A stretch of DNA of 64,000 nt from assembly GCF_940143175.1 (NCBI RefSeq), contig NZ_OW659496.1, positions 372,001 through 436,000 of the forward strand, written 5' to 3'. The notes beneath the pieces were generated by a model. The model ran no database searches. It saw only the letters and a list, made by a program, of their open reading frames with translations, and was not told where the DNA came from. Below, one piece after another: positions 1 to 64,000 of this stretch. Each line of letters opens with the position of its first letter. The first letter of the stretch is position 1. Origin of the DNA: Erysipelothrix amsterdamensis. Lineage in GTDB: Bacteria > Bacillota_I > Bacilli_A > Erysipelotrichales > Erysipelotrichaceae. A program made the position numbers and the translations under genes.

Positions 1-75
1 ATTTCCTGCGCCGAAAAACATCGAAAATAACATTAAACTAACAGATAATAACTGTGATTTTGATAATTTATTCAT
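1..75 (-). CDS. Branched-chain amino acid carrier, BrnQ-like (N-terminal 25 residues only)
   Basis: The gene starts at an ATG complementary to 73-75 and runs off the left edge of the window. A ribosome binding site (TAAGGGG, complement of about 85-91) precedes the start. The visible residues begin MNKLSKSQLL and end in FSMFFGAGN. A hydrophobic first helix ending in FFGAGN near residues 20-25 is typical of BrnQ-type branched-chain amino acid symporters of the inner membrane. Only the first helix is visible, so the family call rests on that motif and the substrate is inferred. Confidence 0.6.
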   Translation of the reverse strand, partial: MNKLSKSQLLSVSLMLFSMFFGAGN

Positions 76-150
76 ATATAATACCCCTTAAAATTTTAAT
101 TTCATTTTCTAATTAAACTTTAATGAACAAATATTGTCAATAATAATCAT

Positions 151-176
151 AAAAAAAAGAGCCACTTAAGACTCTT
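151..176 (-). terminator. Rho-independent terminator of the YdcF-like gene
   Basis: On the minus strand a 7-bp stem (AAGAGTC/GGCTCTT, one G-U pair) with a TTAAGT loop is followed by a run of T. It lies just past the stop of the gene at 187-1230. Confidence 0.7.
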
Positions 177-186
177 TAAGAATAAA

Positions 187-1230
187 TTAGAGTAAACTCG
201 CAAGAAAAATAAGGGAATAGGCAAGCCCATTAAGGCTGAGATGAATGCGACGATGCATAACCATTAACGCAATAAACTCGCGAATCATTGCATTGGGCAC
301 AAAATAGGCAGCAGTTTTCGCGCCAATGCCTTGCGCATCTAAACCAACCTGGCGAGCATATTGACTGGCTCTAAATATATGAAATGTGTTTGAACTAAAA
401 AGACAGGTATAGGGATGATTTAATGCGTAGGCATCCATCATTTTCTTAGAAAACAACATATTTTCATAGGTTGTCGTGGACTGTGTTTCCATCAGTGCAT
501 GTGACTTTGGGATGTCATGTGCAAGTGCATAATCACGCATTGCTTGACCTTCAGGAACACACTCATCTTCACCTTGTCCACCACTAAAAATAAGAAGAGG
601 CGGAACTTTTTGATGGTGATAATACTCGAGTGCGACATCAATTCGAGCGGCCAGAAGAGGTGGAACTTCATTACCATTTCGAAGACCACTACCCAAAACA
701 ATAATAAAATCGCAATCTTTATGGGGCTTAAAAAACTGATAGAGAAATGAGGACGATAAAAAATTTATAAAAACAAATATTAAATAAATGCATGAAAAGG
801 TGATACAGGCTAAAAGGGTGTGGGCCCATCGCAGTTCCTGTGGAATTGAATTCGAAAGCAAGGGGATTACAAAGATAAACACAATTAAACCCAAAGCAGC
901 AAAAAGCGTTAATAAATTTGAAAAACGAATCCCTTCTTTTTGAATTAAGTGTTTCGCATTCTTAATAAGGCCAATAATGAGTATATAGTAACCCAGAAGA
1001 AAAACGAGAAGGACTAGAATCATTAAGCATAATGAAATCGCACGAAGAAGAGGGTTCTCATATGTGAACGAAAGTGCAATGAAATCAAGTGCGATGAGCG
1101 ACATCAACATATTAAATAAAAATCCATTGAAGATACGTCCGCGATTTCGTTTAAAAGATAAGAAAAGAATTCCCCCTAAAACTACACACAGTAACGAGAG
1201 TATTAACACTACTGAATAATCTGCCATCAT
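187..1230 (-). CDS. YdcF/SanA-like DUF218 membrane protein
   Basis: This 347-residue protein has about five hydrophobic segments in its first 170 residues. A DUF218 domain follows (about 170-320), with DFIIVLGSG, the FSGGQG loop and a TTTYENMLFSK stretch typical of YdcF-family proteins. Family members such as SanA and ElyC act at the envelope, but the reaction is unknown. Two ATGs are adjacent at the start. AGGAGG is better spaced for the second (complement of 1225-1227), so the protein may be one residue shorter. It is a single gene with its own terminator, divergent from the GNAT gene. Family confidence is high; function is not assigned. Confidence 0.75.
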   Translation of the reverse strand: MMADYSVVLILSLLCVVLGGILFLSFKRNRGRIFNGFLFNMLMSLIALDFIALSFTYENPLLRAISLCLMILVLLVFLLGYYILIIGLIKNAKHLIQKEGIRFSNLLTLFAALGLIVFIFVIPLLSNSIPQELRWAHTLLACITFSCIYLIFVFINFLSSSFLYQFFKPHKDCDFIIVLGSGLRNGNEVPPLLAARIDVALEYYHHQKVPPLLIFSGGQGEDECVPEGQAMRDYALAHDIPKSHALMETQSTTTYENMLFSKKMMDAYALNHPYTCLFSSNTFHIFRASQYARQVGLDAQGIGAKTAAYFVPNAMIREFIALMVMHRRIHLSLNGLAYSLIFLASLL

Positions 1231-1322
1231 CGACCCTCCTTTTTTGATTATTATACCCTAAAAGTGTCCTAGACAGAACTTGCGTGTTTTTTAAGGTATA
1301 ATAACATCAAGGAGTGTGACCA

Positions 1323-1859
1323 ATGATAGAGATACGTAAACTACAAAAAGAAGACATGAAATTACTTTGGGAATATGCATTTCAAAAAGAAAGACCGTGG
1401 ATGTCCTTTGATGCGCCCTTTCTTGACGAACATCTTCCGTTATCTTATGAAGATTTTGAGGCATCACGACTGGAATTATACTTAGATGTGGATTTCAGGC
1501 AGGGAATTTTTAAAGATGGTCGATTAATTGGACTTGTATCGTATTACTGGGAATCATATAAAACACGATGGCTTGAGTTTGGAATTGTTATTTATGATGA
1601 GAAGGAATGGGGGCATGGACTTGGAAGTTCATGTGCCATGTTTTGGATGGATCAACTCTTTACAGCCTTTCCGGATATACAACGTCTCGGATTTTCAACC
1701 TGGTCGGGGAATAAAGCAATGATGGGTGTTGGTGAAAATATTGGAATGACTTTGGAAGGTAGAATCCGAAGTGTTCGCTACTACCAAGGTGAGTATTACG
1801 ATGCATTAAAATACGGTATGCTTCGTGAAGAGTGGGATGTTAAACGGAGAATGTTTTAA
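1323..1859 (+). CDS. GNAT family N-acetyltransferase (RimJ/RimL-like)
   Basis: This 178-residue protein has the GNAT layout. The N-terminal strand MIEIRKLQKED leads into the fold, and WGHGLGSS near residues 97-104 corresponds to the acetyl-CoA pyrophosphate-binding motif A. The C-terminal GMTLEGRIRSVRYYQGEYYD block is typical of RimJ/RimL-type enzymes. The acceptor substrate cannot be read from the sequence. CAAGGAG lies 9-10 bases before the ATG, and a TATAAT-like -10 sits at 1297-1302. Its TAA overlaps the next gene's ATG (TAATG), so the pair is probably translationally coupled. Confidence 0.8.
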   Translation: MIEIRKLQKEDMKLLWEYAFQKERPWMSFDAPFLDEHLPLSYEDFEASRLELYLDVDFRQGIFKDGRLIGLVSYYWESYKTRWLEFGIVIYDEKEWGHGLGSSCAMFWMDQLFTAFPDIQRLGFSTWSGNKAMMGVGENIGMTLEGRIRSVRYYQGEYYDALKYGMLREEWDVKRRMF

Positions 1860-2290
1860 TGGACATTCAAGCGTATATTGATCAAGGTGAAGGCGCCTTT
1901 AAACAACAATACATCCTGTTGTTTAATGCCATCAAGTCCTCCATACCAAAAGGATTTGAATTAATTATGCAATACAATATGCCTTCATTTGTAGTGCCAT
2001 TATCGTTATATCCAAAAGGATATCGTGGTGATCCTACCGTACCCTTACCATTTATTAGTTTGGGATATCAGAAACATCATATTGGTCTTTATCATATGGG
2101 GATCTATGCACAACCGGAAATATTAAGTTGGTTTGAAACATCCTATCAACAATCTGTCTCAACCAAATTAAACATGGGGAAGTCGTGCATCCGATTTACA
2201 AAGACTACTGAAATTCCGATCCAACTCATTCAAGAACTTGTGGCCAAAATAACACCGCAAGCTTGGATTGAAATATACGAAAACAGCTGA
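1859..2290 (+). CDS. DUF1801 domain protein
   Basis: This 143-residue soluble protein resembles the DUF1801/YdhG-like fold (SCP2-like iron-chaperone superfamily). Typical segments are an early LFNAIKSSIP stretch, MQYNMPSF near residue 40, and a central HHIGLYHMG strand. It overlaps the preceding acetyltransferase by one base and is followed by a terminator that overlaps its last codons, so the two form a closed operon. I cannot assign a reaction. Confidence 0.65.
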   Translation: MDIQAYIDQGEGAFKQQYILLFNAIKSSIPKGFELIMQYNMPSFVVPLSLYPKGYRGDPTVPLPFISLGYQKHHIGLYHMGIYAQPEILSWFETSYQQSVSTKLNMGKSCIRFTKTTEIPIQLIQELVAKITPQAWIEIYENS

Positions 2291-2304
2291 AAGGCTGTTT
2301 TTTT
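2281..2304 (+). terminator. Rho-independent terminator of the GNAT–DUF1801 operon
   Basis: AAACAGC/GCTGTTT with a six-base loop is followed by T residues. The stem overlaps the stop codon of the DUF1801 gene. Confidence 0.8.
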
Positions 2305-2309
2305 ATAGA

Positions 2310-2350
2310 TTGACAATAAATGATTGACTGTATATGCTGTGTATACACAG
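2310..2350 (+). promoter_or_regulatory. Promoter and palindromic operator of the GntR/ABC operon
   Basis: TTGACA (2310-2315) is spaced 17 bases from TATGCT (2333-2338). The 14-base perfect palindrome CTGTGTATACACAG (2337-2350) overlaps the end of the -10 and the predicted transcription start. A dimeric repressor bound there would block transcription. The obvious candidate is the GntR protein encoded immediately downstream, as for YtrA-type autoregulators. Confidence 0.65.
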
Positions 2351-2361
2351 AAAGGGTCCTT

Positions 2362-2736
2362 ATGAACATATACATCAAAACAGAATATGATTTACCCATT
2401 TATGAACAAATAGTTGTTCAGATTAAACAAGCAATTGGAAAAGGTACGCTCAAACCCCATGAAGCCATGCCCTCGATTCGATTTCTGGCCAAAGAATTAC
2501 AGGTAAGTGTGATTACGACCAAGAGAGCGTATGAAGAACTGGAAAAAGCAGGATATCTTTATACAATACCGAGTAAGGGATCATATGTCTCTGAGCTTGG
2601 AAAAGATAAACTTTATAAAGATTCTGTAAGTTCCATTGAGTCACATCTTGATTCAATTATCACCATTGCGAAAAATGCTGAGATTTCAAAGCAGGATTTA
2701 ATCGAACTTTTAGATGCGGCATACGAAAAAGAATAG
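2362..2736 (+). CDS. GntR family regulator, YtrA subfamily
   Basis: I start the protein at the ATG at 2362 (about 124 residues) because AAAGGG precedes it and an in-frame ATG further upstream has no ribosome binding site and overlaps the promoter. The N-terminal winged helix (about 8-75) shows PIYEQIVVQIKQAI, the LKPHEAMPSIRFLAKEL recognition region and GSYVSELG. The short alpha-helical tail of about 45 residues, lacking a large effector domain, is typical of the YtrA subfamily. Such regulators usually repress an adjacent ABC transporter operon and respond to cell-wall-active compounds. It is followed directly by ABC genes. Confidence 0.8.
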   Translation: MNIYIKTEYDLPIYEQIVVQIKQAIGKGTLKPHEAMPSIRFLAKELQVSVITTKRAYEELEKAGYLYTIPSKGSYVSELGKDKLYKDSVSSIESHLDSIITIAKNAEISKQDLIELLDAAYEKE

Positions 2737-2754
2737 AAACGGGAAAGAAAAATT

Positions 2755-3408
2755 ATGAAAAACGCAATCAAACGACAGTACTCACTTTTTAAATCATTAT
2801 ACACATATAAAACATTTTTAATATTAATGTTGATGATATGTATCTATGCTTTAGTATTTCAAGAATATCGTATCAACCCAGGCATCTGGACCCTTATCTT
2901 TTTTACTCAAAAAAATTGGAAAAGTTATGTTTCACTACGATATCAATCCAAAAAAACTTTTTTTGTCGATATGCTCGGCGTAAGTCTCATTACATTTATT
3001 TTTAATGCCATGATTATCGCGTTTTTCTATTTTGGACTTCGAAGTATTTTTGGTCCTGAAATACTGATGTCTGGAGAAGAAATGGTGCACTACCAACAAG
3101 CTGGATTAAATATAAAACAGATTTCAGACGATCTCTTTTGGAAAGAAATTTATAAGAGCATGGCCATACTGTATATCGTAGGGATCATACAAGTATTCAG
3201 TTTAACGCGTATTTATAGAATTCATAGTGATCGTCCTAAAGAAATGGGAACGGTTGCCTTGAAAATTATCATCGTAATTACATTGATCGGCTGTACTGTA
3301 AGTCTGCCTCTACCACTCCTCTATAAAGTAATTATTGGGAGTCTTGCATCGCTTATACTCATATATCAAAACTATAAATACGCTGTAAGTCATTTCGACT
3401 TAATATAA
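2755..3408 (+). CDS. Multi-pass membrane protein of the GntR/ABC operon
   Basis: This 217-residue protein has about five or six hydrophobic helices (near 20-40, 75-100, 140-160, 170-190 and 192-210) and lysine-rich loops. No family motif is recognisable to me. It lies 18 bases after the regulator gene and 10 bases before the first ABC ATPase, so it probably supplies a transmembrane half of the transporter, as the odd permease subunits do in ytr-type operons. The role is inferred from position only. Confidence 0.6.
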   Translation: MKNAIKRQYSLFKSLYTYKTFLILMLMICIYALVFQEYRINPGIWTLIFFTQKNWKSYVSLRYQSKKTFFVDMLGVSLITFIFNAMIIAFFYFGLRSIFGPEILMSGEEMVHYQQAGLNIKQISDDLFWKEIYKSMAILYIVGIIQVFSLTRIYRIHSDRPKEMGTVALKIIIVITLIGCTVSLPLPLLYKVIIGSLASLILIYQNYKYAVSHFDLI

Positions 3409-3418
3409 AGGAGAAACT

Positions 3419-4165
3419 ATGTCAAACTACTTAACCGTCGACCATTTTGGTCGTAAATTTGAAGGCTCATTTGAAATCAAACCGATGTCGTTTGAAATCA
3501 TGTCAGGAACAATCTGCGGTGTTTTTGGAGAAAATGGGGCCGGGAAAACGACCTTGATGAACATGATGATGCAGATGTATCAACATACTTCAGGCTCAAT
3601 TAAATTCGGTTCAAATCCACAAATCCGTTCATTATCGGCATATATACCCGATACAATTCCCTACCCTGTGCACATGACACTTCAAGAAATTGTAACCCTA
3701 GAATCCTTGTTAATTCCGACATGGAATCAGAGGTTGTTCGAAAAATATCAGCTTCAATTTAATTTGGACTTAAAAACACCCTTAAATAAACTAAGTTTGG
3801 GTGAGAAACAACAACTTATGTTTTGTATCGCGCTTGCGACTGAAGCAAAACTGTATATTTTAGATGAACCTACTGAAGGCATTGATCCATTTAAGCGTGA
3901 TGAATTCATCAGGTTACTCCATGAAAATATTTATAATCAAGAAGCAATCGCAATGATATCAACCCATAATGTGAAAGGAATTGAAAACTTACTGGATTAT
4001 ATTTTATACATGGAAAAGGGAGCGTGTGTACTTTTTACAGATATCGAACAATTTCCACACGCAGCTCGAAAATGCCTAGCAGAACGTCATCTAGATTTAA
4101 GTGTATTTGATAGAAATCCGAGTTTGGATCAATTTATTCAAATGATGCAAGGGTGTAACGCATGA
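3419..4165 (+). CDS. ABC transporter ATP-binding protein 1
   Basis: This is a 248-residue ATPase with Walker A GENGAGKT (37-44), a signature region LSLGEKQQL in place of LSGGQ, and Walker B LYILDEPTEGIDP followed by the D-loop. The H-loop is in MISTHNVKG. AAAGGAG precedes the ATG. Its last codon and stop overlap the next ATPase gene by 4 bases (ATGA). The sequence is closest in style to YtrB/YxlF-type ATPases serving small exporters or antibiotic-response systems. Confidence 0.85.
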   Translation: MSNYLTVDHFGRKFEGSFEIKPMSFEIMSGTICGVFGENGAGKTTLMNMMMQMYQHTSGSIKFGSNPQIRSLSAYIPDTIPYPVHMTLQEIVTLESLLIPTWNQRLFEKYQLQFNLDLKTPLNKLSLGEKQQLMFCIALATEAKLYILDEPTEGIDPFKRDEFIRLLHENIYNQEAIAMISTHNVKGIENLLDYILYMEKGACVLFTDIEQFPHAARKCLAERHLDLSVFDRNPSLDQFIQMMQGCNA

Positions 4166-4986
4166 TCCACATAAACAATCTAAAAATCCAACGTGATACA
4201 TTAACATTTGATATTCCTAAACTTAACTTAGAGTTCGGGAAGTTGATTTTGGTGGTTGGTCCAAATGGTAATGGGAAAACAACACTACTTAAGTTGTTAA
4301 GTGGTGGCCTAAAACCAGATCTTGGAAATGTGACCATTCATAACCAATCTGCCCATGACTATGCGATAACAGAAGGTATTTGTTATATTCCTTCTCAATT
4401 TCCATTTAAAACATCGATTCAATTATCAGATTTAGGAGGTTATGGGGAAGCACTTATTCCTAATTGGGATTTTAAGTTATTGATGCAACAAGCACGGGAA
4501 ATGGGATTTTCAAATCTAAATCGTATCGATGAAATGTCTCAAGGACAACGCCAACAAATTCTGTATCATTTCATGATGCAGAAACAGAGTAATCTTTATC
4601 TTTTGGATGAACCTGGCCTCGGTCTTGATGCACGTCATCTTAAAATACTACGAGAGGATATTCAAACAAAATTACTTCATGTAGATCACACTGTGATCAT
4701 TGCAACCAATTCGCTTGAACATTTTGAAACCATTGCGGATGAAATTGTCCTAATGTCCAAAGGTCAGTGTATTGTTTCGGACACTGTTGAAAATCTTAAA
4801 GATCGCTATCAGGGAATTACTCAAGAGGAGTGGCATAAAACAAAAAATGATGATGCCATGGTAGGGATCTTAAATTCGGGTGTATACGTAATTGATACTA
4901 AAGTACATCATTATGAAAGGATGCAACGCTTAAACCTCACTCCAATATTAAAAGCGCTACTTGAACAACATGAAAACATATCTTAA
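4162..4986 (+). CDS. ABC transporter ATP-binding protein 2
   Basis: This is a 274-residue ATPase with Walker A GPNGNGKT (33-40), signature MSQGQRQQI and Walker B LYLLDEPGLGLD. It diverges clearly from its neighbour, and the glycine-rich loops are irregular. The H-loop position reads TNSLEHF, with Asn-Ser where the switch histidine is usually found, so its ATPase cycle may be weak or asymmetric. That point is my reading, not shown by data. The last 65 residues form an extra C-terminal extension. Confidence 0.8.
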   Translation: MIHINNLKIQRDTLTFDIPKLNLEFGKLILVVGPNGNGKTTLLKLLSGGLKPDLGNVTIHNQSAHDYAITEGICYIPSQFPFKTSIQLSDLGGYGEALIPNWDFKLLMQQAREMGFSNLNRIDEMSQGQRQQILYHFMMQKQSNLYLLDEPGLGLDARHLKILREDIQTKLLHVDHTVIIATNSLEHFETIADEIVLMSKGQCIVSDTVENLKDRYQGITQEEWHKTKNDDAMVGILNSGVYVIDTKVHHYERMQRLNLTPILKALLEQHENIS

Positions 4987-5386
4987 ACAATCCTTTTTCA
5001 GAAGTCGTCTTCTCGGTGGAGTCGTCATACTCATGAGTGATTTACTATTTCTTGTATTATTTCGCAACATGATGTCATTTGAAATGCTAAGCAGTATCTG
5101 GTTTCTTGGAAGCAGTATAATGATGGGTGTATCCTTAAATAATGCTACTAAAACATTCAATGATGAAAATCATCTGATACAACTAAGATCGCTAGGCTTT
5201 ACCTCAAATGAAATTAAACACGAATTTGAGAACTTAGTTATGAGAAGTTTTATCTCACTGATACTTATGCGCATTATGTTGATATTGCTTACACATACAT
5301 TCTCAAGCAGAAGACTGTTTATACTCATTGTTGCTTTATTAAGTTACACTGCGCTTTTGAAGTGGTCTTCAAGTCATAAAATATAA
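4970..5386 (+). CDS. Small membrane protein, last gene of the GntR/ABC operon
   Basis: About 138 residues from the ATG at 4970, which overlaps the end of ATPase 2 by 17 bases. A TTG three codons upstream is also possible but less likely. Hydrophobic helices lie near 15-35, 40-60, 90-105 and 110-130. There is no recognisable family motif. It completes the order regulator, membrane protein, ATPase, ATPase, membrane protein, and probably belongs to the same exporter-like complex. Confidence 0.55.
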   Translation: MKTYLKQSFFRSRLLGGVVILMSDLLFLVLFRNMMSFEMLSSIWFLGSSIMMGVSLNNATKTFNDENHLIQLRSLGFTSNEIKHEFENLVMRSFISLILMRIMLILLTHTFSSRRLFILIVALLSYTALLKWSSSHKI

Positions 5387-5389
5387 AAA

Positions 5390-5397
5390 AGCCCCAC
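5390..5397. terminator. Left arm of a bidirectional terminator split by the IS element
   Basis: AGCCCCAC here is the exact complement of GTGGGGCT at 7228-7235. If the 1818-base IS and one copy of its TAA duplication are removed, the two arms become a hairpin with a GCATAATAA loop, flanked by A and T tracts. That would have terminated the ABC operon and the convergent pseudouridine synthase gene. Confidence 0.75.
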
Positions 5398-5400
5398 GCA

Positions 5401-5403
5401 TAA
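5401..5403 (+). repeat. 3-bp target duplication (TAA), left copy
   Basis: TAA here and TAA at 7222-7224 directly flank the element ends. Three-base duplications are common in the IS3 family. Confidence 0.7.
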
Positions 5404-5428
5404 TGATAAGCTCCCCTTAAAGTAGACA
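5404..5428 (+). repeat. IS left inverted repeat
   Basis: The 25 bases start TGATAAGCTCCCC and end AAGTAGACA. Six positions differ from the right repeat. Confidence 0.8.
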
Positions 5429-5471
5429 CCCGAAATAAATAAAATCGGGCACTACAAAAAAGGAGGAGCTT
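5408..5471 (+). promoter_or_regulatory. IS leader able to hide the OrfA ribosome binding site
   Basis: AAGCTCC (5408-5414) in the left repeat is the exact complement of GGAGCTT (5465-5471), which overlaps the AGGAGG ribosome binding site of OrfA. Between them, CCCGA/TCGGG (5429-5433 and 5445-5449) forms an inner stem. A transcript entering from outside could fold to block translation. Confidence 0.45.
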
Positions 5472-5476
5472 TTTCT

Positions 5477-6181
5477 ATGGGGAGAAAGAATAAATATCCA
5501 GCCGAAATAAAAGAACAAGCAATTAATGAATATTTGAATGGCATAAAAGGTGCACCAGAAATAGCTGAAGAATTATCTATTGATTCTAGTACATTACGTA
5601 GTTGGGTGAAAAAGTATCAAACTTATGGTATTGAAGTTTTTTCAGATAAAGATCGAAACAAAAGTTATTCGAAAGAGCTCAAGGAATCCGCAATTAGGGA
5701 TTATCTTGAAGGCGCAGGTTCTCTTAAAGATATTAGTATTAAATATGGTATAAGTTCCCATGAGGTTTTGCGCGGATGGATAAAAAAGTATAATAGACTT
5801 GAAACTATAAAGGATTACGATCCTAAAGGAGAAGTCTATATGACAAAAGGTAGAAAAACAACAATTGAGGAGCGTCAGGAAATTGTCGCATATTGTATTG
5901 AACATGACTACGATTATAAGGGGACTGCTGAGCGCTATGAACTTTCTTATGCTCAGGTTTATCAGTGGGTGAAAAAGTATAACGAATTGGGAGATGATGG
6001 TCTTCTTGATAAACGTGGCAAGCGAAAACAAGAAGATCAACTTAGTAATGAAGAACGTTTAGAACGTAAAGTAAAACTACTTGAAAGACAACTCGAACTG
6101 AAAGAACGCGAGAACATTCTATTAAAAAAAGTGAAGGAAATCGAAAGGGGGCGATATTCTCCAAAGCAAAACAAGAAGTAA
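5477..6181 (+). CDS. IS3-family transposase OrfA
   Basis: This is a 234-residue DNA-binding half of the transposase. Three related helix-turn-helix units can be seen near residues 5-55, 62-110 and 128-185, each ending in a W-(I/V)-K-K-Y type recognition helix. A leucine-rich coiled coil (about 195-220) for dimer formation follows. AGGAGG lies 10 bases before the ATG. IS150-type OrfA proteins are usually about 170-180 residues, so one repeat is extra. It ends in a TAA just before OrfB. Confidence 0.9.
   Translation: MGRKNKYPAEIKEQAINEYLNGIKGAPEIAEELSIDSSTLRSWVKKYQTYGIEVFSDKDRNKSYSKELKESAIRDYLEGAGSLKDISIKYGISSHEVLRGWIKKYNRLETIKDYDPKGEVYMTKGRKTTIEERQEIVAYCIEHDYDYKGTAERYELSYAQVYQWVKKYNELGDDGLLDKRGKRKQEDQLSNEERLERKVKLLERQLELKERENILLKKVKEIERGRYSPKQNKK
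6124..6131 (+). other. Programmed -1 frameshift site (A7G)
   Basis: OrfA reads TTA AAA AAA GTG across seven A residues. Slipping back one base gives a reading frame that is open from here into OrfB without a stop. This is the standard way IS150-group elements make the OrfAB transposase. Confidence 0.75.
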
Positions 6182-6192
6182 AGTATCTCGCA

Positions 6193-7140
6193 GTGCAGGA
6201 ACTACATCATAAACATGGCTGGAGTATTCAGTGGATGTGTAAGGTACTTAAAATCGCAAGAAGTAGTTATTATAAATGGACGCATCGTGTTGAAACAAGC
6301 AATGAAATTGAAAATCATGAGCTTTGCAATCTCATTCTTGATTATGATGAACTATTTGGACATATCTTAGGCTATCGACGCATGACGGATTGGATCAATG
6401 AGTTGAATAGCGTTCAATATAACTCGAAGAGGATTCATAGACTCATGAAGATGCTAGGGGTGAAATCAGTGATTCGTCAAAAGTCTAAAAAATATTCACG
6501 AAGCACTCCTGAAATCACAGCTGAAAATATTTTAAATCGAAATTTCTTTGCCGCAAAACCGAATGAAAAATGGCTGACAGACGTCACAGAATTTAAGATT
6601 AAAGGTTCAAGTAAGAAACTATATCTCAGTGCGATTATTGATCTTTATGATTTAAGTGTTGTGGCGTATCAAATAAGTGATCGGAACAATAATCAACTTG
6701 TGTTTGATACTTATCATAAAGCTATCGCGAGATATCCAGAGGCAAAACCTTTATTTCACAGTGACCGCGGATTCCAATACACAAGTAGGGCATTTAGGAA
6801 ACAGCTAGAAGATCAAGGAGTGATGCAAAGTATGTCTAGAGTGGGACATTGTATTGATAATGGTCCTATGGAAGGATTTTGGGGAACAATCAAATCAGAA
6901 ATGTACTACCCTAATGAATTCAGTACAAGAAGCGAATTGAAGAAAGCAATTGAAGTGTATATTGATTTTTATAACAACAAGAGACTTCAGAAACGCTTCA
7001 AAAACAAAACACCAATGATGGTTCGAACTGAAGCGCTAGGAACAGAGACACCTGTAGTCTACGCGATTCCAACTAACAAGAAGATTGAAGCTTACTGGTC
7101 AAACATTAGAGAAAAACAAATGCAGTCACTTGTAGCATAA
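6193..7140 (+). CDS. IS3-family transposase OrfB (DDE integrase)
   Basis: The protein is 315 residues from a GTG at 6193, but the frame is open upstream to the slippery site, so the active product is probably the OrfAB fusion. The catalytic triad is visible: D in WLTDVTEF, D in FHSDRGFQY, and E in GPMEGFWG about 35 residues later. The N-terminal HTH_21 helices include QWMCKVLKIARSSYYKW. It belongs to the rve integrase core family. No truncation is seen. Confidence 0.92.
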   Translation: MQELHHKHGWSIQWMCKVLKIARSSYYKWTHRVETSNEIENHELCNLILDYDELFGHILGYRRMTDWINELNSVQYNSKRIHRLMKMLGVKSVIRQKSKKYSRSTPEITAENILNRNFFAAKPNEKWLTDVTEFKIKGSSKKLYLSAIIDLYDLSVVAYQISDRNNNQLVFDTYHKAIARYPEAKPLFHSDRGFQYTSRAFRKQLEDQGVMQSMSRVGHCIDNGPMEGFWGTIKSEMYYPNEFSTRSELKKAIEVYIDFYNNKRLQKRFKNKTPMMVRTEALGTETPVVYAIPTNKKIEAYWSNIREKQMQSLVA

Positions 7141-7142
7141 AA

Positions 7143-7178
7143 AAGATGATTCATCATAAAGTGATAAATCATCTTGGA
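7143..7178 (+). terminator. Hairpin after OrfB
   Basis: AAGATGATT (7143-7151) pairs exactly with AATCATCTT (7167-7175), followed by a T-rich stretch. It probably ends the transposase transcript inside the element. Confidence 0.55.
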
Positions 7179-7196
7179 TATTTTATTTATTTCACC

Positions 7197-7221
7197 TGTC
7201 TACTTGACAGGGAGCAGTTCA
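7197..7221 (-). repeat. IS right inverted repeat
   Basis: Read on the minus strand it starts TGAACTGCTCCC and ends AAGTAGACA, matching the left repeat at 19 of 25 positions. Confidence 0.8.
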
Positions 7222-7224
7222 TAA
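7222..7224 (+). repeat. 3-bp target duplication (TAA), right copy
   Basis: TAA directly after the right end of the element, matching 5401-5403. Confidence 0.7.
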
Positions 7225-7241
7225 TAAGTGGGGCTTTCGTT

Positions 7242-8117
7242 TTAGATTGATGTTTCTTGAGTTGGTGTAATTTTGGATAACTTTTTAAATTTTGGTGGTA
7301 ATGGTGATACAAAGGTCATCATTTTCTTTGTTTTAGGGTTCATAACTCTTAAACGGTAAGCGTGTAAACCAAGGCGCTTCAATGGGTTTGTCTTAGCATC
7401 ATATTTCTTATCACCGATAATAGGATGTCCAATATCATTCATATGGACACGAATTTGGTTTTTACGTCCAGTGTCAATTTGAATTTTTAAAATTGTATTG
7501 TTTTCGGTGCGTTTAATCACTTCATAATTTGTGATTGCTTCTTGACCTGATGATGTAGAGTACATGTGTGTTGTTTTATTTTGTCTTAAGAACGAACGGA
7601 TGACATCCTTGTCTTTAGGCACAACACCTTCAACAATCGCAACGTATAAGCGTTCGTCCACTAGTTCTGACCACTTATCTTGATACAAACGTTTTACATA
7701 TTCGCTTTTCGCAAACATCAAGACACCCGATGTATCTTGGTCCAAACGGTGCACTACAAAAATACGATTTTTAGAATCTTGTTTCTTCACGTAATCACTT
7801 GCAAGACGAAACGCTGTCAACTCTTCTTCTTTTCGATTAGAAACCGTTAAGAGCTTGTAAGGTTTATCCACAACTAAGATATCTTTATCTTCATAGAGAA
7901 TTTGTAAAGGTGTATCACGTTGTTGGTTGTGGCTTACAATCGTAATGGTTTGTCCAGCAGTAATCAGATCATCAAATTGTGTTGTAACTTCATTATCAAT
8001 TGAAATACACTCGTGTTTTAAGAGTGATTTAATCTTTGAACGGCTATAAGGTAAGTCTTGGCTCAAGAGATAATTCAAAAGTTCATCATTATGTTCTACT
8101 TTTAAAATATGTTTCAT
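7242..8117 (-). CDS. RluA-family pseudouridine synthase with S4 domain
   Basis: This protein of about 291 residues converts uridine to pseudouridine in RNA, probably rRNA. An N-terminal S4 RNA-binding domain (about 13-65) precedes the catalytic domain, which has HRLDQDTSG with the catalytic Asp near residue 126. The C-terminal GRKNQIRVHMNDIGHPIIGD block is typical of RluC/RluD enzymes. I prefer the second ATG (complement of 8115-8117) because AGGA is spaced correctly for it; a start five codons upstream is possible. The target position cannot be told from sequence. Its original terminator is interrupted by the IS. Confidence 0.85.
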   Translation of the reverse strand: MKHILKVEHNDELLNYLLSQDLPYSRSKIKSLLKHECISIDNEVTTQFDDLITAGQTITIVSHNQQRDTPLQILYEDKDILVVDKPYKLLTVSNRKEEELTAFRLASDYVKKQDSKNRIFVVHRLDQDTSGVLMFAKSEYVKRLYQDKWSELVDERLYVAIVEGVVPKDKDVIRSFLRQNKTTHMYSTSSGQEAITNYEVIKRTENNTILKIQIDTGRKNQIRVHMNDIGHPIIGDKKYDAKTNPLKRLGLHAYRLRVMNPKTKKMMTFVSPLPPKFKKLSKITPTQETSI

Positions 8118-8132
8118 ATATATATTCCTCAT

Positions 8133-9047
8133 TTCGTACTCTATTATGACAGAAATTCATGATGAAAGATACAAGTTATATTTCTAAGAATGTGGGTGCG
8201 AATGTAAATGAGACTAAGAGAAGAAATGATTTGGCGTAATCATTATCGGGTATTTCATAAAGAGTGAAGGAAAACACGAGTAAATCTGCTGGAGATAAGA
8301 TGAAACTTTTGTGATAATCACAGAGTGAAAAACGATGAAGAACTTCGATATTTATGCCTAAAACGTCTTCAATTTATTGTTTACTCAACGGTAATAGTTT
8401 TCATTATTTATCATTAATGAACTCGGCAATAACATTAAAGACAAAATGAGTAAAATTAAACAGATTATGATATCAACTGTAAATAATAAATATAAATGGA
8501 ATCGATACAAATCGTAGGATGGAATGCGAATTCAGTATTAAACCTAAAATGACTTGAAGGAACCGTTTTAGAAATTGACATTAGGTCCAATCAGAAGTGG
8601 GTTTTTGAATTGTGGTAGTAAGTGCGTTGAAGCAGGGGTTAGACTTTAGAGCATCCTTAGATTTTTATAATAAAACTCAATATTTATTATGCAGATCTCA
8701 TTTATCTTTTTGTTCGGAATATAGCGAAATCACGAGATTTTGAACAGCTCCGAAAATGATCATTTTCGATAGATTAAAACAAACCCCGTCATTGAATCGA
8801 AAGAGTCAATCCTAAAGCCTTATTCAATGTGTTTCACTATCCAAATGTAAACGCTTAATATTTATGGGTTTGTGGCACGATAATTCATTGACAAGGTGTT
8901 TTAGAAGTGATAATATCAAGTTGTAATAAGAATGTTTATGATTAGTATATATATTAAATCGTAATAAACTCAATGTGTTTTGAAGAACTGGTATATTAGT
9001 TTGCGAATTACGCTTGAGTACATCTTATTCTGATAGGAGGTACTAGC
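8133..9047. other. 915-base stretch without a convincing gene
   Basis: No frame on either strand holds a supported reading frame with a ribosome binding site. The first 700 bases read like decayed sequence: short open segments broken by stops in all frames. They include an 18-base perfect palindrome, CGAAAATGATCATTTTCG, at 8751-8768. The last 160 bases are the promoter and leader of the cold-shock gene. Confidence 0.6.
8888..8916 (+). promoter_or_regulatory. Promoter of the cold-shock gene
   Basis: TTGACA (8888-8893) is 17 bases from TAATAT (8911-8916). Transcription would start near 8923, leaving a leader of about 125 bases before the ATG. A long leader is typical of cold-shock mRNAs, which fold differently at low temperature. 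Confidence 0.6.
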
Positions 9048-9248
9048 ATGAGTACAGGTAAAGTGAAATTCTTTAACGCTGAAAAGGGTTACGGATTCAT
9101 TACTATCGAGGGTGGACAAGATATCTTTGTTCATTACTCAGCAATCGTTGCTGATGGATACAAAACTTTAGAAGAAGGACAAGAAGTTAGCTTCGAAGTT
9201 GTTGAAGGTCCACGTGGCGAACAAGCAGCAAACGTTAGAGGTATCTAA
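9048..9248 (+). CDS. Cold shock protein, CspA family
   Basis: This 66-residue OB-fold nucleic acid chaperone has both RNA-binding motifs: KGYGFI (RNP1, about 14-19) and DIFVHYSAI (RNP2, about 27-35). The length is standard for Bacillota Csp proteins. AGGAGG precedes the ATG. It binds single-stranded RNA and keeps mRNAs unfolded in the cold. It is a single gene with a long leader and its own strong terminator. Confidence 0.95.
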
Positions 9249-9264
9249 TTAGTTAGCTAAAATG

Positions 9265-9294
9265 AAAACAGTGGATTCGTCCACTGTTTTTTTC
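9265..9294 (+). terminator. Terminator of the cold-shock gene
   Basis: An 11-bp perfect stem (AAAACAGTGGA/TCCACTGTTTT) with a TTCG tetraloop is followed by seven T residues. Confidence 0.9.
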
Positions 9295-9356
9295 TATATT
9301 ACAACACTAAGCACGCTGATCGCATTAAAGTAAATGCATGATTAAGGGTGCTTTAA

Positions 9357-9809
9357 TTATTTACTTGTAATGGCTTGTTCAAGCATATCCCCAAAAAATC
9401 CAATAAGGGGCAATTTACAGTACTGAAATTTACCAGCTTTAGCGATTCCAAAGATATGATATAAACTGTATATAAGACTTAAAACGATGTTTATAATTGT
9501 GAAAATCAGAACAGCAGTGGGTCCTACTAGTACAATCCAACCAAGAACAGAGATAAAGACGGTTTGAATAATTCCGATGATTAGATTAATCACAAAGATT
9601 GCAATGTTTAATACGGCTATCTGACCTGCGTGATTTCTTAGGTATCGACTACGTTTTTCTAAGAATAAAACGAGAAACGCGAAGATTAATGGAAAAACAC
9701 TTAAATCACGATTACCAACAGCAGCAGCAAAGCTAAAAGCCCATAAGATAATTGCGATTACGGTTACGTTTATATCCATAAAACTAGCATTTTCATTACG
9801 ATGATTCAT
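9357..9809 (-). CDS. DUF4870-like (Tic20-like) membrane protein
   Basis: This 150-residue protein has four hydrophobic helices. The segment FLEKRSRYLRNHAGQIAVLN (about 49-68) matches the F-(V/L)-R-x-H-A-x-Q motif typical of DUF4870. The end, AGKFQYCKLPLIG, matches that family's conserved G-x-x-Y-x-x-P-L-I-G stretch. AGGAGG precedes the ATG. Function is unknown in this family. It is divergent from the next gene, with TATAAT-like sequences between the two. Confidence 0.65.
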   Translation of the reverse strand: MNHRNENASFMDINVTVIAIILWAFSFAAAVGNRDLSVFPLIFAFLVLFLEKRSRYLRNHAGQIAVLNIAIFVINLIIGIIQTVFISVLGWIVLVGPTAVLIFTIINIVLSLIYSLYHIFGIAKAGKFQYCKLPLIGFFGDMLEQAITSK

Positions 9810-9874
9810 ATGGTATTCCTCCTTTGTTTATAATATAATGAATAGAGGTAAAAGTAAACGTGGAGGTAGTTTTT

Positions 9875-10651
9875 ATGGATGGAGCAATGCATGTAAGTGG
9901 TATGCAAATCGCAATGATGATTGTGAGTTTTGTATTTATTATCGCGATGATGGTTGTATTATTAGGTCGTTATCGCCGTGATGAGGATTTAAGTCGTACT
10001 TTAATCTGGGGACTTGTAATCTTTATGGGTACAAATGTGTTCGTAACTGGCTTTGGATTAATCTTAAATAAATCAGTTTGGTTTATGTCATTGCACCCTT
10101 TAATTCAAATGGTGATTTATTCGTTGGATTTAGTTATTGGTTACACTCTTATTTCTACCATTGTTATGCATTTTTTTGTTAAGAAAAGTCATAGTGATAG
10201 AACACCGATCATAATGGCCCTTGGATTTATGCTTATGCATTTTTTTCAAACCGCTATGAGCTTGGCTAATTTTGCAGTAATGTCGATTGCGATAAATAAA
10301 GGAGATACCGCGAAATTTATCGGAGAGAATGTAAATGCGGAATCCGTACAAAATACGATCGATTCTATAATTGCTATGAAACCAATGAATTATCTTGATC
10401 TTATTGTTTCAATTTATGGTGATTTTATAGTATATGCGGTAGTCTTAATAATTCTCTATCGCCTATTCACTGCTCATGATAAAAAAGTTGTATATGGTTT
10501 CTATTCGATAGCAATCCTACTATTTTATCGACTTCTTATTGGGATTTCCAAGTATTACATAAGTAATGTTGTAATTGTAATTCTAATTAATCTGGTCGCA
10601 ATGAGTGCAATTGGCTATATAGGCTATAAATTCTATAAAAAAGATTTCTAA
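9875..10651 (+). CDS. Multi-pass membrane protein, possibly YhfC family
   Basis: About 258 residues from the ATG at 9875, chosen because GGAGG is correctly spaced; a GTG five codons upstream overlaps that site. Seven or eight hydrophobic helices are visible. Length and helix layout recall YhfC-type putative membrane peptidases. However, the expected glutamate-containing helix reads LGFMLMHFFQTAMS, without an obvious catalytic Glu. The family call is therefore weak. Confidence 0.5.
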   Translation: MDGAMHVSGMQIAMMIVSFVFIIAMMVVLLGRYRRDEDLSRTLIWGLVIFMGTNVFVTGFGLILNKSVWFMSLHPLIQMVIYSLDLVIGYTLISTIVMHFFVKKSHSDRTPIIMALGFMLMHFFQTAMSLANFAVMSIAINKGDTAKFIGENVNAESVQNTIDSIIAMKPMNYLDLIVSIYGDFIVYAVVLIILYRLFTAHDKKVVYGFYSIAILLFYRLLIGISKYYISNVVIVILINLVAMSAIGYIGYKFYKKDF

Positions 10652-10667
10652 TTCGAGGTGAATCATA

Positions 10668-11078
10668 ATGGAACTTAAATTGATCGATATTTCAGATGAA
10701 TTTGATGATAATGGTGTTGAAACACTCTTATTTGATATTTATGTAGGTGAAATTGATCGTTATGTTGGACGGTGTGAGTATCGTAATGAGCACGGTCGGG
10801 ATCTTTGGTATTACGGAAATATTGGTTATATCATCTATCCACCTTATCGAGGGCACAATTTTGCTTATCATGCGTGTGTTGCGCTTTTTGATATTGTGAA
10901 ATCGGTAAAGCCAGGTTTACCTGAATTAATCATTACCTGTAACCCTGATAATATTGCATCAAAAAAGACGATTCTCAAGTTAGGTGGCAACTATCATTCG
11001 ACCATTGATATCATGGCGGATCATGAGTTGTTTAAACTTGGAGAAACGTCTAAAGAAATATATACGATTAAATTTTAA
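10668..11078 (+). CDS. GNAT family N-acetyltransferase
   Basis: This 136-residue protein contains the GNAT core: a GYIIYPPYRGHNFAYHA motif A region (about 52-68), then LIITCNPDNIASKKTILKLG, the standard fourth-strand motif with the Asn-x-x-S-x-x-x-x-x-K-x-G pattern. AGGTG precedes the ATG, 16 bases after the membrane protein, so the two may be cotranscribed. It overlaps the convergent neighbour's stop by 4 bases. The acceptor is unknown. Confidence 0.75.
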   Translation: MELKLIDISDEFDDNGVETLLFDIYVGEIDRYVGRCEYRNEHGRDLWYYGNIGYIIYPPYRGHNFAYHACVALFDIVKSVKPGLPELIITCNPDNIASKKTILKLGGNYHSTIDIMADHELFKLGETSKEIYTIKF

Positions 11079-11773
11079 ATTTTACGGATAATTCCTAATG
11101 GTGTTGATTGTGCTTTTTGACCAAGGGGGTTATCCTTTAATATTTTAACCATTAATGGGTTATCAATTGAAGAAGAACTTGATCCAAGTATATTCCCACC
11201 TAAATCATTAATATCAGTTACGATGACTTCAATATCCTTATCAAATGCAGCTTTAATTGCTTTGGCTACCTCGTTTGGACGTTCAGGTCCAAGTACTACA
11301 TATTCGTTATAAGGTGGAATCGTATGTGAAGTGGGGCCGTCGATAGCACGTGCTTTCGATCCAGCTACACGGTAGAAATCACCTTTACGTCCAAATGGTT
11401 TTGTGATTGCTGCTACACCTGCGGCAAGGATAATGCGTGGTGTTCCACATTCACGAAGTGCCATTTCCATGGTTTCAGGCATTCCTAAACCAATTCCATG
11501 AGGTGTTTTGGTTACATATTTTGATAACGTAAATGCAAGCTTACGTGGTTTCACATCTTTAATGGGATAAGCACGTCCTTGGGTGATTGCTACAACTTTC
11601 TCAGTAACAAATAAAATATCTCCATCTTGTAATGAAGCATCCGCAAATTCTTTGATGACTTCAATTAAATTATCATCACGCATAATTAATTTTGTTTTTA
11701 AAGGTAAACGTTGGTAACGTTTGCCATCGACAATTACTTCAAGTTCTTTATTGTCATTTGGTTTGATTGTCAT
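11075..11773 (-). CDS. F420-0:gamma-glutamyl ligase-like protein (CofE family), orphan
   Basis: About 232 residues from the ATG complementary to 11771-11773, chosen because AGAGG lies 9 bases upstream; the frame extends further but without a site. The family is recognised from GDILFVTEKVVAITQGR, TPHGIGLGMPETMEMALRECG and DINDLGGNILG. CofE adds glutamate to the deazaflavin cofactor F420, which most Bacillota lack. No other F420 gene is near. Some short members of this family in non-F420 organisms have unknown roles, so I do not assign the reaction. Confidence 0.7.
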   Translation of the reverse strand: MTIKPNDNKELEVIVDGKRYQRLPLKTKLIMRDDNLIEVIKEFADASLQDGDILFVTEKVVAITQGRAYPIKDVKPRKLAFTLSKYVTKTPHGIGLGMPETMEMALRECGTPRIILAAGVAAITKPFGRKGDFYRVAGSKARAIDGPTSHTIPPYNEYVVLGPERPNEVAKAIKAAFDKDIEVIVTDINDLGGNILGSSSSSIDNPLMVKILKDNPLGQKAQSTPLGIIRKI

Positions 11774-11798
11774 GATTATCAACCTCTCTATCCTTAAT

Positions 11799-11865
11799 AT
11801 CATAACTTTTGCATTAGTCTTAATCAAGTAGAAACTTGATTATTGAATTTAGTTTAAAGTATAAT
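11799..11865. promoter_or_regulatory. Divergent promoters sharing one inverted repeat
   Basis: AATCAAGT (11822-11829) and ACTTGATT (11834-11841) form a perfect 8-base inverted repeat. It contains the -35 of both directions. Minus: TTGATT, 17 bases, TATGAT (complement of 11799-11804). Plus: TTGATT (11836-11841), 18 bases, TATAAT (11860-11865). A single bound protein could control both genes. Confidence 0.55.
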
Positions 11866-11886
11866 TTACATATAGAAAGAGGACTT

Positions 11887-13413
11887 ATGAAAACATTACT
11901 ACGTTTATTAACGAATAAGATTTTTATGGTAGGACTTATTGTGATTGCGGAGTTTGCGATTGTAGTTGCTTTAATTTGGAATTTATCGCTTAATTACGCG
12001 TTTATGCACGCTTTTTTTGTGTTTTTATCAGTCCTTCTTATTATCTACATTACCAATCGTAATGATGATCCATATTATCGATTGGCTTGGACTATTATCA
12101 TTCTCGTAATTCCTCCGATTGGTGCTGTGTGTTATCTTATTTTTGGTGGTAAAAAGGTTCCGAAGAAATTACGTGAACGCATTAGTGATACTTATTCTAA
12201 AGATGCTTTTTTACAGGATGAATCATTTGGTATCTTGGAAGAATCCATTGAGGCAACGCCGCGCTGGGCACGTCTTGTGAAGTATTTAATGGCGAGTTCA
12301 CACTACCCAATTTATAAAAATACAGAAGCAACGTATCTTGGGAGTGGCGAAGAAAAATTCCTACATATGAAAGAAGAAATTCGTAAAGCTGAGAAGTTTG
12401 TTTTTCTAGAGTATTTTATCATTAAAGAAGGTTTGATGTGGCAAGAACTGCTAGTGATTCTGCGAAAGAAAGTCGAAGAGGGTGTGGACGTTCGGTTGAT
12501 GTATGATGACTGGGGTTGTGCACTTTTCCGTGATTTAAAGAAGCAATGTGAAGAAGCAGGAATTGTGTGTGTAGAATTTAATCCATTAGTAGCCCGTCTA
12601 GCTATTCAAATGAATAATCGTGATCACCGTAAAATTTGTGTTGTGGATGGTCGTGTTGGGTTTATTGGTGGTATTAATCTTGCGGATGAATACATCAATA
12701 TTGGCAGTAAGTTTGGTCACTGGAAAGATACTGCGGTCATGATTGAAGGGGATGCGGTGCATTCACTTACCTTGATGTTTCTACAGTTTTTCCGTTATTA
12801 TACGGGAGAGATTGAAAATCCGAATGATTATAAATACGACTTTGGTGATTTAGAAAATGCACAAGGCTATGTCATGCCTTTTGCGGATGCACCAACAGAT
12901 AGTTATGATTTAGGATTAGACGCTCATTTATCCATGATCAACAATGCACGTGATTACATCTACATTCAAACGCCATACTTAATTGTGGGCCATGAAGTCA
13001 TTCAAGCTCTCGAGCTTGCGGCGCGAAGTGGGGTCGATGTTCGTATTATTGTTCCGCATATCCCTGATAAGAAGATTGTGAATCATGTGACAAAATCTAA
13101 CTATCAAATCTTGATTGAAAGTGGTGTGCGTATTTACGAATACGAACCGGGTTTTGTGCATTCAAAAACGTTTGTAGCGGATGATCAGATTGCACTTGTA
13201 GGAACAACAAACATGGATTTTAGAAGTTATTATTTGCACTTTGAGTGCAGTATTCTCTTTATCAACAACAACATCGTTGGAGATTGTTATGATGATGTGA
13301 TGCATACCATTACAGAGAATGCGATTGAGATTACCTTAGAGGATTGCCTAGCAGTCCCTTATTTGGTAAGACTCTTTCGATCAATTGCCCGTATATTTAG
13401 TGGCTTAATGTGA
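11887..13413 (+). CDS. cls: Cardiolipin synthase
   Basis: About 508 residues from the ATG at 11887, with AGAGG upstream. Two N-terminal membrane helices plus a third (about 12-85) anchor the enzyme. Two phospholipase D HKD motifs follow: H247-x-K249...D254 in HRKICVVD, and H425-x-K427...D432 in HSKTFVADD. It joins two phosphatidylglycerol molecules to make cardiolipin. Length and layout match the ClsA type. The next gene, a patatin-like lipase, starts 7 bases after the stop, so the pair is probably one unit of phospholipid synthesis and turnover. Confidence 0.92.
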   Translation: MKTLLRLLTNKIFMVGLIVIAEFAIVVALIWNLSLNYAFMHAFFVFLSVLLIIYITNRNDDPYYRLAWTIIILVIPPIGAVCYLIFGGKKVPKKLRERISDTYSKDAFLQDESFGILEESIEATPRWARLVKYLMASSHYPIYKNTEATYLGSGEEKFLHMKEEIRKAEKFVFLEYFIIKEGLMWQELLVILRKKVEEGVDVRLMYDDWGCALFRDLKKQCEEAGIVCVEFNPLVARLAIQMNNRDHRKICVVDGRVGFIGGINLADEYINIGSKFGHWKDTAVMIEGDAVHSLTLMFLQFFRYYTGEIENPNDYKYDFGDLENAQGYVMPFADAPTDSYDLGLDAHLSMINNARDYIYIQTPYLIVGHEVIQALELAARSGVDVRIIVPHIPDKKIVNHVTKSNYQILIESGVRIYEYEPGFVHSKTFVADDQIALVGTTNMDFRSYYLHFECSILFINNNIVGDCYDDVMHTITENAIEITLEDCLAVPYLVRLFRSIARIFSGLM

Positions 13414-13420
13414 GGTTAAA

Positions 13421-14275
13421 ATGGAAAAAATTGGATTGGTTTTAGAAGGCGGTGGGATGCGTGGAGCATACACTGCAGGTGTTTTGCACTGGTTATTACA
13501 GGAAAAAATAGAATTTGATTATATTGTAGGGATATCATCTGGAGCACTATATGGTGGTATGTTTGCTTTAGGAAAAAAAGATACACTAGAAAAAGCAGCG
13601 ATTGAGGTCGCAGCTGATAAACGTAATGTAGGGATTCGTCCAATTTTAGCGGAAAAAACACTTGTTGGATATGACTTTCTTTACAATACCGTTACAAAGG
13701 AATTAGACTATCCAATTACTGAGATGAATAAAATACCGGGTAAGATTGATATTGGTGTTTATGATATCGCAGGTGAAAAAACGATTTGGATTGATAAAGA
13801 ACAATTAGCTCAAGATCCATTGTTTATTAAAGCTGCATGTACGTTGCCGGTTGCAGGCCGTGCGGTATGGATTAATGGACGTAAATATATGGATGGTGGT
13901 ATTACAACCATGATTCCAGTTCAAAAAAGTATTGATGAAGGTTGTACACGTCATATCGTTGTGACAACGAAATCCGCAGATTATGTTCGTAAGGATCAAG
14001 GGTTTGCGCAGAAAATGCTTTTACGAACTGTGTATCGTAAGTATCCGAAACTTGTTCAAGATTTTGAAAGTCGTCGTGATGTTTATTACGAAGAACGTGA
14101 CCTGATTAATAAACTTGTAGACGAGAAAAAAGCAACCTACATTTATCCAACTCAAGAAGTTGGTGTCGGTCGCTTTAAAGGATCTGAAGAACAGTTTGAA
14201 GATTTGTTTAAGATGGCGCATGATGATTGTGAATTGCGCCGTGATGAAATTATGGCAATGGTTTCTAAAGATTAA
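13421..14275 (+). CDS. Patatin-like phospholipase
   Basis: This 284-residue soluble hydrolase has a Ser-Asp dyad. The oxyanion loop GGGMRG is at 10-15, the nucleophile elbow GISSG at 37-41 (Ser39), and the catalytic Asp is in MDGGI near residue 158. The fold is that of bacterial YjjU/RssA-type patatins, which release fatty acids from lipids. GTGAGG precedes the ATG. It is coupled to cls upstream and overlaps the convergent gene by 11 bases. Confidence 0.85.
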   Translation: MEKIGLVLEGGGMRGAYTAGVLHWLLQEKIEFDYIVGISSGALYGGMFALGKKDTLEKAAIEVAADKRNVGIRPILAEKTLVGYDFLYNTVTKELDYPITEMNKIPGKIDIGVYDIAGEKTIWIDKEQLAQDPLFIKAACTLPVAGRAVWINGRKYMDGGITTMIPVQKSIDEGCTRHIVVTTKSADYVRKDQGFAQKMLLRTVYRKYPKLVQDFESRRDVYYEERDLINKLVDEKKATYIYPTQEVGVGRFKGSEEQFEDLFKMAHDDCELRRDEIMAMVSKD

Positions 14276-14921
14276 ATGGGAATTTAGAGGGCGTGTGACT
14301 TGTGAAGGTCATGCGCTCTTTTGTTATGGGATGATCAAAACTGAGTTCGGTTGCCCATAAAGCAATTTGTTGTCCTGGTTGTGAATGTTTATTATAGCGA
14401 GCATCACCCCATAAGGCGTGAGCACGTGATGCGAATTGAACCCGGATTTGGTGCGATCTTCCAGTTACAAGTTTAATTTTAACTGTGGATAGATTTTCTG
14501 AAGGATGGTAGTAAGCTTCGATGACATGAAGTTCTGCGTATTTACCATCAGGATGATTTTTATCAACCACATAAGATGTGTTTGTCTTACGATTTTTTAC
14601 CATCGTATCACGGAATGTAGTGGCTTCAACATATCCCGTACAAACAGCGGTATAGGTTTTGTCTAGGGTACGGGTTCGAACTTGATCACTGAGTCGTCCT
14701 GCTGCTTTTGATGTTTTTGCGAAGACCATGATGCCGCCTACTGGACGATCAAGTCGATGTACAAGACCAACATAAACATTTCCAGGTTTATCATATTTAA
14801 CTTTAATGTATTCCTTAACTTCGGTGAGTAAATCAAGGTCATTACTTTCATCACCTTGAGAGGGTTGGTTTGGTTTTTTTTCCACGACGATCACGTGGTT
14901 ATCCTCATAAAAGATTTTCAT
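14265..14921 (-). CDS. RluA-family pseudouridine synthase, short form without S4 domain
   Basis: About 218 residues from the ATG complementary to 14919-14921. The frame continues upstream, but that part lies inside the neighbouring methyltransferase gene. The catalytic motif HRLDRPVGG gives Asp58, and GRSHQIRVQFASRAHALWGD is the C-terminal signature. There is no S4 domain, as in RluA/TruC-like enzymes. It overlaps the upstream methyltransferase gene by 17 bases, so an RNA-modification pair is likely. Confidence 0.82.
   Translation of the reverse strand: MKIFYEDNHVIVVEKKPNQPSQGDESNDLDLLTEVKEYIKVKYDKPGNVYVGLVHRLDRPVGGIMVFAKTSKAAGRLSDQVRTRTLDKTYTAVCTGYVEATTFRDTMVKNRKTNTSYVVDKNHPDGKYAELHVIEAYYHPSENLSTVKIKLVTGRSHQIRVQFASRAHALWGDARYNKHSQPGQQIALWATELSFDHPITKERMTFTSHTPSKFPFNL
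14286..14323 (+). terminator. Possible terminator of cls–patatin
   Basis: A stem of about ten pairs with one mismatch (AGAGGGCGTG against CATGCGCTCT) is followed by TTTT. It lies inside the 3' end of the opposite-strand gene, so this is uncertain. Confidence 0.35.
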
Positions 14922-15762
14922 CGTAACACCATCTTGTAGTGACACCACATGGTAACATTGTGTCCATTGAAGTAATGGGAAGGCCAATTGCTTCGCTGTG
15001 TGTGTTGAGTGGGAATTTTTGGTCGCGTAGTGCATCGTTGAGGGCATGTCGTACCTTTTTAGGTGTAAGGTTTGTCGTGTAGGTATTTAAGACTACAAAG
15101 AGTGCATTGGGGTCAAGGAGCTCCATAGCAGCATTTAAAAGAGGTTGAAGTTGGTCTTCAATTTTCCAACGTTCTCCTTTAGGTCCTCGACCAAAACTTG
15201 GCGGATCCATTACAATACCGTGATAGGTACGTCCACGTCGCTTTTCACGCTCAATGAATTTCATGGCATCTTCGACAATGGTTCGGATTTTTTTATCAGT
15301 TAAATCATTGAGTTCAATGTTTTCACGTGTCCAAGCAATCATCCCTTTGAGTGCATCAATGTGAACCACTTCTTCAACATTCTCTTTCGCACAAGCGATG
15401 GTTGCGCCACCGGTATATCCAAATAAATTAAGGATACGAACGGGTTCTGTATGAGTTTGAATTACGGAACGCATCCAATCCCAATTAACGGCTTGTTCGG
15501 GGAAAATACCGGTATGTTTAAATGATGTTGGTCGAACCTTAAAGTTTAAATCTTTATATTGGATAATCCAACTTTCAGGGAGTGTTCGATTAAAATGCCA
15601 GCCTTCTTTAAAGAAAGCATCGATGGGCATTCCGGGTGTTGTGGGTTTCCATGTCGCAACAGGATCTGGACGTCGCACAATAATGTCATGGTAACGTTCT
15701 GTTTTTAAACCATTTCCAGCGTCTAGGACTTCAAAATCAGTCCATTCAGTAGGGACTCTCAT
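14905..15762 (-). CDS. Class I SAM-dependent rRNA methyltransferase-like protein
   Basis: This 285-residue protein has a Rossmann methyltransferase core with ILNLFGYTGGATIACA (SAM motif I, about 116-131). VVHIDALKGMIAWTREN follows, and MDPPSFGRGPKGERW is a D-P-P-S motif shared with RlmI/RlmK-type 23S rRNA methyltransferases. The N-terminal PUA domain of RlmI is absent. It overlaps the pseudouridine synthase gene downstream. The exact base modified is not known from sequence. Confidence 0.8.
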   Translation of the reverse strand: MRVPTEWTDFEVLDAGNGLKTERYHDIIVRRPDPVATWKPTTPGMPIDAFFKEGWHFNRTLPESWIIQYKDLNFKVRPTSFKHTGIFPEQAVNWDWMRSVIQTHTEPVRILNLFGYTGGATIACAKENVEEVVHIDALKGMIAWTRENIELNDLTDKKIRTIVEDAMKFIEREKRRGRTYHGIVMDPPSFGRGPKGERWKIEDQLQPLLNAAMELLDPNALFVVLNTYTTNLTPKKVRHALNDALRDQKFPLNTHSEAIGLPITSMDTMLPCGVTTRWCYDENLL

Positions 15763-15845
15763 ACTCTTACCTCAGTTTCTAAATATATTCCTACATATTA
15801 TAGGTTAGAAAGGTGTTTGAGCGCAAACATTTCCTTAGTAAATGT

Positions 15846-15876
15846 CACTCAGTCAAACGAGTGAATATGCTATAAT
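15846..15876 (+). promoter_or_regulatory. Promoter of the pcrA–gat operon
   Basis: An extended -10 (TGCTATAAT, ending at 15876) lies 15 bases before the pcrA ATG, giving a very short leader. CACTC...GAGTG (15846-15863) is an inverted repeat in the -35 region. No good -35 hexamer is seen. Confidence 0.5.
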
Positions 15877-15891
15877 GTTAGCGGTGATAAA

Positions 15892-21115
<5,224 letters not shown>

Positions 21116-21123
21116 GAGGATTT

Positions 21124-21420
21124 ATGAAAAAACTAGATAAAGAGCTTATTGAAAAATTCGCTTCCGATTTAATGTTTCGTCTAACTGACGAAGAACTTGA
21201 AATGGTCGAAGCAAATGCTCATGTGTTTGAACGTTATGTTGATAAGATTCAAGCAATTGATACAGAAGGTGTTGAGGTTATGTCTTATCCTTTTGAGATG
21301 GAAACAACATGGCTTCGTGATGACGAACCCAATCATGTCATTGATCAATCCCTTGCATTTGAGAATGCACCGCGTGTTGATGTTGATTATTTTGAAATTG
21401 TAAAGGTGGTTAATAAATGA
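21124..21420 (+). CDS. gatC: Asp/Glu-tRNA amidotransferase subunit C
   Basis: This 98-residue subunit holds the GatA-GatB complex together. The helical N-terminus with LTDEELEMVEANAH and the C-terminal LRDDEPN are typical of GatC. AGGAGG precedes the ATG. The stop overlaps the gatA start by 4 bases. Confidence 0.88.
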   Translation: MKKLDKELIEKFASDLMFRLTDEELEMVEANAHVFERYVDKIQAIDTEGVEVMSYPFEMETTWLRDDEPNHVIDQSLAFENAPRVDVDYFEIVKVVNK

Positions 21421-22769
21421 GTAAATCAATCGATGAAATTATTGGAAATTTAAAAAAAGAAAATGAGCGTCTTAACGCAATTGTAAGTTTTGTAGATCCA
21501 AATGAAGTTACGGATGGTTTAATTTCTGGTTGGGATATTGCTTTAAAAGATAATATCAATATGAAAAACACTCTAACAACAGCAAGTTGTAAGTTGCTTT
21601 CAAACCACCAATCAATTTACAATGCACATGTTGTGGATCGATTATTAGATGAAGGCGCAGTTATTGTTGCGAAGACATCGATGGATGAGTTAGGTATGGG
21701 TGGTACAAATTTATCAGCGATTACTGGACCAGTCTATAATCCGTACGATTTAACACGTATCTCAGGCGGTTCTTCAGGTGGTTCTGCGGCGCTTGTGGGT
21801 GCGAAAGCAGTTCGTGCAGCCTTAGGTAGTGATACAGGGGATAGTGTTCGTAAACCCGCTGCATATTGTGGTGCTGTAGGCGTTAAACCAACTTATGGTC
21901 GTATTTCACGATACGGTGTGATTCCTTACGCATCTTCCCTTGATCATGTTGGCTATTTCACTCAAAACGTAGCCGATGCAGCATGTCTTCTTGAAGTGCT
22001 TGCCGGACGTGATGATCGTGACATGACAAGTTCTATGGAACCTGTTGCGTCGTATTCAAAACTTTTAGAAATGAATCTAGAAGGAAAACGTATTGGAATT
22101 TTTAAAACAGTTGAAGATGCGATTGAAAATGAAGCAGTCAAGGCATCATTTGTACAATTTAAAGAAAAACTCGAAGCTCAAGGAGCAATCTTAGTTGAGA
22201 AAACGATTGATAAAACGTTAATGCGCACGATGCTTCCGGTGTACAGCGTGATTTCAAATTCAGAAGCAGTTGCAAACCATGCAAATCTTGATGGTGTACG
22301 ATTTGGCTTGTCACAAGAAGGTGATTCGCTTGAAGAAATCATGAAGAATACACGTACGAACGGATTTAGTTCCTTAATTAAACGTCGTTTCATTTTTGGT
22401 GCTTTTGCTTTAGATGATGCTAATCAAAAAGAAGTATTTGATCAAGCGAAGAAAGTACGCCGTTTATTAGTCGATGCTTATGCATCGTGTTTTGAAGATG
22501 TTGATATTATGGTTACATTAGCATCGGGTACCGTTGCACCGAAAGTTGAAAATCAATCGATGGATGAATTATCGGATGCATACTTAATTGGAGAAAACCA
22601 CATGGTCATCAACAACTTTAGTGGCTATCCAAGCATGACATTGCCACTTGATTTAGTAGATGGACTTCCTGTTGGTATCAATATTTCAACACAACCCTTT
22701 ACTGAAGCTAAAATGTTTGCATATGGGCAAGCATTTGAGTCATTAATTAACTGGAAGGGAGCATTTTAA
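21417..22769 (+). CDS. gatA: Asp/Glu-tRNA amidotransferase subunit A
   Basis: This 450-residue amidase-signature enzyme frees ammonia from glutamine for GatB. The Ser-cisSer-Lys triad is visible as K44 (ALKDN), S119 (SGGSSGG) and S143 (SDTGDS), with the usual spacing of 75 and 24 residues. The N-terminus is about 35 residues shorter than the common 485-residue form. The nucleophile motif reads TGDS rather than TGGS. It overlaps gatC and gatB by a few bases. Confidence 0.94.
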   Translation: MSKSIDEIIGNLKKENERLNAIVSFVDPNEVTDGLISGWDIALKDNINMKNTLTTASCKLLSNHQSIYNAHVVDRLLDEGAVIVAKTSMDELGMGGTNLSAITGPVYNPYDLTRISGGSSGGSAALVGAKAVRAALGSDTGDSVRKPAAYCGAVGVKPTYGRISRYGVIPYASSLDHVGYFTQNVADAACLLEVLAGRDDRDMTSSMEPVASYSKLLEMNLEGKRIGIFKTVEDAIENEAVKASFVQFKEKLEAQGAILVEKTIDKTLMRTMLPVYSVISNSEAVANHANLDGVRFGLSQEGDSLEEIMKNTRTNGFSSLIKRRFIFGAFALDDANQKEVFDQAKKVRRLLVDAYASCFEDVDIMVTLASGTVAPKVENQSMDELSDAYLIGENHMVINNFSGYPSMTLPLDLVDGLPVGINISTQPFTEAKMFAYGQAFESLINWKGAF

Positions 22770-24184
22770 TGGGATACGAAGCAGTTATTGGAATTGAAAT
22801 TCATTGTGAATTAAAAACAAAGACAAAAATGTTTTCAGGTGCACCGCTCGGATATGGTCAAAAACCAAATACCGCAATCAACGAAATTGATTTAAGTTAT
22901 CCTGGAACATTACCGCAATTAAATAAACAGGCGGTCAATTATGGTGTTCGCTTATGTAAAGCTTTAAATTGTGAGATTGATGATCTAATTCGATTTGATC
23001 GAAAAAACTATTTCTACTCTGATTTGCCAAAAGGATATCAAATTACACAACAATTTTTCCCGTTAGGTCAACATGGACATTTTGATGTTCTTGTGGGTGA
23101 AACAGTCAAACATATTCGCATTAACCGTATTCATATGGAAGAAGATACTGCGAAACAATTTCATGAAGGTGATAAAACATTGATTGATTTTAATCGTGCA
23201 GGAACACCCTTACTTGAGATTGTTACTGAAGCAGATTTTAGAACTGGTGAAGAAGCGGCAGCATATGTTGATGCATTGCGTCTATTAGTAGTGTATTTAG
23301 GCATCTCTGATGGTCGTATGGATGAAGGGTCTTTACGTTGTGATGTTAATATTTCGCTAAGACCTGAAGGTCAAGAAGCCTTTGGAACAAAAGTAGAAAT
23401 TAAAAACCTAAACTCCACAAATAACGTGCAAAAGTCTATTGAATTTGAGAGTATTCGTCAGGCTGAAATCCTAAATTCAGGACAAAAAGTTGTGACCGAA
23501 ACGCGTCGTTTTGATGAAAAAACTCAAGAAACTGTCGCAATGCGTACAAAAGAAACAGCAGTGGATTATCGTTATTTTGTAGAACCAAATATTGTACCTG
23601 TTCGAATCGGACAAGATATTTTGAATCAAACTTTGGTCGAATTACCGATGGCACGAATACAACGTTACCAAGATCAAATGGGACTGAGTTTGTATGATGC
23701 GAATGTCTTGGTTAAAAATCCAGACTTGGCAGCTTATTTTGACGTATTGGCTCAAAAAACAGATGCTTATAAGCTTTTAGTGAATTGGTTGACACAAGAT
23801 GTGTTAGCGGTTCTCGATCAAAAAGGTGAACGCAGTTTTGAATCATGGCTCAATGTTGATCATTTTGTTGATTTCATCGAAGCAATTCAATCTGGATCTA
23901 TTAATTCAAAACAAGCAAAACAGGTTTTTGCGAAGTTTGTTGAAGGGGAATCTCCTAAAGACGTAATCAAGAAGTCAGGGATGGTTCAAATCAGTGATGA
24001 AGCAACAATTACAGCGTGGATTGAAGACGTATTAACGCAAAGTCCACAAGTTATTGAGGATTATAAAAACGGTCTTGATAAATCCATTAAATTTGTTGTA
24101 GGACAAGTTATGAAAGTCTCTAAAGGACAAGCAAATCCACGAGTAACCAATGAACTGGTTGTGCGTGTGCTTGATAATAAATAG
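22769..24184 (+). CDS. gatB: Asp/Glu-tRNA amidotransferase subunit B
   Basis: This 471-residue subunit activates and amidates Glu-tRNA(Gln) or Asp-tRNA(Asn). The N-terminal IGIEIHCEL start, the FDRKNYFYSDLPKGYQITQ block, the MEEDTAK stretch and the RPEGQEAFGTKVEIKNLNS segment are all diagnostic. The tail (about 330-470) is the YqeY-like tRNA-binding domain. Start and stop codons overlap with gatA (TAATG). Confidence 0.95.
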   Translation: MGYEAVIGIEIHCELKTKTKMFSGAPLGYGQKPNTAINEIDLSYPGTLPQLNKQAVNYGVRLCKALNCEIDDLIRFDRKNYFYSDLPKGYQITQQFFPLGQHGHFDVLVGETVKHIRINRIHMEEDTAKQFHEGDKTLIDFNRAGTPLLEIVTEADFRTGEEAAAYVDALRLLVVYLGISDGRMDEGSLRCDVNISLRPEGQEAFGTKVEIKNLNSTNNVQKSIEFESIRQAEILNSGQKVVTETRRFDEKTQETVAMRTKETAVDYRYFVEPNIVPVRIGQDILNQTLVELPMARIQRYQDQMGLSLYDANVLVKNPDLAAYFDVLAQKTDAYKLLVNWLTQDVLAVLDQKGERSFESWLNVDHFVDFIEAIQSGSINSKQAKQVFAKFVEGESPKDVIKKSGMVQISDEATITAWIEDVLTQSPQVIEDYKNGLDKSIKFVVGQVMKVSKGQANPRVTNELVVRVLDNK

Positions 24185-24222
24185 AAAATAATATAATATT
24201 TAAATGCATAAGGAGGATCGCA

Positions 24223-24900
24223 ATGACAAAAAAAATGGATCCAAAGCAAAATAAAGAAGTTCAAGTTAAAAAGCAAAAACAAACTAAAAAACATGACTGG
24301 TCTTATTATGCAATCATTATCTGTCTTGTTTTAATCCTAATTCCCTCTCTTTGGTTGGGCTTTACAATTGTTAAAGCATCGATTGAATCGGGAAAACCAT
24401 TAACAGGACAACGATTCGCAAATGATCACGATCCTGAAATTACTTCCGATTTACAAAAAAAGGTTGCGGAAACGCTCGAGGAGATTTCAGAATTTGAGTC
24501 TGTAAGTGTATCGCTCAAAACAGCGACGCTTCGTATACAACTTAAAATGAAGCCTGATACTTCAAAAGAAGATGCTTCTGCCTTGATTGAATCAGCGTAC
24601 GATCGAGTTGTTGAAGTTTTACCTGTAGCTGAGTACTTCAAGACAGAAGGCTCTAAAAAACGATATGATTTAGAAATCAATCTTTTCAATTTTACCGATG
24701 TTACTGATGATAATCGTGGTGATTTTATATACTACCAATTAGTTAAAAACGGAAATATGGAAGATAAGCATATTCAGCTTGTTTCTGAATCAAAAGATTC
24801 AGAACTTGTCGAACGTTTAAAAACGGAGCAAGCTGAAGCAAAAGAAAAAAAAGCAAATGAAAACGGAGAACCGTCGAAAGAAGAGAAAAAAGAAGAGTAA
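24223..24900 (+). CDS. Unknown single-pass membrane protein with charged ends
   Basis: This 225-residue protein has a Lys-rich N-terminus, one membrane helix (about 29-52), an extracytoplasmic alpha/beta segment of about 140 residues, and a Glu/Lys-rich disordered tail from about 195. AGGAGG precedes the ATG, 38 bases after gatB and before the operon terminator, so it is the last gene of the pcrA–gat unit. I recognise no family. Confidence 0.7.
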   Translation: MTKKMDPKQNKEVQVKKQKQTKKHDWSYYAIIICLVLILIPSLWLGFTIVKASIESGKPLTGQRFANDHDPEITSDLQKKVAETLEEISEFESVSVSLKTATLRIQLKMKPDTSKEDASALIESAYDRVVEVLPVAEYFKTEGSKKRYDLEINLFNFTDVTDDNRGDFIYYQLVKNGNMEDKHIQLVSESKDSELVERLKTEQAEAKEKKANENGEPSKEEKKEE

Positions 24901-24939
24901 ATTATAGTGATTTCGCTTTATTGGATGGCTTCTTAGATT

Positions 24940-24973
24940 AAAGTGACACTATTGTAATAGTCGTCACTTTTTA
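24940..24973 (+). terminator. Terminator of the pcrA–gat operon
   Basis: AAAGTGAC (24940-24947) pairs with GTCACTTT (24963-24970), with an inner CTATT/AATAG extension, followed by T residues. Confidence 0.8.
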
Positions 24974-24989
24974 ATGTGGTAAAATATAT

Positions 24990-26198
24990 ATGATGAAAAT
25001 AATAAAAGACTTCAGTACAAAAGTAAGAACGCTATTATCTGAGAATGTAATATTTTTGATGATTATGGTGCTATTCTTACCAGACTATTTGTTATATCCA
25101 GCGGTTATTGTGGCGGGAATTTTTGTATTGTATGAATGGATTCGATATAAAGGCTATAAATGGAGCACGTTCTGGATTTTATGGGCGTATTTGCTCATTG
25201 TAGCCGTCCTAAACAAGAATGTGCAGGGGATTATAGGGACTATGTACCTAATTATCTTAGTAGCCTATGCATTTGTTTTAAATCGAAGAATGAGTCCTAA
25301 GGAATACATGAAAATGCAATACTATATTGTGTGGTGTTCCTTATTTAACTTCTTCTTCAACTTTATTCGTTGGAGACCATTTTGGTATAAATCATTTATG
25401 AGTTTATTTGATGGTGTAATCCAAATGGGACATCTGCCTTTTTATGGTGATGGATATTTTAGAGCGTATTCAACGTTTGATAATCCAAACTTATATGCTT
25501 TTGTTCTTCTTATTGTTCTATTGGTTTGTTTTAATCAACTTCAATTTCAAATTACGTTCAAAAATTATCGATTGAGCGCATTCTATGCAGGTGCCTTTAT
25601 CATTAACCTCTATGCAATGTTTTTGACGGGTACACGATCCATTATCGTAGCCTTGATGTTTGGTCTTCTAACCGTAATTTTAGTTCAAAGGAAGTGGACG
25701 CAATTTAAAGTGATGATCCTACTGGGAGCACTTTTAACCTTGTTTATTCTTTCAAGACCGGATTTGTTTCCACGTTTTATGCAAATTGCAGAACATAGTG
25801 GCATTCGCCTCGAAATTTGGGACAAAGCTATTCATCAAATATTAAAAGAACCGTGGTTTGGTAAAGGGATGTTTACCTATGCACTGCTTTTTGATAATAT
25901 CGATGCCCACAATATTTTTATTGAGAGTTTCTTAAGTTTTGGTATTTGTGGAACTGTTATCCTTGTATCGTTTCTCATTGGTAAATTGCGTGATGTGTAT
26001 TTAAATGCTTATTATCTTGATTATCCCTTGGCATTGGGTGTATTAGTTGCGACAATCATGTATGGAATTTTTGATATACCATTATTTGCGGTACAAACAA
26101 GTCTCTTATTTGTAGCGGTTTTCTGTCTTCCAAGGCGACAGCCGTCTCAAATCTTGGTCCCAAAACCAACACATATCGAAATTATTGAAAAAACTTAA
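24990..26198 (+). CDS. O-antigen ligase-like (Wzy/WaaL superfamily) membrane protein
   Basis: This 402-residue protein has about ten membrane helices and the Wzy_C core: TGTRSIIVAL (about 210-219), the GIRLEIWDKAIHQILKEPWFGKG loop (about 271-293) and HNIFIESFLSFG. Such proteins polymerise or ligate surface glycans outside the membrane. It stands alone here, with no glycan cluster next to it. No clear ribosome binding site precedes the paired ATGs at 24990 and 24993. A TAAAAT -10 (24980-24985) lies so close that the mRNA may be nearly leaderless. Confidence 0.8.
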   Translation: MMKIIKDFSTKVRTLLSENVIFLMIMVLFLPDYLLYPAVIVAGIFVLYEWIRYKGYKWSTFWILWAYLLIVAVLNKNVQGIIGTMYLIILVAYAFVLNRRMSPKEYMKMQYYIVWCSLFNFFFNFIRWRPFWYKSFMSLFDGVIQMGHLPFYGDGYFRAYSTFDNPNLYAFVLLIVLLVCFNQLQFQITFKNYRLSAFYAGAFIINLYAMFLTGTRSIIVALMFGLLTVILVQRKWTQFKVMILLGALLTLFILSRPDLFPRFMQIAEHSGIRLEIWDKAIHQILKEPWFGKGMFTYALLFDNIDAHNIFIESFLSFGICGTVILVSFLIGKLRDVYLNAYYLDYPLALGVLVATIMYGIFDIPLFAVQTSLLFVAVFCLPRRQPSQILVPKPTHIEIIEKT

Positions 26199-26216
26199 AC
26201 TATTTTTAAAATATGC

Positions 26217-26245
26217 TTGTCAAGGCAATATTAGTATGGTATATT
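26217..26245 (+). promoter_or_regulatory. Promoter of the tRNA pair
   Basis: TTGTCA (26217-26222), 17 bases, TATATT (26240-26245), about 18 bases before tRNA-Asn. Confidence 0.65.
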
Positions 26246-26263
26246 TTATAAGCACTTGGCGAT

Positions 26264-26339
26264 GCTTGTTTAGCTCAGTCGGTAGAGCAACTGGCTGTTA
26301 ACCAGTGGGTCGCAGGTTCGAGTCCTGCAACAAGCGCCA
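26264..26339 (+). tRNA. tRNA-Asn (GTT)
   Basis: A 76-base cloverleaf with acceptor GCTTGTT/AACAAGC and encoded CCA. The anticodon stem CTGGC/ACCAG region encloses TGTTAAC with anticodon GTT, and the T-arm contains GGTTCGAGTCC. Confidence 0.95.
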
Positions 26340-26346
26340 TTTATAT

Positions 26347-26422
26347 GGCCCGTTGGAGAAACGGTTAACTCACATGCCTTTCACGCATGCATTCACGGGT
26401 TCGAATCCCGTACGGGTCACCA
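26347..26422 (+). tRNA. tRNA-Glu (TTC)
   Basis: A 76-base cloverleaf with acceptor GGCCCGT/ACGGGTC (one G-U pair) and encoded CCA. The anticodon stem CATGC/GCATG encloses CTTTCAC with anticodon TTC, and the T-arm contains GGTTCGAATCC. It lies 7 bases after tRNA-Asn, in the same transcript. Confidence 0.95.
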
Positions 26423-26434
26423 TAGTGTCAATAA

Positions 26435-26462
26435 CCTCACTTCTTAGGAAGTGAGTTTTTTT
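26435..26462 (+). terminator. Terminator of the tRNA operon
   Basis: CTCACTTC (26436-26443), TTAG loop, GAAGTGAG (26448-26455), then eight T residues. Confidence 0.9.
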
Positions 26463-26558
26463 TGTATGTACGAGTTTTGTGTGTTTTTTCGCACAGATAA
26501 TCGTCTTGTGGTAAAATAGATGTAACGGGTAAAACCGCTATAGATAAGAGGTGTATTT

Positions 26559-28358
26559 ATGTCGGATAAATATGAATTACCACTTCGTAGTGAAGTGGAT
26601 ATAAAAGATACATGGGATTTAACACCGATGTTTAAAGATGATGACGCATGGAATACAGAATTTGATGCGATTCAAAATGACTTAAGTGAAGTGGCTGCAT
26701 ATCGTGGTACTTTAACGAAAAGTGCTGAGAGTTTGTTAGCGGGTCTTAAGTTTCGTGATGAATTAAGTTATCGTATTGAGTTTTTATATGTTTATGCACA
26801 TTTAAGTTTTGATGTCGATACCACAAACCCTAAGTATCAAGCTATGAATGCGCGCGTGCAATCGCTTCTTGCGCAATTTGGATCGAGTTTTTCGTTCTAC
26901 GAAGCAGAAATTTTATCTGCGGATGAAGCTGTGATACGGGAATATCTTGAATCGAATGATGCACTCAGTTTATATAATCATGAGTTTGATCGTCTTTTCA
27001 AATCAAGACCACATATTCTTAGTGAAAAAGAAGAACGTATTCTTGCCTCATCAGGAGAAATCTTTGGTGTTTCTTCGCAGACATTTGGTATGTTGAATAA
27101 TGCAGATATTCAATTTCCTACAATTAAAGATGAATCTGGAAATGATGTTCAATTATCACATGGACGTTATTCACTATTAATGGAAAGTGCAGATCGACGT
27201 GTTCGTGAAGATGCTTTCAAAGCGATGCAAACAACCTATGGTAATTTAAAGAATACGCTCGCAAGTACGCTGTCGGGAAATGTTAAGGTTCATAATTTCA
27301 ATGCAACAATCCGTAATTATGCATCGGCACGCCAGGCTGCTCTTGCTGCGAATAATATTGACGAAGAAGTTTATGATTCTTTATTAGAAGGAATCCATAA
27401 TAATATCAATTTATTGCATGATTATGTTGCACTTCGTGAAGAAGCCTTGGGTATTGATGATATTCAAATGTATGATATCTATGTTCCTATGGTTGATGAA
27501 GTGGATTTGAAGTTTACGTATGAAGAAGCGCAAGAAGTGATCTTAGATGCATTGAGTGTTCTTGGAGAAGAATATTGTGCTGTATTGAAACGTGCATTTG
27601 ATGAACGTTGGATTGATGTTGTTGAGAATAAAGGAAAACGTTCGGGTGCTTATTCTTCAGGTACTTATGGAAGTGCACCGTACATTCTTTTAAACTGGCA
27701 AGAAAATATTGATAATGTGTTTACACTTGCTCATGAACTTGGCCATAGTGTTCACTCATACTTTACACGTAAGTATCAACCTTATATTTATGGGGATTAC
27801 TCTATTTTTGTTGCTGAGGTAGCTTCAACGACGAATGAGAATTTATTGTTGAATTACTTGTTGGATCAATATGAGGATCCTAAGGTTCGTGCTTACTTGT
27901 TGAATCATTATTTAGACACGGTTAAGGGCACGGTGTTCCGTCAAACACAGTTTGCTGAGTTTGAACACCTTATTCATAAATCAGACCAAGAGGGCGTTGC
28001 TTTAACGGCTGATTATTTAATTGAATCTTACTACAAACTTAATCAATTCTATTATGGTGAATCAATCAGCACCGAAGAAATTGGTTATGAGTGGGCACGC
28101 ATCCCTCATTTCTACTATAATTACTATGTTTACCAATATGCTACAGGGTTTAGCGCAGCAACTTTATTCAGTGAAACAATTTATAATGGTGGTGATGCGA
28201 CACCTTATCTTGATTTCTTGAAGTCAGGAAGTTCTGACTATCCAATTAATGTCCTTCGTAAGGCGGGCGTGGATATGACTGAATCAACAGCAGTTGATAC
28301 AACACTCGAGAAATTTGGCGAACGTATGGCTGAATTACGAACACTACTTGTAAAATAG
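26559..28358 (+). CDS. pepF: Oligoendopeptidase F
   Basis: This 599-residue cytoplasmic M3 zinc metallopeptidase cleaves short peptides. The zinc site is H392-E-L-G-H396, and the third ligand Glu lies in the following helix (VAEVASTTNEN, about 417-427). The N-terminal helical PepF domain covers about 30-200. GATAAGAGGTG precedes the ATG, and a TAAAAT -10 lies near 26512-26517. It is a single gene ending in a bidirectional terminator. Confidence 0.93.
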   Translation: MSDKYELPLRSEVDIKDTWDLTPMFKDDDAWNTEFDAIQNDLSEVAAYRGTLTKSAESLLAGLKFRDELSYRIEFLYVYAHLSFDVDTTNPKYQAMNARVQSLLAQFGSSFSFYEAEILSADEAVIREYLESNDALSLYNHEFDRLFKSRPHILSEKEERILASSGEIFGVSSQTFGMLNNADIQFPTIKDESGNDVQLSHGRYSLLMESADRRVREDAFKAMQTTYGNLKNTLASTLSGNVKVHNFNATIRNYASARQAALAANNIDEEVYDSLLEGIHNNINLLHDYVALREEALGIDDIQMYDIYVPMVDEVDLKFTYEEAQEVILDALSVLGEEYCAVLKRAFDERWIDVVENKGKRSGAYSSGTYGSAPYILLNWQENIDNVFTLAHELGHSVHSYFTRKYQPYIYGDYSIFVAEVASTTNENLLLNYLLDQYEDPKVRAYLLNHYLDTVKGTVFRQTQFAEFEHLIHKSDQEGVALTADYLIESYYKLNQFYYGESISTEEIGYEWARIPHFYYNYYVYQYATGFSAATLFSETIYNGGDATPYLDFLKSGSSDYPINVLRKAGVDMTESTAVDTTLEKFGERMAELRTLLVK

Positions 28359-28365
28359 ATAATAA

Positions 28366-28406
28366 AAAAACGGAACATCATCCAGTATTGGGTGGTGTTC
28401 CGTTTT
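28366..28406. terminator. Bidirectional terminator between pepF and the CoA-binding protein gene
   Basis: A 14-bp stem (ACGGAACATCATCC against GGGTGGTGTTCCGT, two G-U pairs) with an AGTATT loop has A residues on the left and T residues on the right. Confidence 0.85.
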
Positions 28407-28414
28407 CTATGTGT

Positions 28415-28807
28415 TTATTTCTCGTTTTGAGCGTATTCCGCAAGCACACAGGCTTCGATTACATTAAGTTCGAGTTCTTGTGCTTTAGCACGTAAAGCAT
28501 CGTTTACGGTACCTGGTTGAAGCCAGAGAACGTTGATGCCTTTTTCTTTAATGGATTCAAGCATGTTAATTCCAATCTTAGGATTTACAACCATTACCGC
28601 AACGTCAACGGCATCGGTGATTTCTAAAAATGAAGGATAAATGGTCTTACCATCAATTTCCGTATAGTTTGGATTAACACCAATAACTGTTTTATTTTTT
28701 TGTTCGAGTAACTTATAAATGCGGTGCGCATAGGTTTCTGGTTTGTTATTGATTCCTACAACCACAAAATTTTGTGACGCATTTAGGATTTCATAAGGTT
28801 TATTCAT
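28415..28807 (-). CDS. CoA-binding domain protein (YccU-like)
   Basis: This 130-residue Rossmann-fold protein matches the CoA_binding_2 family. It opens with NFVVVGINNKPETYAHRIYKLL and continues through IGVNPNYTEIDGKTIYPSF, with WLQPGTVND near residue 97. Such proteins bind coenzyme A in crystal structures, but no reaction is known. Its start overlaps the stop of the upstream hydrolase gene by 4 bases. Confidence 0.8.
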   Translation of the reverse strand: MNKPYEILNASQNFVVVGINNKPETYAHRIYKLLEQKNKTVIGVNPNYTEIDGKTIYPSFLEITDAVDVAVMVVNPKIGINMLESIKEKGINVLWLQPGTVNDALRAKAQELELNVIEACVLAEYAQNEK

Positions 28808-29406
28808 AATGTCAGCTCCATATCAAACCATTGTTTGATTTCTTCTATTTCGTAAGCGCGCATACGGTGATCAAGCTCATAAATACGGTGAGTAACACGT
28901 GCATTATTATTTATGAGGCGTTTTTCTAAAGCTACGGCACTTTCATAAGGAATTATATCATCAAATCGACCACTATGAATTAAAATATCCATGTCTTTTA
29001 AATCAAGTTCTTGTGTATCGCTTGTAAAGTTCATAGGTCTTAACAGCACACATTTTTTAAATGGGGTAGGTTGTTCAAGGATTAAGGCGGCAATCGTGTT
29101 GGCGCCATTGGAAAAGCCTAATGCCCAAAGTTCACCGAGATTGTATGTTTCTTTTAATGTTTGTACTGTATCGAGAATGGTCTGAACACGACCCAGTAAG
29201 TCTTCTTCGTCAAGTATTTGTGTTTCACTTTGTACAGCAGAGAAACGACGTTTTCCAAATGTCACAACATCACCGCGAATGGAAAGATGGTTCATCGTTG
29301 GTGCAACCATTTTCGCGACAGGCAGCAATACCGTTTCATCACCACCGGTTCCATGAAATAAAACAAGGGTCTTGTCACTTCCGTTATCAATAAATTTATG
29401 TATCAT
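28804..29406 (-). CDS. Alpha/beta hydrolase, carboxylesterase/phospholipase type
   Basis: This 200-residue hydrolase has HGTGGDE near residue 18 (oxyanion region), nucleophile GFSNG (Ser99), an Asp in GRFDDIIPY and a His in ELDHRM. It resembles small YpfH/MhqD-like esterases. AGGAG precedes the ATG. The substrate is unknown. It is transcribed with the CoA-binding protein gene. Confidence 0.8.
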   Translation of the reverse strand: MIHKFIDNGSDKTLVLFHGTGGDETVLLPVAKMVAPTMNHLSIRGDVVTFGKRRFSAVQSETQILDEEDLLGRVQTILDTVQTLKETYNLGELWALGFSNGANTIAALILEQPTPFKKCVLLRPMNFTSDTQELDLKDMDILIHSGRFDDIIPYESAVALEKRLINNNARVTHRIYELDHRMRAYEIEEIKQWFDMELTL

Positions 29407-29437
29407 TTTGAGTACTCCTTACGTCTTAAATATGAAA

Positions 29438-29453
29438 ACATCATACATGATGT
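29438..29453 (-). terminator. Weak hairpin after the PTS regulator gene
   Basis: ACATCAT/ATGATGT is a perfect 7-bp inverted repeat, followed on the minus strand by TTTTC. The U-tract is short. Confidence 0.35.
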
Positions 29454-29476
29454 GAGGTTTGGGGACAAGTCATGCG

Positions 29477-31354
29477 CTAACTGGATAGTAAGGCTTGTTT
29501 AAAATCGTCGAAGGACTGACCTTCGATAAGTTGTTGGACTTTAAAGCGATCCATGGACCATTTTGAAAAGCGATCACAAAGGTAGAAGAGGTCATGATCT
29601 CCATCGCGTTTTGTTTTAATTAGGAAAAGAACGTGTACTTCACTTTTATCCCAAATAATTGGTTTTTCCAGTATTGCTACAAAGCACAACGCGCGATCAA
29701 CATGTTTTTTTAAATCTTGAAGGTGGACAAGGTTGTGTCCAATTTCATGGGTTGCGAAGGGATTTGAATCATAGTGAGGTTTTAGTAGATTCATGGTATT
29801 CATCTTATCTGTTAGGTTGTGTAGGACTTGTTCTTTATTATTTCCAGGCAAGTTATAGATGACATATTGAGGTTTGAGGTAATGGTCTAAATCTGCTTCG
29901 GCTAGGTCAAATTGTTTAATTTTTTGTTCGATGTGGGTGAGGTAGTTGCCATCTTCGATTGCGACGACTTCTCGAGCCTGTGGAATGGTCATTTTTGCCA
30001 TTGAGACTCCAATATCAAGATCTTGTGTAATTTCTTGTAGTGAGCCGTAAACACTGACCGTAATGTGTTCTTGATTAAAATGTTCACGCAAGGTTTGGCC
30101 ATAGACAATAGTTTCAGAGCGTCCATTTCCACCGATAAATCCAATGTTTAGAGTTTGTTGGTGGCGGCGGGTCATCAGTGCCCCTTGGAAATAGAGGAGT
30201 AAATAACCAAACTCATCAAGATTGATGGAGATGTCTGGATAATTTGCCTCGATAACTGATACGGCGGAGATGGTAACTTTTGCGGCAAAGAGAAATTCCC
30301 GTAAATTTCGATGAATTAAGGGATTTCTTATGGTCAGTCCATTTTGTATGCGTTTGATCATTTGGGGTATATGTAATAAAAGATAGCGAAAGAGTTCGTG
30401 ATTATCGAGAAAGTTGATTGCGAAGTTATTATCGATTTCGGTAAAGATATCATAGATAAGTGCTTCATCTTGAACATCTGTTTTTCCTGAGTGTGCGATA
30501 ATTTGTTTGCTGTCAAGATGAATGGCGAGATAGAGCAGTTCGGGTTTTTTAAGGACATCTTCGTTTAAAAGCGTACTTACAGCATTCGCAATGGTTTGAG
30601 CCAGTGGTAGTAGTGGAGAATCGGTTGTTTTGTGAATCTCGATGTGATGTCCTTCACGGCGTCGCTTGAAGAGAATGAGTATGTGTACTGCGATATTTTG
30701 GAGAGAGAAGTCGGAAAGAAGAATATCTGCTTTGAAACAAGATTCTTTGACAATTTCTTCGGTTTTAAAAAGGATGTCTTTGTTTAAGATAAAGAGATCT
30801 TTTTCTTTAGACTCAACAAGACTTAAGGTGTTGTGGAAGAAGTATTCCGCAAAGGCAAGCCGAAGGTTGAATTCGGAACCGGTTAATTTAAGCCCGTATG
30901 CAGGACGTGATTTAAGCTCGAGTTGAAACCGTCGGAGTTGTAATCGGACATCTTTAAGGTCGTTGTGAATGGTTGTACGGCTTACAAACATACGTTCAGC
31001 AAGCTCTTCAAGTTTAAGATAATCAGAAGCTTGTAAGAGTGTTCGAATAAGATATGAAACACGCTCTGAATTATTTCTCGAAAAGCTATTCATCCTGCGA
31101 ATAAGACTGATCGAGCCGATATTTTCAAATATTTTTTCTTCTTGGTCTTCGTTTAAGGGATTGAGCCGGTATCCATGTCCTGGAATCGAACAGACTTCAA
31201 TCTGATAGGACTTTAGGAGCTCGCGAAGAATCTGGATTTCTTTCTTAATGGTACGGATGGATACATTGCTTGATAGGGCAAGTTCTTGGGCTGTAACGGT
31301 GTTGCCTTGGGCAAGATGGTGCATGATGATGAGTTGTCTATTTGTGAATTCCAT
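29477..31354 (-). CDS. PRD-containing PTS transcription regulator (MtlR/BglG type)
   Basis: This 625-residue DNA-binding activator is controlled by PTS phosphorylation. Domains in order: HTH (about 1-55), a second HTH (about 90-140, LAERMFVSRTTIHNDL), two PRD domains (about 175-285 and 290-395), an EIIB-like domain (about 400-480, IGFIGGNGRSET), and an EIIA-like domain (about 510-625) with a His in GHNLVHL. It follows the PTS operon after a terminator whose T-run adjoins this gene's AGGAGG site. It most likely controls that operon. Confidence 0.87.
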   Translation of the reverse strand: MEFTNRQLIIMHHLAQGNTVTAQELALSSNVSIRTIKKEIQILRELLKSYQIEVCSIPGHGYRLNPLNEDQEEKIFENIGSISLIRRMNSFSRNNSERVSYLIRTLLQASDYLKLEELAERMFVSRTTIHNDLKDVRLQLRRFQLELKSRPAYGLKLTGSEFNLRLAFAEYFFHNTLSLVESKEKDLFILNKDILFKTEEIVKESCFKADILLSDFSLQNIAVHILILFKRRREGHHIEIHKTTDSPLLPLAQTIANAVSTLLNEDVLKKPELLYLAIHLDSKQIIAHSGKTDVQDEALIYDIFTEIDNNFAINFLDNHELFRYLLLHIPQMIKRIQNGLTIRNPLIHRNLREFLFAAKVTISAVSVIEANYPDISINLDEFGYLLLYFQGALMTRRHQQTLNIGFIGGNGRSETIVYGQTLREHFNQEHITVSVYGSLQEITQDLDIGVSMAKMTIPQAREVVAIEDGNYLTHIEQKIKQFDLAEADLDHYLKPQYVIYNLPGNNKEQVLHNLTDKMNTMNLLKPHYDSNPFATHEIGHNLVHLQDLKKHVDRALCFVAILEKPIIWDKSEVHVLFLIKTKRDGDHDLFYLCDRFSKWSMDRFKVQQLIEGQSFDDFKQALLSS

Positions 31355-31371
31355 AAGGCCTCCTTTTAAAA

Positions 31372-31407
31372 AAGATGTTGCGTATCTTTACGATAACGCA
31401 ACATCTT
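31372..31407 (-). terminator. Terminator of the PTS operon
   Basis: A 12-bp perfect outer stem (AAGATGTTGCGT/ACGCAACATCTT) with a small inner stem is followed on the minus strand by six T residues. Confidence 0.85.
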
Positions 31408-31418
31408 AACTTGTGCAA

Positions 31419-32237
31419 TTAGAGTAATCCAATATAAGATCCAATGATACCAAATGCAATGGTAACAAGGAGTAAGAACATGGAACTCTTTTTCTTGTTC
31501 TTTAATAAGTGGAACATGAGTAATGTATAGAGTAGTGGTAGAAGTAACGGAAATATTTGGTCAATGTATTGTTGGAGGAGAAACTCGGTCTCGTTGAACG
31601 AGAAGGCTACGATTGTTTTAAGTTTAACCATCTGAGCACTCATTCCTCCAATAACCATTAATCCAACAATCGTTGCTGCTTTTGTTATCTTAGCGAAAAT
31701 GCCTGATTCAGAAGCACTATCCATAAGATTAGTACCAAATCTATATCCAAATACACCACCGAGGTATCGAACAATTAAGTGTGGAACATTAAATGCGATT
31801 AAGAATAGAATTGGCCCAAGAATGTTTCCTTGTTGGGATAAAGGTAATGCGATTGCGGTAGCGATAATACGAATGGTACCCCAGAAGAAGGAATCACCAA
31901 TACCGGCAAAAGGACCCATTAATGAAATCTTAATGCTGTTGATGGTATTCTTATCAAAATCAGGGTTTTGACTTGCTTCTTTTTCAAGTGCGGTCGCAAC
32001 ACCAGTGATTGCAGATACGACATGAGGTGTCGTATTAAAGATTTGCATATGACGGACAAGGGCGTCTGCACGGTCTTCTTTCGTGTGATAGAAGCGTTTA
32101 ATTGCCGGCCACATACCAACGGCAAATCCAAGACCCTGTTGGCGTTCGTAGTTATATGAGTTTTCGAGTAAGAATGAATACCAGAATATTTCTCTAAATA
32201 ATTTCTTGTCTTCTTTTGTTGTTTCAATTTTATTCAT
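31419..32237 (-). CDS. PTS mannose/fructose/sorbose-family IID component
   Basis: About 272 residues from the ATG complementary to 32235-32237, which overlaps the IIC stop by 8 bases. The start MNKIETTKEDKKLFREIFWYSFLLENSYNYERQQG is in style for IID. FAVGMWPAIKRFY and GPFAGIGDSFFWGT are diagnostic. It forms the membrane channel with IIC. Most of the protein is soluble-facing, with two or three membrane helices at the C-terminal end. Confidence 0.92.
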   Translation of the reverse strand: MNKIETTKEDKKLFREIFWYSFLLENSYNYERQQGLGFAVGMWPAIKRFYHTKEDRADALVRHMQIFNTTPHVVSAITGVATALEKEASQNPDFDKNTINSIKISLMGPFAGIGDSFFWGTIRIIATAIALPLSQQGNILGPILFLIAFNVPHLIVRYLGGVFGYRFGTNLMDSASESGIFAKITKAATIVGLMVIGGMSAQMVKLKTIVAFSFNETEFLLQQYIDQIFPLLLPLLYTLLMFHLLKNKKKSSMFLLLVTIAFGIIGSYIGLL

Positions 32238-33000
32238 CGAATAAGTCCTCCAATTCATCATGCTGTACGGCTGCAGGTGTCTGTCCGACTTCAAATACAA
32301 TAATGAAGGCTAAGATAACACCAAATAAGGTTACGGCTAAGATTGGTAACTCAAGATAAGCGATTAGAATAAATCCAAGAATAAAGTAAAGAATGTTTTT
32401 ACCATTCATCATTGGTTGTAGCAATAATGCGAATCCAACTGCAGGAAGTAATTTTCCAGCAACTTCAAGACCGTTCATAAGATTAGTAGGAATTGCCTGA
32501 ACAAATCCCTCAACAGCACTTGCACCAAAGAGCACTGCGATGAACGCTACGGTAAAGTACATTAGACAGTGTAGTAAAAGCCCGCCAATATTAAGTGCAA
32601 ACATGCCTTTAATATTCGCATCTTCCGCAAGTTTCATGGCAAAGTCCATAAACCATGATCGAACGATAAAGATAATAACTTTTAATGATTGAGCGAGAAT
32701 TGCAATCGGTAATGCGAGTGCGAGCGCAATTTCTGATCCTTGACCGGATAAGATTGCGAAAGCTGTACCGAGTGCAGAACCAATAAGCACATCGGGTGGT
32801 ACTGCTGCACCAACTTGAATCGCACCCATAAAGACGAGTTCAAGACTGGCACCAATAATAATTCCTGATTGGAGATCGCCTAGAACGAGTCCAACAAGGG
32901 GTGAGATAATAAGTGGTCTGTTGGCCATTGGGGTTCCGAGCATCTTTTCGACAAACCATACCAAGGCAACGACGAGACCAACAAGTAACGCTTCTTGCAT
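32230..33000 (-). CDS. PTS mannose/fructose/sorbose-family IIC component
   Basis: This 256-residue integral membrane protein has about seven helices. It begins MQEALLVGLVVALVW and carries MANRPLIISPLVGLVLGD and GAIQVGAAVPPDVLIGSALGTA, all typical of IIC of this family. It transports the sugar during phosphorylation. The specific sugar is not readable from sequence. Confidence 0.92.
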   Translation of the reverse strand: MQEALLVGLVVALVWFVEKMLGTPMANRPLIISPLVGLVLGDLQSGIIIGASLELVFMGAIQVGAAVPPDVLIGSALGTAFAILSGQGSEIALALALPIAILAQSLKVIIFIVRSWFMDFAMKLAEDANIKGMFALNIGGLLLHCLMYFTVAFIAVLFGASAVEGFVQAIPTNLMNGLEVAGKLLPAVGFALLLQPMMNGKNILYFILGFILIAYLELPILAVTLFGVILAFIIVFEVGQTPAAVQHDELEDLFDE

Positions 33001-33029
33001 AGATATTTCCTCCTTATATTTTTATTTAA

Positions 33030-33518
33030 TTACAGTGTTAAATATTTTTGACGTAAATCCGAGAAGTCTTTGCCTTTATCATCAGGAACTTGTTTCACTT
33101 CAACAGAGATTCCTAATGTAATGAGGTTGTCCATTGCACCAAGTTCTTCAGCTGTAAAGTAAACGGCAAGTGCAAAGGCTTTACGACCCTCTTTCATTTG
33201 AACTCCACCCAAGGTACAGACCGGTGTTTCATCAATACCTTGGTAGAGTTTAAGTGCGTCATGCGGGGAAGCAGTAACAACAAATACCTTGAGTCCTTTA
33301 AGCTTTTCGTTGTTTAAAAGGGTAATTGCGTCTTCAATGGAGCGGATCGCAAGTTTTACGCCGTCAGGCTTCGCAAGCTTGAGTGCTTGTTTGCGAATCG
33401 GGTCGGATGCTGCATCATCACTTGCGATAACAATCGCTTCATAATTCAGAGCGGATTTCCAACTGTAAGCAACTTGACCGTGTAACAAGCGGTCATCAAT
33501 TCTAATTTTTTGTATCAT
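33030..33518 (-). CDS. PTS mannose/fructose/sorbose-family IIB component
   Basis: This 162-residue cytoplasmic phosphotransferase has its active-site histidine at H13 in RIDDRLLHGQVAYSW. It passes phosphate from IIA to the incoming sugar. The GGVQMKEGRKAFA segment near residue 103 is conserved. AAGGAG precedes the ATG. No IIA gene is present in this operon. Confidence 0.92.
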   Translation of the reverse strand: MIQKIRIDDRLLHGQVAYSWKSALNYEAIVIASDDAASDPIRKQALKLAKPDGVKLAIRSIEDAITLLNNEKLKGLKVFVVTASPHDALKLYQGIDETPVCTLGGVQMKEGRKAFALAVYFTAEELGAMDNLITLGISVEVKQVPDDKGKDFSDLRQKYLTL

Positions 33519-33662
33519 AATAAACTCCTTCTTTATATAATATCGGTTAATGTTGTGGGATTGCTCTCAAAGTCATCAGTTGTATCGTTTTCGATTTAAA
33601 CAAACTTCAGTAATGAGACCCGATACTGTGTACGATTTTGAGTGTAAAGCAATGTGTCTGCT

Positions 33663-34739
33663 TTAGGGAGTCTTTGTTTCAAGTGTTTTATTAATGTATT
33701 CCGTTAGTTGTGGGTACATCGTTTTTGTTAGGTCGCGGCCACGTTGTGTAGCAATGTGGTATGCGAGCACTTGGAAGAAAGTCATGTAAGCAAGTGGATA
33801 AAAATACATGGAATTCGTGTTGATGTTGAAATCGTCTTCGTTTGTATTTGAGACAATTATACAGCGGGCATGAACTTCCTGTGTTATAAATTTTTGAATC
33901 TTCCTGCTTTTTTGTAGATCTTTTTCATGATGAGCAAGTAAGAAGAATCCTTGGTCACTAGTAAACATGTTTTGAGGACCATGAATCAATTCTTCAAGCT
34001 CGAAACTATTGGTAAGACAGGGTAGCATTTCCATGAATTTAATATCTGCTTCTTGAGCGATGGGCCATAAGGCACCCGGACCCGAAAAGATATAGGTATC
34101 AGTTTTGGAAAAATAGTGCTTGTTGGCATGATAATAAATGTTTGATGCTTCACGAATGTGGGGGAGTTCTTGAATCATCACATTTAAATCATCTAAAATC
34201 ACATCAGATTGTGTGGGGTCAATCTGTTTGTTTAAAACGCCAAGTGACAAATAGATTAGATAAAGAACCGTACAGGTGGTTGAGAACCCAAGAGTTCTAA
34301 ACATAAATTGTTCTTTGCCGCTTCCCATTTCAAGTGCCGTTTGAGCAGCTTTCGCTATCGGTGTATCAAGCGACTCAGTAATTGATACGGTTTTAAGTCC
34401 TAATTGATTTGCACGTTGTATCGCTTCATACACAAGTTTTGTTTGGCCTCCTTGTGAGATGAAGATATAGAGTGCGTTTTGATCACATAACTCTACGTTG
34501 TAGTGTTCAACAAATATACTGGGGTACATTAATTCAACTTCAATTTGGCATGTCGATTCCGCAAATGGTTTTGTGGTGAATGCCGTATTGTATGATGAAC
34601 CCGATCCTACAACCACAACTTTGCGTACAGTATCTCCATTTGCAGCATGTTTCATTGCGGTTGTAATCACATCTCGTTGATCACGTAATTGTTCTAGTTT
34701 TTCTGGGATTTCAATAATACAATCCATTAATGTATTCAT
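33663..34739 (-). CDS. SIS domain sugar-phosphate isomerase/deglycase-like protein
   Basis: About 358 residues from the ATG complementary to 34737-34739, chosen for AGAGG upstream; the frame extends 12 codons further. Two SIS domains occur: VVVVGSGSSYNTAFTTKPFAE (about 41-61) with FISQGGQTK, and a second about 200-330. It resembles the isomerase half of GlmS and FrlB/AgaS-type enzymes acting on amino sugars or fructosamines. It is the first gene of the PTS operon, so it should act on the imported sugar phosphate. Confidence 0.82.
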   Translation of the reverse strand: MNTLMDCIIEIPEKLEQLRDQRDVITTAMKHAANGDTVRKVVVVGSGSSYNTAFTTKPFAESTCQIEVELMYPSIFVEHYNVELCDQNALYIFISQGGQTKLVYEAIQRANQLGLKTVSITESLDTPIAKAAQTALEMGSGKEQFMFRTLGFSTTCTVLYLIYLSLGVLNKQIDPTQSDVILDDLNVMIQELPHIREASNIYYHANKHYFSKTDTYIFSGPGALWPIAQEADIKFMEMLPCLTNSFELEELIHGPQNMFTSDQGFFLLAHHEKDLQKSRKIQKFITQEVHARCIIVSNTNEDDFNINTNSMYFYPLAYMTFFQVLAYHIATQRGRDLTKTMYPQLTEYINKTLETKTP

Positions 34740-34770
34740 TGAGTCACCTCTCTTTCCTTTGCTCGCCTTT

Positions 34771-34846
34771 ATCATACCTATCTGTGCTTTTCAGTTCCAT
34801 AGGGACTTTTGCACGAACGGTCGTGCAGCAAATTAAAGCGGTTTCA
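34771..34846 (-). promoter_or_regulatory. PTS operon control region: promoter, inverted-repeat operator and cre site
   Basis: On the minus strand a TATGAT -10 (34771-34776) follows a poor -35 by 17 bases. The inverted repeat TGCACGA-N4-TCGTGCA (34810-34827) lies upstream of the -35, where an activator would bind. A cre-like site, TGAAACCGCTTTAA (complement of 34833-34846), matches 13 of 14 positions of the CcpA consensus TGWNANCGNTNWCA. Confidence 0.6.
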
Positions 34847-35036
34847 AAACAGTAGTTTTAGTTCCATTTCAGGTGTCAACAGTTAAAATAGAAAAACTTT
34901 TAAAAAAGCATGAGAAATGAAAAACAAAGTTACTAACAACGTTAATCGTTAATTAATTTATCTTTCAAGTTTACATTTTGGAATTTCGTTGTAATTTCAT
35001 GCAATACTCAAGAATTTCGAGGAGGGTTATGTTTAA

Positions 35037-35069
35037 ATGAAATTAGTTCGAAAGGATGTGACGATGTGA
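35037..35069 (+). CDS. Possible 10-codon leader ORF before nrdI
   Basis: ATG at 35037 opens MKLVRKDVTM, and its TGA (35067-35069) overlaps the nrdI GTG start (35066). GGAGGG at 35021-35026 is a strong ribosome binding site, 10 bases upstream. It could couple translation to nrdI. It is too short to judge by coding statistics. Confidence 0.3.
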   Translation: MKLVRKDVTM

Positions 35070-35434
35070 TTGTAGTTTTTGACAGTTTAACAGGACAATG
35101 TCAACGATTTGCGGAAAAACTTGGTGTTCCTTGTATTGATATCTTAGACTATGAACCGACAGATGAAGACGTCTTTCTAGTAACCCGATCTTGGGATTTC
35201 GGAAAGGTAACGGAAGAGACCAAAGTATTTTTAGAACACGAATCCGCTAAGGTTATTGGCCTTGCGGTAGGTGGCAATCGCAATTGGGGCACAAACTTCG
35301 GTGCAGCAGGCGATAAAATTCATAATGAATATAACATTGAACTTGTATTAAAGTTTGAAGGATCAGGATTCACAAAAGATGTGGAGCTTGTTCAACAGTG
35401 GATAGAATCTTATAAGGGGAGGACAAACAAATGA
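35066..35434 (+). CDS. nrdI: Ribonucleotide reductase flavoprotein NrdI
   Basis: This 122-residue flavodoxin-like protein supplies the oxidant used to build the Mn-tyrosyl radical in NrdF. The GTG start is supported by the N-terminal strand MIVVFDSLTGQCQRFAEKL, which aligns with the S-x-T-G FMN-binding loop. VGGNRNWGTNFGAAGDKI is the second flavin loop. AAAGGA precedes the start. Its stop overlaps nrdE by 4 bases. Confidence 0.85.
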   Translation: MIVVFDSLTGQCQRFAEKLGVPCIDILDYEPTDEDVFLVTRSWDFGKVTEETKVFLEHESAKVIGLAVGGNRNWGTNFGAAGDKIHNEYNIELVLKFEGSGFTKDVELVQQWIESYKGRTNK

Positions 35435-37545
35435 CAGTACAAAATAAATCAAATCAAATTCCAGAATGGGTAATTCTGAATAATCAAATTGTTGATGGCG
35501 ACGGTAATATTAAAGATTTAAATAAAGATAAAGAGGCAGTACGTTCGTACTTCTTAAACGAAATCAATAAGAAAACTCAGTTTTTTCACTCTTTGGAAGA
35601 AAAACTCGAATATCTTACAACCAATGATTACTATGAAACAGAATTTTTAGAAAAGTATACGTTTGATCAAATCCAAGCGGTATATGATATCGCATATGAT
35701 GCGAAATTTCGTTTCCCAACATACATGGGTGCATTTAAGTTCTATAATGATTATGCTCTAAAGTCGATTGATGCGGAACGTGTATTTTTAGAACGATATG
35801 AAGACCGCCTTTCAGTCATTGCGCTTTACCACGCAAATGGTGATTTTGAATTAGCGAAAAAATTGATTACATCGTTAATTGCTCAAGACTTTACACCCGC
35901 TACGCCCACACTTTTAAACACAGGTAAGAAAAAACGGGGTGAGTTTGTATCGTGTTTCCTACTCGAAGTGGATGACTCGCTCAATGATATTGCACGGGTT
36001 CAAGAGTTTGCAATGCAACTTTCGAAATTAGGAGGCGGTGTTTCAATCAACCTTACAAATTTACGTGCTAAGGGTGAATCCATTAAAGATATTCCTAATG
36101 TCGCGAAAGGTGTTGTCGGGGTAGCGAAGCTTTTAGATAATGCGTTCCGATATGCTGATCAAATGGGTCAACGTCAAGGTGCTGGTGCTGTTTATCTCAA
36201 CGTATTCCATGCCGATATTGAAGATTTCTTACAAACAAAAAAATTAAATGCTGATGATGACGTACGCGTTAAAACATTGTCAATGGGTGTTGTAATGCCG
36301 GATAAAATGATTGAATTAGCACGCGAAGATAAAGACATGTATGTCTTCTATCCTCATACTGTATATAAAGAGTATGGTATTCCATTCTCAGATGTTGCGA
36401 TTAAAATGGATGAATGGTACGACAAATTGGTTGAGAATCCTAATGTACGTAAGCGTAAAATCAATCCACGTAAATTGTTTGATATGATTGCGCAATTACA
36501 AGGTGAATCAGGTTATCCTTACATAATGTATGCAGATAACGTAAATAAAGAGAATCCACTTGCAGATCCCATCAAATTTTCAAATCTATGTACCGAAATC
36601 TTACAACCGTCAATCGTATCCCATTACGGTGATTACCACCGTCGTGACGAAGATGAAATTGGCTTAGACATTTCATGTAACCTTGCCAGCGGTCATATGG
36701 GTAATATGATTAAAAACAACTCAATTAAAGAAACTGTATTTGCAGCGATGGAAATTATGAATTCTGTTTCTGAGAAAACAAATATTGCGCATGTTCCTGC
36801 CGTAGCACGTGCAAACCGCATTATGCGTAGTGTTGGTTTTGGAGTCATGGGTCACCATGGTTATATTGCGGAAAACTTTATTGCTTACGGAAGTGAGGAA
36901 GATATCGATTTAATTGATGTATTCTTTAGTTTGATTAATTATTACAGTCTTGTTCATTCAATGGAAAAAGCAAAAGAAACGGGAGAGAAATTCTACGGTT
37001 TCGAGCGCAGTTCTTATGCAGATGGCAGTTATTTCAACGATCGAGGTCAAGTATTACCCAAAACTGAAGTCGTGAAGGGACTTCTGGTAGATGTGGAAAT
37101 CCCAACGGATGAAGACTGGACACAATTAAAAGAAGATGTGATGACTTATGGTTTATATAACTCTAATCGTCTTGCGGTTGCTCCCAATGGATCGATTGCA
37201 TATGTGATGAGTGCAACCCCTTCATTAACACCGATTAAACAAGTTGTGGAAGAACGTACTTATGGAAACTCAAAAACATACTTCCCAATGCCTGCTGCAG
37301 ATGTTGCTGGGTTTATGTATGAATCGGCATACCAAATGGATAAGTATAAGATCATTGACGTCATTGCAACGGCTCAAAAGCATGTTGATCAAGGAATTTC
37401 GTTTGAACTGTGCATCACTTCAGATGAAACGACGCGTAGTCTTCAACGTTATTATCTCTATGCACATTACCAAGGGATTAAGACGTTGTACTATACACGA
37501 ACACAAAAACTAAGAATTGATGAATGTGAAAGTTGTGCAGTTTAA
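35431..37545 (+). CDS. nrdE: Class Ib ribonucleotide reductase large subunit NrdE
   Basis: This 704-residue subunit reduces ribonucleotides. It shows FTPATPTLLNTG, the active-site cysteine in VSCFLLEVDDS, the partner cysteine in DISCNLASG, and NLCTEILQPS. The C-terminal shuttle cysteines are in ECESC, and the radical-path tyrosines near the end are in YYTRTQKLR. It lacks an N-terminal ATP-cone of NrdA type. AGGGGAGG precedes the ATG. Confidence 0.95.
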   Translation: MTVQNKSNQIPEWVILNNQIVDGDGNIKDLNKDKEAVRSYFLNEINKKTQFFHSLEEKLEYLTTNDYYETEFLEKYTFDQIQAVYDIAYDAKFRFPTYMGAFKFYNDYALKSIDAERVFLERYEDRLSVIALYHANGDFELAKKLITSLIAQDFTPATPTLLNTGKKKRGEFVSCFLLEVDDSLNDIARVQEFAMQLSKLGGGVSINLTNLRAKGESIKDIPNVAKGVVGVAKLLDNAFRYADQMGQRQGAGAVYLNVFHADIEDFLQTKKLNADDDVRVKTLSMGVVMPDKMIELAREDKDMYVFYPHTVYKEYGIPFSDVAIKMDEWYDKLVENPNVRKRKINPRKLFDMIAQLQGESGYPYIMYADNVNKENPLADPIKFSNLCTEILQPSIVSHYGDYHRRDEDEIGLDISCNLASGHMGNMIKNNSIKETVFAAMEIMNSVSEKTNIAHVPAVARANRIMRSVGFGVMGHHGYIAENFIAYGSEEDIDLIDVFFSLINYYSLVHSMEKAKETGEKFYGFERSSYADGSYFNDRGQVLPKTEVVKGLLVDVEIPTDEDWTQLKEDVMTYGLYNSNRLAVAPNGSIAYVMSATPSLTPIKQVVEERTYGNSKTYFPMPAADVAGFMYESAYQMDKYKIIDVIATAQKHVDQGISFELCITSDETTRSLQRYYLYAHYQGIKTLYYTRTQKLRIDECESCAV

Positions 37546-37559
37546 GGAGGAGGCGAACG

Positions 37560-38636
37560 ATGATGTTGAAGCAAATTAATGAGATCAAAGCAGATCGTGA
37601 ATACGATGGTGCGAATTGGAATGAACATGAAGATAATTTTACACAAACGTTTTACGAACAAAATTTAAGCCAGTTCTGGAGACCGGAAGATATTAGTCTT
37701 CAGCCAGATTTAAATCTATGGGCAAGCTTGCCTGAAGATGTGAAACTGGCATATGGCCGAAACTTATTGGTCCTTACCTTCTTAGATACCTATCAAGGTG
37801 ATATCGGAATGCCGGTGGTATCGCGTTCGATTGACCATAAGTATCATCAACGTAAGTCGGTATTGAACTTTATGGCTGCGATGGAAAATGCAGTTCATGC
37901 GAAAAGTTATTCAAATATTTTTATGACTTACATGAAAAATGAAGAAATTGATGATCTTTACCGATGGGGTGAACAAAATAAGAATATGCAAAATATTCTC
38001 GCGTTAATCATTGGTTATTATGAAAACTTAGATCGCCTTACTTATCGTAAGCAATATGCTGATTTAGGCGATCCAGTAGATGATTTTGAGTTTGATGTAG
38101 CGCAATGGAAAGCGATGGTTGCAAGTGTATTCTTGGAGTCATGTCTTTTCTATAGCGGTTTCTACTATCCACTTTATTTCTATGGTCAAGGTAAATTGAT
38201 GCAAGCTGGGGAAATCATTAATTTAATATTACGTGATGAGAGTATCCATGGACTCTATATTGGTAACTTAGCGATGGAGTTGTATCGTAAGTTTGATGCG
38301 GAAACACAAGCATCGCTTTACGAATGGCTTACAACTTATTTAGATGCAATCTATGAGGAAGAAGTTGAGCTGATTGAAGCGATTTACGATCCCGTAGAGT
38401 TATCACACGATGTGAAGATCTTTGTTCGTTATAATGCAAATAAAGCAATGATGAATCTTGGTTTTGATGCTTATTATGAATACGAAGAAGTAAACCCAGT
38501 TGTACTTAATGGCTTAAACACAGAAACAAAAACGATGGATAACTTCTCAATGAAGGGAAATGGTTATCAAAAAATGAAATCGGAGTCATTACATGATGAT
38601 GACTTCTTCTTTGATAAAGAAAGGATTACACGATAA
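37560..38636 (+). CDS. nrdF: Class Ib ribonucleotide reductase small subunit NrdF
   Basis: About 358 residues from ATG 37560, which follows AGGAGGAGG just after the nrdE stop. Likely metal ligands are D76 (FLDTYQGD), H113 (AVHAKSYS), E in FLESCLFYSGF, and E and H in RDESIHG. The radical tyrosine is Y117. The first bridging Glu is normally three residues before the His; here that position is Asn (MENAVH), with a Glu one residue earlier. Its stop overlaps nrdH (TAATG). Confidence 0.93.
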   Translation: MMLKQINEIKADREYDGANWNEHEDNFTQTFYEQNLSQFWRPEDISLQPDLNLWASLPEDVKLAYGRNLLVLTFLDTYQGDIGMPVVSRSIDHKYHQRKSVLNFMAAMENAVHAKSYSNIFMTYMKNEEIDDLYRWGEQNKNMQNILALIIGYYENLDRLTYRKQYADLGDPVDDFEFDVAQWKAMVASVFLESCLFYSGFYYPLYFYGQGKLMQAGEIINLILRDESIHGLYIGNLAMELYRKFDAETQASLYEWLTTYLDAIYEEEVELIEAIYDPVELSHDVKIFVRYNANKAMMNLGFDAYYEYEEVNPVVLNGLNTETKTMDNFSMKGNGYQKMKSESLHDDDFFFDKERITR

Positions 38637-38890
38637 TGACAAAAATAATGATGTTAACACAGGATAATTGTCCTAAATGTATGGCACTAAAAAACTTCTT
38701 AGAGTTGGGACTTCGTAATAAATATGCAGAACATATTGAAGTGGTGAAACGTGAAGATGATCCCGAACGTTTTAAATCTATAGCATTAGAACATGGTGTT
38801 ATGGCTACGCCTGTACTCATTGCTGGGGGAGAGGTATTAGTTGATACAAATCCATCAAAGGTTAACGCATTCTTCGAAAAAATCATTTAG
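38636..38890 (+). CDS. NrdH-like glutaredoxin/thioredoxin
   Basis: This 84-residue redox protein has a CPKC active site (residues 12-15) and the cis-Pro motif MATPVLI. It probably reduces NrdE's C-terminal cysteines. It is the last gene of nrdI-nrdE-nrdF-nrdH; the more usual order has nrdH first. A strong terminator overlaps its stop. Confidence 0.82.
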   Translation: MTKIMMLTQDNCPKCMALKNFLELGLRNKYAEHIEVVKREDDPERFKSIALEHGVMATPVLIAGGEVLVDTNPSKVNAFFEKII

Positions 38891-38913
38891 ACTGGAATTA
38901 TTCCAGTCTTTTT
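38889..38913 (+). terminator. Terminator of the nrd operon
   Basis: AGACTGGAA, TTA, TTCCAGTCT, then TTTT: a perfect 9-bp stem. Confidence 0.9.
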
Positions 38914-38941
38914 GTTACATTGGTATAAGGAGAAGTGGTGC

Positions 38942-39841
38942 ATGAAAAAATTCGTTAAAAAAATCCAAACAGTTATGGAAATGATGTCTTCAAACGAGGG
39001 GACACTCTTTACATATGCTTTGGCGTATTCAATTATTGTTGGTATTGCACCGTTTATCATTATATCGGTTGTATTTGTAGGGACGTATGTTTACGACGTA
39101 TCACAGATTATCCAACTCTTACAGCGATACGTACCCGCAGATTTAATTCTACCTTTTGTGGACTATATTCAAACTTCAGATTTATCGAATTTATGGTTGA
39201 TTATTTCATTGTTGGGCGTTTCAATTTGGGTTGCGTCAAAAAGTATTTATTCATTTCTTCTTTTAAGCAGTGAACAAGATGGCGTCAACATCAATCATTT
39301 CTTTTTAAGAATTTTAGCCTGTATCTACTTTATTATGATCGTATTAGGGATTATGGCTTTTGGTATTCTGATCGGGTATGTCCCATTTATCAATAAATTT
39401 ACGACACCGATAGTCATTACATTTTTCTTTGTTTTCTTCTATCGATTGTTATCGTTTAAATACACACGATTCCGTGATGTAATTTGGGGTTCTGCCATTA
39501 CTTCAATTGTCTTAATTTTATTAGGGCGATTGTTCTTTGTGTATATTAATCAATACTCAAATTACCAAACCATTTACGGTCCACTTGCATCGATGATGAT
39601 TCTATTAATTTCTGGTTGGATAATTGCGTGGGTTGTCTTTTTTGGATATTGTATTAATTATGTTGTCCGTGATGATACGCTACCTGTTCAAGGAAAACAC
39701 CGTCTTATTTCCATTCTTGAAAAGACGAATGAGAAAATTGACGAACGTGAAGAGAAATTTATTCATGACCATATCGAGCGGAATCATGACCATAATTCAT
39801 CACTAAAAGATGAAGAAAAATCAGAAGACATTCAAGATTAA
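38942..39841 (+). CDS. YihY/BrkB family inner membrane protein
   Basis: About 299 residues from ATG 38942 (AAGGAG upstream; a longer frame begins before the site). Six membrane helices lie between 30 and 250, with NEGTLFTYALAYSIIVGIAPFIII near the start and a central helix-rich segment typical of YihY/UPF0761. The C-terminal tail is charged and His-rich (about 255-299). The function of the family is unknown; earlier ribonuclease BN and virulence-factor labels are not supported. Confidence 0.82.
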   Translation: MKKFVKKIQTVMEMMSSNEGTLFTYALAYSIIVGIAPFIIISVVFVGTYVYDVSQIIQLLQRYVPADLILPFVDYIQTSDLSNLWLIISLLGVSIWVASKSIYSFLLLSSEQDGVNINHFFLRILACIYFIMIVLGIMAFGILIGYVPFINKFTTPIVITFFFVFFYRLLSFKYTRFRDVIWGSAITSIVLILLGRLFFVYINQYSNYQTIYGPLASMMILLISGWIIAWVVFFGYCINYVVRDDTLPVQGKHRLISILEKTNEKIDEREEKFIHDHIERNHDHNSSLKDEEKSEDIQD

Positions 39842-39864
39842 GAAACACTAAGGTGTTTCTTTTT
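39841..39864 (+). terminator. Terminator of the yihY-like gene
   Basis: AGAAACAC, TAAG, GTGTTTCT, then TTTT. Confidence 0.85.
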
Positions 39865-39917
39865 GAATTGTATTGGAAACGAAACCTTGGTAAACTATTT
39901 AAAGGGAGTTGAAGTTT

Positions 39918-40733
39918 ATGGAAAAGATAATATTGTTTTTTGAAACACCACTTGTTTTACGTTTGATAAGTATTGCATTAACACTACTAATTGTGTTTGT
40001 GATTGTTCGAGTCATCCGTAAAAGTTTAATTAAAATTGAGAACAAAGTACCACTTGGAAAACAACAACGTACGGTCTACCCAATAATTTCTAGAACACTT
40101 GTTTATGTTGTGTATTTTATAGCGTTTATTATCATCTTGGAGACGATTGGATTGGATACAAAACCGATTCTTGCAGTTACAAGTATTGGGAGTGTTGCGG
40201 TAGGGTTTGGGGCCCAACAACTTGTAAAGGATGTCATTAACGGATTTTTTATTCTATCTGAAAATCAATTTAATGTTGGAGATGTAGTTTCATTATCAGA
40301 TGTTACTGGCACAGTGGAAGATATCACACTCCGGACGACTCGTTTACGCAATGGTACGGATGGTAAGGTCTATATCATTCCAAATGGTGAGATTAAAATG
40401 GTTACAAATATGTCGAAAGAGTTTATGTTTGCGGTCGTCAATGTGCCCGTTCCTTATGACAAAGATTTGGATACGATTTTAGAAATTTTAAATGATACGG
40501 TAAAACACTATCAAAACCCGGGATCAATAATGCAGACTCCTGTTGTACAGGGTGTTACAGAGTATGAGGAGAGTTCGTTGAATATCCGAATTACCTGTAA
40601 AACGTATGTTGGTAAGAATTGGGCGGTAGAGCGAGATCTGCGACGTGTTATTATTTATGCACTTGAAGCGCATGATATTTCACTTCCATTTCCAACCCGT
40701 ACTGTTTATGTTGAGCAGGATTTATCGAACTAA
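39918..40733 (+). CDS. MscS family mechanosensitive channel
   Basis: About 271 residues from ATG 39918 (AAGGGAG upstream). Three membrane helices precede the pore helix AVTSIGSVAVGFGAQQLVKDVINGFFIL (about 87-114), which is Gly/Ala-rich as in MscS TM3. The beta domain follows (VGDVVSLSDVTGTVEDITLRTTRLR). It releases solutes on osmotic downshock. Length is close to E. coli MscS (286). Confidence 0.9.
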   Translation: MEKIILFFETPLVLRLISIALTLLIVFVIVRVIRKSLIKIENKVPLGKQQRTVYPIISRTLVYVVYFIAFIIILETIGLDTKPILAVTSIGSVAVGFGAQQLVKDVINGFFILSENQFNVGDVVSLSDVTGTVEDITLRTTRLRNGTDGKVYIIPNGEIKMVTNMSKEFMFAVVNVPVPYDKDLDTILEILNDTVKHYQNPGSIMQTPVVQGVTEYEESSLNIRITCKTYVGKNWAVERDLRRVIIYALEAHDISLPFPTRTVYVEQDLSN

Positions 40734-40751
40734 ATATAAAAAAATCGCATT

Positions 40752-40789
40752 AAAAAAGTAAACATGCATTCATGCTGTTTACTTTTTTT
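40752..40789. terminator. Bidirectional terminator between mscS and ybaK
   Basis: AAAAAAGTAAACA (40752-40764) pairs with TGTTTACTTTTTT (40776-40788), with an inner GCA/TGC stem. Useful in both directions. Confidence 0.85.
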
Positions 40790-40827
40790 GATTAAATCGT
40801 CTAAGTGATTAATGTTTTTATGGGTTC

Positions 40828-41298
40828 TCAAACAGCGGTAATGGCGTCAGTTTTCGCGTCGATGAGGTCAATCAAGGTTTCAGGTTTCATTTCAATTTGT
40901 GTACCGATGCGTCCTCCCGAAAAAATGATCGTATCAAAGAGCAAGCAGGTCTCATCGATAATAGTTGGAAACTGTTTTTTCATACCAATTGGTGAACAAC
41001 CGCCGCGTACATAGCCGGTTAAATCAAAGAGCTCTTTTACATGGAGCAATTCGAGCTTTTTAACACCCAGTCCTTTGGCACAAGCTTTGAGATCGATATG
41101 ATCCGCTACGGGAATTAAAGCGACATAGTAACTGTTTCCATTATGTAAGACAATGGTTTTAAAGACTCGTTCGACAGATTCTTCAATTTGTCGAGCAACG
41201 GTGATGCCATCAATATTGACGCCATCACTTTGATATTCGCGCATTTGATACACTATTTTCTTTTGATCAAGGATGCGCATTGCGTTTGTTTTTTTCAT
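40828..41298 (-). CDS. ybaK: YbaK/EbsC family Cys-tRNA(Pro) deacylase
   Basis: This 156-residue protein hydrolyses mischarged Cys-tRNA(Pro). VFKTIVLHNGNSYYVALIPVADHID and RGGCSPIGMKKQFP, with the substrate-site Gly-x-x-Ser-Pro region, identify the family. The likely catalytic Lys (YbaK K46) falls at FKTIV near residue 46. AGGAG precedes the ATG. It is a single gene, divergent from folT. Confidence 0.88.
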   Translation of the reverse strand: MKKTNAMRILDQKKIVYQMREYQSDGVNIDGITVARQIEESVERVFKTIVLHNGNSYYVALIPVADHIDLKACAKGLGVKKLELLHVKELFDLTGYVRGGCSPIGMKKQFPTIIDETCLLFDTIIFSGGRIGTQIEMKPETLIDLIDAKTDAITAV

Positions 41299-41335
41299 AG
41301 TACATACTCCTCATTTGAGTATATAGTAACATAAG

Positions 41336-41364
41336 TTGATTTATGAGGGCAGTCTTGGTATTCT
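41336..41364 (+). promoter_or_regulatory. Promoter of folT
   Basis: TTGATT (41336-41341), 17 bases, TATTCT (41359-41364). Transcription would start near 41371, directly before the riboswitch. Confidence 0.6.
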
Positions 41365-41375
41365 TAATTTATCAA

Positions 41376-41463
41376 GCAAAGTAAATGACACGCGTTAAGT
41401 GCATACAGATGGGAAGTTGCTGTATGACGAAGCGAAAGCGCGGTGTGTTATTGCGTCCGTTGC
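41376..41463 (+). promoter_or_regulatory. Tetrahydrofolate (THF) riboswitch
   Basis: The conserved core is present: CGCGTTAAGTG (41391-41401), GATGGGA, ACGAAGCGAAAGCGCGGTG (41427-41445) and TTGCGTCCG. P2 pairs AATGACACGCG with CGC-GGT-GTGTTATT, and the P1 closing helix pairs GCAA (41376-41379) with TTGC (41460-41463). It lies upstream of a folate transporter gene, the usual place for this riboswitch class. Confidence 0.88.
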
Positions 41464-41467
41464 GAGA

Positions 41468-41498
41468 CCTTTTCTTTTTGCTTGACAAAGAAAAGAGG
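41468..41498 (+). promoter_or_regulatory. Expression platform hiding the folT ribosome binding site
   Basis: CCTTTTCTTT (41468-41477) can pair with AAAGAAAAGAGG (41487-41498), which contains the AGAGG site before the folT ATG at 41504. There is no T-run after the helix, so control is probably at translation rather than termination. Confidence 0.6.
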
Positions 41499-41503
41499 AA
41501 TTT

Positions 41504-42010
41504 ATGATGAATACACGAAAGCTTACACATCTTGCGATGTTTGTGGTGCTCCAAATCGTTGTTTCGCGGTTTTTAGCAGTACCAACACCTATTGTTAAGA
41601 TTAGTTTTACCTTTGTACCTATGGCAATTGCTGGGTATTTATATGGTTGGTTATTTGGTGGGGTGGCCGCTGTTCTGGCTGATGTCTTAGGAGCGATGCT
41701 GTTTCCACAAGGCGGTGCCTATTTTCCAGGGTTTACGCTATCTGCGTTTATTATTGGAGCGATGTATGGTTTATTGAAAGATTCAGATTGCGGCTGGTCT
41801 ATTATTATTGGGATTGCACTTTTTAATACAATTGCGATTAATTTGTTATTGAATACGTATTGGTTAAGTTTGATTCTTGGTAAGAGTTATCTAGCGATGA
41901 TACCAATTCGCGTAACGAAATCTTTAGTCATGCTTCCCATTAAGATTTTTGTACTGAAAAAGGTTTTGGATTACATGAAGCCTTATAAATCACGATTAAC
42001 CAAAGCATAG
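41504..42010 (+). CDS. folT: ECF transporter S component for folate, FolT
   Basis: This 168-residue protein has six membrane helices and binds the vitamin for an energy-coupling-factor transporter. The start RKLTHLAMFVVLQIVVSRFLAVPTPIVKISF with FVPMAIAGYLYGWLFGGVAAVLADVLG is typical of FolT/RibU-like S components. The THF riboswitch and the following fhs gene point to folate as substrate. The shared ECF module (A, A', T) is not in the window. Confidence 0.88.
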   Translation: MMNTRKLTHLAMFVVLQIVVSRFLAVPTPIVKISFTFVPMAIAGYLYGWLFGGVAAVLADVLGAMLFPQGGAYFPGFTLSAFIIGAMYGLLKDSDCGWSIIIGIALFNTIAINLLLNTYWLSLILGKSYLAMIPIRVTKSLVMLPIKIFVLKKVLDYMKPYKSRLTKA

Positions 42011-42024
42011 GTATCCTATGCTTT
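42002..42024 (+). terminator. Hairpin between folT and fhs
   Basis: AAAGCATAGG, TAT, CCTATGCTTT. The following TCTTAAATTTT is a poor U-tract, so read-through into fhs is likely. Confidence 0.5.
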
Positions 42025-42046
42025 CTTAAATTTTAGGAGGAATGTT

Positions 42047-43690
42047 ATGAAAACAGATGTAGAAATATCAGAATCAATAAATAAGTTGCCGGTCCAATCC
42101 GTGGCAGAAAAACTGGGTGTAGCTGCGAGTTTGGTTGAACCTTACGGTCAAAGTAAAGCAAAGCTTTCGCTTGATCTTATGGAACGTCCTGAGAAAGGGA
42201 AGTTAATTCTTGTGACTGCCATTAACCCTACACCAGCTGGCGAAGGGAAAACTACGGTAAATATTGGTCTTTCGATGGCTTTAAACCGTTTAGGGGTATC
42301 TGCAATAAGTGCACTTCGTGAACCTTCTTTAGGCCCTTGTTTTGGTATGAAAGGTGGGGCAACTGGAGGGGGTTATGCTCAAGTTGTACCGATGGATGAT
42401 ATTAATCTTCATTTCACGGGTGATTTCCATGCAATTACCTCGGCACACAATCTTCTTGCGGCATTAATCGATAACCATATCTATCATGGAAATGAAATGG
42501 GGATTGATCCTGATCGCATTGTATGGCATCGCGTGATGGATATGAATGATCGCTCGTTGCGTGAATTGGAGATTGTTGGAAAACGTGTTTCACACAGAAC
42601 CTCTTTTGATATTACGGTAGCGTCAGAGATTATGGCGATTTTATGTTTAGCTGAAAATATGGATGACTTGAAACAACGTTTAAGTCGTATTGTAGTGGGT
42701 TATACATTTGAAGGAGATATGTTGACTGCACAAGATTTTGATGCGGTGGGTGCCATGGCCTTGCTTTTAAAAGATGCAATGAAACCTAATTTAGTTCAAA
42801 CAACTGAAAATACGCCTGCATTGATTCATGGTGGACCGTTTGCGAATATTGCACATGGTTGTAATTCGGTGATTGCGACACGAATGGCTCTCAAATTAAG
42901 CGACTATGTTGTCACAGAAGCGGGATTCGGTGCTGATCTTGGTGCTGAAAAGTTTTATGACATCAAGTGTCGTAGTGCCAATCTTGTTCCAGATGCCACA
43001 GTTTTAGTCGCGACTATTCGTGCACTTAAATATAATGGAGGTGCATCGCTTTCGGAATTGGATATTGAAAATGTTCTGGCCCTAAAAGAAGGGTCCAAAA
43101 ATTTAATTCAACACTTTGAGAATTTAAAAAAGTTTTCGGATAATGTTGTGATTGCAATTAATCAATTTGAATCGGATACAGACGCAGAAGTAGAATATTT
43201 AATTCAGTTGGGTGAAAAACTTGGATGTGAAGTCATTTTAACGAATGTGTTTTCAGAAGGAGGGAAAGGCGGCGAGGCATTGGGACGTGCTGTGATTGAA
43301 ATGTGTCAAAAACCCTCTAACTACAAGCCGTTATACCCACTGGTGAATGATCTTAAACAAGAAATCAATACAGTGGCTCAAGAGATTTATCGTGCGGATT
43401 CTGTGTCGTATTCGGATGGTGCACTTGAGAAACTTAAGGAGATTGAATCCCGATACCCAAGTGGATTACCAATCTGTATTGCGAAGACACAAACCTCTTT
43501 TAGTGATGACCCCAAAAAACTTAATGCACCATCAAACTTCTCTGTTCATGTACGTGATGTCCGTTTAGCTGCTGGTGCGGGCTTTGTAGTTGTTCTATTA
43601 GGTAATATTTTAACAATGCCAGGTTTACCGAAACATCCGAATGCTGTGGATATGGATTACGTTGATGGCAAGGTAACTGGATTGCGTTAG
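42047..43690 (+). CDS. fhs: Formate–tetrahydrofolate ligase
   Basis: This 547-residue enzyme makes 10-formyl-THF from formate, THF and ATP. The P-loop PTPAGEGKTT is at 61-70, followed by REPSLGPCFGMKGGATGGGYAQV and NLHFTGDFHAITSAHNLL, both strongly conserved. Length is standard (about 555). AGGAGG precedes the ATG. It shares a transcript or at least a theme (one-carbon metabolism) with folT. Confidence 0.95.
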   Translation: MKTDVEISESINKLPVQSVAEKLGVAASLVEPYGQSKAKLSLDLMERPEKGKLILVTAINPTPAGEGKTTVNIGLSMALNRLGVSAISALREPSLGPCFGMKGGATGGGYAQVVPMDDINLHFTGDFHAITSAHNLLAALIDNHIYHGNEMGIDPDRIVWHRVMDMNDRSLRELEIVGKRVSHRTSFDITVASEIMAILCLAENMDDLKQRLSRIVVGYTFEGDMLTAQDFDAVGAMALLLKDAMKPNLVQTTENTPALIHGGPFANIAHGCNSVIATRMALKLSDYVVTEAGFGADLGAEKFYDIKCRSANLVPDATVLVATIRALKYNGGASLSELDIENVLALKEGSKNLIQHFENLKKFSDNVVIAINQFESDTDAEVEYLIQLGEKLGCEVILTNVFSEGGKGGEALGRAVIEMCQKPSNYKPLYPLVNDLKQEINTVAQEIYRADSVSYSDGALEKLKEIESRYPSGLPICIAKTQTSFSDDPKKLNAPSNFSVHVRDVRLAAGAGFVVVLLGNILTMPGLPKHPNAVDMDYVDGKVTGLR

Positions 43691-43731
43691 AAGTTGTGCT
43701 ATAATATTCTCATTAATATTTGAGGTGAATT

Positions 43732-44268
43732 GTGGAACATAAAGAAGTTTACATTGTGTTAAGTGATACAGGGAGTCTTTTAACTCGGATTATTAAGATG
43801 GTTACAGGTGCTCCTTATAATCATGTTTCAATATCATTTGATGCTTCATTGCATACGTTGTATAGTTTCGGTCGTAAACAACCTCACAATCCTTTTTGGG
43901 GAGGGTTTGTGAAAGAGAGTTTTTATGATGGAACGTTTAAACGTTTTAAGAATACACGCTGTTTGGTGCTCAAACTTGATGTTGAGTCGGAGACATATGC
44001 GCTTTTAAAAGCGAATGTTGGAGTGTTTGTGGATAATATGGATGCATACCACTATAACTTTGTTGGGCTTGTTGGTGCGGCGTTTAATCGTCGTATCGCG
44101 CGTGAAAACGGATATTATTGCTCAGAGTTTGTCGCGGAGGTTATGGAACAAGCGAATCTTGTGTTTTGGGAAACCCCTAATTATCTTGTGCATCCTTATG
44201 ATTTCACGAAAGTTGAAGCGTTTGAGGTTGTGTATGAAGGCTTATTAGCCGAATTTTCAAAAGCGTGA
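43732..44268 (+). CDS. YiiX-like permuted NlpC/P60 (papain-like) protein
   Basis: 178 residues from a GTG with GAGGTG upstream. The permuted catalytic order is visible: His in APYNHVSIS (about residue 27), then Cys in GYYCSEFVAEV (about residue 126). This arrangement matches the YiiX/YaeF-type NlpC/P60 branch, whose members may act on lipid or peptide amides rather than peptidoglycan. There is no signal peptide, so it is probably cytoplasmic. The substrate is unknown. Confidence 0.7.
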   Translation: MEHKEVYIVLSDTGSLLTRIIKMVTGAPYNHVSISFDASLHTLYSFGRKQPHNPFWGGFVKESFYDGTFKRFKNTRCLVLKLDVESETYALLKANVGVFVDNMDAYHYNFVGLVGAAFNRRIARENGYYCSEFVAEVMEQANLVFWETPNYLVHPYDFTKVEAFEVVYEGLLAEFSKA

Positions 44269-44329
44269 TACACACTTTTTTATTTTGATTAAGGTGTGTT
44301 AAAATAGGGGGGAGAAGTGAGGAAATTAA

Positions 44330-46507
44330 ATGGAAAAAAATATAGTTGATTTACTCAAGAAAGAACTAAAAGAGTACGGTCCGCATCAAATTGATGCGGT
44401 TTTAAAATTATTAGCAGATGGTAATACAGTGCCTTTTATCGCACGTTATCGTAAAGAGGTTACGGGAACACTGGACGAAGTGCAAATTCGTGAAATTGAA
44501 GAGCGTCATCGCTATCTTGAATCATTAGAAACTCGTAAAGAGGAAGTGTTACGTCTTATTGATGAGCAAGGAAAGTTAACCGATGATTTAGCATTGGAAA
44601 TCGGTAAAGCGACGGTACTTCAAAAAGTTGAAGATTTATACCGTCCTTATAAGCAAAAACGTCGTACGAAGGCGACCATTGCGAAAGAAAAGGGCTTAGA
44701 ACCGTTAGCAGATTACGTGTTGTCTTGTCCTTACGATTTTAACGATGAAACACATGGAACACCGTATTTAAGCGATGAATTTGACTTAAATACGCTTGAA
44801 GAGGTGTATCAAGGCGTTCATGAAATTATTGCGGAACGTGTTGGAGATGAAGCTTCATTTCGTGAATGGATTCGTGATTTTACGATTAAAACAGGTGTTT
44901 TAACAACAGCACTCAAAGATGAATCGAAAGATGAACGTCATGTCTATGAGATGTATTATGAATTTACACAACCCGTTAAAAATGCTGCTTCTCACCGCGT
45001 TTTAGCAGTGAATCGTGCAGAAAAAGAGGGTGTCATTAAAGTTGATATTGTTGTAGATGAAACCAAAATCATGCGTTATCTGGATCATCAAATCATTGCG
45101 AATAAAACTGATTCTCCAACCGTTCAAGTGGTTCGAGATGCATACGAGGATAGTTATAAGCGATTTATAAAACCTGCAATTGAACGTGAAGTGCGCAATA
45201 TGTTAACAGAAGAAGCTGATAAACAAGCAATTTCGATTTTTGGTGAAAACCTCAGGAATTTGTTATTGCAAGCACCTTTAAAAGGGCGTACAGTTATGGG
45301 ATTTGATCCTGCTTATCGTACAGGATGTAAGCTTGCTATCGTTGATGAAACTGGTAAAGTTCTAGCAATTGATGTTATTTATCCACATAATCCTGCACCA
45401 GCGCATAAACAGCGTGAAGCTGCACAAATTTTTGTTAATCTCATAGAAAAATATCAGGTTGATATGGTTGCGATTGGTAATGGTACCGCAAGTCGTGAGT
45501 CTGAAGTTTTTGTTGCGGAGAACCTTAAGAATGTGAAAACTAAGACGTTCTATCTGATTGTTAATGAAGCGGGCGCATCTGTCTATTCCGCAAGTGATAT
45601 TGCTCGTAAAGAATTCCCAGATCTTCAGGTTGAACAACGTTCTGCTGTAAGTATTGCTCGTAGAATTCAGGATCCATTGGCGGAACTTGTTAAAATTGAT
45701 CCAAAGTCTGTTGGTGTTGGCCAATATCAACATGATGTGAGTCAAAAGAACTTATCGAACCAGTTAGATTTTGTGGTTGAAACTGCAGTTAACCAAGTCG
45801 GTGTGGATGTGAATACGGCGAGTCCACAATTACTCGAACATGTTGCGGGATTAACGAAAACAACAGCGCAAAATATTGTATCGTACCGTGAGGAACATGG
45901 CTCTTTTGATTCGCGTACAAAAATCAAAAAAGTTCCCCGTTTAGGACCGAAATCCTTTGAGCAAGCGATTGGATTCCTTCGCATTCCTAAAGGAAAAAAC
46001 ATTTTAGATAACACAGGAATTCATCCTGAAACCTATGTCATTACGAAACAACTTTTAAGTGATGAGGGAATTGCATTAAAAGATTTAGGGACGGAAGCGA
46101 CACGAAAACACTTAGAGTCGTTATCAATCAATGAATTATCGGAGAAATACGATTTAGGTAAAGAGACACTCAGTGATATTCTTAAAGCGTTGATCGCCCC
46201 CGGACGAGATATGCGTGATGAGATGAGTGGTCCGCTTTTACGCTCTGATGTTCTAACAATGGAAGATTTGAAATCGGGTATGGAACTTAACGGTACCGTA
46301 CGTAATGTCGTCGACTTTGGGGCATTTGTAGATATCGGCGTAAAACAAGATGGATTGGTTCATATTTCTAAATTGAGTGATCAATTTGTTAAGCATCCAA
46401 CGGATGTTGTGGCGGTGGGTGATGTTGTAAAGGTATGGGTTGTTGATGTAGATGCTGCAAAACAACGTGTACAACTTTCGATGATTCCGCTCTCGCAAAC
46501 GAATTAG
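44330..46507 (+). CDS. tex: Tex-family RNA-binding transcription accessory protein
   Basis: This 725-residue protein has an N-terminal helical domain with PFIARYRKEVTGTLDEVQIRE (about 26-46). A YqgF-like RNase H fold follows (about 325-450, starting GFDPAYRTGCKLAIVD), then a helix-hairpin-helix region (about 500-560), and a C-terminal S1 domain (about 645-715, GTVRNVVDFGAFVDIGVKQDGLVHIS). Length and order match Tex. The exact role is unclear; Tex affects transcription and toxin gene expression in some species. Confidence 0.92.
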   Translation: MEKNIVDLLKKELKEYGPHQIDAVLKLLADGNTVPFIARYRKEVTGTLDEVQIREIEERHRYLESLETRKEEVLRLIDEQGKLTDDLALEIGKATVLQKVEDLYRPYKQKRRTKATIAKEKGLEPLADYVLSCPYDFNDETHGTPYLSDEFDLNTLEEVYQGVHEIIAERVGDEASFREWIRDFTIKTGVLTTALKDESKDERHVYEMYYEFTQPVKNAASHRVLAVNRAEKEGVIKVDIVVDETKIMRYLDHQIIANKTDSPTVQVVRDAYEDSYKRFIKPAIEREVRNMLTEEADKQAISIFGENLRNLLLQAPLKGRTVMGFDPAYRTGCKLAIVDETGKVLAIDVIYPHNPAPAHKQREAAQIFVNLIEKYQVDMVAIGNGTASRESEVFVAENLKNVKTKTFYLIVNEAGASVYSASDIARKEFPDLQVEQRSAVSIARRIQDPLAELVKIDPKSVGVGQYQHDVSQKNLSNQLDFVVETAVNQVGVDVNTASPQLLEHVAGLTKTTAQNIVSYREEHGSFDSRTKIKKVPRLGPKSFEQAIGFLRIPKGKNILDNTGIHPETYVITKQLLSDEGIALKDLGTEATRKHLESLSINELSEKYDLGKETLSDILKALIAPGRDMRDEMSGPLLRSDVLTMEDLKSGMELNGTVRNVVDFGAFVDIGVKQDGLVHISKLSDQFVKHPTDVVAVGDVVKVWVVDVDAAKQRVQLSMIPLSQTN

Positions 46508-46513
46508 TAACGC

Positions 46514-46554
46514 AAAACTGTAGTCATCTGCTCGAGGTGATTACAGTTTTTTTA
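46514..46554 (+). terminator. Terminator of tex
   Basis: AAACTGTAGTCATC pairs with GGTGATTACAGTTT (mismatch and G-U pair inside), loop TGCTCGA, then seven T residues. Confidence 0.8.
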
Positions 46555-46866
46555 ACTTTTAAGTGTTGTTTTATCGCGAAACAATAAAAGTACAACTTAA
46601 AATTGTTAAGTTTGTGTTAAATTTGAGGGTCAAAAAGTCGGTTTTCCTATCCTATTTATATAGGGGCATATTTAAGCCTTTTATTTCAGAGCCGTGGTAC
46701 ATTCTACCGTGCATTATTCATTGAAAAATAACCTTCAATGTGTTACGATTTACCCGTATTCACAGTGTTGAATGAAGGAGTCGATAACCCGTTATGAATG
46801 TCTAACTTTTTTTACAGAAAGTGGATGCGAACAAAACGGGGTTTTTTTGAGATTATGGAGGTGCTT
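46555..46866 (+). other. Leader region of the ATP synthase operon
   Basis: A stretch of about 310 bases without a supported gene. It holds several inverted repeats: TTGTTT/AAACAA near 46565-46583, CCTAT-N4-ATAGG near 46650-46665, and two competing pairings around 46720-46780. In these, CATTGAA can pair with TTCAATG, or CCTTCA with TGAAGG. No known riboswitch is recognised. Confidence 0.4.
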
Positions 46867-47217
46867 ATGGCAAAGAAAATTAAAGTTGGTGTGATTGCGA
46901 TTGTGGCAATGATTCTGATGTTCTTTGATTGGCGAATGACTCTTGGTTGGCTCATTGGCTGGGCATGTCTATTAACGCTAGGATTTTTCAGAGAAAAATT
47001 TTATGCGATTATTCTCGATGAAGATCAGTTTACTGTAGGTAAATATGTAAGGTACATCATATTTGTATTTGTTATTTTATGGTTACCACTCTTGCTTGCA
47101 TTTATGTTTCCTAATGCAATTAACCCGTATGCATTAGCGGCATCGTATTTGATTGATCGACTCATATTATTTATGTCGGGATTATTTACAAAGGAGAATA
47201 AGCATGGTACAGAGTGA
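46867..47217 (+). CDS. atpI: ATP synthase protein I-like
   Basis: About 116 residues from ATG 46867, with GGAGG five bases upstream. The frame is open 23 codons further, but without a site. Four membrane helices (about 7-24, 25-45, 60-83, 88-110). Sequence is poorly conserved, but the position before atpB and the size fit AtpI, a possible assembly or ion-supply factor. Its end overlaps atpB by 14 bases. Confidence 0.65.
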   Translation: MAKKIKVGVIAIVAMILMFFDWRMTLGWLIGWACLLTLGFFREKFYAIILDEDQFTVGKYVRYIIFVFVILWLPLLLAFMFPNAINPYALAASYLIDRLILFMSGLFTKENKHGTE

Positions 47218-47878
47218 ACTCTATTCAGTCTTGATCTTAACAGTTGCTGTCTCCGCCTTGTTTTATGTTATTGGTACAAAGCTTAAAGATTTAACGCTTG
47301 AGGAACGTCCGAAAGGATTAGCACTTAAAGCAGTTCTTTATGTTCAAACCATAACTACGTTTACTGTGCAGAACATGGGTGAAAAACATGGGAAGCGCAT
47401 GGCGGCGTACATTGGGAGTGTGTTTATTTACATTCTCTTAGCAAATATGATGGGTTTAACGGGATTAGAAGCACCGACAAGTAACTATAGTGTTACACTC
47501 GTTCTCGCAATTATAACGTTTGTTCTCATCCAAATTGCAAAGATTGACGCGAATGGTGCCAAGGGTTATATCAAAGGTTTCTTTGAGCCATTCTTCCCGT
47601 TTGTGATTCCAAACTTCTTCGGTACAGTTGCACCGTTAATTAGTTTGTCATTACGTTTATTTGGGAACGTATTATCGGGAACGGTCATTATGACATTACT
47701 CTATACGTTTACAGCGTGGGTAAGTAGTTTTGTTCCAGTAATTGGTGGATTCAACTTTATGGGTGTAATTGTAGCCCCAGTATTGCATTTATATTTTGAT
47801 TTATTTTCTGCATTTTTGCAGGCATTTATATTTATTTCATTGACATCAATTTTAATTGCTGTCGAGTATTCAGAATAA
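47204..47878 (+). CDS. atpB: ATP synthase F0 subunit a
   Basis: About 224 residues from ATG 47204 (AAAGGAG upstream). The stator arginine is in SLSLRLFGNVLSG (about residue 152), followed by PVLHLYFDLFSAFLQAFIF. This subunit forms the ion half-channels facing the c-ring. Five or six membrane helices. Ends 12 bases before atpE. Confidence 0.9.
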   Translation: MVQSELYSVLILTVAVSALFYVIGTKLKDLTLEERPKGLALKAVLYVQTITTFTVQNMGEKHGKRMAAYIGSVFIYILLANMMGLTGLEAPTSNYSVTLVLAIITFVLIQIAKIDANGAKGYIKGFFEPFFPFVIPNFFGTVAPLISLSLRLFGNVLSGTVIMTLLYTFTAWVSSFVPVIGGFNFMGVIVAPVLHLYFDLFSAFLQAFIFISLTSILIAVEYSE

Positions 47879-47890
47879 GGAGGATTTAAA

Positions 47891-48133
47891 ATGGATACAG
47901 TTAGTGTTGGTAGAGGGTTAGTAGCGATTGCTGCTGCTTTAGCAGTTATGACAGGGATTTTCTCAACAATTGGACAAGGTTATGCAGCGGCAAAAGCTGT
48001 TGAAGCAGTTGGTAAAAATCCAGAAGCAGAAAGTAAAATCCGTGCTATGTTAATTCTTGGTGCTGGTATTGCTGAAACAGCTGCTATTTATGGTATGTTA
48101 ATTTCATTCTTGTTAATCTTTGTATTTAAGTAA
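47891..48133 (+). CDS. atpE: ATP synthase F0 subunit c, Na+-type ion site
   Basis: This 80-residue two-helix hairpin forms the rotor ring. The ion-binding carboxylate is E62. Q29 (in IGQGYAA), T63 and Y67 stand where Na+-binding c subunits have Q32, S66 and Y70 around E65. The offset of three is constant, so the site looks sodium-specific. The N-terminal glycine zipper is irregular: G22, G28 and G30 are present, but F24 and T26 replace glycines. AGGAGG precedes the ATG. Confidence 0.93.
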   Translation: MDTVSVGRGLVAIAAALAVMTGIFSTIGQGYAAAKAVEAVGKNPEAESKIRAMLILGAGIAETAAIYGMLISFLLIFVFK

Positions 48134-48150
48134 GATATTAGGAGGGTTCT

Positions 48151-48663
48151 ATGACTATCGATATTGCACAAAAGTTAATGCCAAATCTCTTGACGATGGC
48201 AGCTCAGCTTGGTGCTACATTCGTAATATTTTTGATGTATAAAAAATATTTACACGAACCTGTTCAAGAATACTTAGAAAAACGTTCGGAATTAATTGAG
48301 AGCGAAGTAAAAGAAGCAGAAGCACTTAAGCTAGAATCAAGAAAACTTAAAGAAGAACAACGTCATGAGTATGTTGTCGCAATGGAGCGCCTGAAAAAAA
48401 TTGAAGGTGACATGATGACCGATGCTGAAGCAAAACGTAAAGATATTATCGCGTCTGCTCAGGTAGAAATCGATCGTCGTCAGACTGCATTGCAAAAAGA
48501 ATATGAATTAGAAAAGAAAAAACTTTATACAGAAGTTCAACAGTACATGCTTGAAGTTGCAGTAGATGTAAACCGTAAGGTTTTACAAGATACAGCACTT
48601 AATAATACGAAGATGATGGATGATCTTGCGAAGGAAATGAATGCTTATGATTATAAGCACTAA
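48151..48663 (+). CDS. atpF: ATP synthase F0 subunit b
   Basis: 170 residues: one N-terminal membrane helix (about 13-30), then a long charged coiled coil (about 45-150) that forms the outer stalk. AGGAGG precedes the ATG. Its end overlaps atpH. Confidence 0.9.
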   Translation: MTIDIAQKLMPNLLTMAAQLGATFVIFLMYKKYLHEPVQEYLEKRSELIESEVKEAEALKLESRKLKEEQRHEYVVAMERLKKIEGDMMTDAEAKRKDIIASAQVEIDRRQTALQKEYELEKKKLYTEVQQYMLEVAVDVNRKVLQDTALNNTKMMDDLAKEMNAYDYKH

Positions 48664-49180
48664 AGTCTACGCAGAAGCACTTTATCAAGTAGGGGTTGAA
48701 ACAAGTAAACCGCTCGAATTCTATGAATCGTTACGAACCTTTCAAGAATTTTTAAACGATGAAGAATTTAATCGTATTATGGGAGCAACGTTTTTAGATC
48801 AGAATGCGTTGATGCCAGTATGGAATGAATTGGGAAAATCGTTTCCACAAGAAGTAGTGAAATTTCTGGGCATGATTCAAGATGCGAAACTTATGAGCGA
48901 TTTTAATCGTGTTGTACGCGAGTATCGTGATTTCCTTGAAGAAGGTAAGCATCTTAATGTTGTTGAAGTTACAAGTCCAAATGTTTTAACTGAGGACGAA
49001 AAAGACCAATTGATGCATAATTTGAAAGCACGATACAAAGGTGTTTTTGAAATTGCATATCATGTTGACGATTCGTTGATTAATGGTCTTGTGGTTCGTG
49101 TCAACCATGATATTTATGACACAAGTATTAAAAGTAAGTTAGATCGAATCTTAAACCAGGGAGGATTAGAGAATGAGTAA
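48647..49180 (+). CDS. atpH: ATP synthase F1 subunit delta
   Basis: About 177 residues from ATG 48647, overlapping atpF by 17 bases; an ATG two codons upstream is also possible. The start [13 protein letters not shown] and the C-terminal [22 protein letters not shown] match OSCP/delta, which ties the b stalk to alpha. Overlaps atpA by 8 bases. Confidence 0.9.
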
Positions 49181-50693
49181 CCAAACTGAAAACATCTTAC
49201 AGATGTTAAAGGAAAAAATTAGTACTATCGAATTTGATGAAGCCAATGTTGATGTTGGTAAAGTCTTCAAAGTCGGTGATGGTATTGCCTTCGTACGTGG
49301 TTTAGATCAAGTTCTATCTGGTGAGATGCTCCGTTTCAATGATGAAGTATTTGGTTTAGCTCTAAACTTAGAAGAAAACCAAGTAGGGGTTGTACTTTTA
49401 GGGAATGACAAACTCGTTAAAGAAGGGGATGTTGTTTACCGTACAAACCATATTATCGAAGTCGGTGTTGGTGATGCCCTTTTAGGACGTGTTGTTAATG
49501 CATTAGGTCAACCAATTGATGGTCAAGGACCTGTTGAAACTGTAGATGTACGTCCAATTGAACGTGTAGCTCCAGGTGTTATGACGCGTAAATCAGTGCA
49601 CGAACCGCTTCATACTGGAATTAAAGTTGTTGACTCCATGATTCCTATTGGAAAAGGTCAACGTGAATTAATTATTGGAGACCGCCAAACGGGTAAAACA
49701 AGTATTGCTTTAAACGCCATTTTGAATCAAAAAGGTCAAAATGTGAAGTGTATCTATGTTGCAATTGGACAAAAAGCTTCGACGGTTGCGATGGTTGTTG
49801 AGAAACTTAAAGAACATGATGCATTGGACTATACAGTTGTTGTTTCAAGTACTGCAAGTGAATTAGCGCCACTGCAATATCTTGCACCTTATACAGGATG
49901 TGCAATTGGAGAGCATTGGATGGATAATGGCGAAGATGTCCTTATTGTCTATGATGATCTTTCGAAACATGCGGTTGCTTATCGAACCATTTCATTGCTA
50001 TTAAGAAGACCAGCAGGTCGTGAAGCGTATCCTGGGGATGTTTTCTATCTTCACTCACGCTTACTCGAACGTTCTGCTAAACTTAATGAAAATTACGGCG
50101 GCGGTTCAATGACTGCGTTACCAATTATTGAAACGCAAGCAGGTGATATTTCAGCTTATATCCCTACAAATGTAATTTCAATTACAGATGGTCAATTATT
50201 CTTAAACCTTGATTCATTCAACAGTGGTGTTCGTCCTGCCGTAGATAGTGGAATGTCTGTATCCCGTGTAGGATCAGCAGCACAAACTAAAGCAATGAAA
50301 CATGTAGCATCGTCACTAAAACTTGAACTTGCAACGTATCATGAATTATTGAGTTTTGCTCAATTTAGTTCAGATATTGATGAAGCAACGCAAAAAACGA
50401 TTGACCATGGTCGTCGTTTAACCGAGCTTCTTAAACAAGGTGCGCTTACAAAGACACCACATGAGTTGATGATTATTAGTATGTTCTTAAACAAATATGG
50501 CTATCTTGACCAATTAGAGGTTAAAGAAGTTTTAGCGTTTGAGAAACACTTACATGGTCGTTTTGTTCAAACACATGCAGATGTACTCGAACGTATTAAA
50601 AAAGACTATGTCTTGGATGATGCGTTAATTGAAGATTTGAAAACAATTATTGATGAAGAAATAAGTGATTTTAAGGCGGCGCATCATGCCTAA
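49173..50693 (+). CDS. atpA: ATP synthase F1 subunit alpha
   Basis: 506 residues with Walker A GDRQTGKT (169-176) and the alpha signature [17 protein letters not shown] (about 364-380). It forms non-catalytic nucleotide sites. AGGGAGG precedes the ATG. Length is standard. Overlaps atpG by 8 bases. Confidence 0.97.
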
Positions 50694-51468
50694 TACTTCA
50701 GGTATAAAAAAACGTATAAAATCCATAACTTCAACTCAAAAAATTACTAAGGCGATGAAACTTGTTTCCTTAAGTAAACTACAACGCTATCGTGACCAGA
50801 TGAGTGAGTTCAAAGATTACTATGAAGCTGTTACTAAAGTTTCAGAACAATTTATTCATTTTGATGAAGCAATTATTGATGATACACCACGACTTTATCT
50901 TGTCGTAATGCCAGATCTTGGATTATGTTCAGCATATACTCAAGGTTTAGCACGGAAACTGTTAGAAGTTTATCGTGAAGAGGACATGGTTATTAGTCTT
51001 GGTGCACAAGCCTACGATTTTTTACAAACACGCGGTGTAAACATCATTAATCCTGAGGTATCAAGTGAACGTATTGAACTGCACGATATTATTAAAACGA
51101 TTAATCCGTTTGTATCAACACATCAAATTGTCGCTATCATACCCGAGTATGAAAATGCGATGACCCTCGAGTTTAAACTTCATATTTTGAATACAAAATC
51201 AAGTGGTCGTCGTGATGATGTCATCTATGAACCAAGCTTTGAAGAAGCATCGGAAATGATGATTAAACAATCACTGATGAGTCTCGTTAAATTTACATAT
51301 CTAACTTCAAAAGTTAGTGAACATACAACACGTCGGATTGCCATGGAAAAAGCAACTGATAGTGCTCAAGATATGATTGACGATCTTGGCCGCAAGTATA
51401 ATCGAGTGCGTCAAGAGGCAATCACACAAGAAATATCAGAAATTGTTTCTGGAATGGAGGTTTCTTAG
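50686..51468 (+). CDS. atpG: ATP synthase F1 subunit gamma
   Basis: About 260 residues from ATG 50686. N-terminal [22 protein letters not shown] and C-terminal [37 protein letters not shown] helices form the rotating shaft. At 260 residues it is somewhat shorter than the common 285. The centre (about 80-190) is diverged. Confidence 0.9.
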
Positions 51469-53253
<1,785 letters not shown>

Positions 53254-53257
<4 letters not shown>

Positions 53258-54594
53258 ATCGTAAATTTAAAAAACTTACAATTCCTCAATATATTGCACT
53301 TGGTTTCGCACTAACAATTCTTGTTGGTGCGACCTTGTTGTCTTTACCAATATCAAGTCAAAGTGGCCATGCAACAAACTTTTTGGATGCATTATTTACA
53401 GCGACATCTGCAGTATGTGTGACCGGTCAGGTTACGCTTAATACCGCAGAACATTGGAACTATTTTGGAAAAACGGTGATCATTACTTTAATTGAAATTG
53501 GTGGACTTGGGTTCATGTCAATTATCGTGATGTTTTTTGTCTTTATAGGAAAACGTTTAAACTTACGTCAACGTTTGATTGTTCGTGAAGCCATAAATAC
53601 GGATAGCTTATCGGATGCACAGTTCTTAATTCGATATATTATTCGATTTTCGCTTACGATTCAAGCAATTGGAGCTGGACTTTTGGCAATTGATTTTATT
53701 CCAAGGTTTGGTTTATTAAAAGGTTTATATTTCTCTGTTTTCCACAGTATTTCCGCATTTTGTAATGCTGGATTTGATTTATTTGGGGATAGTTTAGAAG
53801 GATTTACTCAAAATCCACTTGTGATTCTCACAATTGGTGGACTTATAGTCGTGGGTGGCTTAGGGTTTATCGTCTGGCGTGATGTGTTATCATATCGACG
53901 GAATCGTAAATTACTTATGCATACCAAAATTACACTGATTACAACACTGTCAATCTTAGGCGTAAGTTTTTTACTCTTTTGGTTAAGTGAAAGTCGCAAT
54001 GGAACCTTTGCGGATTTACCATTCCATATGCAACTTATAAATTATCTGTTTATGGCGATTACCCCGCGTACGGCAGGTTATGCGAATGTTAACTATGCGA
54101 CGGTTTCGTCAATGGGTATTTTTGTTACAATTCTCTTAATGTTTATTGGTGCTTCAGCGGGTTCAACCGGTGGTGGTGTTAAAGTTACGACCGTAGCTAC
54201 CATTGTACTCTTTGTTCGTGCCAAGTTAAGAGATGAACAAACACACTTTAAGAATCGATCCATCTCTCATGAAAAAGTAGAGAAGGCGCTCTTAATTGTA
54301 TTTGCTGGGATTATTATGGTCTTACTTGCTTCACTCATACTTCTGATAACAGAAACGATACCTGAACGTTACGGTATTGAGTATGTGCTGGTAGAAGTAT
54401 TCTCGTGTTTTGGTACTGTAGGTCTTACAATGGGCCTTACACCAAATCTTACTGTGATTGGTAAAATTGTATTAATCGTATTAATGTTTGCTGGACGTAT
54501 TGGATTATTAACATTCTTCCTCTCGTTTGGTGGCCGTGCAGAAAAGAAAGAACCGTTAATTCGTTACCCTGAAGGGAATGTCTTAATCGGATAA
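53254..54594 (+). CDS. KtrB/TrkH-like K+ uptake channel subunit
   Basis: 446 residues with eight main membrane helices and four pore loops of the Trk/Ktr/HKT family. Filter segments include TSAVCVTGQV, SAFCNAGFDLFG, GASAGSTGGGVKVTT and SCFGTVGLTMGL, each with the conserved Gly. Size and the partner gene fit KtrB (Na+-dependent K+ uptake). It overlaps atpC by four bases, so it is in the ATP synthase transcript. Confidence 0.88.
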
Positions 54595-54606
54595 AGGAGC
54601 GAAATA

Positions 54607-55281
54607 ATGACAAATAAAACTGTTGCTATCTTAGGGCTTGGATTATTTGGAGCATCGATTGCGAAAACATTAGCGCGACATAAAGTTGATGTTATTGCGA
54701 TGGATTCGAAAATGGAACGTGTTGAAGAAGTAGCGAATTTAGTGGAGCATGCTGTTCAAGCTGACTTCACCAAACTTGAACAACTCGAAGCTGCGGATGT
54801 CGCGAATGCGGATATCGCTATTATAGCGTCGGGAGAACGTTTGGAATCCACAATCTTAGGTGTTCTGAACCTTAAGAAGCTTGGGTGTAAGCATGTTATT
54901 GTGAAAACAAAAAATATGGATTACTATGAAGTTTTGAAAAAAGTGGGTGCTGACCGTGTCGTGTTACCCGAAGTTGAAATGGGTAAACGACTGGCAAATG
55001 AAATTGCGAAACATAGTGTAATAGATGCCTTGAGAATTGATGATCGATACAATATTGTCGAGATTCATGCACTTTCATCATGGTATGGTAAAAGCATTAA
55101 CGACTTAAACCTTCGTCAAGAGTATGGATTTAATATTCTTGGTATGAAGTGTGATAATAATCAAGAGTTTCAAATTCTTGTGAGTCCAGAATATAAAGTG
55201 CGTGAAGGGGATCTCTTCTTTGTACTTGTCGAAGAAAAAGACTTACAACGCTTTAATGATCTAGAGGACCACAATGAATAA
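54607..55281 (+). CDS. KtrA/TrkA-like K+ channel regulatory subunit (RCK)
   Basis: 224 residues with an RCK-N Rossmann domain (ILGLGLFGASIAKTLARHKVDVIAMDSK, NAD/ATP-binding Gly motif at about 10-15) and an RCK-C domain from about 138. It gates the neighbouring K+ subunit in response to nucleotides. AAAGGAG precedes the ATG. Followed by a terminator that closes the atp–ktr operon. Confidence 0.9.
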   Translation: MTNKTVAILGLGLFGASIAKTLARHKVDVIAMDSKMERVEEVANLVEHAVQADFTKLEQLEAADVANADIAIIASGERLESTILGVLNLKKLGCKHVIVKTKNMDYYEVLKKVGADRVVLPEVEMGKRLANEIAKHSVIDALRIDDRYNIVEIHALSSWYGKSINDLNLRQEYGFNILGMKCDNNQEFQILVSPEYKVREGDLFFVLVEEKDLQRFNDLEDHNE

Positions 55282-55288
55282 GAATCGG

Positions 55289-55317
55289 GACAATTTTTAA
55301 AAAGATTGTCTTTTTTT
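55289..55317 (+). terminator. Terminator of the atp–ktr operon
   Basis: GACAATTTTT pairs with AAAGATTGTC (G-U and A/T-rich inner part), followed by seven T residues. Confidence 0.75.
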
Positions 55318-55328
55318 ATGCAAATCAC

Positions 55329-55356
55329 TTTACTATTATACCGTAGGGGGTATAAT
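55329..55356 (+). promoter_or_regulatory. trxA promoter with CstR/CsoR-type operator
   Basis: TTTACT (55329-55334), 16 bases, TATAAT (55351-55356). The operator TATACC-GTAGGG-GGTATA (55337-55354) fills the spacer and overlaps the -10. A C/G-rich centre between TATA half-sites is the form bound by CsoR/CstR repressors. The same design recurs at 56855-56872. Confidence 0.75.
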
Positions 55357-55395
55357 AGAGTCATAAGGTAAATAACCAAAAGGAGTGTAACAATT

Positions 55396-55707
55396 ATGGC
55401 ATTACATATAACAGATAAAGACTTTAAAGAACAAACTTCAGAGGGACTCGTATTTGTAGACTTCTTCGCTGAGTGGTGTGGACCATGTAAAATGCTTGCA
55501 CCTGTAATTGATGAACTTGCAGAAAAATATGAAGGTAAAATCAAAGTTGCGAAACTAGATATTGATGAAAACCGCCAAACTGCAACGGAATTTAATGTTA
55601 TGAGTATACCAACAATGATCTTGTTTAAGGATGGCGAACCTGTTGAAAAAATCAGTGGATTCCAACCAAAACAAGCACTTGAAAAATACTTAGACAGTAA
55701 AATATAA
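55396..55707 (+). CDS. trxA: Thioredoxin
   Basis: 103 residues with WCGPC (27-31), FVDFFAEWCGPCKM and the cis-Pro motif SIPTM. It reduces disulfides and can also reduce persulfides. AAGGAG precedes the ATG. The promoter carries a CstR-type operator, and a strong terminator follows, so most transcripts should cover only this gene. Confidence 0.95.
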   Translation: MALHITDKDFKEQTSEGLVFVDFFAEWCGPCKMLAPVIDELAEKYEGKIKVAKLDIDENRQTATEFNVMSIPTMILFKDGEPVEKISGFQPKQALEKYLDSKI

Positions 55708-55720
55708 TTGTAAAGATATG

Positions 55721-55753
55721 ATATAATGTGGCCGATGCCACATTATATTTTTT
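55721..55753 (+). terminator. Terminator between trxA and the rhodanese gene
   Basis: A perfect 12-bp stem (ATATAATGTGGC/GCCACATTATAT) with a CGAT loop, followed by T residues. It also contains TATAAT, which might serve as a -10 for the genes downstream. Confidence 0.8.
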
Positions 55754-55768
55754 AGGAAGGGTATCAGT

Positions 55769-56071
55769 ATGTATAAAACTATTATGACCCCAGAATTAGA
55801 GTCACAGTTAAATCGTAACGAAAGTTTGAATATCATTGATGTTCGGGATGTGTGGGAGTTTGAAAGTGGTCATATTAAAGGCGCACTTAATATTCCACTT
55901 GGTGAATTGGCGGATCAGTATACGAAACTTTCGAAGGACAAGATGTATCATATAATTTGTCTAACCGGTCAGCGTTCTCAAGAAGCATCTCGTTTTCTTT
56001 CGGCTCAAGGATTTCAAGTTGTGAATGTAATGGGTGGTATGTCGATTTATAAGGGAGCGATGTCACAATGA
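55769..56071 (+). CDS. Rhodanese-like sulfurtransferase
   Basis: This 100-residue single rhodanese domain has active Cys64 in the loop C-L-T-G-Q-R-S, and IIDVRDVWEFESGHIKGALNIPL before it. It carries sulfane sulfur as a cysteine persulfide. AGGAAGG precedes the ATG. Its stop overlaps the CstR-like gene by 4 bases, so the two are made together, as in staphylococcal cst loci. Confidence 0.9.
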   Translation: MYKTIMTPELESQLNRNESLNIIDVRDVWEFESGHIKGALNIPLGELADQYTKLSKDKMYHIICLTGQRSQEASRFLSAQGFQVVNVMGGMSIYKGAMSQ

Positions 56072-56316
56072 CATGTGAAAAACAATTATTAAACCGTTTA
56101 AAACGAGCTGAAGGACAAATACGAGGTGTTACGCGTATGCTTGAAGAAGGCGAGAGCTGTCAAGATGTCTTGGTTCAATTAACGGCTGTACGATCAAGCG
56201 TTGATCGTATTATTAAACTGATTGCAGTAGACAATCTACTGGATTGTGTCGATGAATCGGGTCGTGATCATGAACGCGTTCAAGATGCAATCAATCTCAT
56301 CGTTAAGTCTCGATAA
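56068..56316 (+). CDS. CstR-like persulfide-sensing repressor (CsoR family)
   Basis: 82 residues with the all-helical CsoR/DUF156 fold (RLKRAEGQIRGVTRML). Cysteines sit at C31 and C60. The Cu-sensing CsoR has Cys, His, Cys, but here the His position (four before C60) is Asn56. C31 and C60 are the two positions used by CstR, which forms di- and trisulfide bridges with sulfane sulfur. So persulfide sensing is more likely than copper. It should bind both operators described nearby. Confidence 0.85.
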   Translation: MTCEKQLLNRLKRAEGQIRGVTRMLEEGESCQDVLVQLTAVRSSVDRIIKLIAVDNLLDCVDESGRDHERVQDAINLIVKSR

Positions 56317-56327
56317 CGAGATACAAT

Positions 56328-56364
56328 AAAATAAAAGCACCTATGCAGTAGGTGCTTTTATTTT
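56328..56364. terminator. Bidirectional terminator between cstR and the CxxC membrane gene
   Basis: A 16-bp perfect stem (AAAATAAAAGCACCTA/TAGGTGCTTTTATTTT) with a TGCAG loop. It overlaps the stop codon of the minus-strand gene. Confidence 0.9.
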
Positions 56365-56826
56365 ACATGTTGTATTATTGATTTCATAACGTGTCCAGAC
56401 AAGTCCGAGAAGGATTAGTACTAATGAAAGTAATTTGTACGGAAGTCCGGCTAACGGAAGGGCCATGACTGAGAAGGCAATTCCGATGTTTGCGAAAAAT
56501 GCAATAACACAAGGGGTACATCCGTAGGTAAGAATTCCGAATAGAATGGATACAAAGCTGAGATTTGCACCTTTACTTTCGATACCTTTAAGATCTACCA
56601 TAATAGTATTTAAAACCATTAAGAGGCCACTGAGAAGTGCCATTAATAGATTTATAAATACATTGATAATAACGAGATACATACCATATTCAAGTATCAT
56701 CTCACGGTAACTGAGGTTGAAGGAATCAATAAGCGTATAGATTGCGAGAAAGAAAATCGAAAATAACGCAAGTTTCATCAACGACCTCGGTGACTTAAGT
56801 TTCTGTAATGCTTCATTAAACATCAT
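56341..56826 (-). CDS. Unknown membrane protein with CxxC, under a CstR-type operator
   Basis: 161 residues with four or five helices (about 18-35, 45-70, 90-110, 113-128 and 130-145). A C-T-P-C pair (about 104-107) sits at the mouth of a helix and another Cys is near residue 154. AGAGGTG precedes the ATG pair. I recognise no family. Its promoter carries the same TATACC-N6-GGTATA operator as trxA, so it is probably part of the sulfur-stress response, perhaps as a transporter or redox carrier. Confidence 0.75.
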   Translation of the reverse strand: MMFNEALQKLKSPRSLMKLALFSIFFLAIYTLIDSFNLSYREMILEYGMYLVIINVFINLLMALLSGLLMVLNTIMVDLKGIESKGANLSFVSILFGILTYGCTPCVIAFFANIGIAFSVMALPLAGLPYKLLSLVLILLGLVWTRYEINNTTCKIKAPTA

Positions 56827-56854
56827 AGTTCACCTCTTATTATTACAAAACCAT

Positions 56855-56872
56855 TATACCACAGGGGGTATA
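56855..56872 (-). promoter_or_regulatory. Second CstR/CsoR-type operator
   Basis: TATACC-ACAGGG-GGTATA, with the same half-sites and spacing as the trxA operator. On the minus strand it overlaps a TATAAT -10 upstream of the CxxC membrane protein gene. Confidence 0.75.
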
Positions 56873-56917
56873 TATATAAAGGATTATGCTTTTATTCGCT
56901 CATGAAGCATTTAATAT

Positions 56918-56963
56918 TTGACATCACCTTGCTGGGGTGGTATCTTTTTAGAAAGCGCATTCA
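56918..56963 (+). promoter_or_regulatory. Promoter and cre site of the beta-galactosidase-like gene
   Basis: TTGACA (56918-56923), 17 bases, TATCTT (56941-56946). AGAAAGCGCATTCA (56950-56963) lies at the predicted start of transcription and differs from the ideal cre (TGAAAGCGCTTTCA) at two positions only. That placement predicts repression by CcpA in the presence of glucose. Confidence 0.6.
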
Positions 56964-56992
56964 GATGCATGTATTTATAAGGAGGCGAAATC

Positions 56993-58435
56993 ATGAAATG
57001 CGATCAAATAGAACTAAAGAGTCAGGAAGATGAACTTCCGTGTAGCTCTAATAATAAAGCAATAAGTATTCCGAAAGTTAAGGGTCATATACTAAGCGGA
57101 TGTTTTGGTGATGATCTTCGAGCTGAAAGGCACTTATCCAGGGCTCAAAAACAAGGGAATACAGATTGTGATCGATCGCAAAGGCAAGGTTTCGATGTGA
57201 ATCTGGAATGTCCAATAAAAACTCAATTGGATGAACTCCATGAATGGTGTCAGGGTAAGTTATCGGGTCATTTTTCACCCCGATATCAAGTTTTATCCTT
57301 TACACAATTTAACCCCAAAACGAAAACCATAAGTGTTCGTAATAATTTTAAACACTTAGATACGAAACGTGCGGTGTTTCGGTCGTGTGTGCTTAAGGAT
57401 GGGCACAGAATTTTAGGATCGGACGCAACCGTAACAATCGCTGCTGGGGTTGGTGAAATGCAAGAAGTAACTTTAAACACCCCAAGTTTTTATGAATTTG
57501 ATGCAATGTATCACCTAAATCTTTACGTTAAAGACCCTTACACAGATGATGATGTGTTGTGTCATCAATTGCGTCTTCATCATTTGGTGAAGCAAGAGGT
57601 TTTAATGGCGGATGTTTATGCTGCCATCGAAGTTGTAGAGACGCAGAAGCGTTGTGAAGTTCATGGTGAGCATTTCTCCCTATCGTTTCATAAAGAAACG
57701 GGTTTTATGGATTCGTATTTTTATCACGGTGAATCATTGCTGAGTCAGCCGATGAGTTTATTGTGTAATCGTGGCCCCATGAATTATGAAGATAATGAAC
57801 ACTGGCATTCATTCACGCGTGAATGGTCGCAGGAGGCCGTTGAATCGACGACACAGCATTTTTCAATTGTAGTTGTAAATGATTCGCGTGTTCGCATTAC
57901 GATTCGTAGTGTGCTTGCAAATGGTTCTGTAGTGCATACAATTTATAAAGTCTATGCAGATGGTCGTGTTTGGGTGCGTCAAACGTTTAAACCCTCAAGC
58001 CATTCCGGACTCTCGATGATTGGATTTAAGATTCCACTCGGACAGTCCTATAGCGAATTTCGTTACTTTGGCAAAGGTCCGCATGCAAATTATCAAAATC
58101 TAAATGATGATCTAGGTTTAGCTGTTTATCAAGAACTTATCGAAGAAGTGAGTTCAAAGACATTTAAGAATCATACTCAAGTTTTTTGGGCATCATTGAC
58201 GAATTCATCACAACGTGGTGTGATGATCAAGTCAGATCGATTACCGCTGAATGTTGGTGCATGTAGAAGTGATGATGACTGTGTAGCGTGTATCGTGGCA
58301 GTTGATGTTGTAGGGTGGTTATCAAAGCACGATCCTCAGTTTATGGATGTTCACCGGGAGTATCATTATGAATTTGAGATGGTTCCGGTCACTAAAGGAC
58401 AAGAAGATGTTTATTACAAGGTTAAGATGATATAA
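56993..58435 (+). CDS. Beta-galactosidase C-terminal domains without a catalytic domain
   Basis: 480 residues starting after a strong AAGGAGG. Residues about 93-180 resemble LacZ domain 4 (VLSFTQFNPKTKTISVRNNF). Residues about 215-480 resemble the Bgal small-chain domain (ETGFMDSYFYHGESLLSQPM, FRYFGKGPHANYQN). The sugar-binding, jelly-roll and TIM-barrel parts with the two catalytic Glu are absent. The first 90 residues match nothing I know and are Cys- and Gln-rich. It may be a deletion remnant or a LacM-like subunit without its partner. Promoter, cre and ribosome site are intact. Confidence 0.65.
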   Translation: MKCDQIELKSQEDELPCSSNNKAISIPKVKGHILSGCFGDDLRAERHLSRAQKQGNTDCDRSQRQGFDVNLECPIKTQLDELHEWCQGKLSGHFSPRYQVLSFTQFNPKTKTISVRNNFKHLDTKRAVFRSCVLKDGHRILGSDATVTIAAGVGEMQEVTLNTPSFYEFDAMYHLNLYVKDPYTDDDVLCHQLRLHHLVKQEVLMADVYAAIEVVETQKRCEVHGEHFSLSFHKETGFMDSYFYHGESLLSQPMSLLCNRGPMNYEDNEHWHSFTREWSQEAVESTTQHFSIVVVNDSRVRITIRSVLANGSVVHTIYKVYADGRVWVRQTFKPSSHSGLSMIGFKIPLGQSYSEFRYFGKGPHANYQNLNDDLGLAVYQELIEEVSSKTFKNHTQVFWASLTNSSQRGVMIKSDRLPLNVGACRSDDDCVACIVAVDVVGWLSKHDPQFMDVHREYHYEFEMVPVTKGQEDVYYKVKMI

Positions 58436-58436
58436 A

Positions 58437-58469
58437 AAAAACATGCCAATTGGCATGTTTTATTTTTTT
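58437..58469. terminator. Bidirectional terminator after the beta-galactosidase-like gene
   Basis: AAAACATGCC, AATT, GGCATGTTTT, then TATTTTTTT. The right part overlaps the end of the opposite-strand gene. Confidence 0.85.
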
Positions 58470-58876
58470 GAGGTTTTAAATGCTCTCCAACTTCCTTCTG
58501 GAAGAAGAATTGCTTCATCAAACCGTACATCTTGATCTTTAAGATTATAGAAGTAAACGCCCAATTCAACCATTTCACCGTTTTCTTTGGTAATGGTAGA
58601 GGGAATGCGTTTATATTCATCATCATCACGTCCATTAAAACCTTCCATCGCATCAATATCATCGATAATGAGACTGAGGTCTTTAACTGTAATGATTTCA
58701 CCCCAAACCTTGGTGTTGCCTTCTTGGAGAAGTGCTGGATAGCCTTTATAAGGCATATCATACAATGTTCCGAGAACATAAGCTTTTTCAATTGAAACAA
58801 CATGTCCATCGACATATTTATCAAAATTAAAGAACCCTTCCATTAAAGATCCATAAACAAACATTTGATTATTCAT
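58460..58876 (-). CDS. Gamma-glutamylcyclotransferase-like (AIG2/GGCT) protein
   Basis: 138 residues with the N-terminal substrate loop YGSL (8-11) and the fold of GGCT-like proteins: KAYVLGTLYDMPYKGYPAL, VWGEI, and IIDDIDAMEGF with the likely catalytic Glu. Enzymes of this fold cyclise gamma-glutamyl amines to 5-oxoproline. It is the last gene of a four-gene operon, overlapping pcp by one base (TAATG). The exact substrate is unknown. Confidence 0.78.
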   Translation of the reverse strand: MNNQMFVYGSLMEGFFNFDKYVDGHVVSIEKAYVLGTLYDMPYKGYPALLQEGNTKVWGEIITVKDLSLIIDDIDAMEGFNGRDDDEYKRIPSTITKENGEMVELGVYFYNLKDQDVRFDEAILLPEGSWRAFKTSKK

Positions 58877-59517
58877 TAGCTGATTGCGCCACCTTGAATT
58901 TTGTGATCTTCTTTAACCGTTACGGCTGTAGCGATACATACTTCTAAGCCCTTAGCGATTTGTTCTAAAGTTAAGCTTGGTGCAGTAGGTTTATCCATAA
59001 CTTGTTCTGTTGCGAAAGGAACATGAATAAAGCCACCGCGAACATTAGGATATTTTTTATCAACTAAATAGAGTAATCCATACATAAGATGATTACATAC
59101 AAAGGTACCTGCTGTGTTTGAAACACTTGCGGGAATTGAAGCTTGCTTCATATTCTCAACCATTGCTTTGATTGGTAATGTAGCGAAATATGCTGCTTTA
59201 CCATCTTCAAAGATTGTTTCATCAATCGGTTGATTGCCTTCGTTGTCTTTAATACGAGCATCATCTTGGTTGATGGCTACACGTTCAGGTGTAACCCCAA
59301 AACGATTTCCAGCTTGACCAACACAGATGACAATGTCAGGTTGATGTTTAGCCATCGCTTCATCTAATACCTCAACCGATTTGTTGAAGACGGTTGGAAC
59401 TTCGAGTTTAAGTACTTCGGCCCCTTCGATTGTATCAGGGAGTAATTTAACTGCTTCATAAGCAGGATTCATTTTTTCCCCACCAAATGGATCAAAACCT
59501 GTAATTAAAACTTTCAT
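58876..59517 (-). CDS. pcp: Pyroglutamyl-peptidase I
   Basis: About 213 residues from the ATG complementary to 59515-59517, with AAGGAGG upstream. This cysteine peptidase (C15) removes N-terminal pyroglutamate from peptides. The catalytic triad is E79 (TPERVAIN), C141 ([10 protein letters not shown]) and H165 (GFIHVPF). The substrate loop GFDPFGG is at 7-13. It sits between the DUF979 and GGCT-like genes. Confidence 0.95.
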
Positions 59518-59542
59518 AGATACGTCCTCCTTCAATAATTTT

Positions 59543-60496
59543 TTAGAAAGCTAAGAAATACATCAAGAAGATATGGATTACGAGCATAATAAGAGCCATA
59601 GGTGCTTGATATTTAATAATAGAATATTGTGATTTTGTTTCAAGAAGTGCAGCTGGAACAATATTAAAGTTCGCAGCCATTGGTGTTAGTAAAGTACCAC
59701 AGAAACCAGCTGTCATTGCAAGCGCACCTGCAATCAGTGGATTTGCACCTTGAGCAAATACAAATGGAATTCCAATTCCAATTGTAATAACGGTAAATGC
59801 CGCAAAAGCATTACCCATAATAATTGTAAAGATGGCCATACCTACACAGTAAGCAACAACACCCGCAAAGATGTTTCCATTAGGAATAAAGCTACCAAGT
59901 AGTGTCGCAATTAAACTACCAACTCCCGCTGTTGTAAAGACAACACCTAGGGCTGAAAGCAATTGCGGTAAGATACTGAATGAACCCATTGTACGCATAA
60001 GGCGTGTTGCGTCATCCATAACACCTTTAGGTTTTGTTTTTGTAATAATAAAGGTTGCGATTAATCCACATGCTGCAGACAATCCAATTGCGATATACCC
60101 GAGAACACCAGCACTAACACCTGGTGCAACTTTTGGTAAGACAAAGGAGAATAAGAATGCTCCAATCGCAATAAATACAGAAGGAATAAAGATTTTAAAA
60201 CCAATTCGATCTGATTGTTCATCACGGAAATCTTGAGAAATTTGCTCAATATCTCCAATATTAACGGTCTTCATAAATGAAAGGACTCCAAGTGCTAACA
60301 CAAGTAACCCGTTAATTTTATTAGGAATGTATTTTCCTAACATAAATAATACGGCTAAAATAATCCAAAATGATGCGGCACCGTATTTGCGGTTATCATC
60401 AATATTGCGATATGCTGAAATTGCAGTTGCGATAAAAATACAACCAACAACCATATACCACATTTCTAAGAATAATTCCCAAAAATTAGCTGTCAT
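59543..60496 (-). CDS. DUF979 family membrane protein
   Basis: 317 residues with eight to ten membrane helices. The start [26 protein letters not shown] and the [18 protein letters not shown] and [23 protein letters not shown] segments match DUF979. The latter resemble the paired re-entrant motifs of ion-coupled carriers. It starts two bases after the DUF969 stop, and the two are regularly found together with pcp in Bacillota. It is probably one half of a two-part transporter. The substrate is inferred only. Confidence 0.82.
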
Positions 60497-60498
60497 AA

Positions 60499-61182
60499 TT
60501 ATTTAGCCCCTCTCTTAATGCGACGATCTAACAGAACTGTTTGAACGCCTCCAAGTACTAGAGCAATTACAAAGACTGGAACGCTCCAAAGTGCGATTCC
60601 TTGGTGTGTTACGTCATAACCTTGTTCAACAAGTGTTTCAACAATTAAGATAACACCACTTGCATAAGGGAATAAGTTTTGACCAAAGAAGTTACCATAG
60701 TTTTCAGCAGCAGCGGCACCTGCTTTAATTTCTTCTTCCTCTGCAACGGATAATGCGGAACCTTTTTCTTGAATTCCAGCACCCTCAGCCATTGGATGAA
60801 TCAATGGACGGACAAATTGAGGATGTCCTCCTAAACGTAATGCACCAGCAGCGGCACATTGGCGAATTAATTGGTAAACCCAAATAACACGGCCTGCTGT
60901 AAGAACTTTCATTTTTTGAATAAGTTTTACAGCTTGTTCTTTTAATCCATAACGCTCACATACCCCAACTACCGGTAGCGTTAAGACAAAGATCGTTAAA
61001 CCACGGGACTTAACAAAGTTAGAACCCAGTGTTTCTAAAATCTCACCAATGTTCATACCACCAATTAAAGCAGTAACAACAGCAGCGACTAAAACAACAG
61101 CGATTGAATCAATTTTCATTGCAAATCCAACAACAATAATAAGAACTCCAACTAGGAGCCAAAGATTAACAGTATCGACCAT
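60499..61182 (-). CDS. DUF969 family membrane protein
   Basis: 227 residues with about six helices. The start WLLVGVLIIVVGFAMKIDSIAVVLVAAVVTALIGG, the central RGLTIFVLTLPVVGVCERYGL and the RLGGHPQFVRPLIHPMAEGA stretch are characteristic of DUF969. It is the first gene of the operon, behind a promoter with a 20-base palindrome. Together with DUF979 it resembles a split carrier. Confidence 0.82.
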   Translation of the reverse strand: MVDTVNLWLLVGVLIIVVGFAMKIDSIAVVLVAAVVTALIGGMNIGEILETLGSNFVKSRGLTIFVLTLPVVGVCERYGLKEQAVKLIQKMKVLTAGRVIWVYQLIRQCAAAGALRLGGHPQFVRPLIHPMAEGAGIQEKGSALSVAEEEEIKAGAAAAENYGNFFGQNLFPYASGVILIVETLVEQGYDVTHQGIALWSVPVFVIALVLGGVQTVLLDRRIKRGAK

Positions 61183-61582
61183 ACACTTCTCCTCTCGTAT
61201 AGATTTAACTATACGTAAGATTATAAAATGAAACAGGATTCATTACAACTAAAAGACGACGGTATTTTCAGGATTCAACCCATCAACTTCCAAAAACAAG
61301 ATAAAATATAGTCAAATTGAAGACAAATAACACACCTTAATTCAAGAAAAGAGGCTTTAAACAGGGTAGATTAGACGGTTTCAAAGATTTTCAGATTGGA
61401 ATGATTGATAAACTGAAAAAATAAATCAAAATAAATGTAAGAAAACGAAAAATGCAAGTTTGCACACATGATTTTCACGTTTAAATCACATATAAATGAT
61501 ATGATTTATTAGATAAAAAAGAAGTATTTTGGATTCATGCAGAATTTATGCATGATAAAATATTTCAATTGATAAGAAAGAG
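61183..61582. other. 400-base intergenic region
   Basis: The left 70 bases hold the DUF969 promoter. The remainder is A/T-rich without a supported gene. It contains the small repeats TGCAA/TTGCA (61453-61464) and CATGCA/TGCATG (61536-61554), the latter just before the DUF349 gene. Confidence 0.5.
61196..61248 (-). promoter_or_regulatory. Promoter and operator of the DUF969–DUF979–pcp–GGCT operon
   Basis: On the minus strand: TTGTAA (complement of 61243-61248), 17 bases, TATAAT (complement of 61220-61225). CGTATAG-ATTTAA-CTATACG (61196-61215) is a perfect 7-base inverted repeat at the predicted start of transcription, just before the ribosome binding site: a good repressor site. Confidence 0.6.
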
Positions 61583-62815
61583 GTGTTCGACATTAACGAG
61601 AAACAAATTAATGAGACAGAAGAAGTAGTAGAAAAGGAAGTAAGAGAGCCTGAATTTTCGCGACATGATTTTGGATGGGAAAGTCTTGCTTCTGTGGAAA
61701 CGTCTCGACAAAACCAATTAATTTCAGAAGTATACAGTGTTATGAGTACAGGGGATGATGAACGCATTGAGTTCGTTAAGAAAGAATGGGAATCTTTATC
61801 TGAAGAAGGCATAGATCAAGATTTAGAAGATAAATTTAAAACAGCACTTGATCAATATGAACATCGTCAAGAACGACTCGAAAGTGCACGTTCCATTAAA
61901 AAAGATTTAATTGAACAAGCCGACCAACTAAAAAAATCTACAGACTGGAATAAAACAGCCGTTAAATTACAAGAACTTCAAAAACAATGGAAAGAAGCCG
62001 GATTTGCGGGTCAAGACGTAGATCAAGAACTTTGGGAAAAATTCCGTGCGATAAATGATGAGTTCTTTGATGCTCGCAGTGCACATTTTGAAGAAATGAC
62101 GGTACTTCGTAAAGATGCGAAAGCATTGAAAGAAGCCTTAATTGTCGAAGTAGAAGCAATTAAAGATTCAACCGAATGGAAAGAAACATCGGATGCAATG
62201 CGCGATTTAATGACACGTTGGAAAGAAGCTGGATTCGCTGGTCGTGAACATGAAGATCGTTTATGGGAAGAATTTAACGGTCATCGTCAAAATTTCTATC
62301 AAAAACAACGAGAGTTCTTTGACGGATTACGTGCTGAACAAGATAACGCACGTGAGAAAAAAGAAGCGATTATCGAAAAGGCTAAAGATCTTGTACAAGC
62401 ATTCAACGATGCAACCACACGTGAAAATATGGAAGCACTGTTTAATGAATGGAAAGAAGCAGGACATAGTGGTCGCGATCATGAACCAAAACTTTGGGAT
62501 ACATTTAGAAGTATTCAAGATGATTTCTATGCACGCATAAAAAATCGAGATTTTAATCGACAAGAATCGCGTCGTAATGAAATCGAAGAAGAACTTGAAC
62601 TGCTCGATGTTCGTTGTGATGCTTTAGAAGAACTCAATGAAAAAATTAAAGTTAAGATTGCAAGTCTTGAAGGTCAAGCAAAAACAAATGATTCTGAAAC
62701 GTTACAAGAAGAAATTGCAGGTCTTAAAAACAACTATGAAGAGAACGAAGCAAAACTTGACGAATATGTTCGTGAACAAGCAAAACTTCAAAATGAATTA
62801 AATCGAATCTTCTAG
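61583..62815 (+). CDS. DUF349 repeat coiled-coil protein
   Basis: About 410 residues. Three DUF349 units are visible, each with W-K-E-A-G-(F/H)-(A/S)-G and then L-W-(E/D)-x-F: near residues 131-150, 210-230 and 290-310. Helical coiled coil fills the rest, with a C-terminal coil from about 335. Similar proteins have been linked to stalled-ribosome or DNA-damage contexts, without a settled role. The start is unclear: GTG at 61583 has a poor site, while AGAGGTG is well placed for an ATT at 61592. Confidence 0.75.
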   Translation: MFDINEKQINETEEVVEKEVREPEFSRHDFGWESLASVETSRQNQLISEVYSVMSTGDDERIEFVKKEWESLSEEGIDQDLEDKFKTALDQYEHRQERLESARSIKKDLIEQADQLKKSTDWNKTAVKLQELQKQWKEAGFAGQDVDQELWEKFRAINDEFFDARSAHFEEMTVLRKDAKALKEALIVEVEAIKDSTEWKETSDAMRDLMTRWKEAGFAGREHEDRLWEEFNGHRQNFYQKQREFFDGLRAEQDNAREKKEAIIEKAKDLVQAFNDATTRENMEALFNEWKEAGHSGRDHEPKLWDTFRSIQDDFYARIKNRDFNRQESRRNEIEEELELLDVRCDALEELNEKIKVKIASLEGQAKTNDSETLQEEIAGLKNNYEENEAKLDEYVREQAKLQNELNRIF

Positions 62816-62819
62816 TTTT

Positions 62820-62847
62820 AACCACTCTTGCATGAGTGGTTTTTTTA
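62820..62847 (+). terminator. Terminator of the DUF349 gene
   Basis: AACCACTC, TTGCAT, GAGTGGTT, then T residues. Confidence 0.85.
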
Positions 62848-62876
62848 TGGTCTAATAGACATGAAAAGAGGATTAT

Positions 62877-63956
62877 ATGAAAAATAAATTATTGAAAATA
62901 ACCTTAGTTTTTCTTTGCGCATTCTTAGGATTTGCGGGAGGGCACATGGCCCAAAAGCTATCCTTTACATATAGTATTGGTCCCCTGAATATTTTTCTTG
63001 CGTCGATGGGCTTTATAATATTAAGTTTTATAATCCATATTGTGATGCACGAAACAGGTCATCTTATCTTTGGTCTCATTACGGGTTATCAATTTATTCT
63101 GATTCGTTTTTTCTCATTGACACTAATCAAAACAAATAACGGATATAAATTGAAATCGCTCAAAATTCCAGGTACTGCCGGACAGTGTTTGATGATGCCG
63201 CCTAAAACAATGAACGAAAACTTTCCTACCCAACTTTATAATTTTGGAGGTCTTATTACAAACGGTGTAATTTCACTCGTGGCACTAGCAGTTCTTGTAT
63301 TACTTCCTGTTGGTCCTTATATGCAAATATTTCTAACCTTACTAATTCTCTTGGGGATATTCGCTATTCTGATGAATGGACTTATTATCGAAGATACACC
63401 CAATGATGGTTACAATGCATCCCTTTTAAGACATCGCTCAGAGTTACGCCCCTATTTCTGGTTACAGCTTTACGTTATTGGGATGAAAGCACAAGGAAAA
63501 GGGTATGATGAAATCAACCCGAGTTTTATCAAATCGATTCCACTTCAAGATTGTGACAATCCAATCGGTTTAACGGCACAACTTATTTATATCGAATCGT
63601 TGAAGTCAAATTATGACCGTATTGAAGCATATGAAGCGCTTAAGGATCTCGAAATGATCCCAATTCAAAAAGTATTTGTGGACCTTGATCATGCTTCCTG
63701 TTTAATGTTAGAAGGGGAGATTGTGGAACCCACCCCGATGATGAATACTATTGTGAAGAAAATCAAAGGGAATCCAGATTGTTTGAAATTCGAATTTTTG
63801 AAAGCGTTAGTGATTGAGAAGGATGAAGTTCGTGCTTCGCAAATTCTTCAAAACTTCAATAAAGAAACCAAAAACTATCCATACCGTCACGATGTCGCAT
63901 TAATATATAAAGAACTCGTTGATTTTGAAAATGAGTATCGTCATGGAAGCGTTTGA
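62877..63956 (+). CDS. M50-like membrane zinc metalloprotease
   Basis: 359 residues. The zinc motif H58-E59-T-G-H62 lies in the second hydrophobic helix, as in site-2-type M50 proteases. Further helices are near 122-142 and 145-165, and a hydrophilic C-terminal half from about 185 resembles helical-repeat (TPR-like) packing. The usual second M50 motif (N/L-D-G) may correspond to the ENDTPNDGYNA-like IEDTPNDGYNA stretch (about 171-181), whose Asp would be the third ligand. The substrate is unknown. AGAGGA precedes the ATG. Confidence 0.75.
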   Translation: MKNKLLKITLVFLCAFLGFAGGHMAQKLSFTYSIGPLNIFLASMGFIILSFIIHIVMHETGHLIFGLITGYQFILIRFFSLTLIKTNNGYKLKSLKIPGTAGQCLMMPPKTMNENFPTQLYNFGGLITNGVISLVALAVLVLLPVGPYMQIFLTLLILLGIFAILMNGLIIEDTPNDGYNASLLRHRSELRPYFWLQLYVIGMKAQGKGYDEINPSFIKSIPLQDCDNPIGLTAQLIYIESLKSNYDRIEAYEALKDLEMIPIQKVFVDLDHASCLMLEGEIVEPTPMMNTIVKKIKGNPDCLKFEFLKALVIEKDEVRASQILQNFNKETKNYPYRHDVALIYKELVDFENEYRHGSV

Positions 63957-64000
63957 GAAAATGATTCGTGGAGAAATGTATCGAAGCGATGACCCAACAT
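63943..64000 (+). CDS. Maltose/sugar O-acetyltransferase-like, 5' part only
   Basis: Nineteen codons are visible before the window ends. They read MEAFEKMIRGEMYRSDDPT, which matches the N-terminal Mac domain of maltose/galactoside O-acetyltransferases (E-K-M-x-x-G-E-x-Y-x-x-x-D-P). An in-frame ATG four codons upstream (63931) is an alternative start. It overlaps the M50 gene by 14 bases. Confidence 0.65.
   Translation, partial: MEAFEKMIRGEMYRSDDPT

Follow-up and report, generated by a model that had tools for sequence, protein, structure and literature searches.

A probable CstR-type reactive-sulfur regulon with two promoter-overlapping operators in Erysipelothrix amsterdamensis

The closest described systems are the CstR regulons of S. 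aureus (cstAB-sqr and cstR-tauE) and E. faecalis (rhdA, coaP, rhdB and cstR). In E. faecalis, CstR represses rhodaneses and CoA-persulfide reductase, abbreviated CoAPR below (PMC9405070). The S. aureus regulon is induced by HOSCN too (PMC10715087), so that signals other than persulfide may be at work, and thioredoxins of S. aureus reduce protein persulfides (PMC6196236). For Erysipelothrix, term searches of open-access papers found no study of persulfide biology.

The stretch of E. amsterdamensis DNA analysed here (64,000 nucleotides, hereafter the window) contained a locus that shared with these regulons a CsoR-family repressor with Cys31 and Cys60/62, a rhodanese-linked locus and sulfur-handling targets. 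On the other hand, it lacked sqr, cstB, tauE and CoAPR, the last being the best-established CstR target. Its targets would be trxA and a gene for an unnamed membrane protein (memP), its repressor had an extra Cys3, and a further target may lie at a distance. We consider it quite likely that this locus is a small CstR-type reactive-sulfur regulon. Its features were as follows.

55329-55356, plus strand: trxA promoter, TTTACT, 16-nt spacer and TATAAT (55351-55356); conserved in four species.
55337-55354, plus strand: operator 1, TATACCGTAGGGGGTATA; overlaps the trxA -10 box; kept in four species.
55396-55707, plus strand: trxA, thioredoxin of 103 aa with WCGPC; TIGR01068 at 128 bits (cut-off 96.8).
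55721-55753, plus strand: terminator-like hairpin with a U-run between trxA and the rhodanese gene; possible attenuator.
55769-56071, plus strand: single-domain rhodanese of 100 aa; active-site loop CLTGQRS (CxxGxRS); PF00581.
56068-56316, plus strand: cstR, CsoR-family repressor of 82 aa; C3, C31, N56 and C60.
56327-56365, no strand assigned: terminator-like hairpin where cstR and memP converge.
56341-56826, minus strand: memP, unnamed family, 161 aa, four predicted transmembrane segments (TM); TYGCTPC and C154.
56853-56880, minus strand: memP promoter, TTTATA, 16-nt spacer and TATAAT (56858-56853).
56855-56872, minus strand: operator 2, TATACCACAGGGGGTATA on the plus strand; overlaps the memP -10 box; kept in four species.

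A preliminary description of this DNA had placed two identical copies of TATACC-N6-GGTATA upstream of trxA and memP. Exact matches were found at both positions, and these were the only matches in the window at zero to two mismatches. The genome-wide scan proposed there as a check gave the same two exact copies and no others in 1,908,712 bp, where a first-order Markov model fitted to the window predicted 0.051 (0.0017 per window). The half-sites and the spacing were indeed identical. The spacers, GTAGGG in operator 1 and ACAGGG in operator 2, had the right part AGGG in common and differed at two bases (16 of 18 positions agreed overall), so that 'identical' was slightly overstated.

Near-matches with one or two mismatches numbered 64 in the genome, against 87 for the reversed control pattern. 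This suggested that most of the other near-matches arose by chance. The tighter pattern TATACCNNNGGGGGNATA occurred three times in each of four species (E. amsterdamensis and three sisters), and its reversed control gave no sites in the four.

Operator 1 lay between TTTACT and TATAAT and overlapped the latter; operator 2 was placed alike on the minus strand. In the four-species alignments the half-sites and the G-run were invariant and the spacer letters drifted, from GTA to GGA at the trxA operator and, at the memP operator, in E. tonsillarum. This was expected of a binding site. CsoR-family operators are pseudo-palindromes with a run of at least four G/C (PMC10318464), and both sites had this form over the promoters of linked sulfur genes, as a CstR operator should.

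Thioredoxin, rhodanese, CstR and a membrane protein with CxxC had been read as a compact persulfide response. The thioredoxin, the rhodanese and the CTPC-bearing membrane protein were present as described, and the persulfide reading gained support at the sequence level. Two qualifications arose.

The first was a third operator-like site, TATACCATGGGGGGCATA, at G000:C1:196442-196459 (L006:3943-3960), so that the regulon may extend beyond one compact locus. It lay in the divergent promoter between an NfsA-like nitroreductase gene and a FrnE/DsbA-like gene, both named from sequence motifs. It overlapped a TATAAT on the nfsA side and was fully conserved in four species, all of one clade. It was absent from more distant CstR-bearing species, and a genome without CstR had a degenerate form of it. 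We regard it as a candidate third target, with the chances about evenly balanced. A sister species also had a second, decayed nfsA-like copy with several stops (G004:C1:10250-10957, L200).

The second was the hairpin between trxA and the rhodanese gene, which had a folding z of -3.7 and was kept in four species, with C-G replaced by U-A at the loop-closing pair in E. tonsillarum. Since it separates trxA from rhodanese-cstR, a single operon is not assured. Because the hairpin and its U-run precede them, the rhodanese gene and cstR are probably transcribed and controlled through read-through only, below the level of trxA. A possible internal promoter before the rhodanese gene (TTGAAA-N18-TATAAT, 55679-55708) was rejected, as it lay mostly inside the trxA coding sequence and was not kept in E. 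tonsillarum.

The same operator was found at persulfide genes on plasmids of other Bacillota. In Secundilactobacillus (L183) it preceded rhodanese-CoAPR-rhodanese-CstR. In Lysinibacillus (L184) one copy preceded CstR-rhodanese-rhodanese and a second TusA-DsrE-MBL(PDO-like)-TusA-TauE. The genes named here count as recognised persulfide genes, and operator class thus matched gene content. The Levilactobacillus plasmid unit (L185) came close to the window locus, with the operator ATACCTATGGGGGTAT, a thioredoxin gene and a CstR-type gene in that order, but it had neither rhodanese nor MemP, and its repressor lacked Cys3.

Within the genus, E. anatis, E. aquatica and E. urinaevulpis showed the order trkA-[site]-trxA-CoAPR-cstR, with memP elsewhere behind its own operator copy. 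E. inopinata had trxA, cstR and memP together and rhodanese-CoAPR under another copy. E. anatis and E. aquatica (L171, L174) had an additional exact operator before a rhodanese gene pair away from cstR. A PF02583 protein was present in 12 of the 13 genomes and MemP in 11.

In the window clade, this operon seems to have lost CoAPR and retained a stand-alone rhodanese. That this rhodanese was the left-over C-terminal domain of CoAPR was ruled out, as stand-alone rhodaneses were closer to it (46-50% at best, against 33-38%). A CoAPR paralogue (CoA-disulfide/persulfide reductase, 41%) was found elsewhere in the same genome at G000:C1:356480, and was rejected as a further target since no operator lay there within three mismatches. 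In the region G000:C1:354500-358111 (L202) it comes after a membrane gene that looks, by motif, to be of YeeE/YedE type.

MemP had been included in the proposed regulon, and the genus strongly supported this: ATACC-N6-GGTAT stood, exact, directly upstream of memP in 10 of the 11 genomes that have it. Over 76 named memP loci, the 21 kb immediately upstream contained nine exact operators and the other 538 kb three. Two of these three were themselves regulon sites: one was that of trxA, and the other headed a TrxR-Trx-MemP-CstR operon (TrxR, thioredoxin reductase), a kind of unit that occurs among the memP loci. MemP also adjoined CoAPR-Rhd-TusA-DsrE fusions (L080, L081, L084 and L088), preceded CoAPR (L107) and followed TrxR-Trx (L068, L097, L104 and L111). 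Many memP genes of Acholeplasmataceae and relatives adjoined ABC transporters or glycosyltransferases and had no operator. MemP is thus not exclusively a CstR target.

No relatives of MemP were found in Pfam, NCBIfam or the PDB, and a PDB profile search with a 69-member alignment gave no match. The family motif was an invariant TYGCTxC plus C154. C103 and C106 were invariant in the 69 sequences, and C154 was present in all 68 that reach its column. The charge distribution predicted four TM with both termini inside. MemP resembled the CcdA/DsbD transmembrane family in a TPC motif inside a membrane helix and in a functional link to thioredoxin. It differed in having four predicted TM and a CxxC and in lacking a significant sequence relation: hhalign brought the TPC motifs into register at a probability of 10%, which is not significant, and the DsbD_TM profile (PF02683) matched none of 20 family members and nothing in the window genome. 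A second AlphaFold model of MemP had pLDDT 77 and pTM 0.71. Foldseek found nothing below E 3, and VIA-align gave Z scores (5-7) that are ordinary for helical bundles.

The repressor could be a general thiol-stress sensor that responds to disulfide or to HOSCN/electrophile stress, with thioredoxin and MemP repairing disulfides. HOSCN induction in S. aureus, the thioredoxin target (perhaps with the nitroreductase and DsbA-like genes) and a locus without CoAPR and sqr would fit this. Against it stand the rhodanese linked to cstR, the fact that relatives have the same operator before CoAPR, TusA, DsrE and PDO-like genes, and MemP beside CoAPR-Rhd-TusA-DsrE fusions. We regard such a sensor as unlikely and favor reactive sulfur.

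It is very improbable that both palindromes serve another regulator and that cstR adjoins them by chance, even though CstR binding is a prediction and unrelated genes, to judge by the third site, can have similar sequences. The same site stood directly upstream of cstR-type genes at 10 other loci of the class, and it traveled with memP and trxA through rearrangements. The sole genus genome without a PF02583 protein was also without MemP.

The cstR product matched PF02583 at 83.6 bits (cut-off 22.8) and was the only such protein in the genome. As the preliminary description had it, the repressor lies between the operators and has C31 and C60, the cysteines of positions X and Z; the third cysteine, C3, had gone unmentioned. 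At position Y it had Asn56, where the CsoR-type comparison proteins have His56, leaving the Cys-His-Cys ligand set of CsoR for Cu(I) incomplete. CsoR-family proteins fell into two kinds, one with His56 and Cys60 (CsoR-type) and one with Asn56, and the window protein grouped with the CstR-type.

The best solved relatives of the window repressor were 7mq1 (9.9e-18), 7mq2 and 7mq3. The PDB text labels them as CsoR, a copper repressor; we take them to be pneumococcal CstR. In 7mq3 an Ala aligned with Asn56. The neighbors of cstR were trkA, trxA, the rhodanese gene, memP and a gene with a Bgal_small_N domain, and no copper ATPase or chaperone gene (copA, copZ) was among them. A 480-aa protein at 56993-58435 had the beta-galactosidase small chain as its sole domain match; in one sister species (L015) the orthologous region was broken up among several ORFs, which suggests decay.

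A copper-sensing CsoR with a copper response, to which the CsoR-family fold and the label of the best PDB match might point, was rejected on Asn56 in place of the conserved ligand His and on the grouping with CstR-type proteins, and the lack of a copA/copZ neighbor and the operator shared with persulfide genes leave it next to no chance. Asn56, C31/C60, the match to 7mq1/7mq2/7mq3 and the shared operator thus supported the earlier CstR-like assignment, with DNA binding and effector both predicted.

The extra Cys3 pointed to a possible change in the thiol switch. In a repressor tree built without the C3 and C60 columns, 24 of the 33 Asn56 proteins had C3 and no C60, so that every protein lacking C60 had Cys3. 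Both cysteines occurred in four (two of the window clade, E. inopinata and one plasmid), C60 without C3 in five, and neither in none. The tree implied at least two losses of C60, one in a large clade (98/99 support) and the other within the window clade itself; with two losses, the dependence between C3 and C60 is phylogenetically small.

Genes for C3-only proteins were found in [operator]-CstR-TrxR-Trx or rhodanese-CoAPR-rhodanese-CstR units, and these proteins therefore appear to do the same job. Among those of L212-L223, L097 and L111, many were accompanied by TrxR and a Trx_3-domain protein behind an operator, and others followed rhodanese and CoAPR. An odd CstR-like protein inside the Asn56 clade (L224:1498-1746, minus strand) had Cys3, Cys31, His56 and Thr60.

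Cys35 of FrmR has the N-terminal Pro2' of another subunit at a distance of about 2.5-3 A, and the two become bridged on sensing (PMC5146963). An N-terminal partner is therefore plausible for the conserved Cys. The FrmR/RcnR branch thus places an N-terminal residue near the X-position Cys of the other subunit, the kind of geometry that a Cys3-Cys31' bridge would require. It differs in effector, and the N-terminal positions are not equivalent, since C3 is 28 residues before C31 and FrmR Pro2 is 33 before Cys35. The second thiol may have been relocated to the N-terminus in CstR-type sensors.

We propose the following working of the locus. Judging by the position of the sites and by what is known of the family, reduced CstR tetramers would occupy the TATACC-N3-GGGGGTATA pseudo-palindromes that overlie the trxA and memP -10 boxes and would block RNA polymerase. 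When persulfides or polysulfides accumulate, C31 would be attacked and bridged to C60' or possibly to the N-terminal C3', and the bridged CstR would release the DNA, as the S. aureus and E. faecalis proteins suggest. Thioredoxin would then reduce protein persulfides and rhodanese would move sulfane sulfur, with CstR made at a lower level through read-through past the conserved hairpin. The same signal would induce MemP, a four-TM membrane thiol protein, which might conceivably pass sulfane sulfur or reducing equivalents from one side of the membrane to the other by way of its buried CxxC and its cytosolic C154.

A wider proposal is that the CstR of Erysipelothrix, related Bacilli and Acholeplasma-like bacteria moved its second thiol from C60 to C3, that the window protein (C3, C31 and C60) is a living intermediate, and that MemP is a new transmembrane thiol family for sulfane sulfur. 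We hold this tentatively, at somewhat less than an even chance. If true, it would be a natural experiment on thiol-switch rewiring, in which C3 was gained first, C60 was lost at least twice and three-cysteine intermediates are extant. The regulon itself would give a function-linked identity to an unnamed membrane family that dozens of genomes contain, and would add Erysipelothrix, a genus of animal and human pathogens, to the bacteria with a defined reactive-sulfur response.
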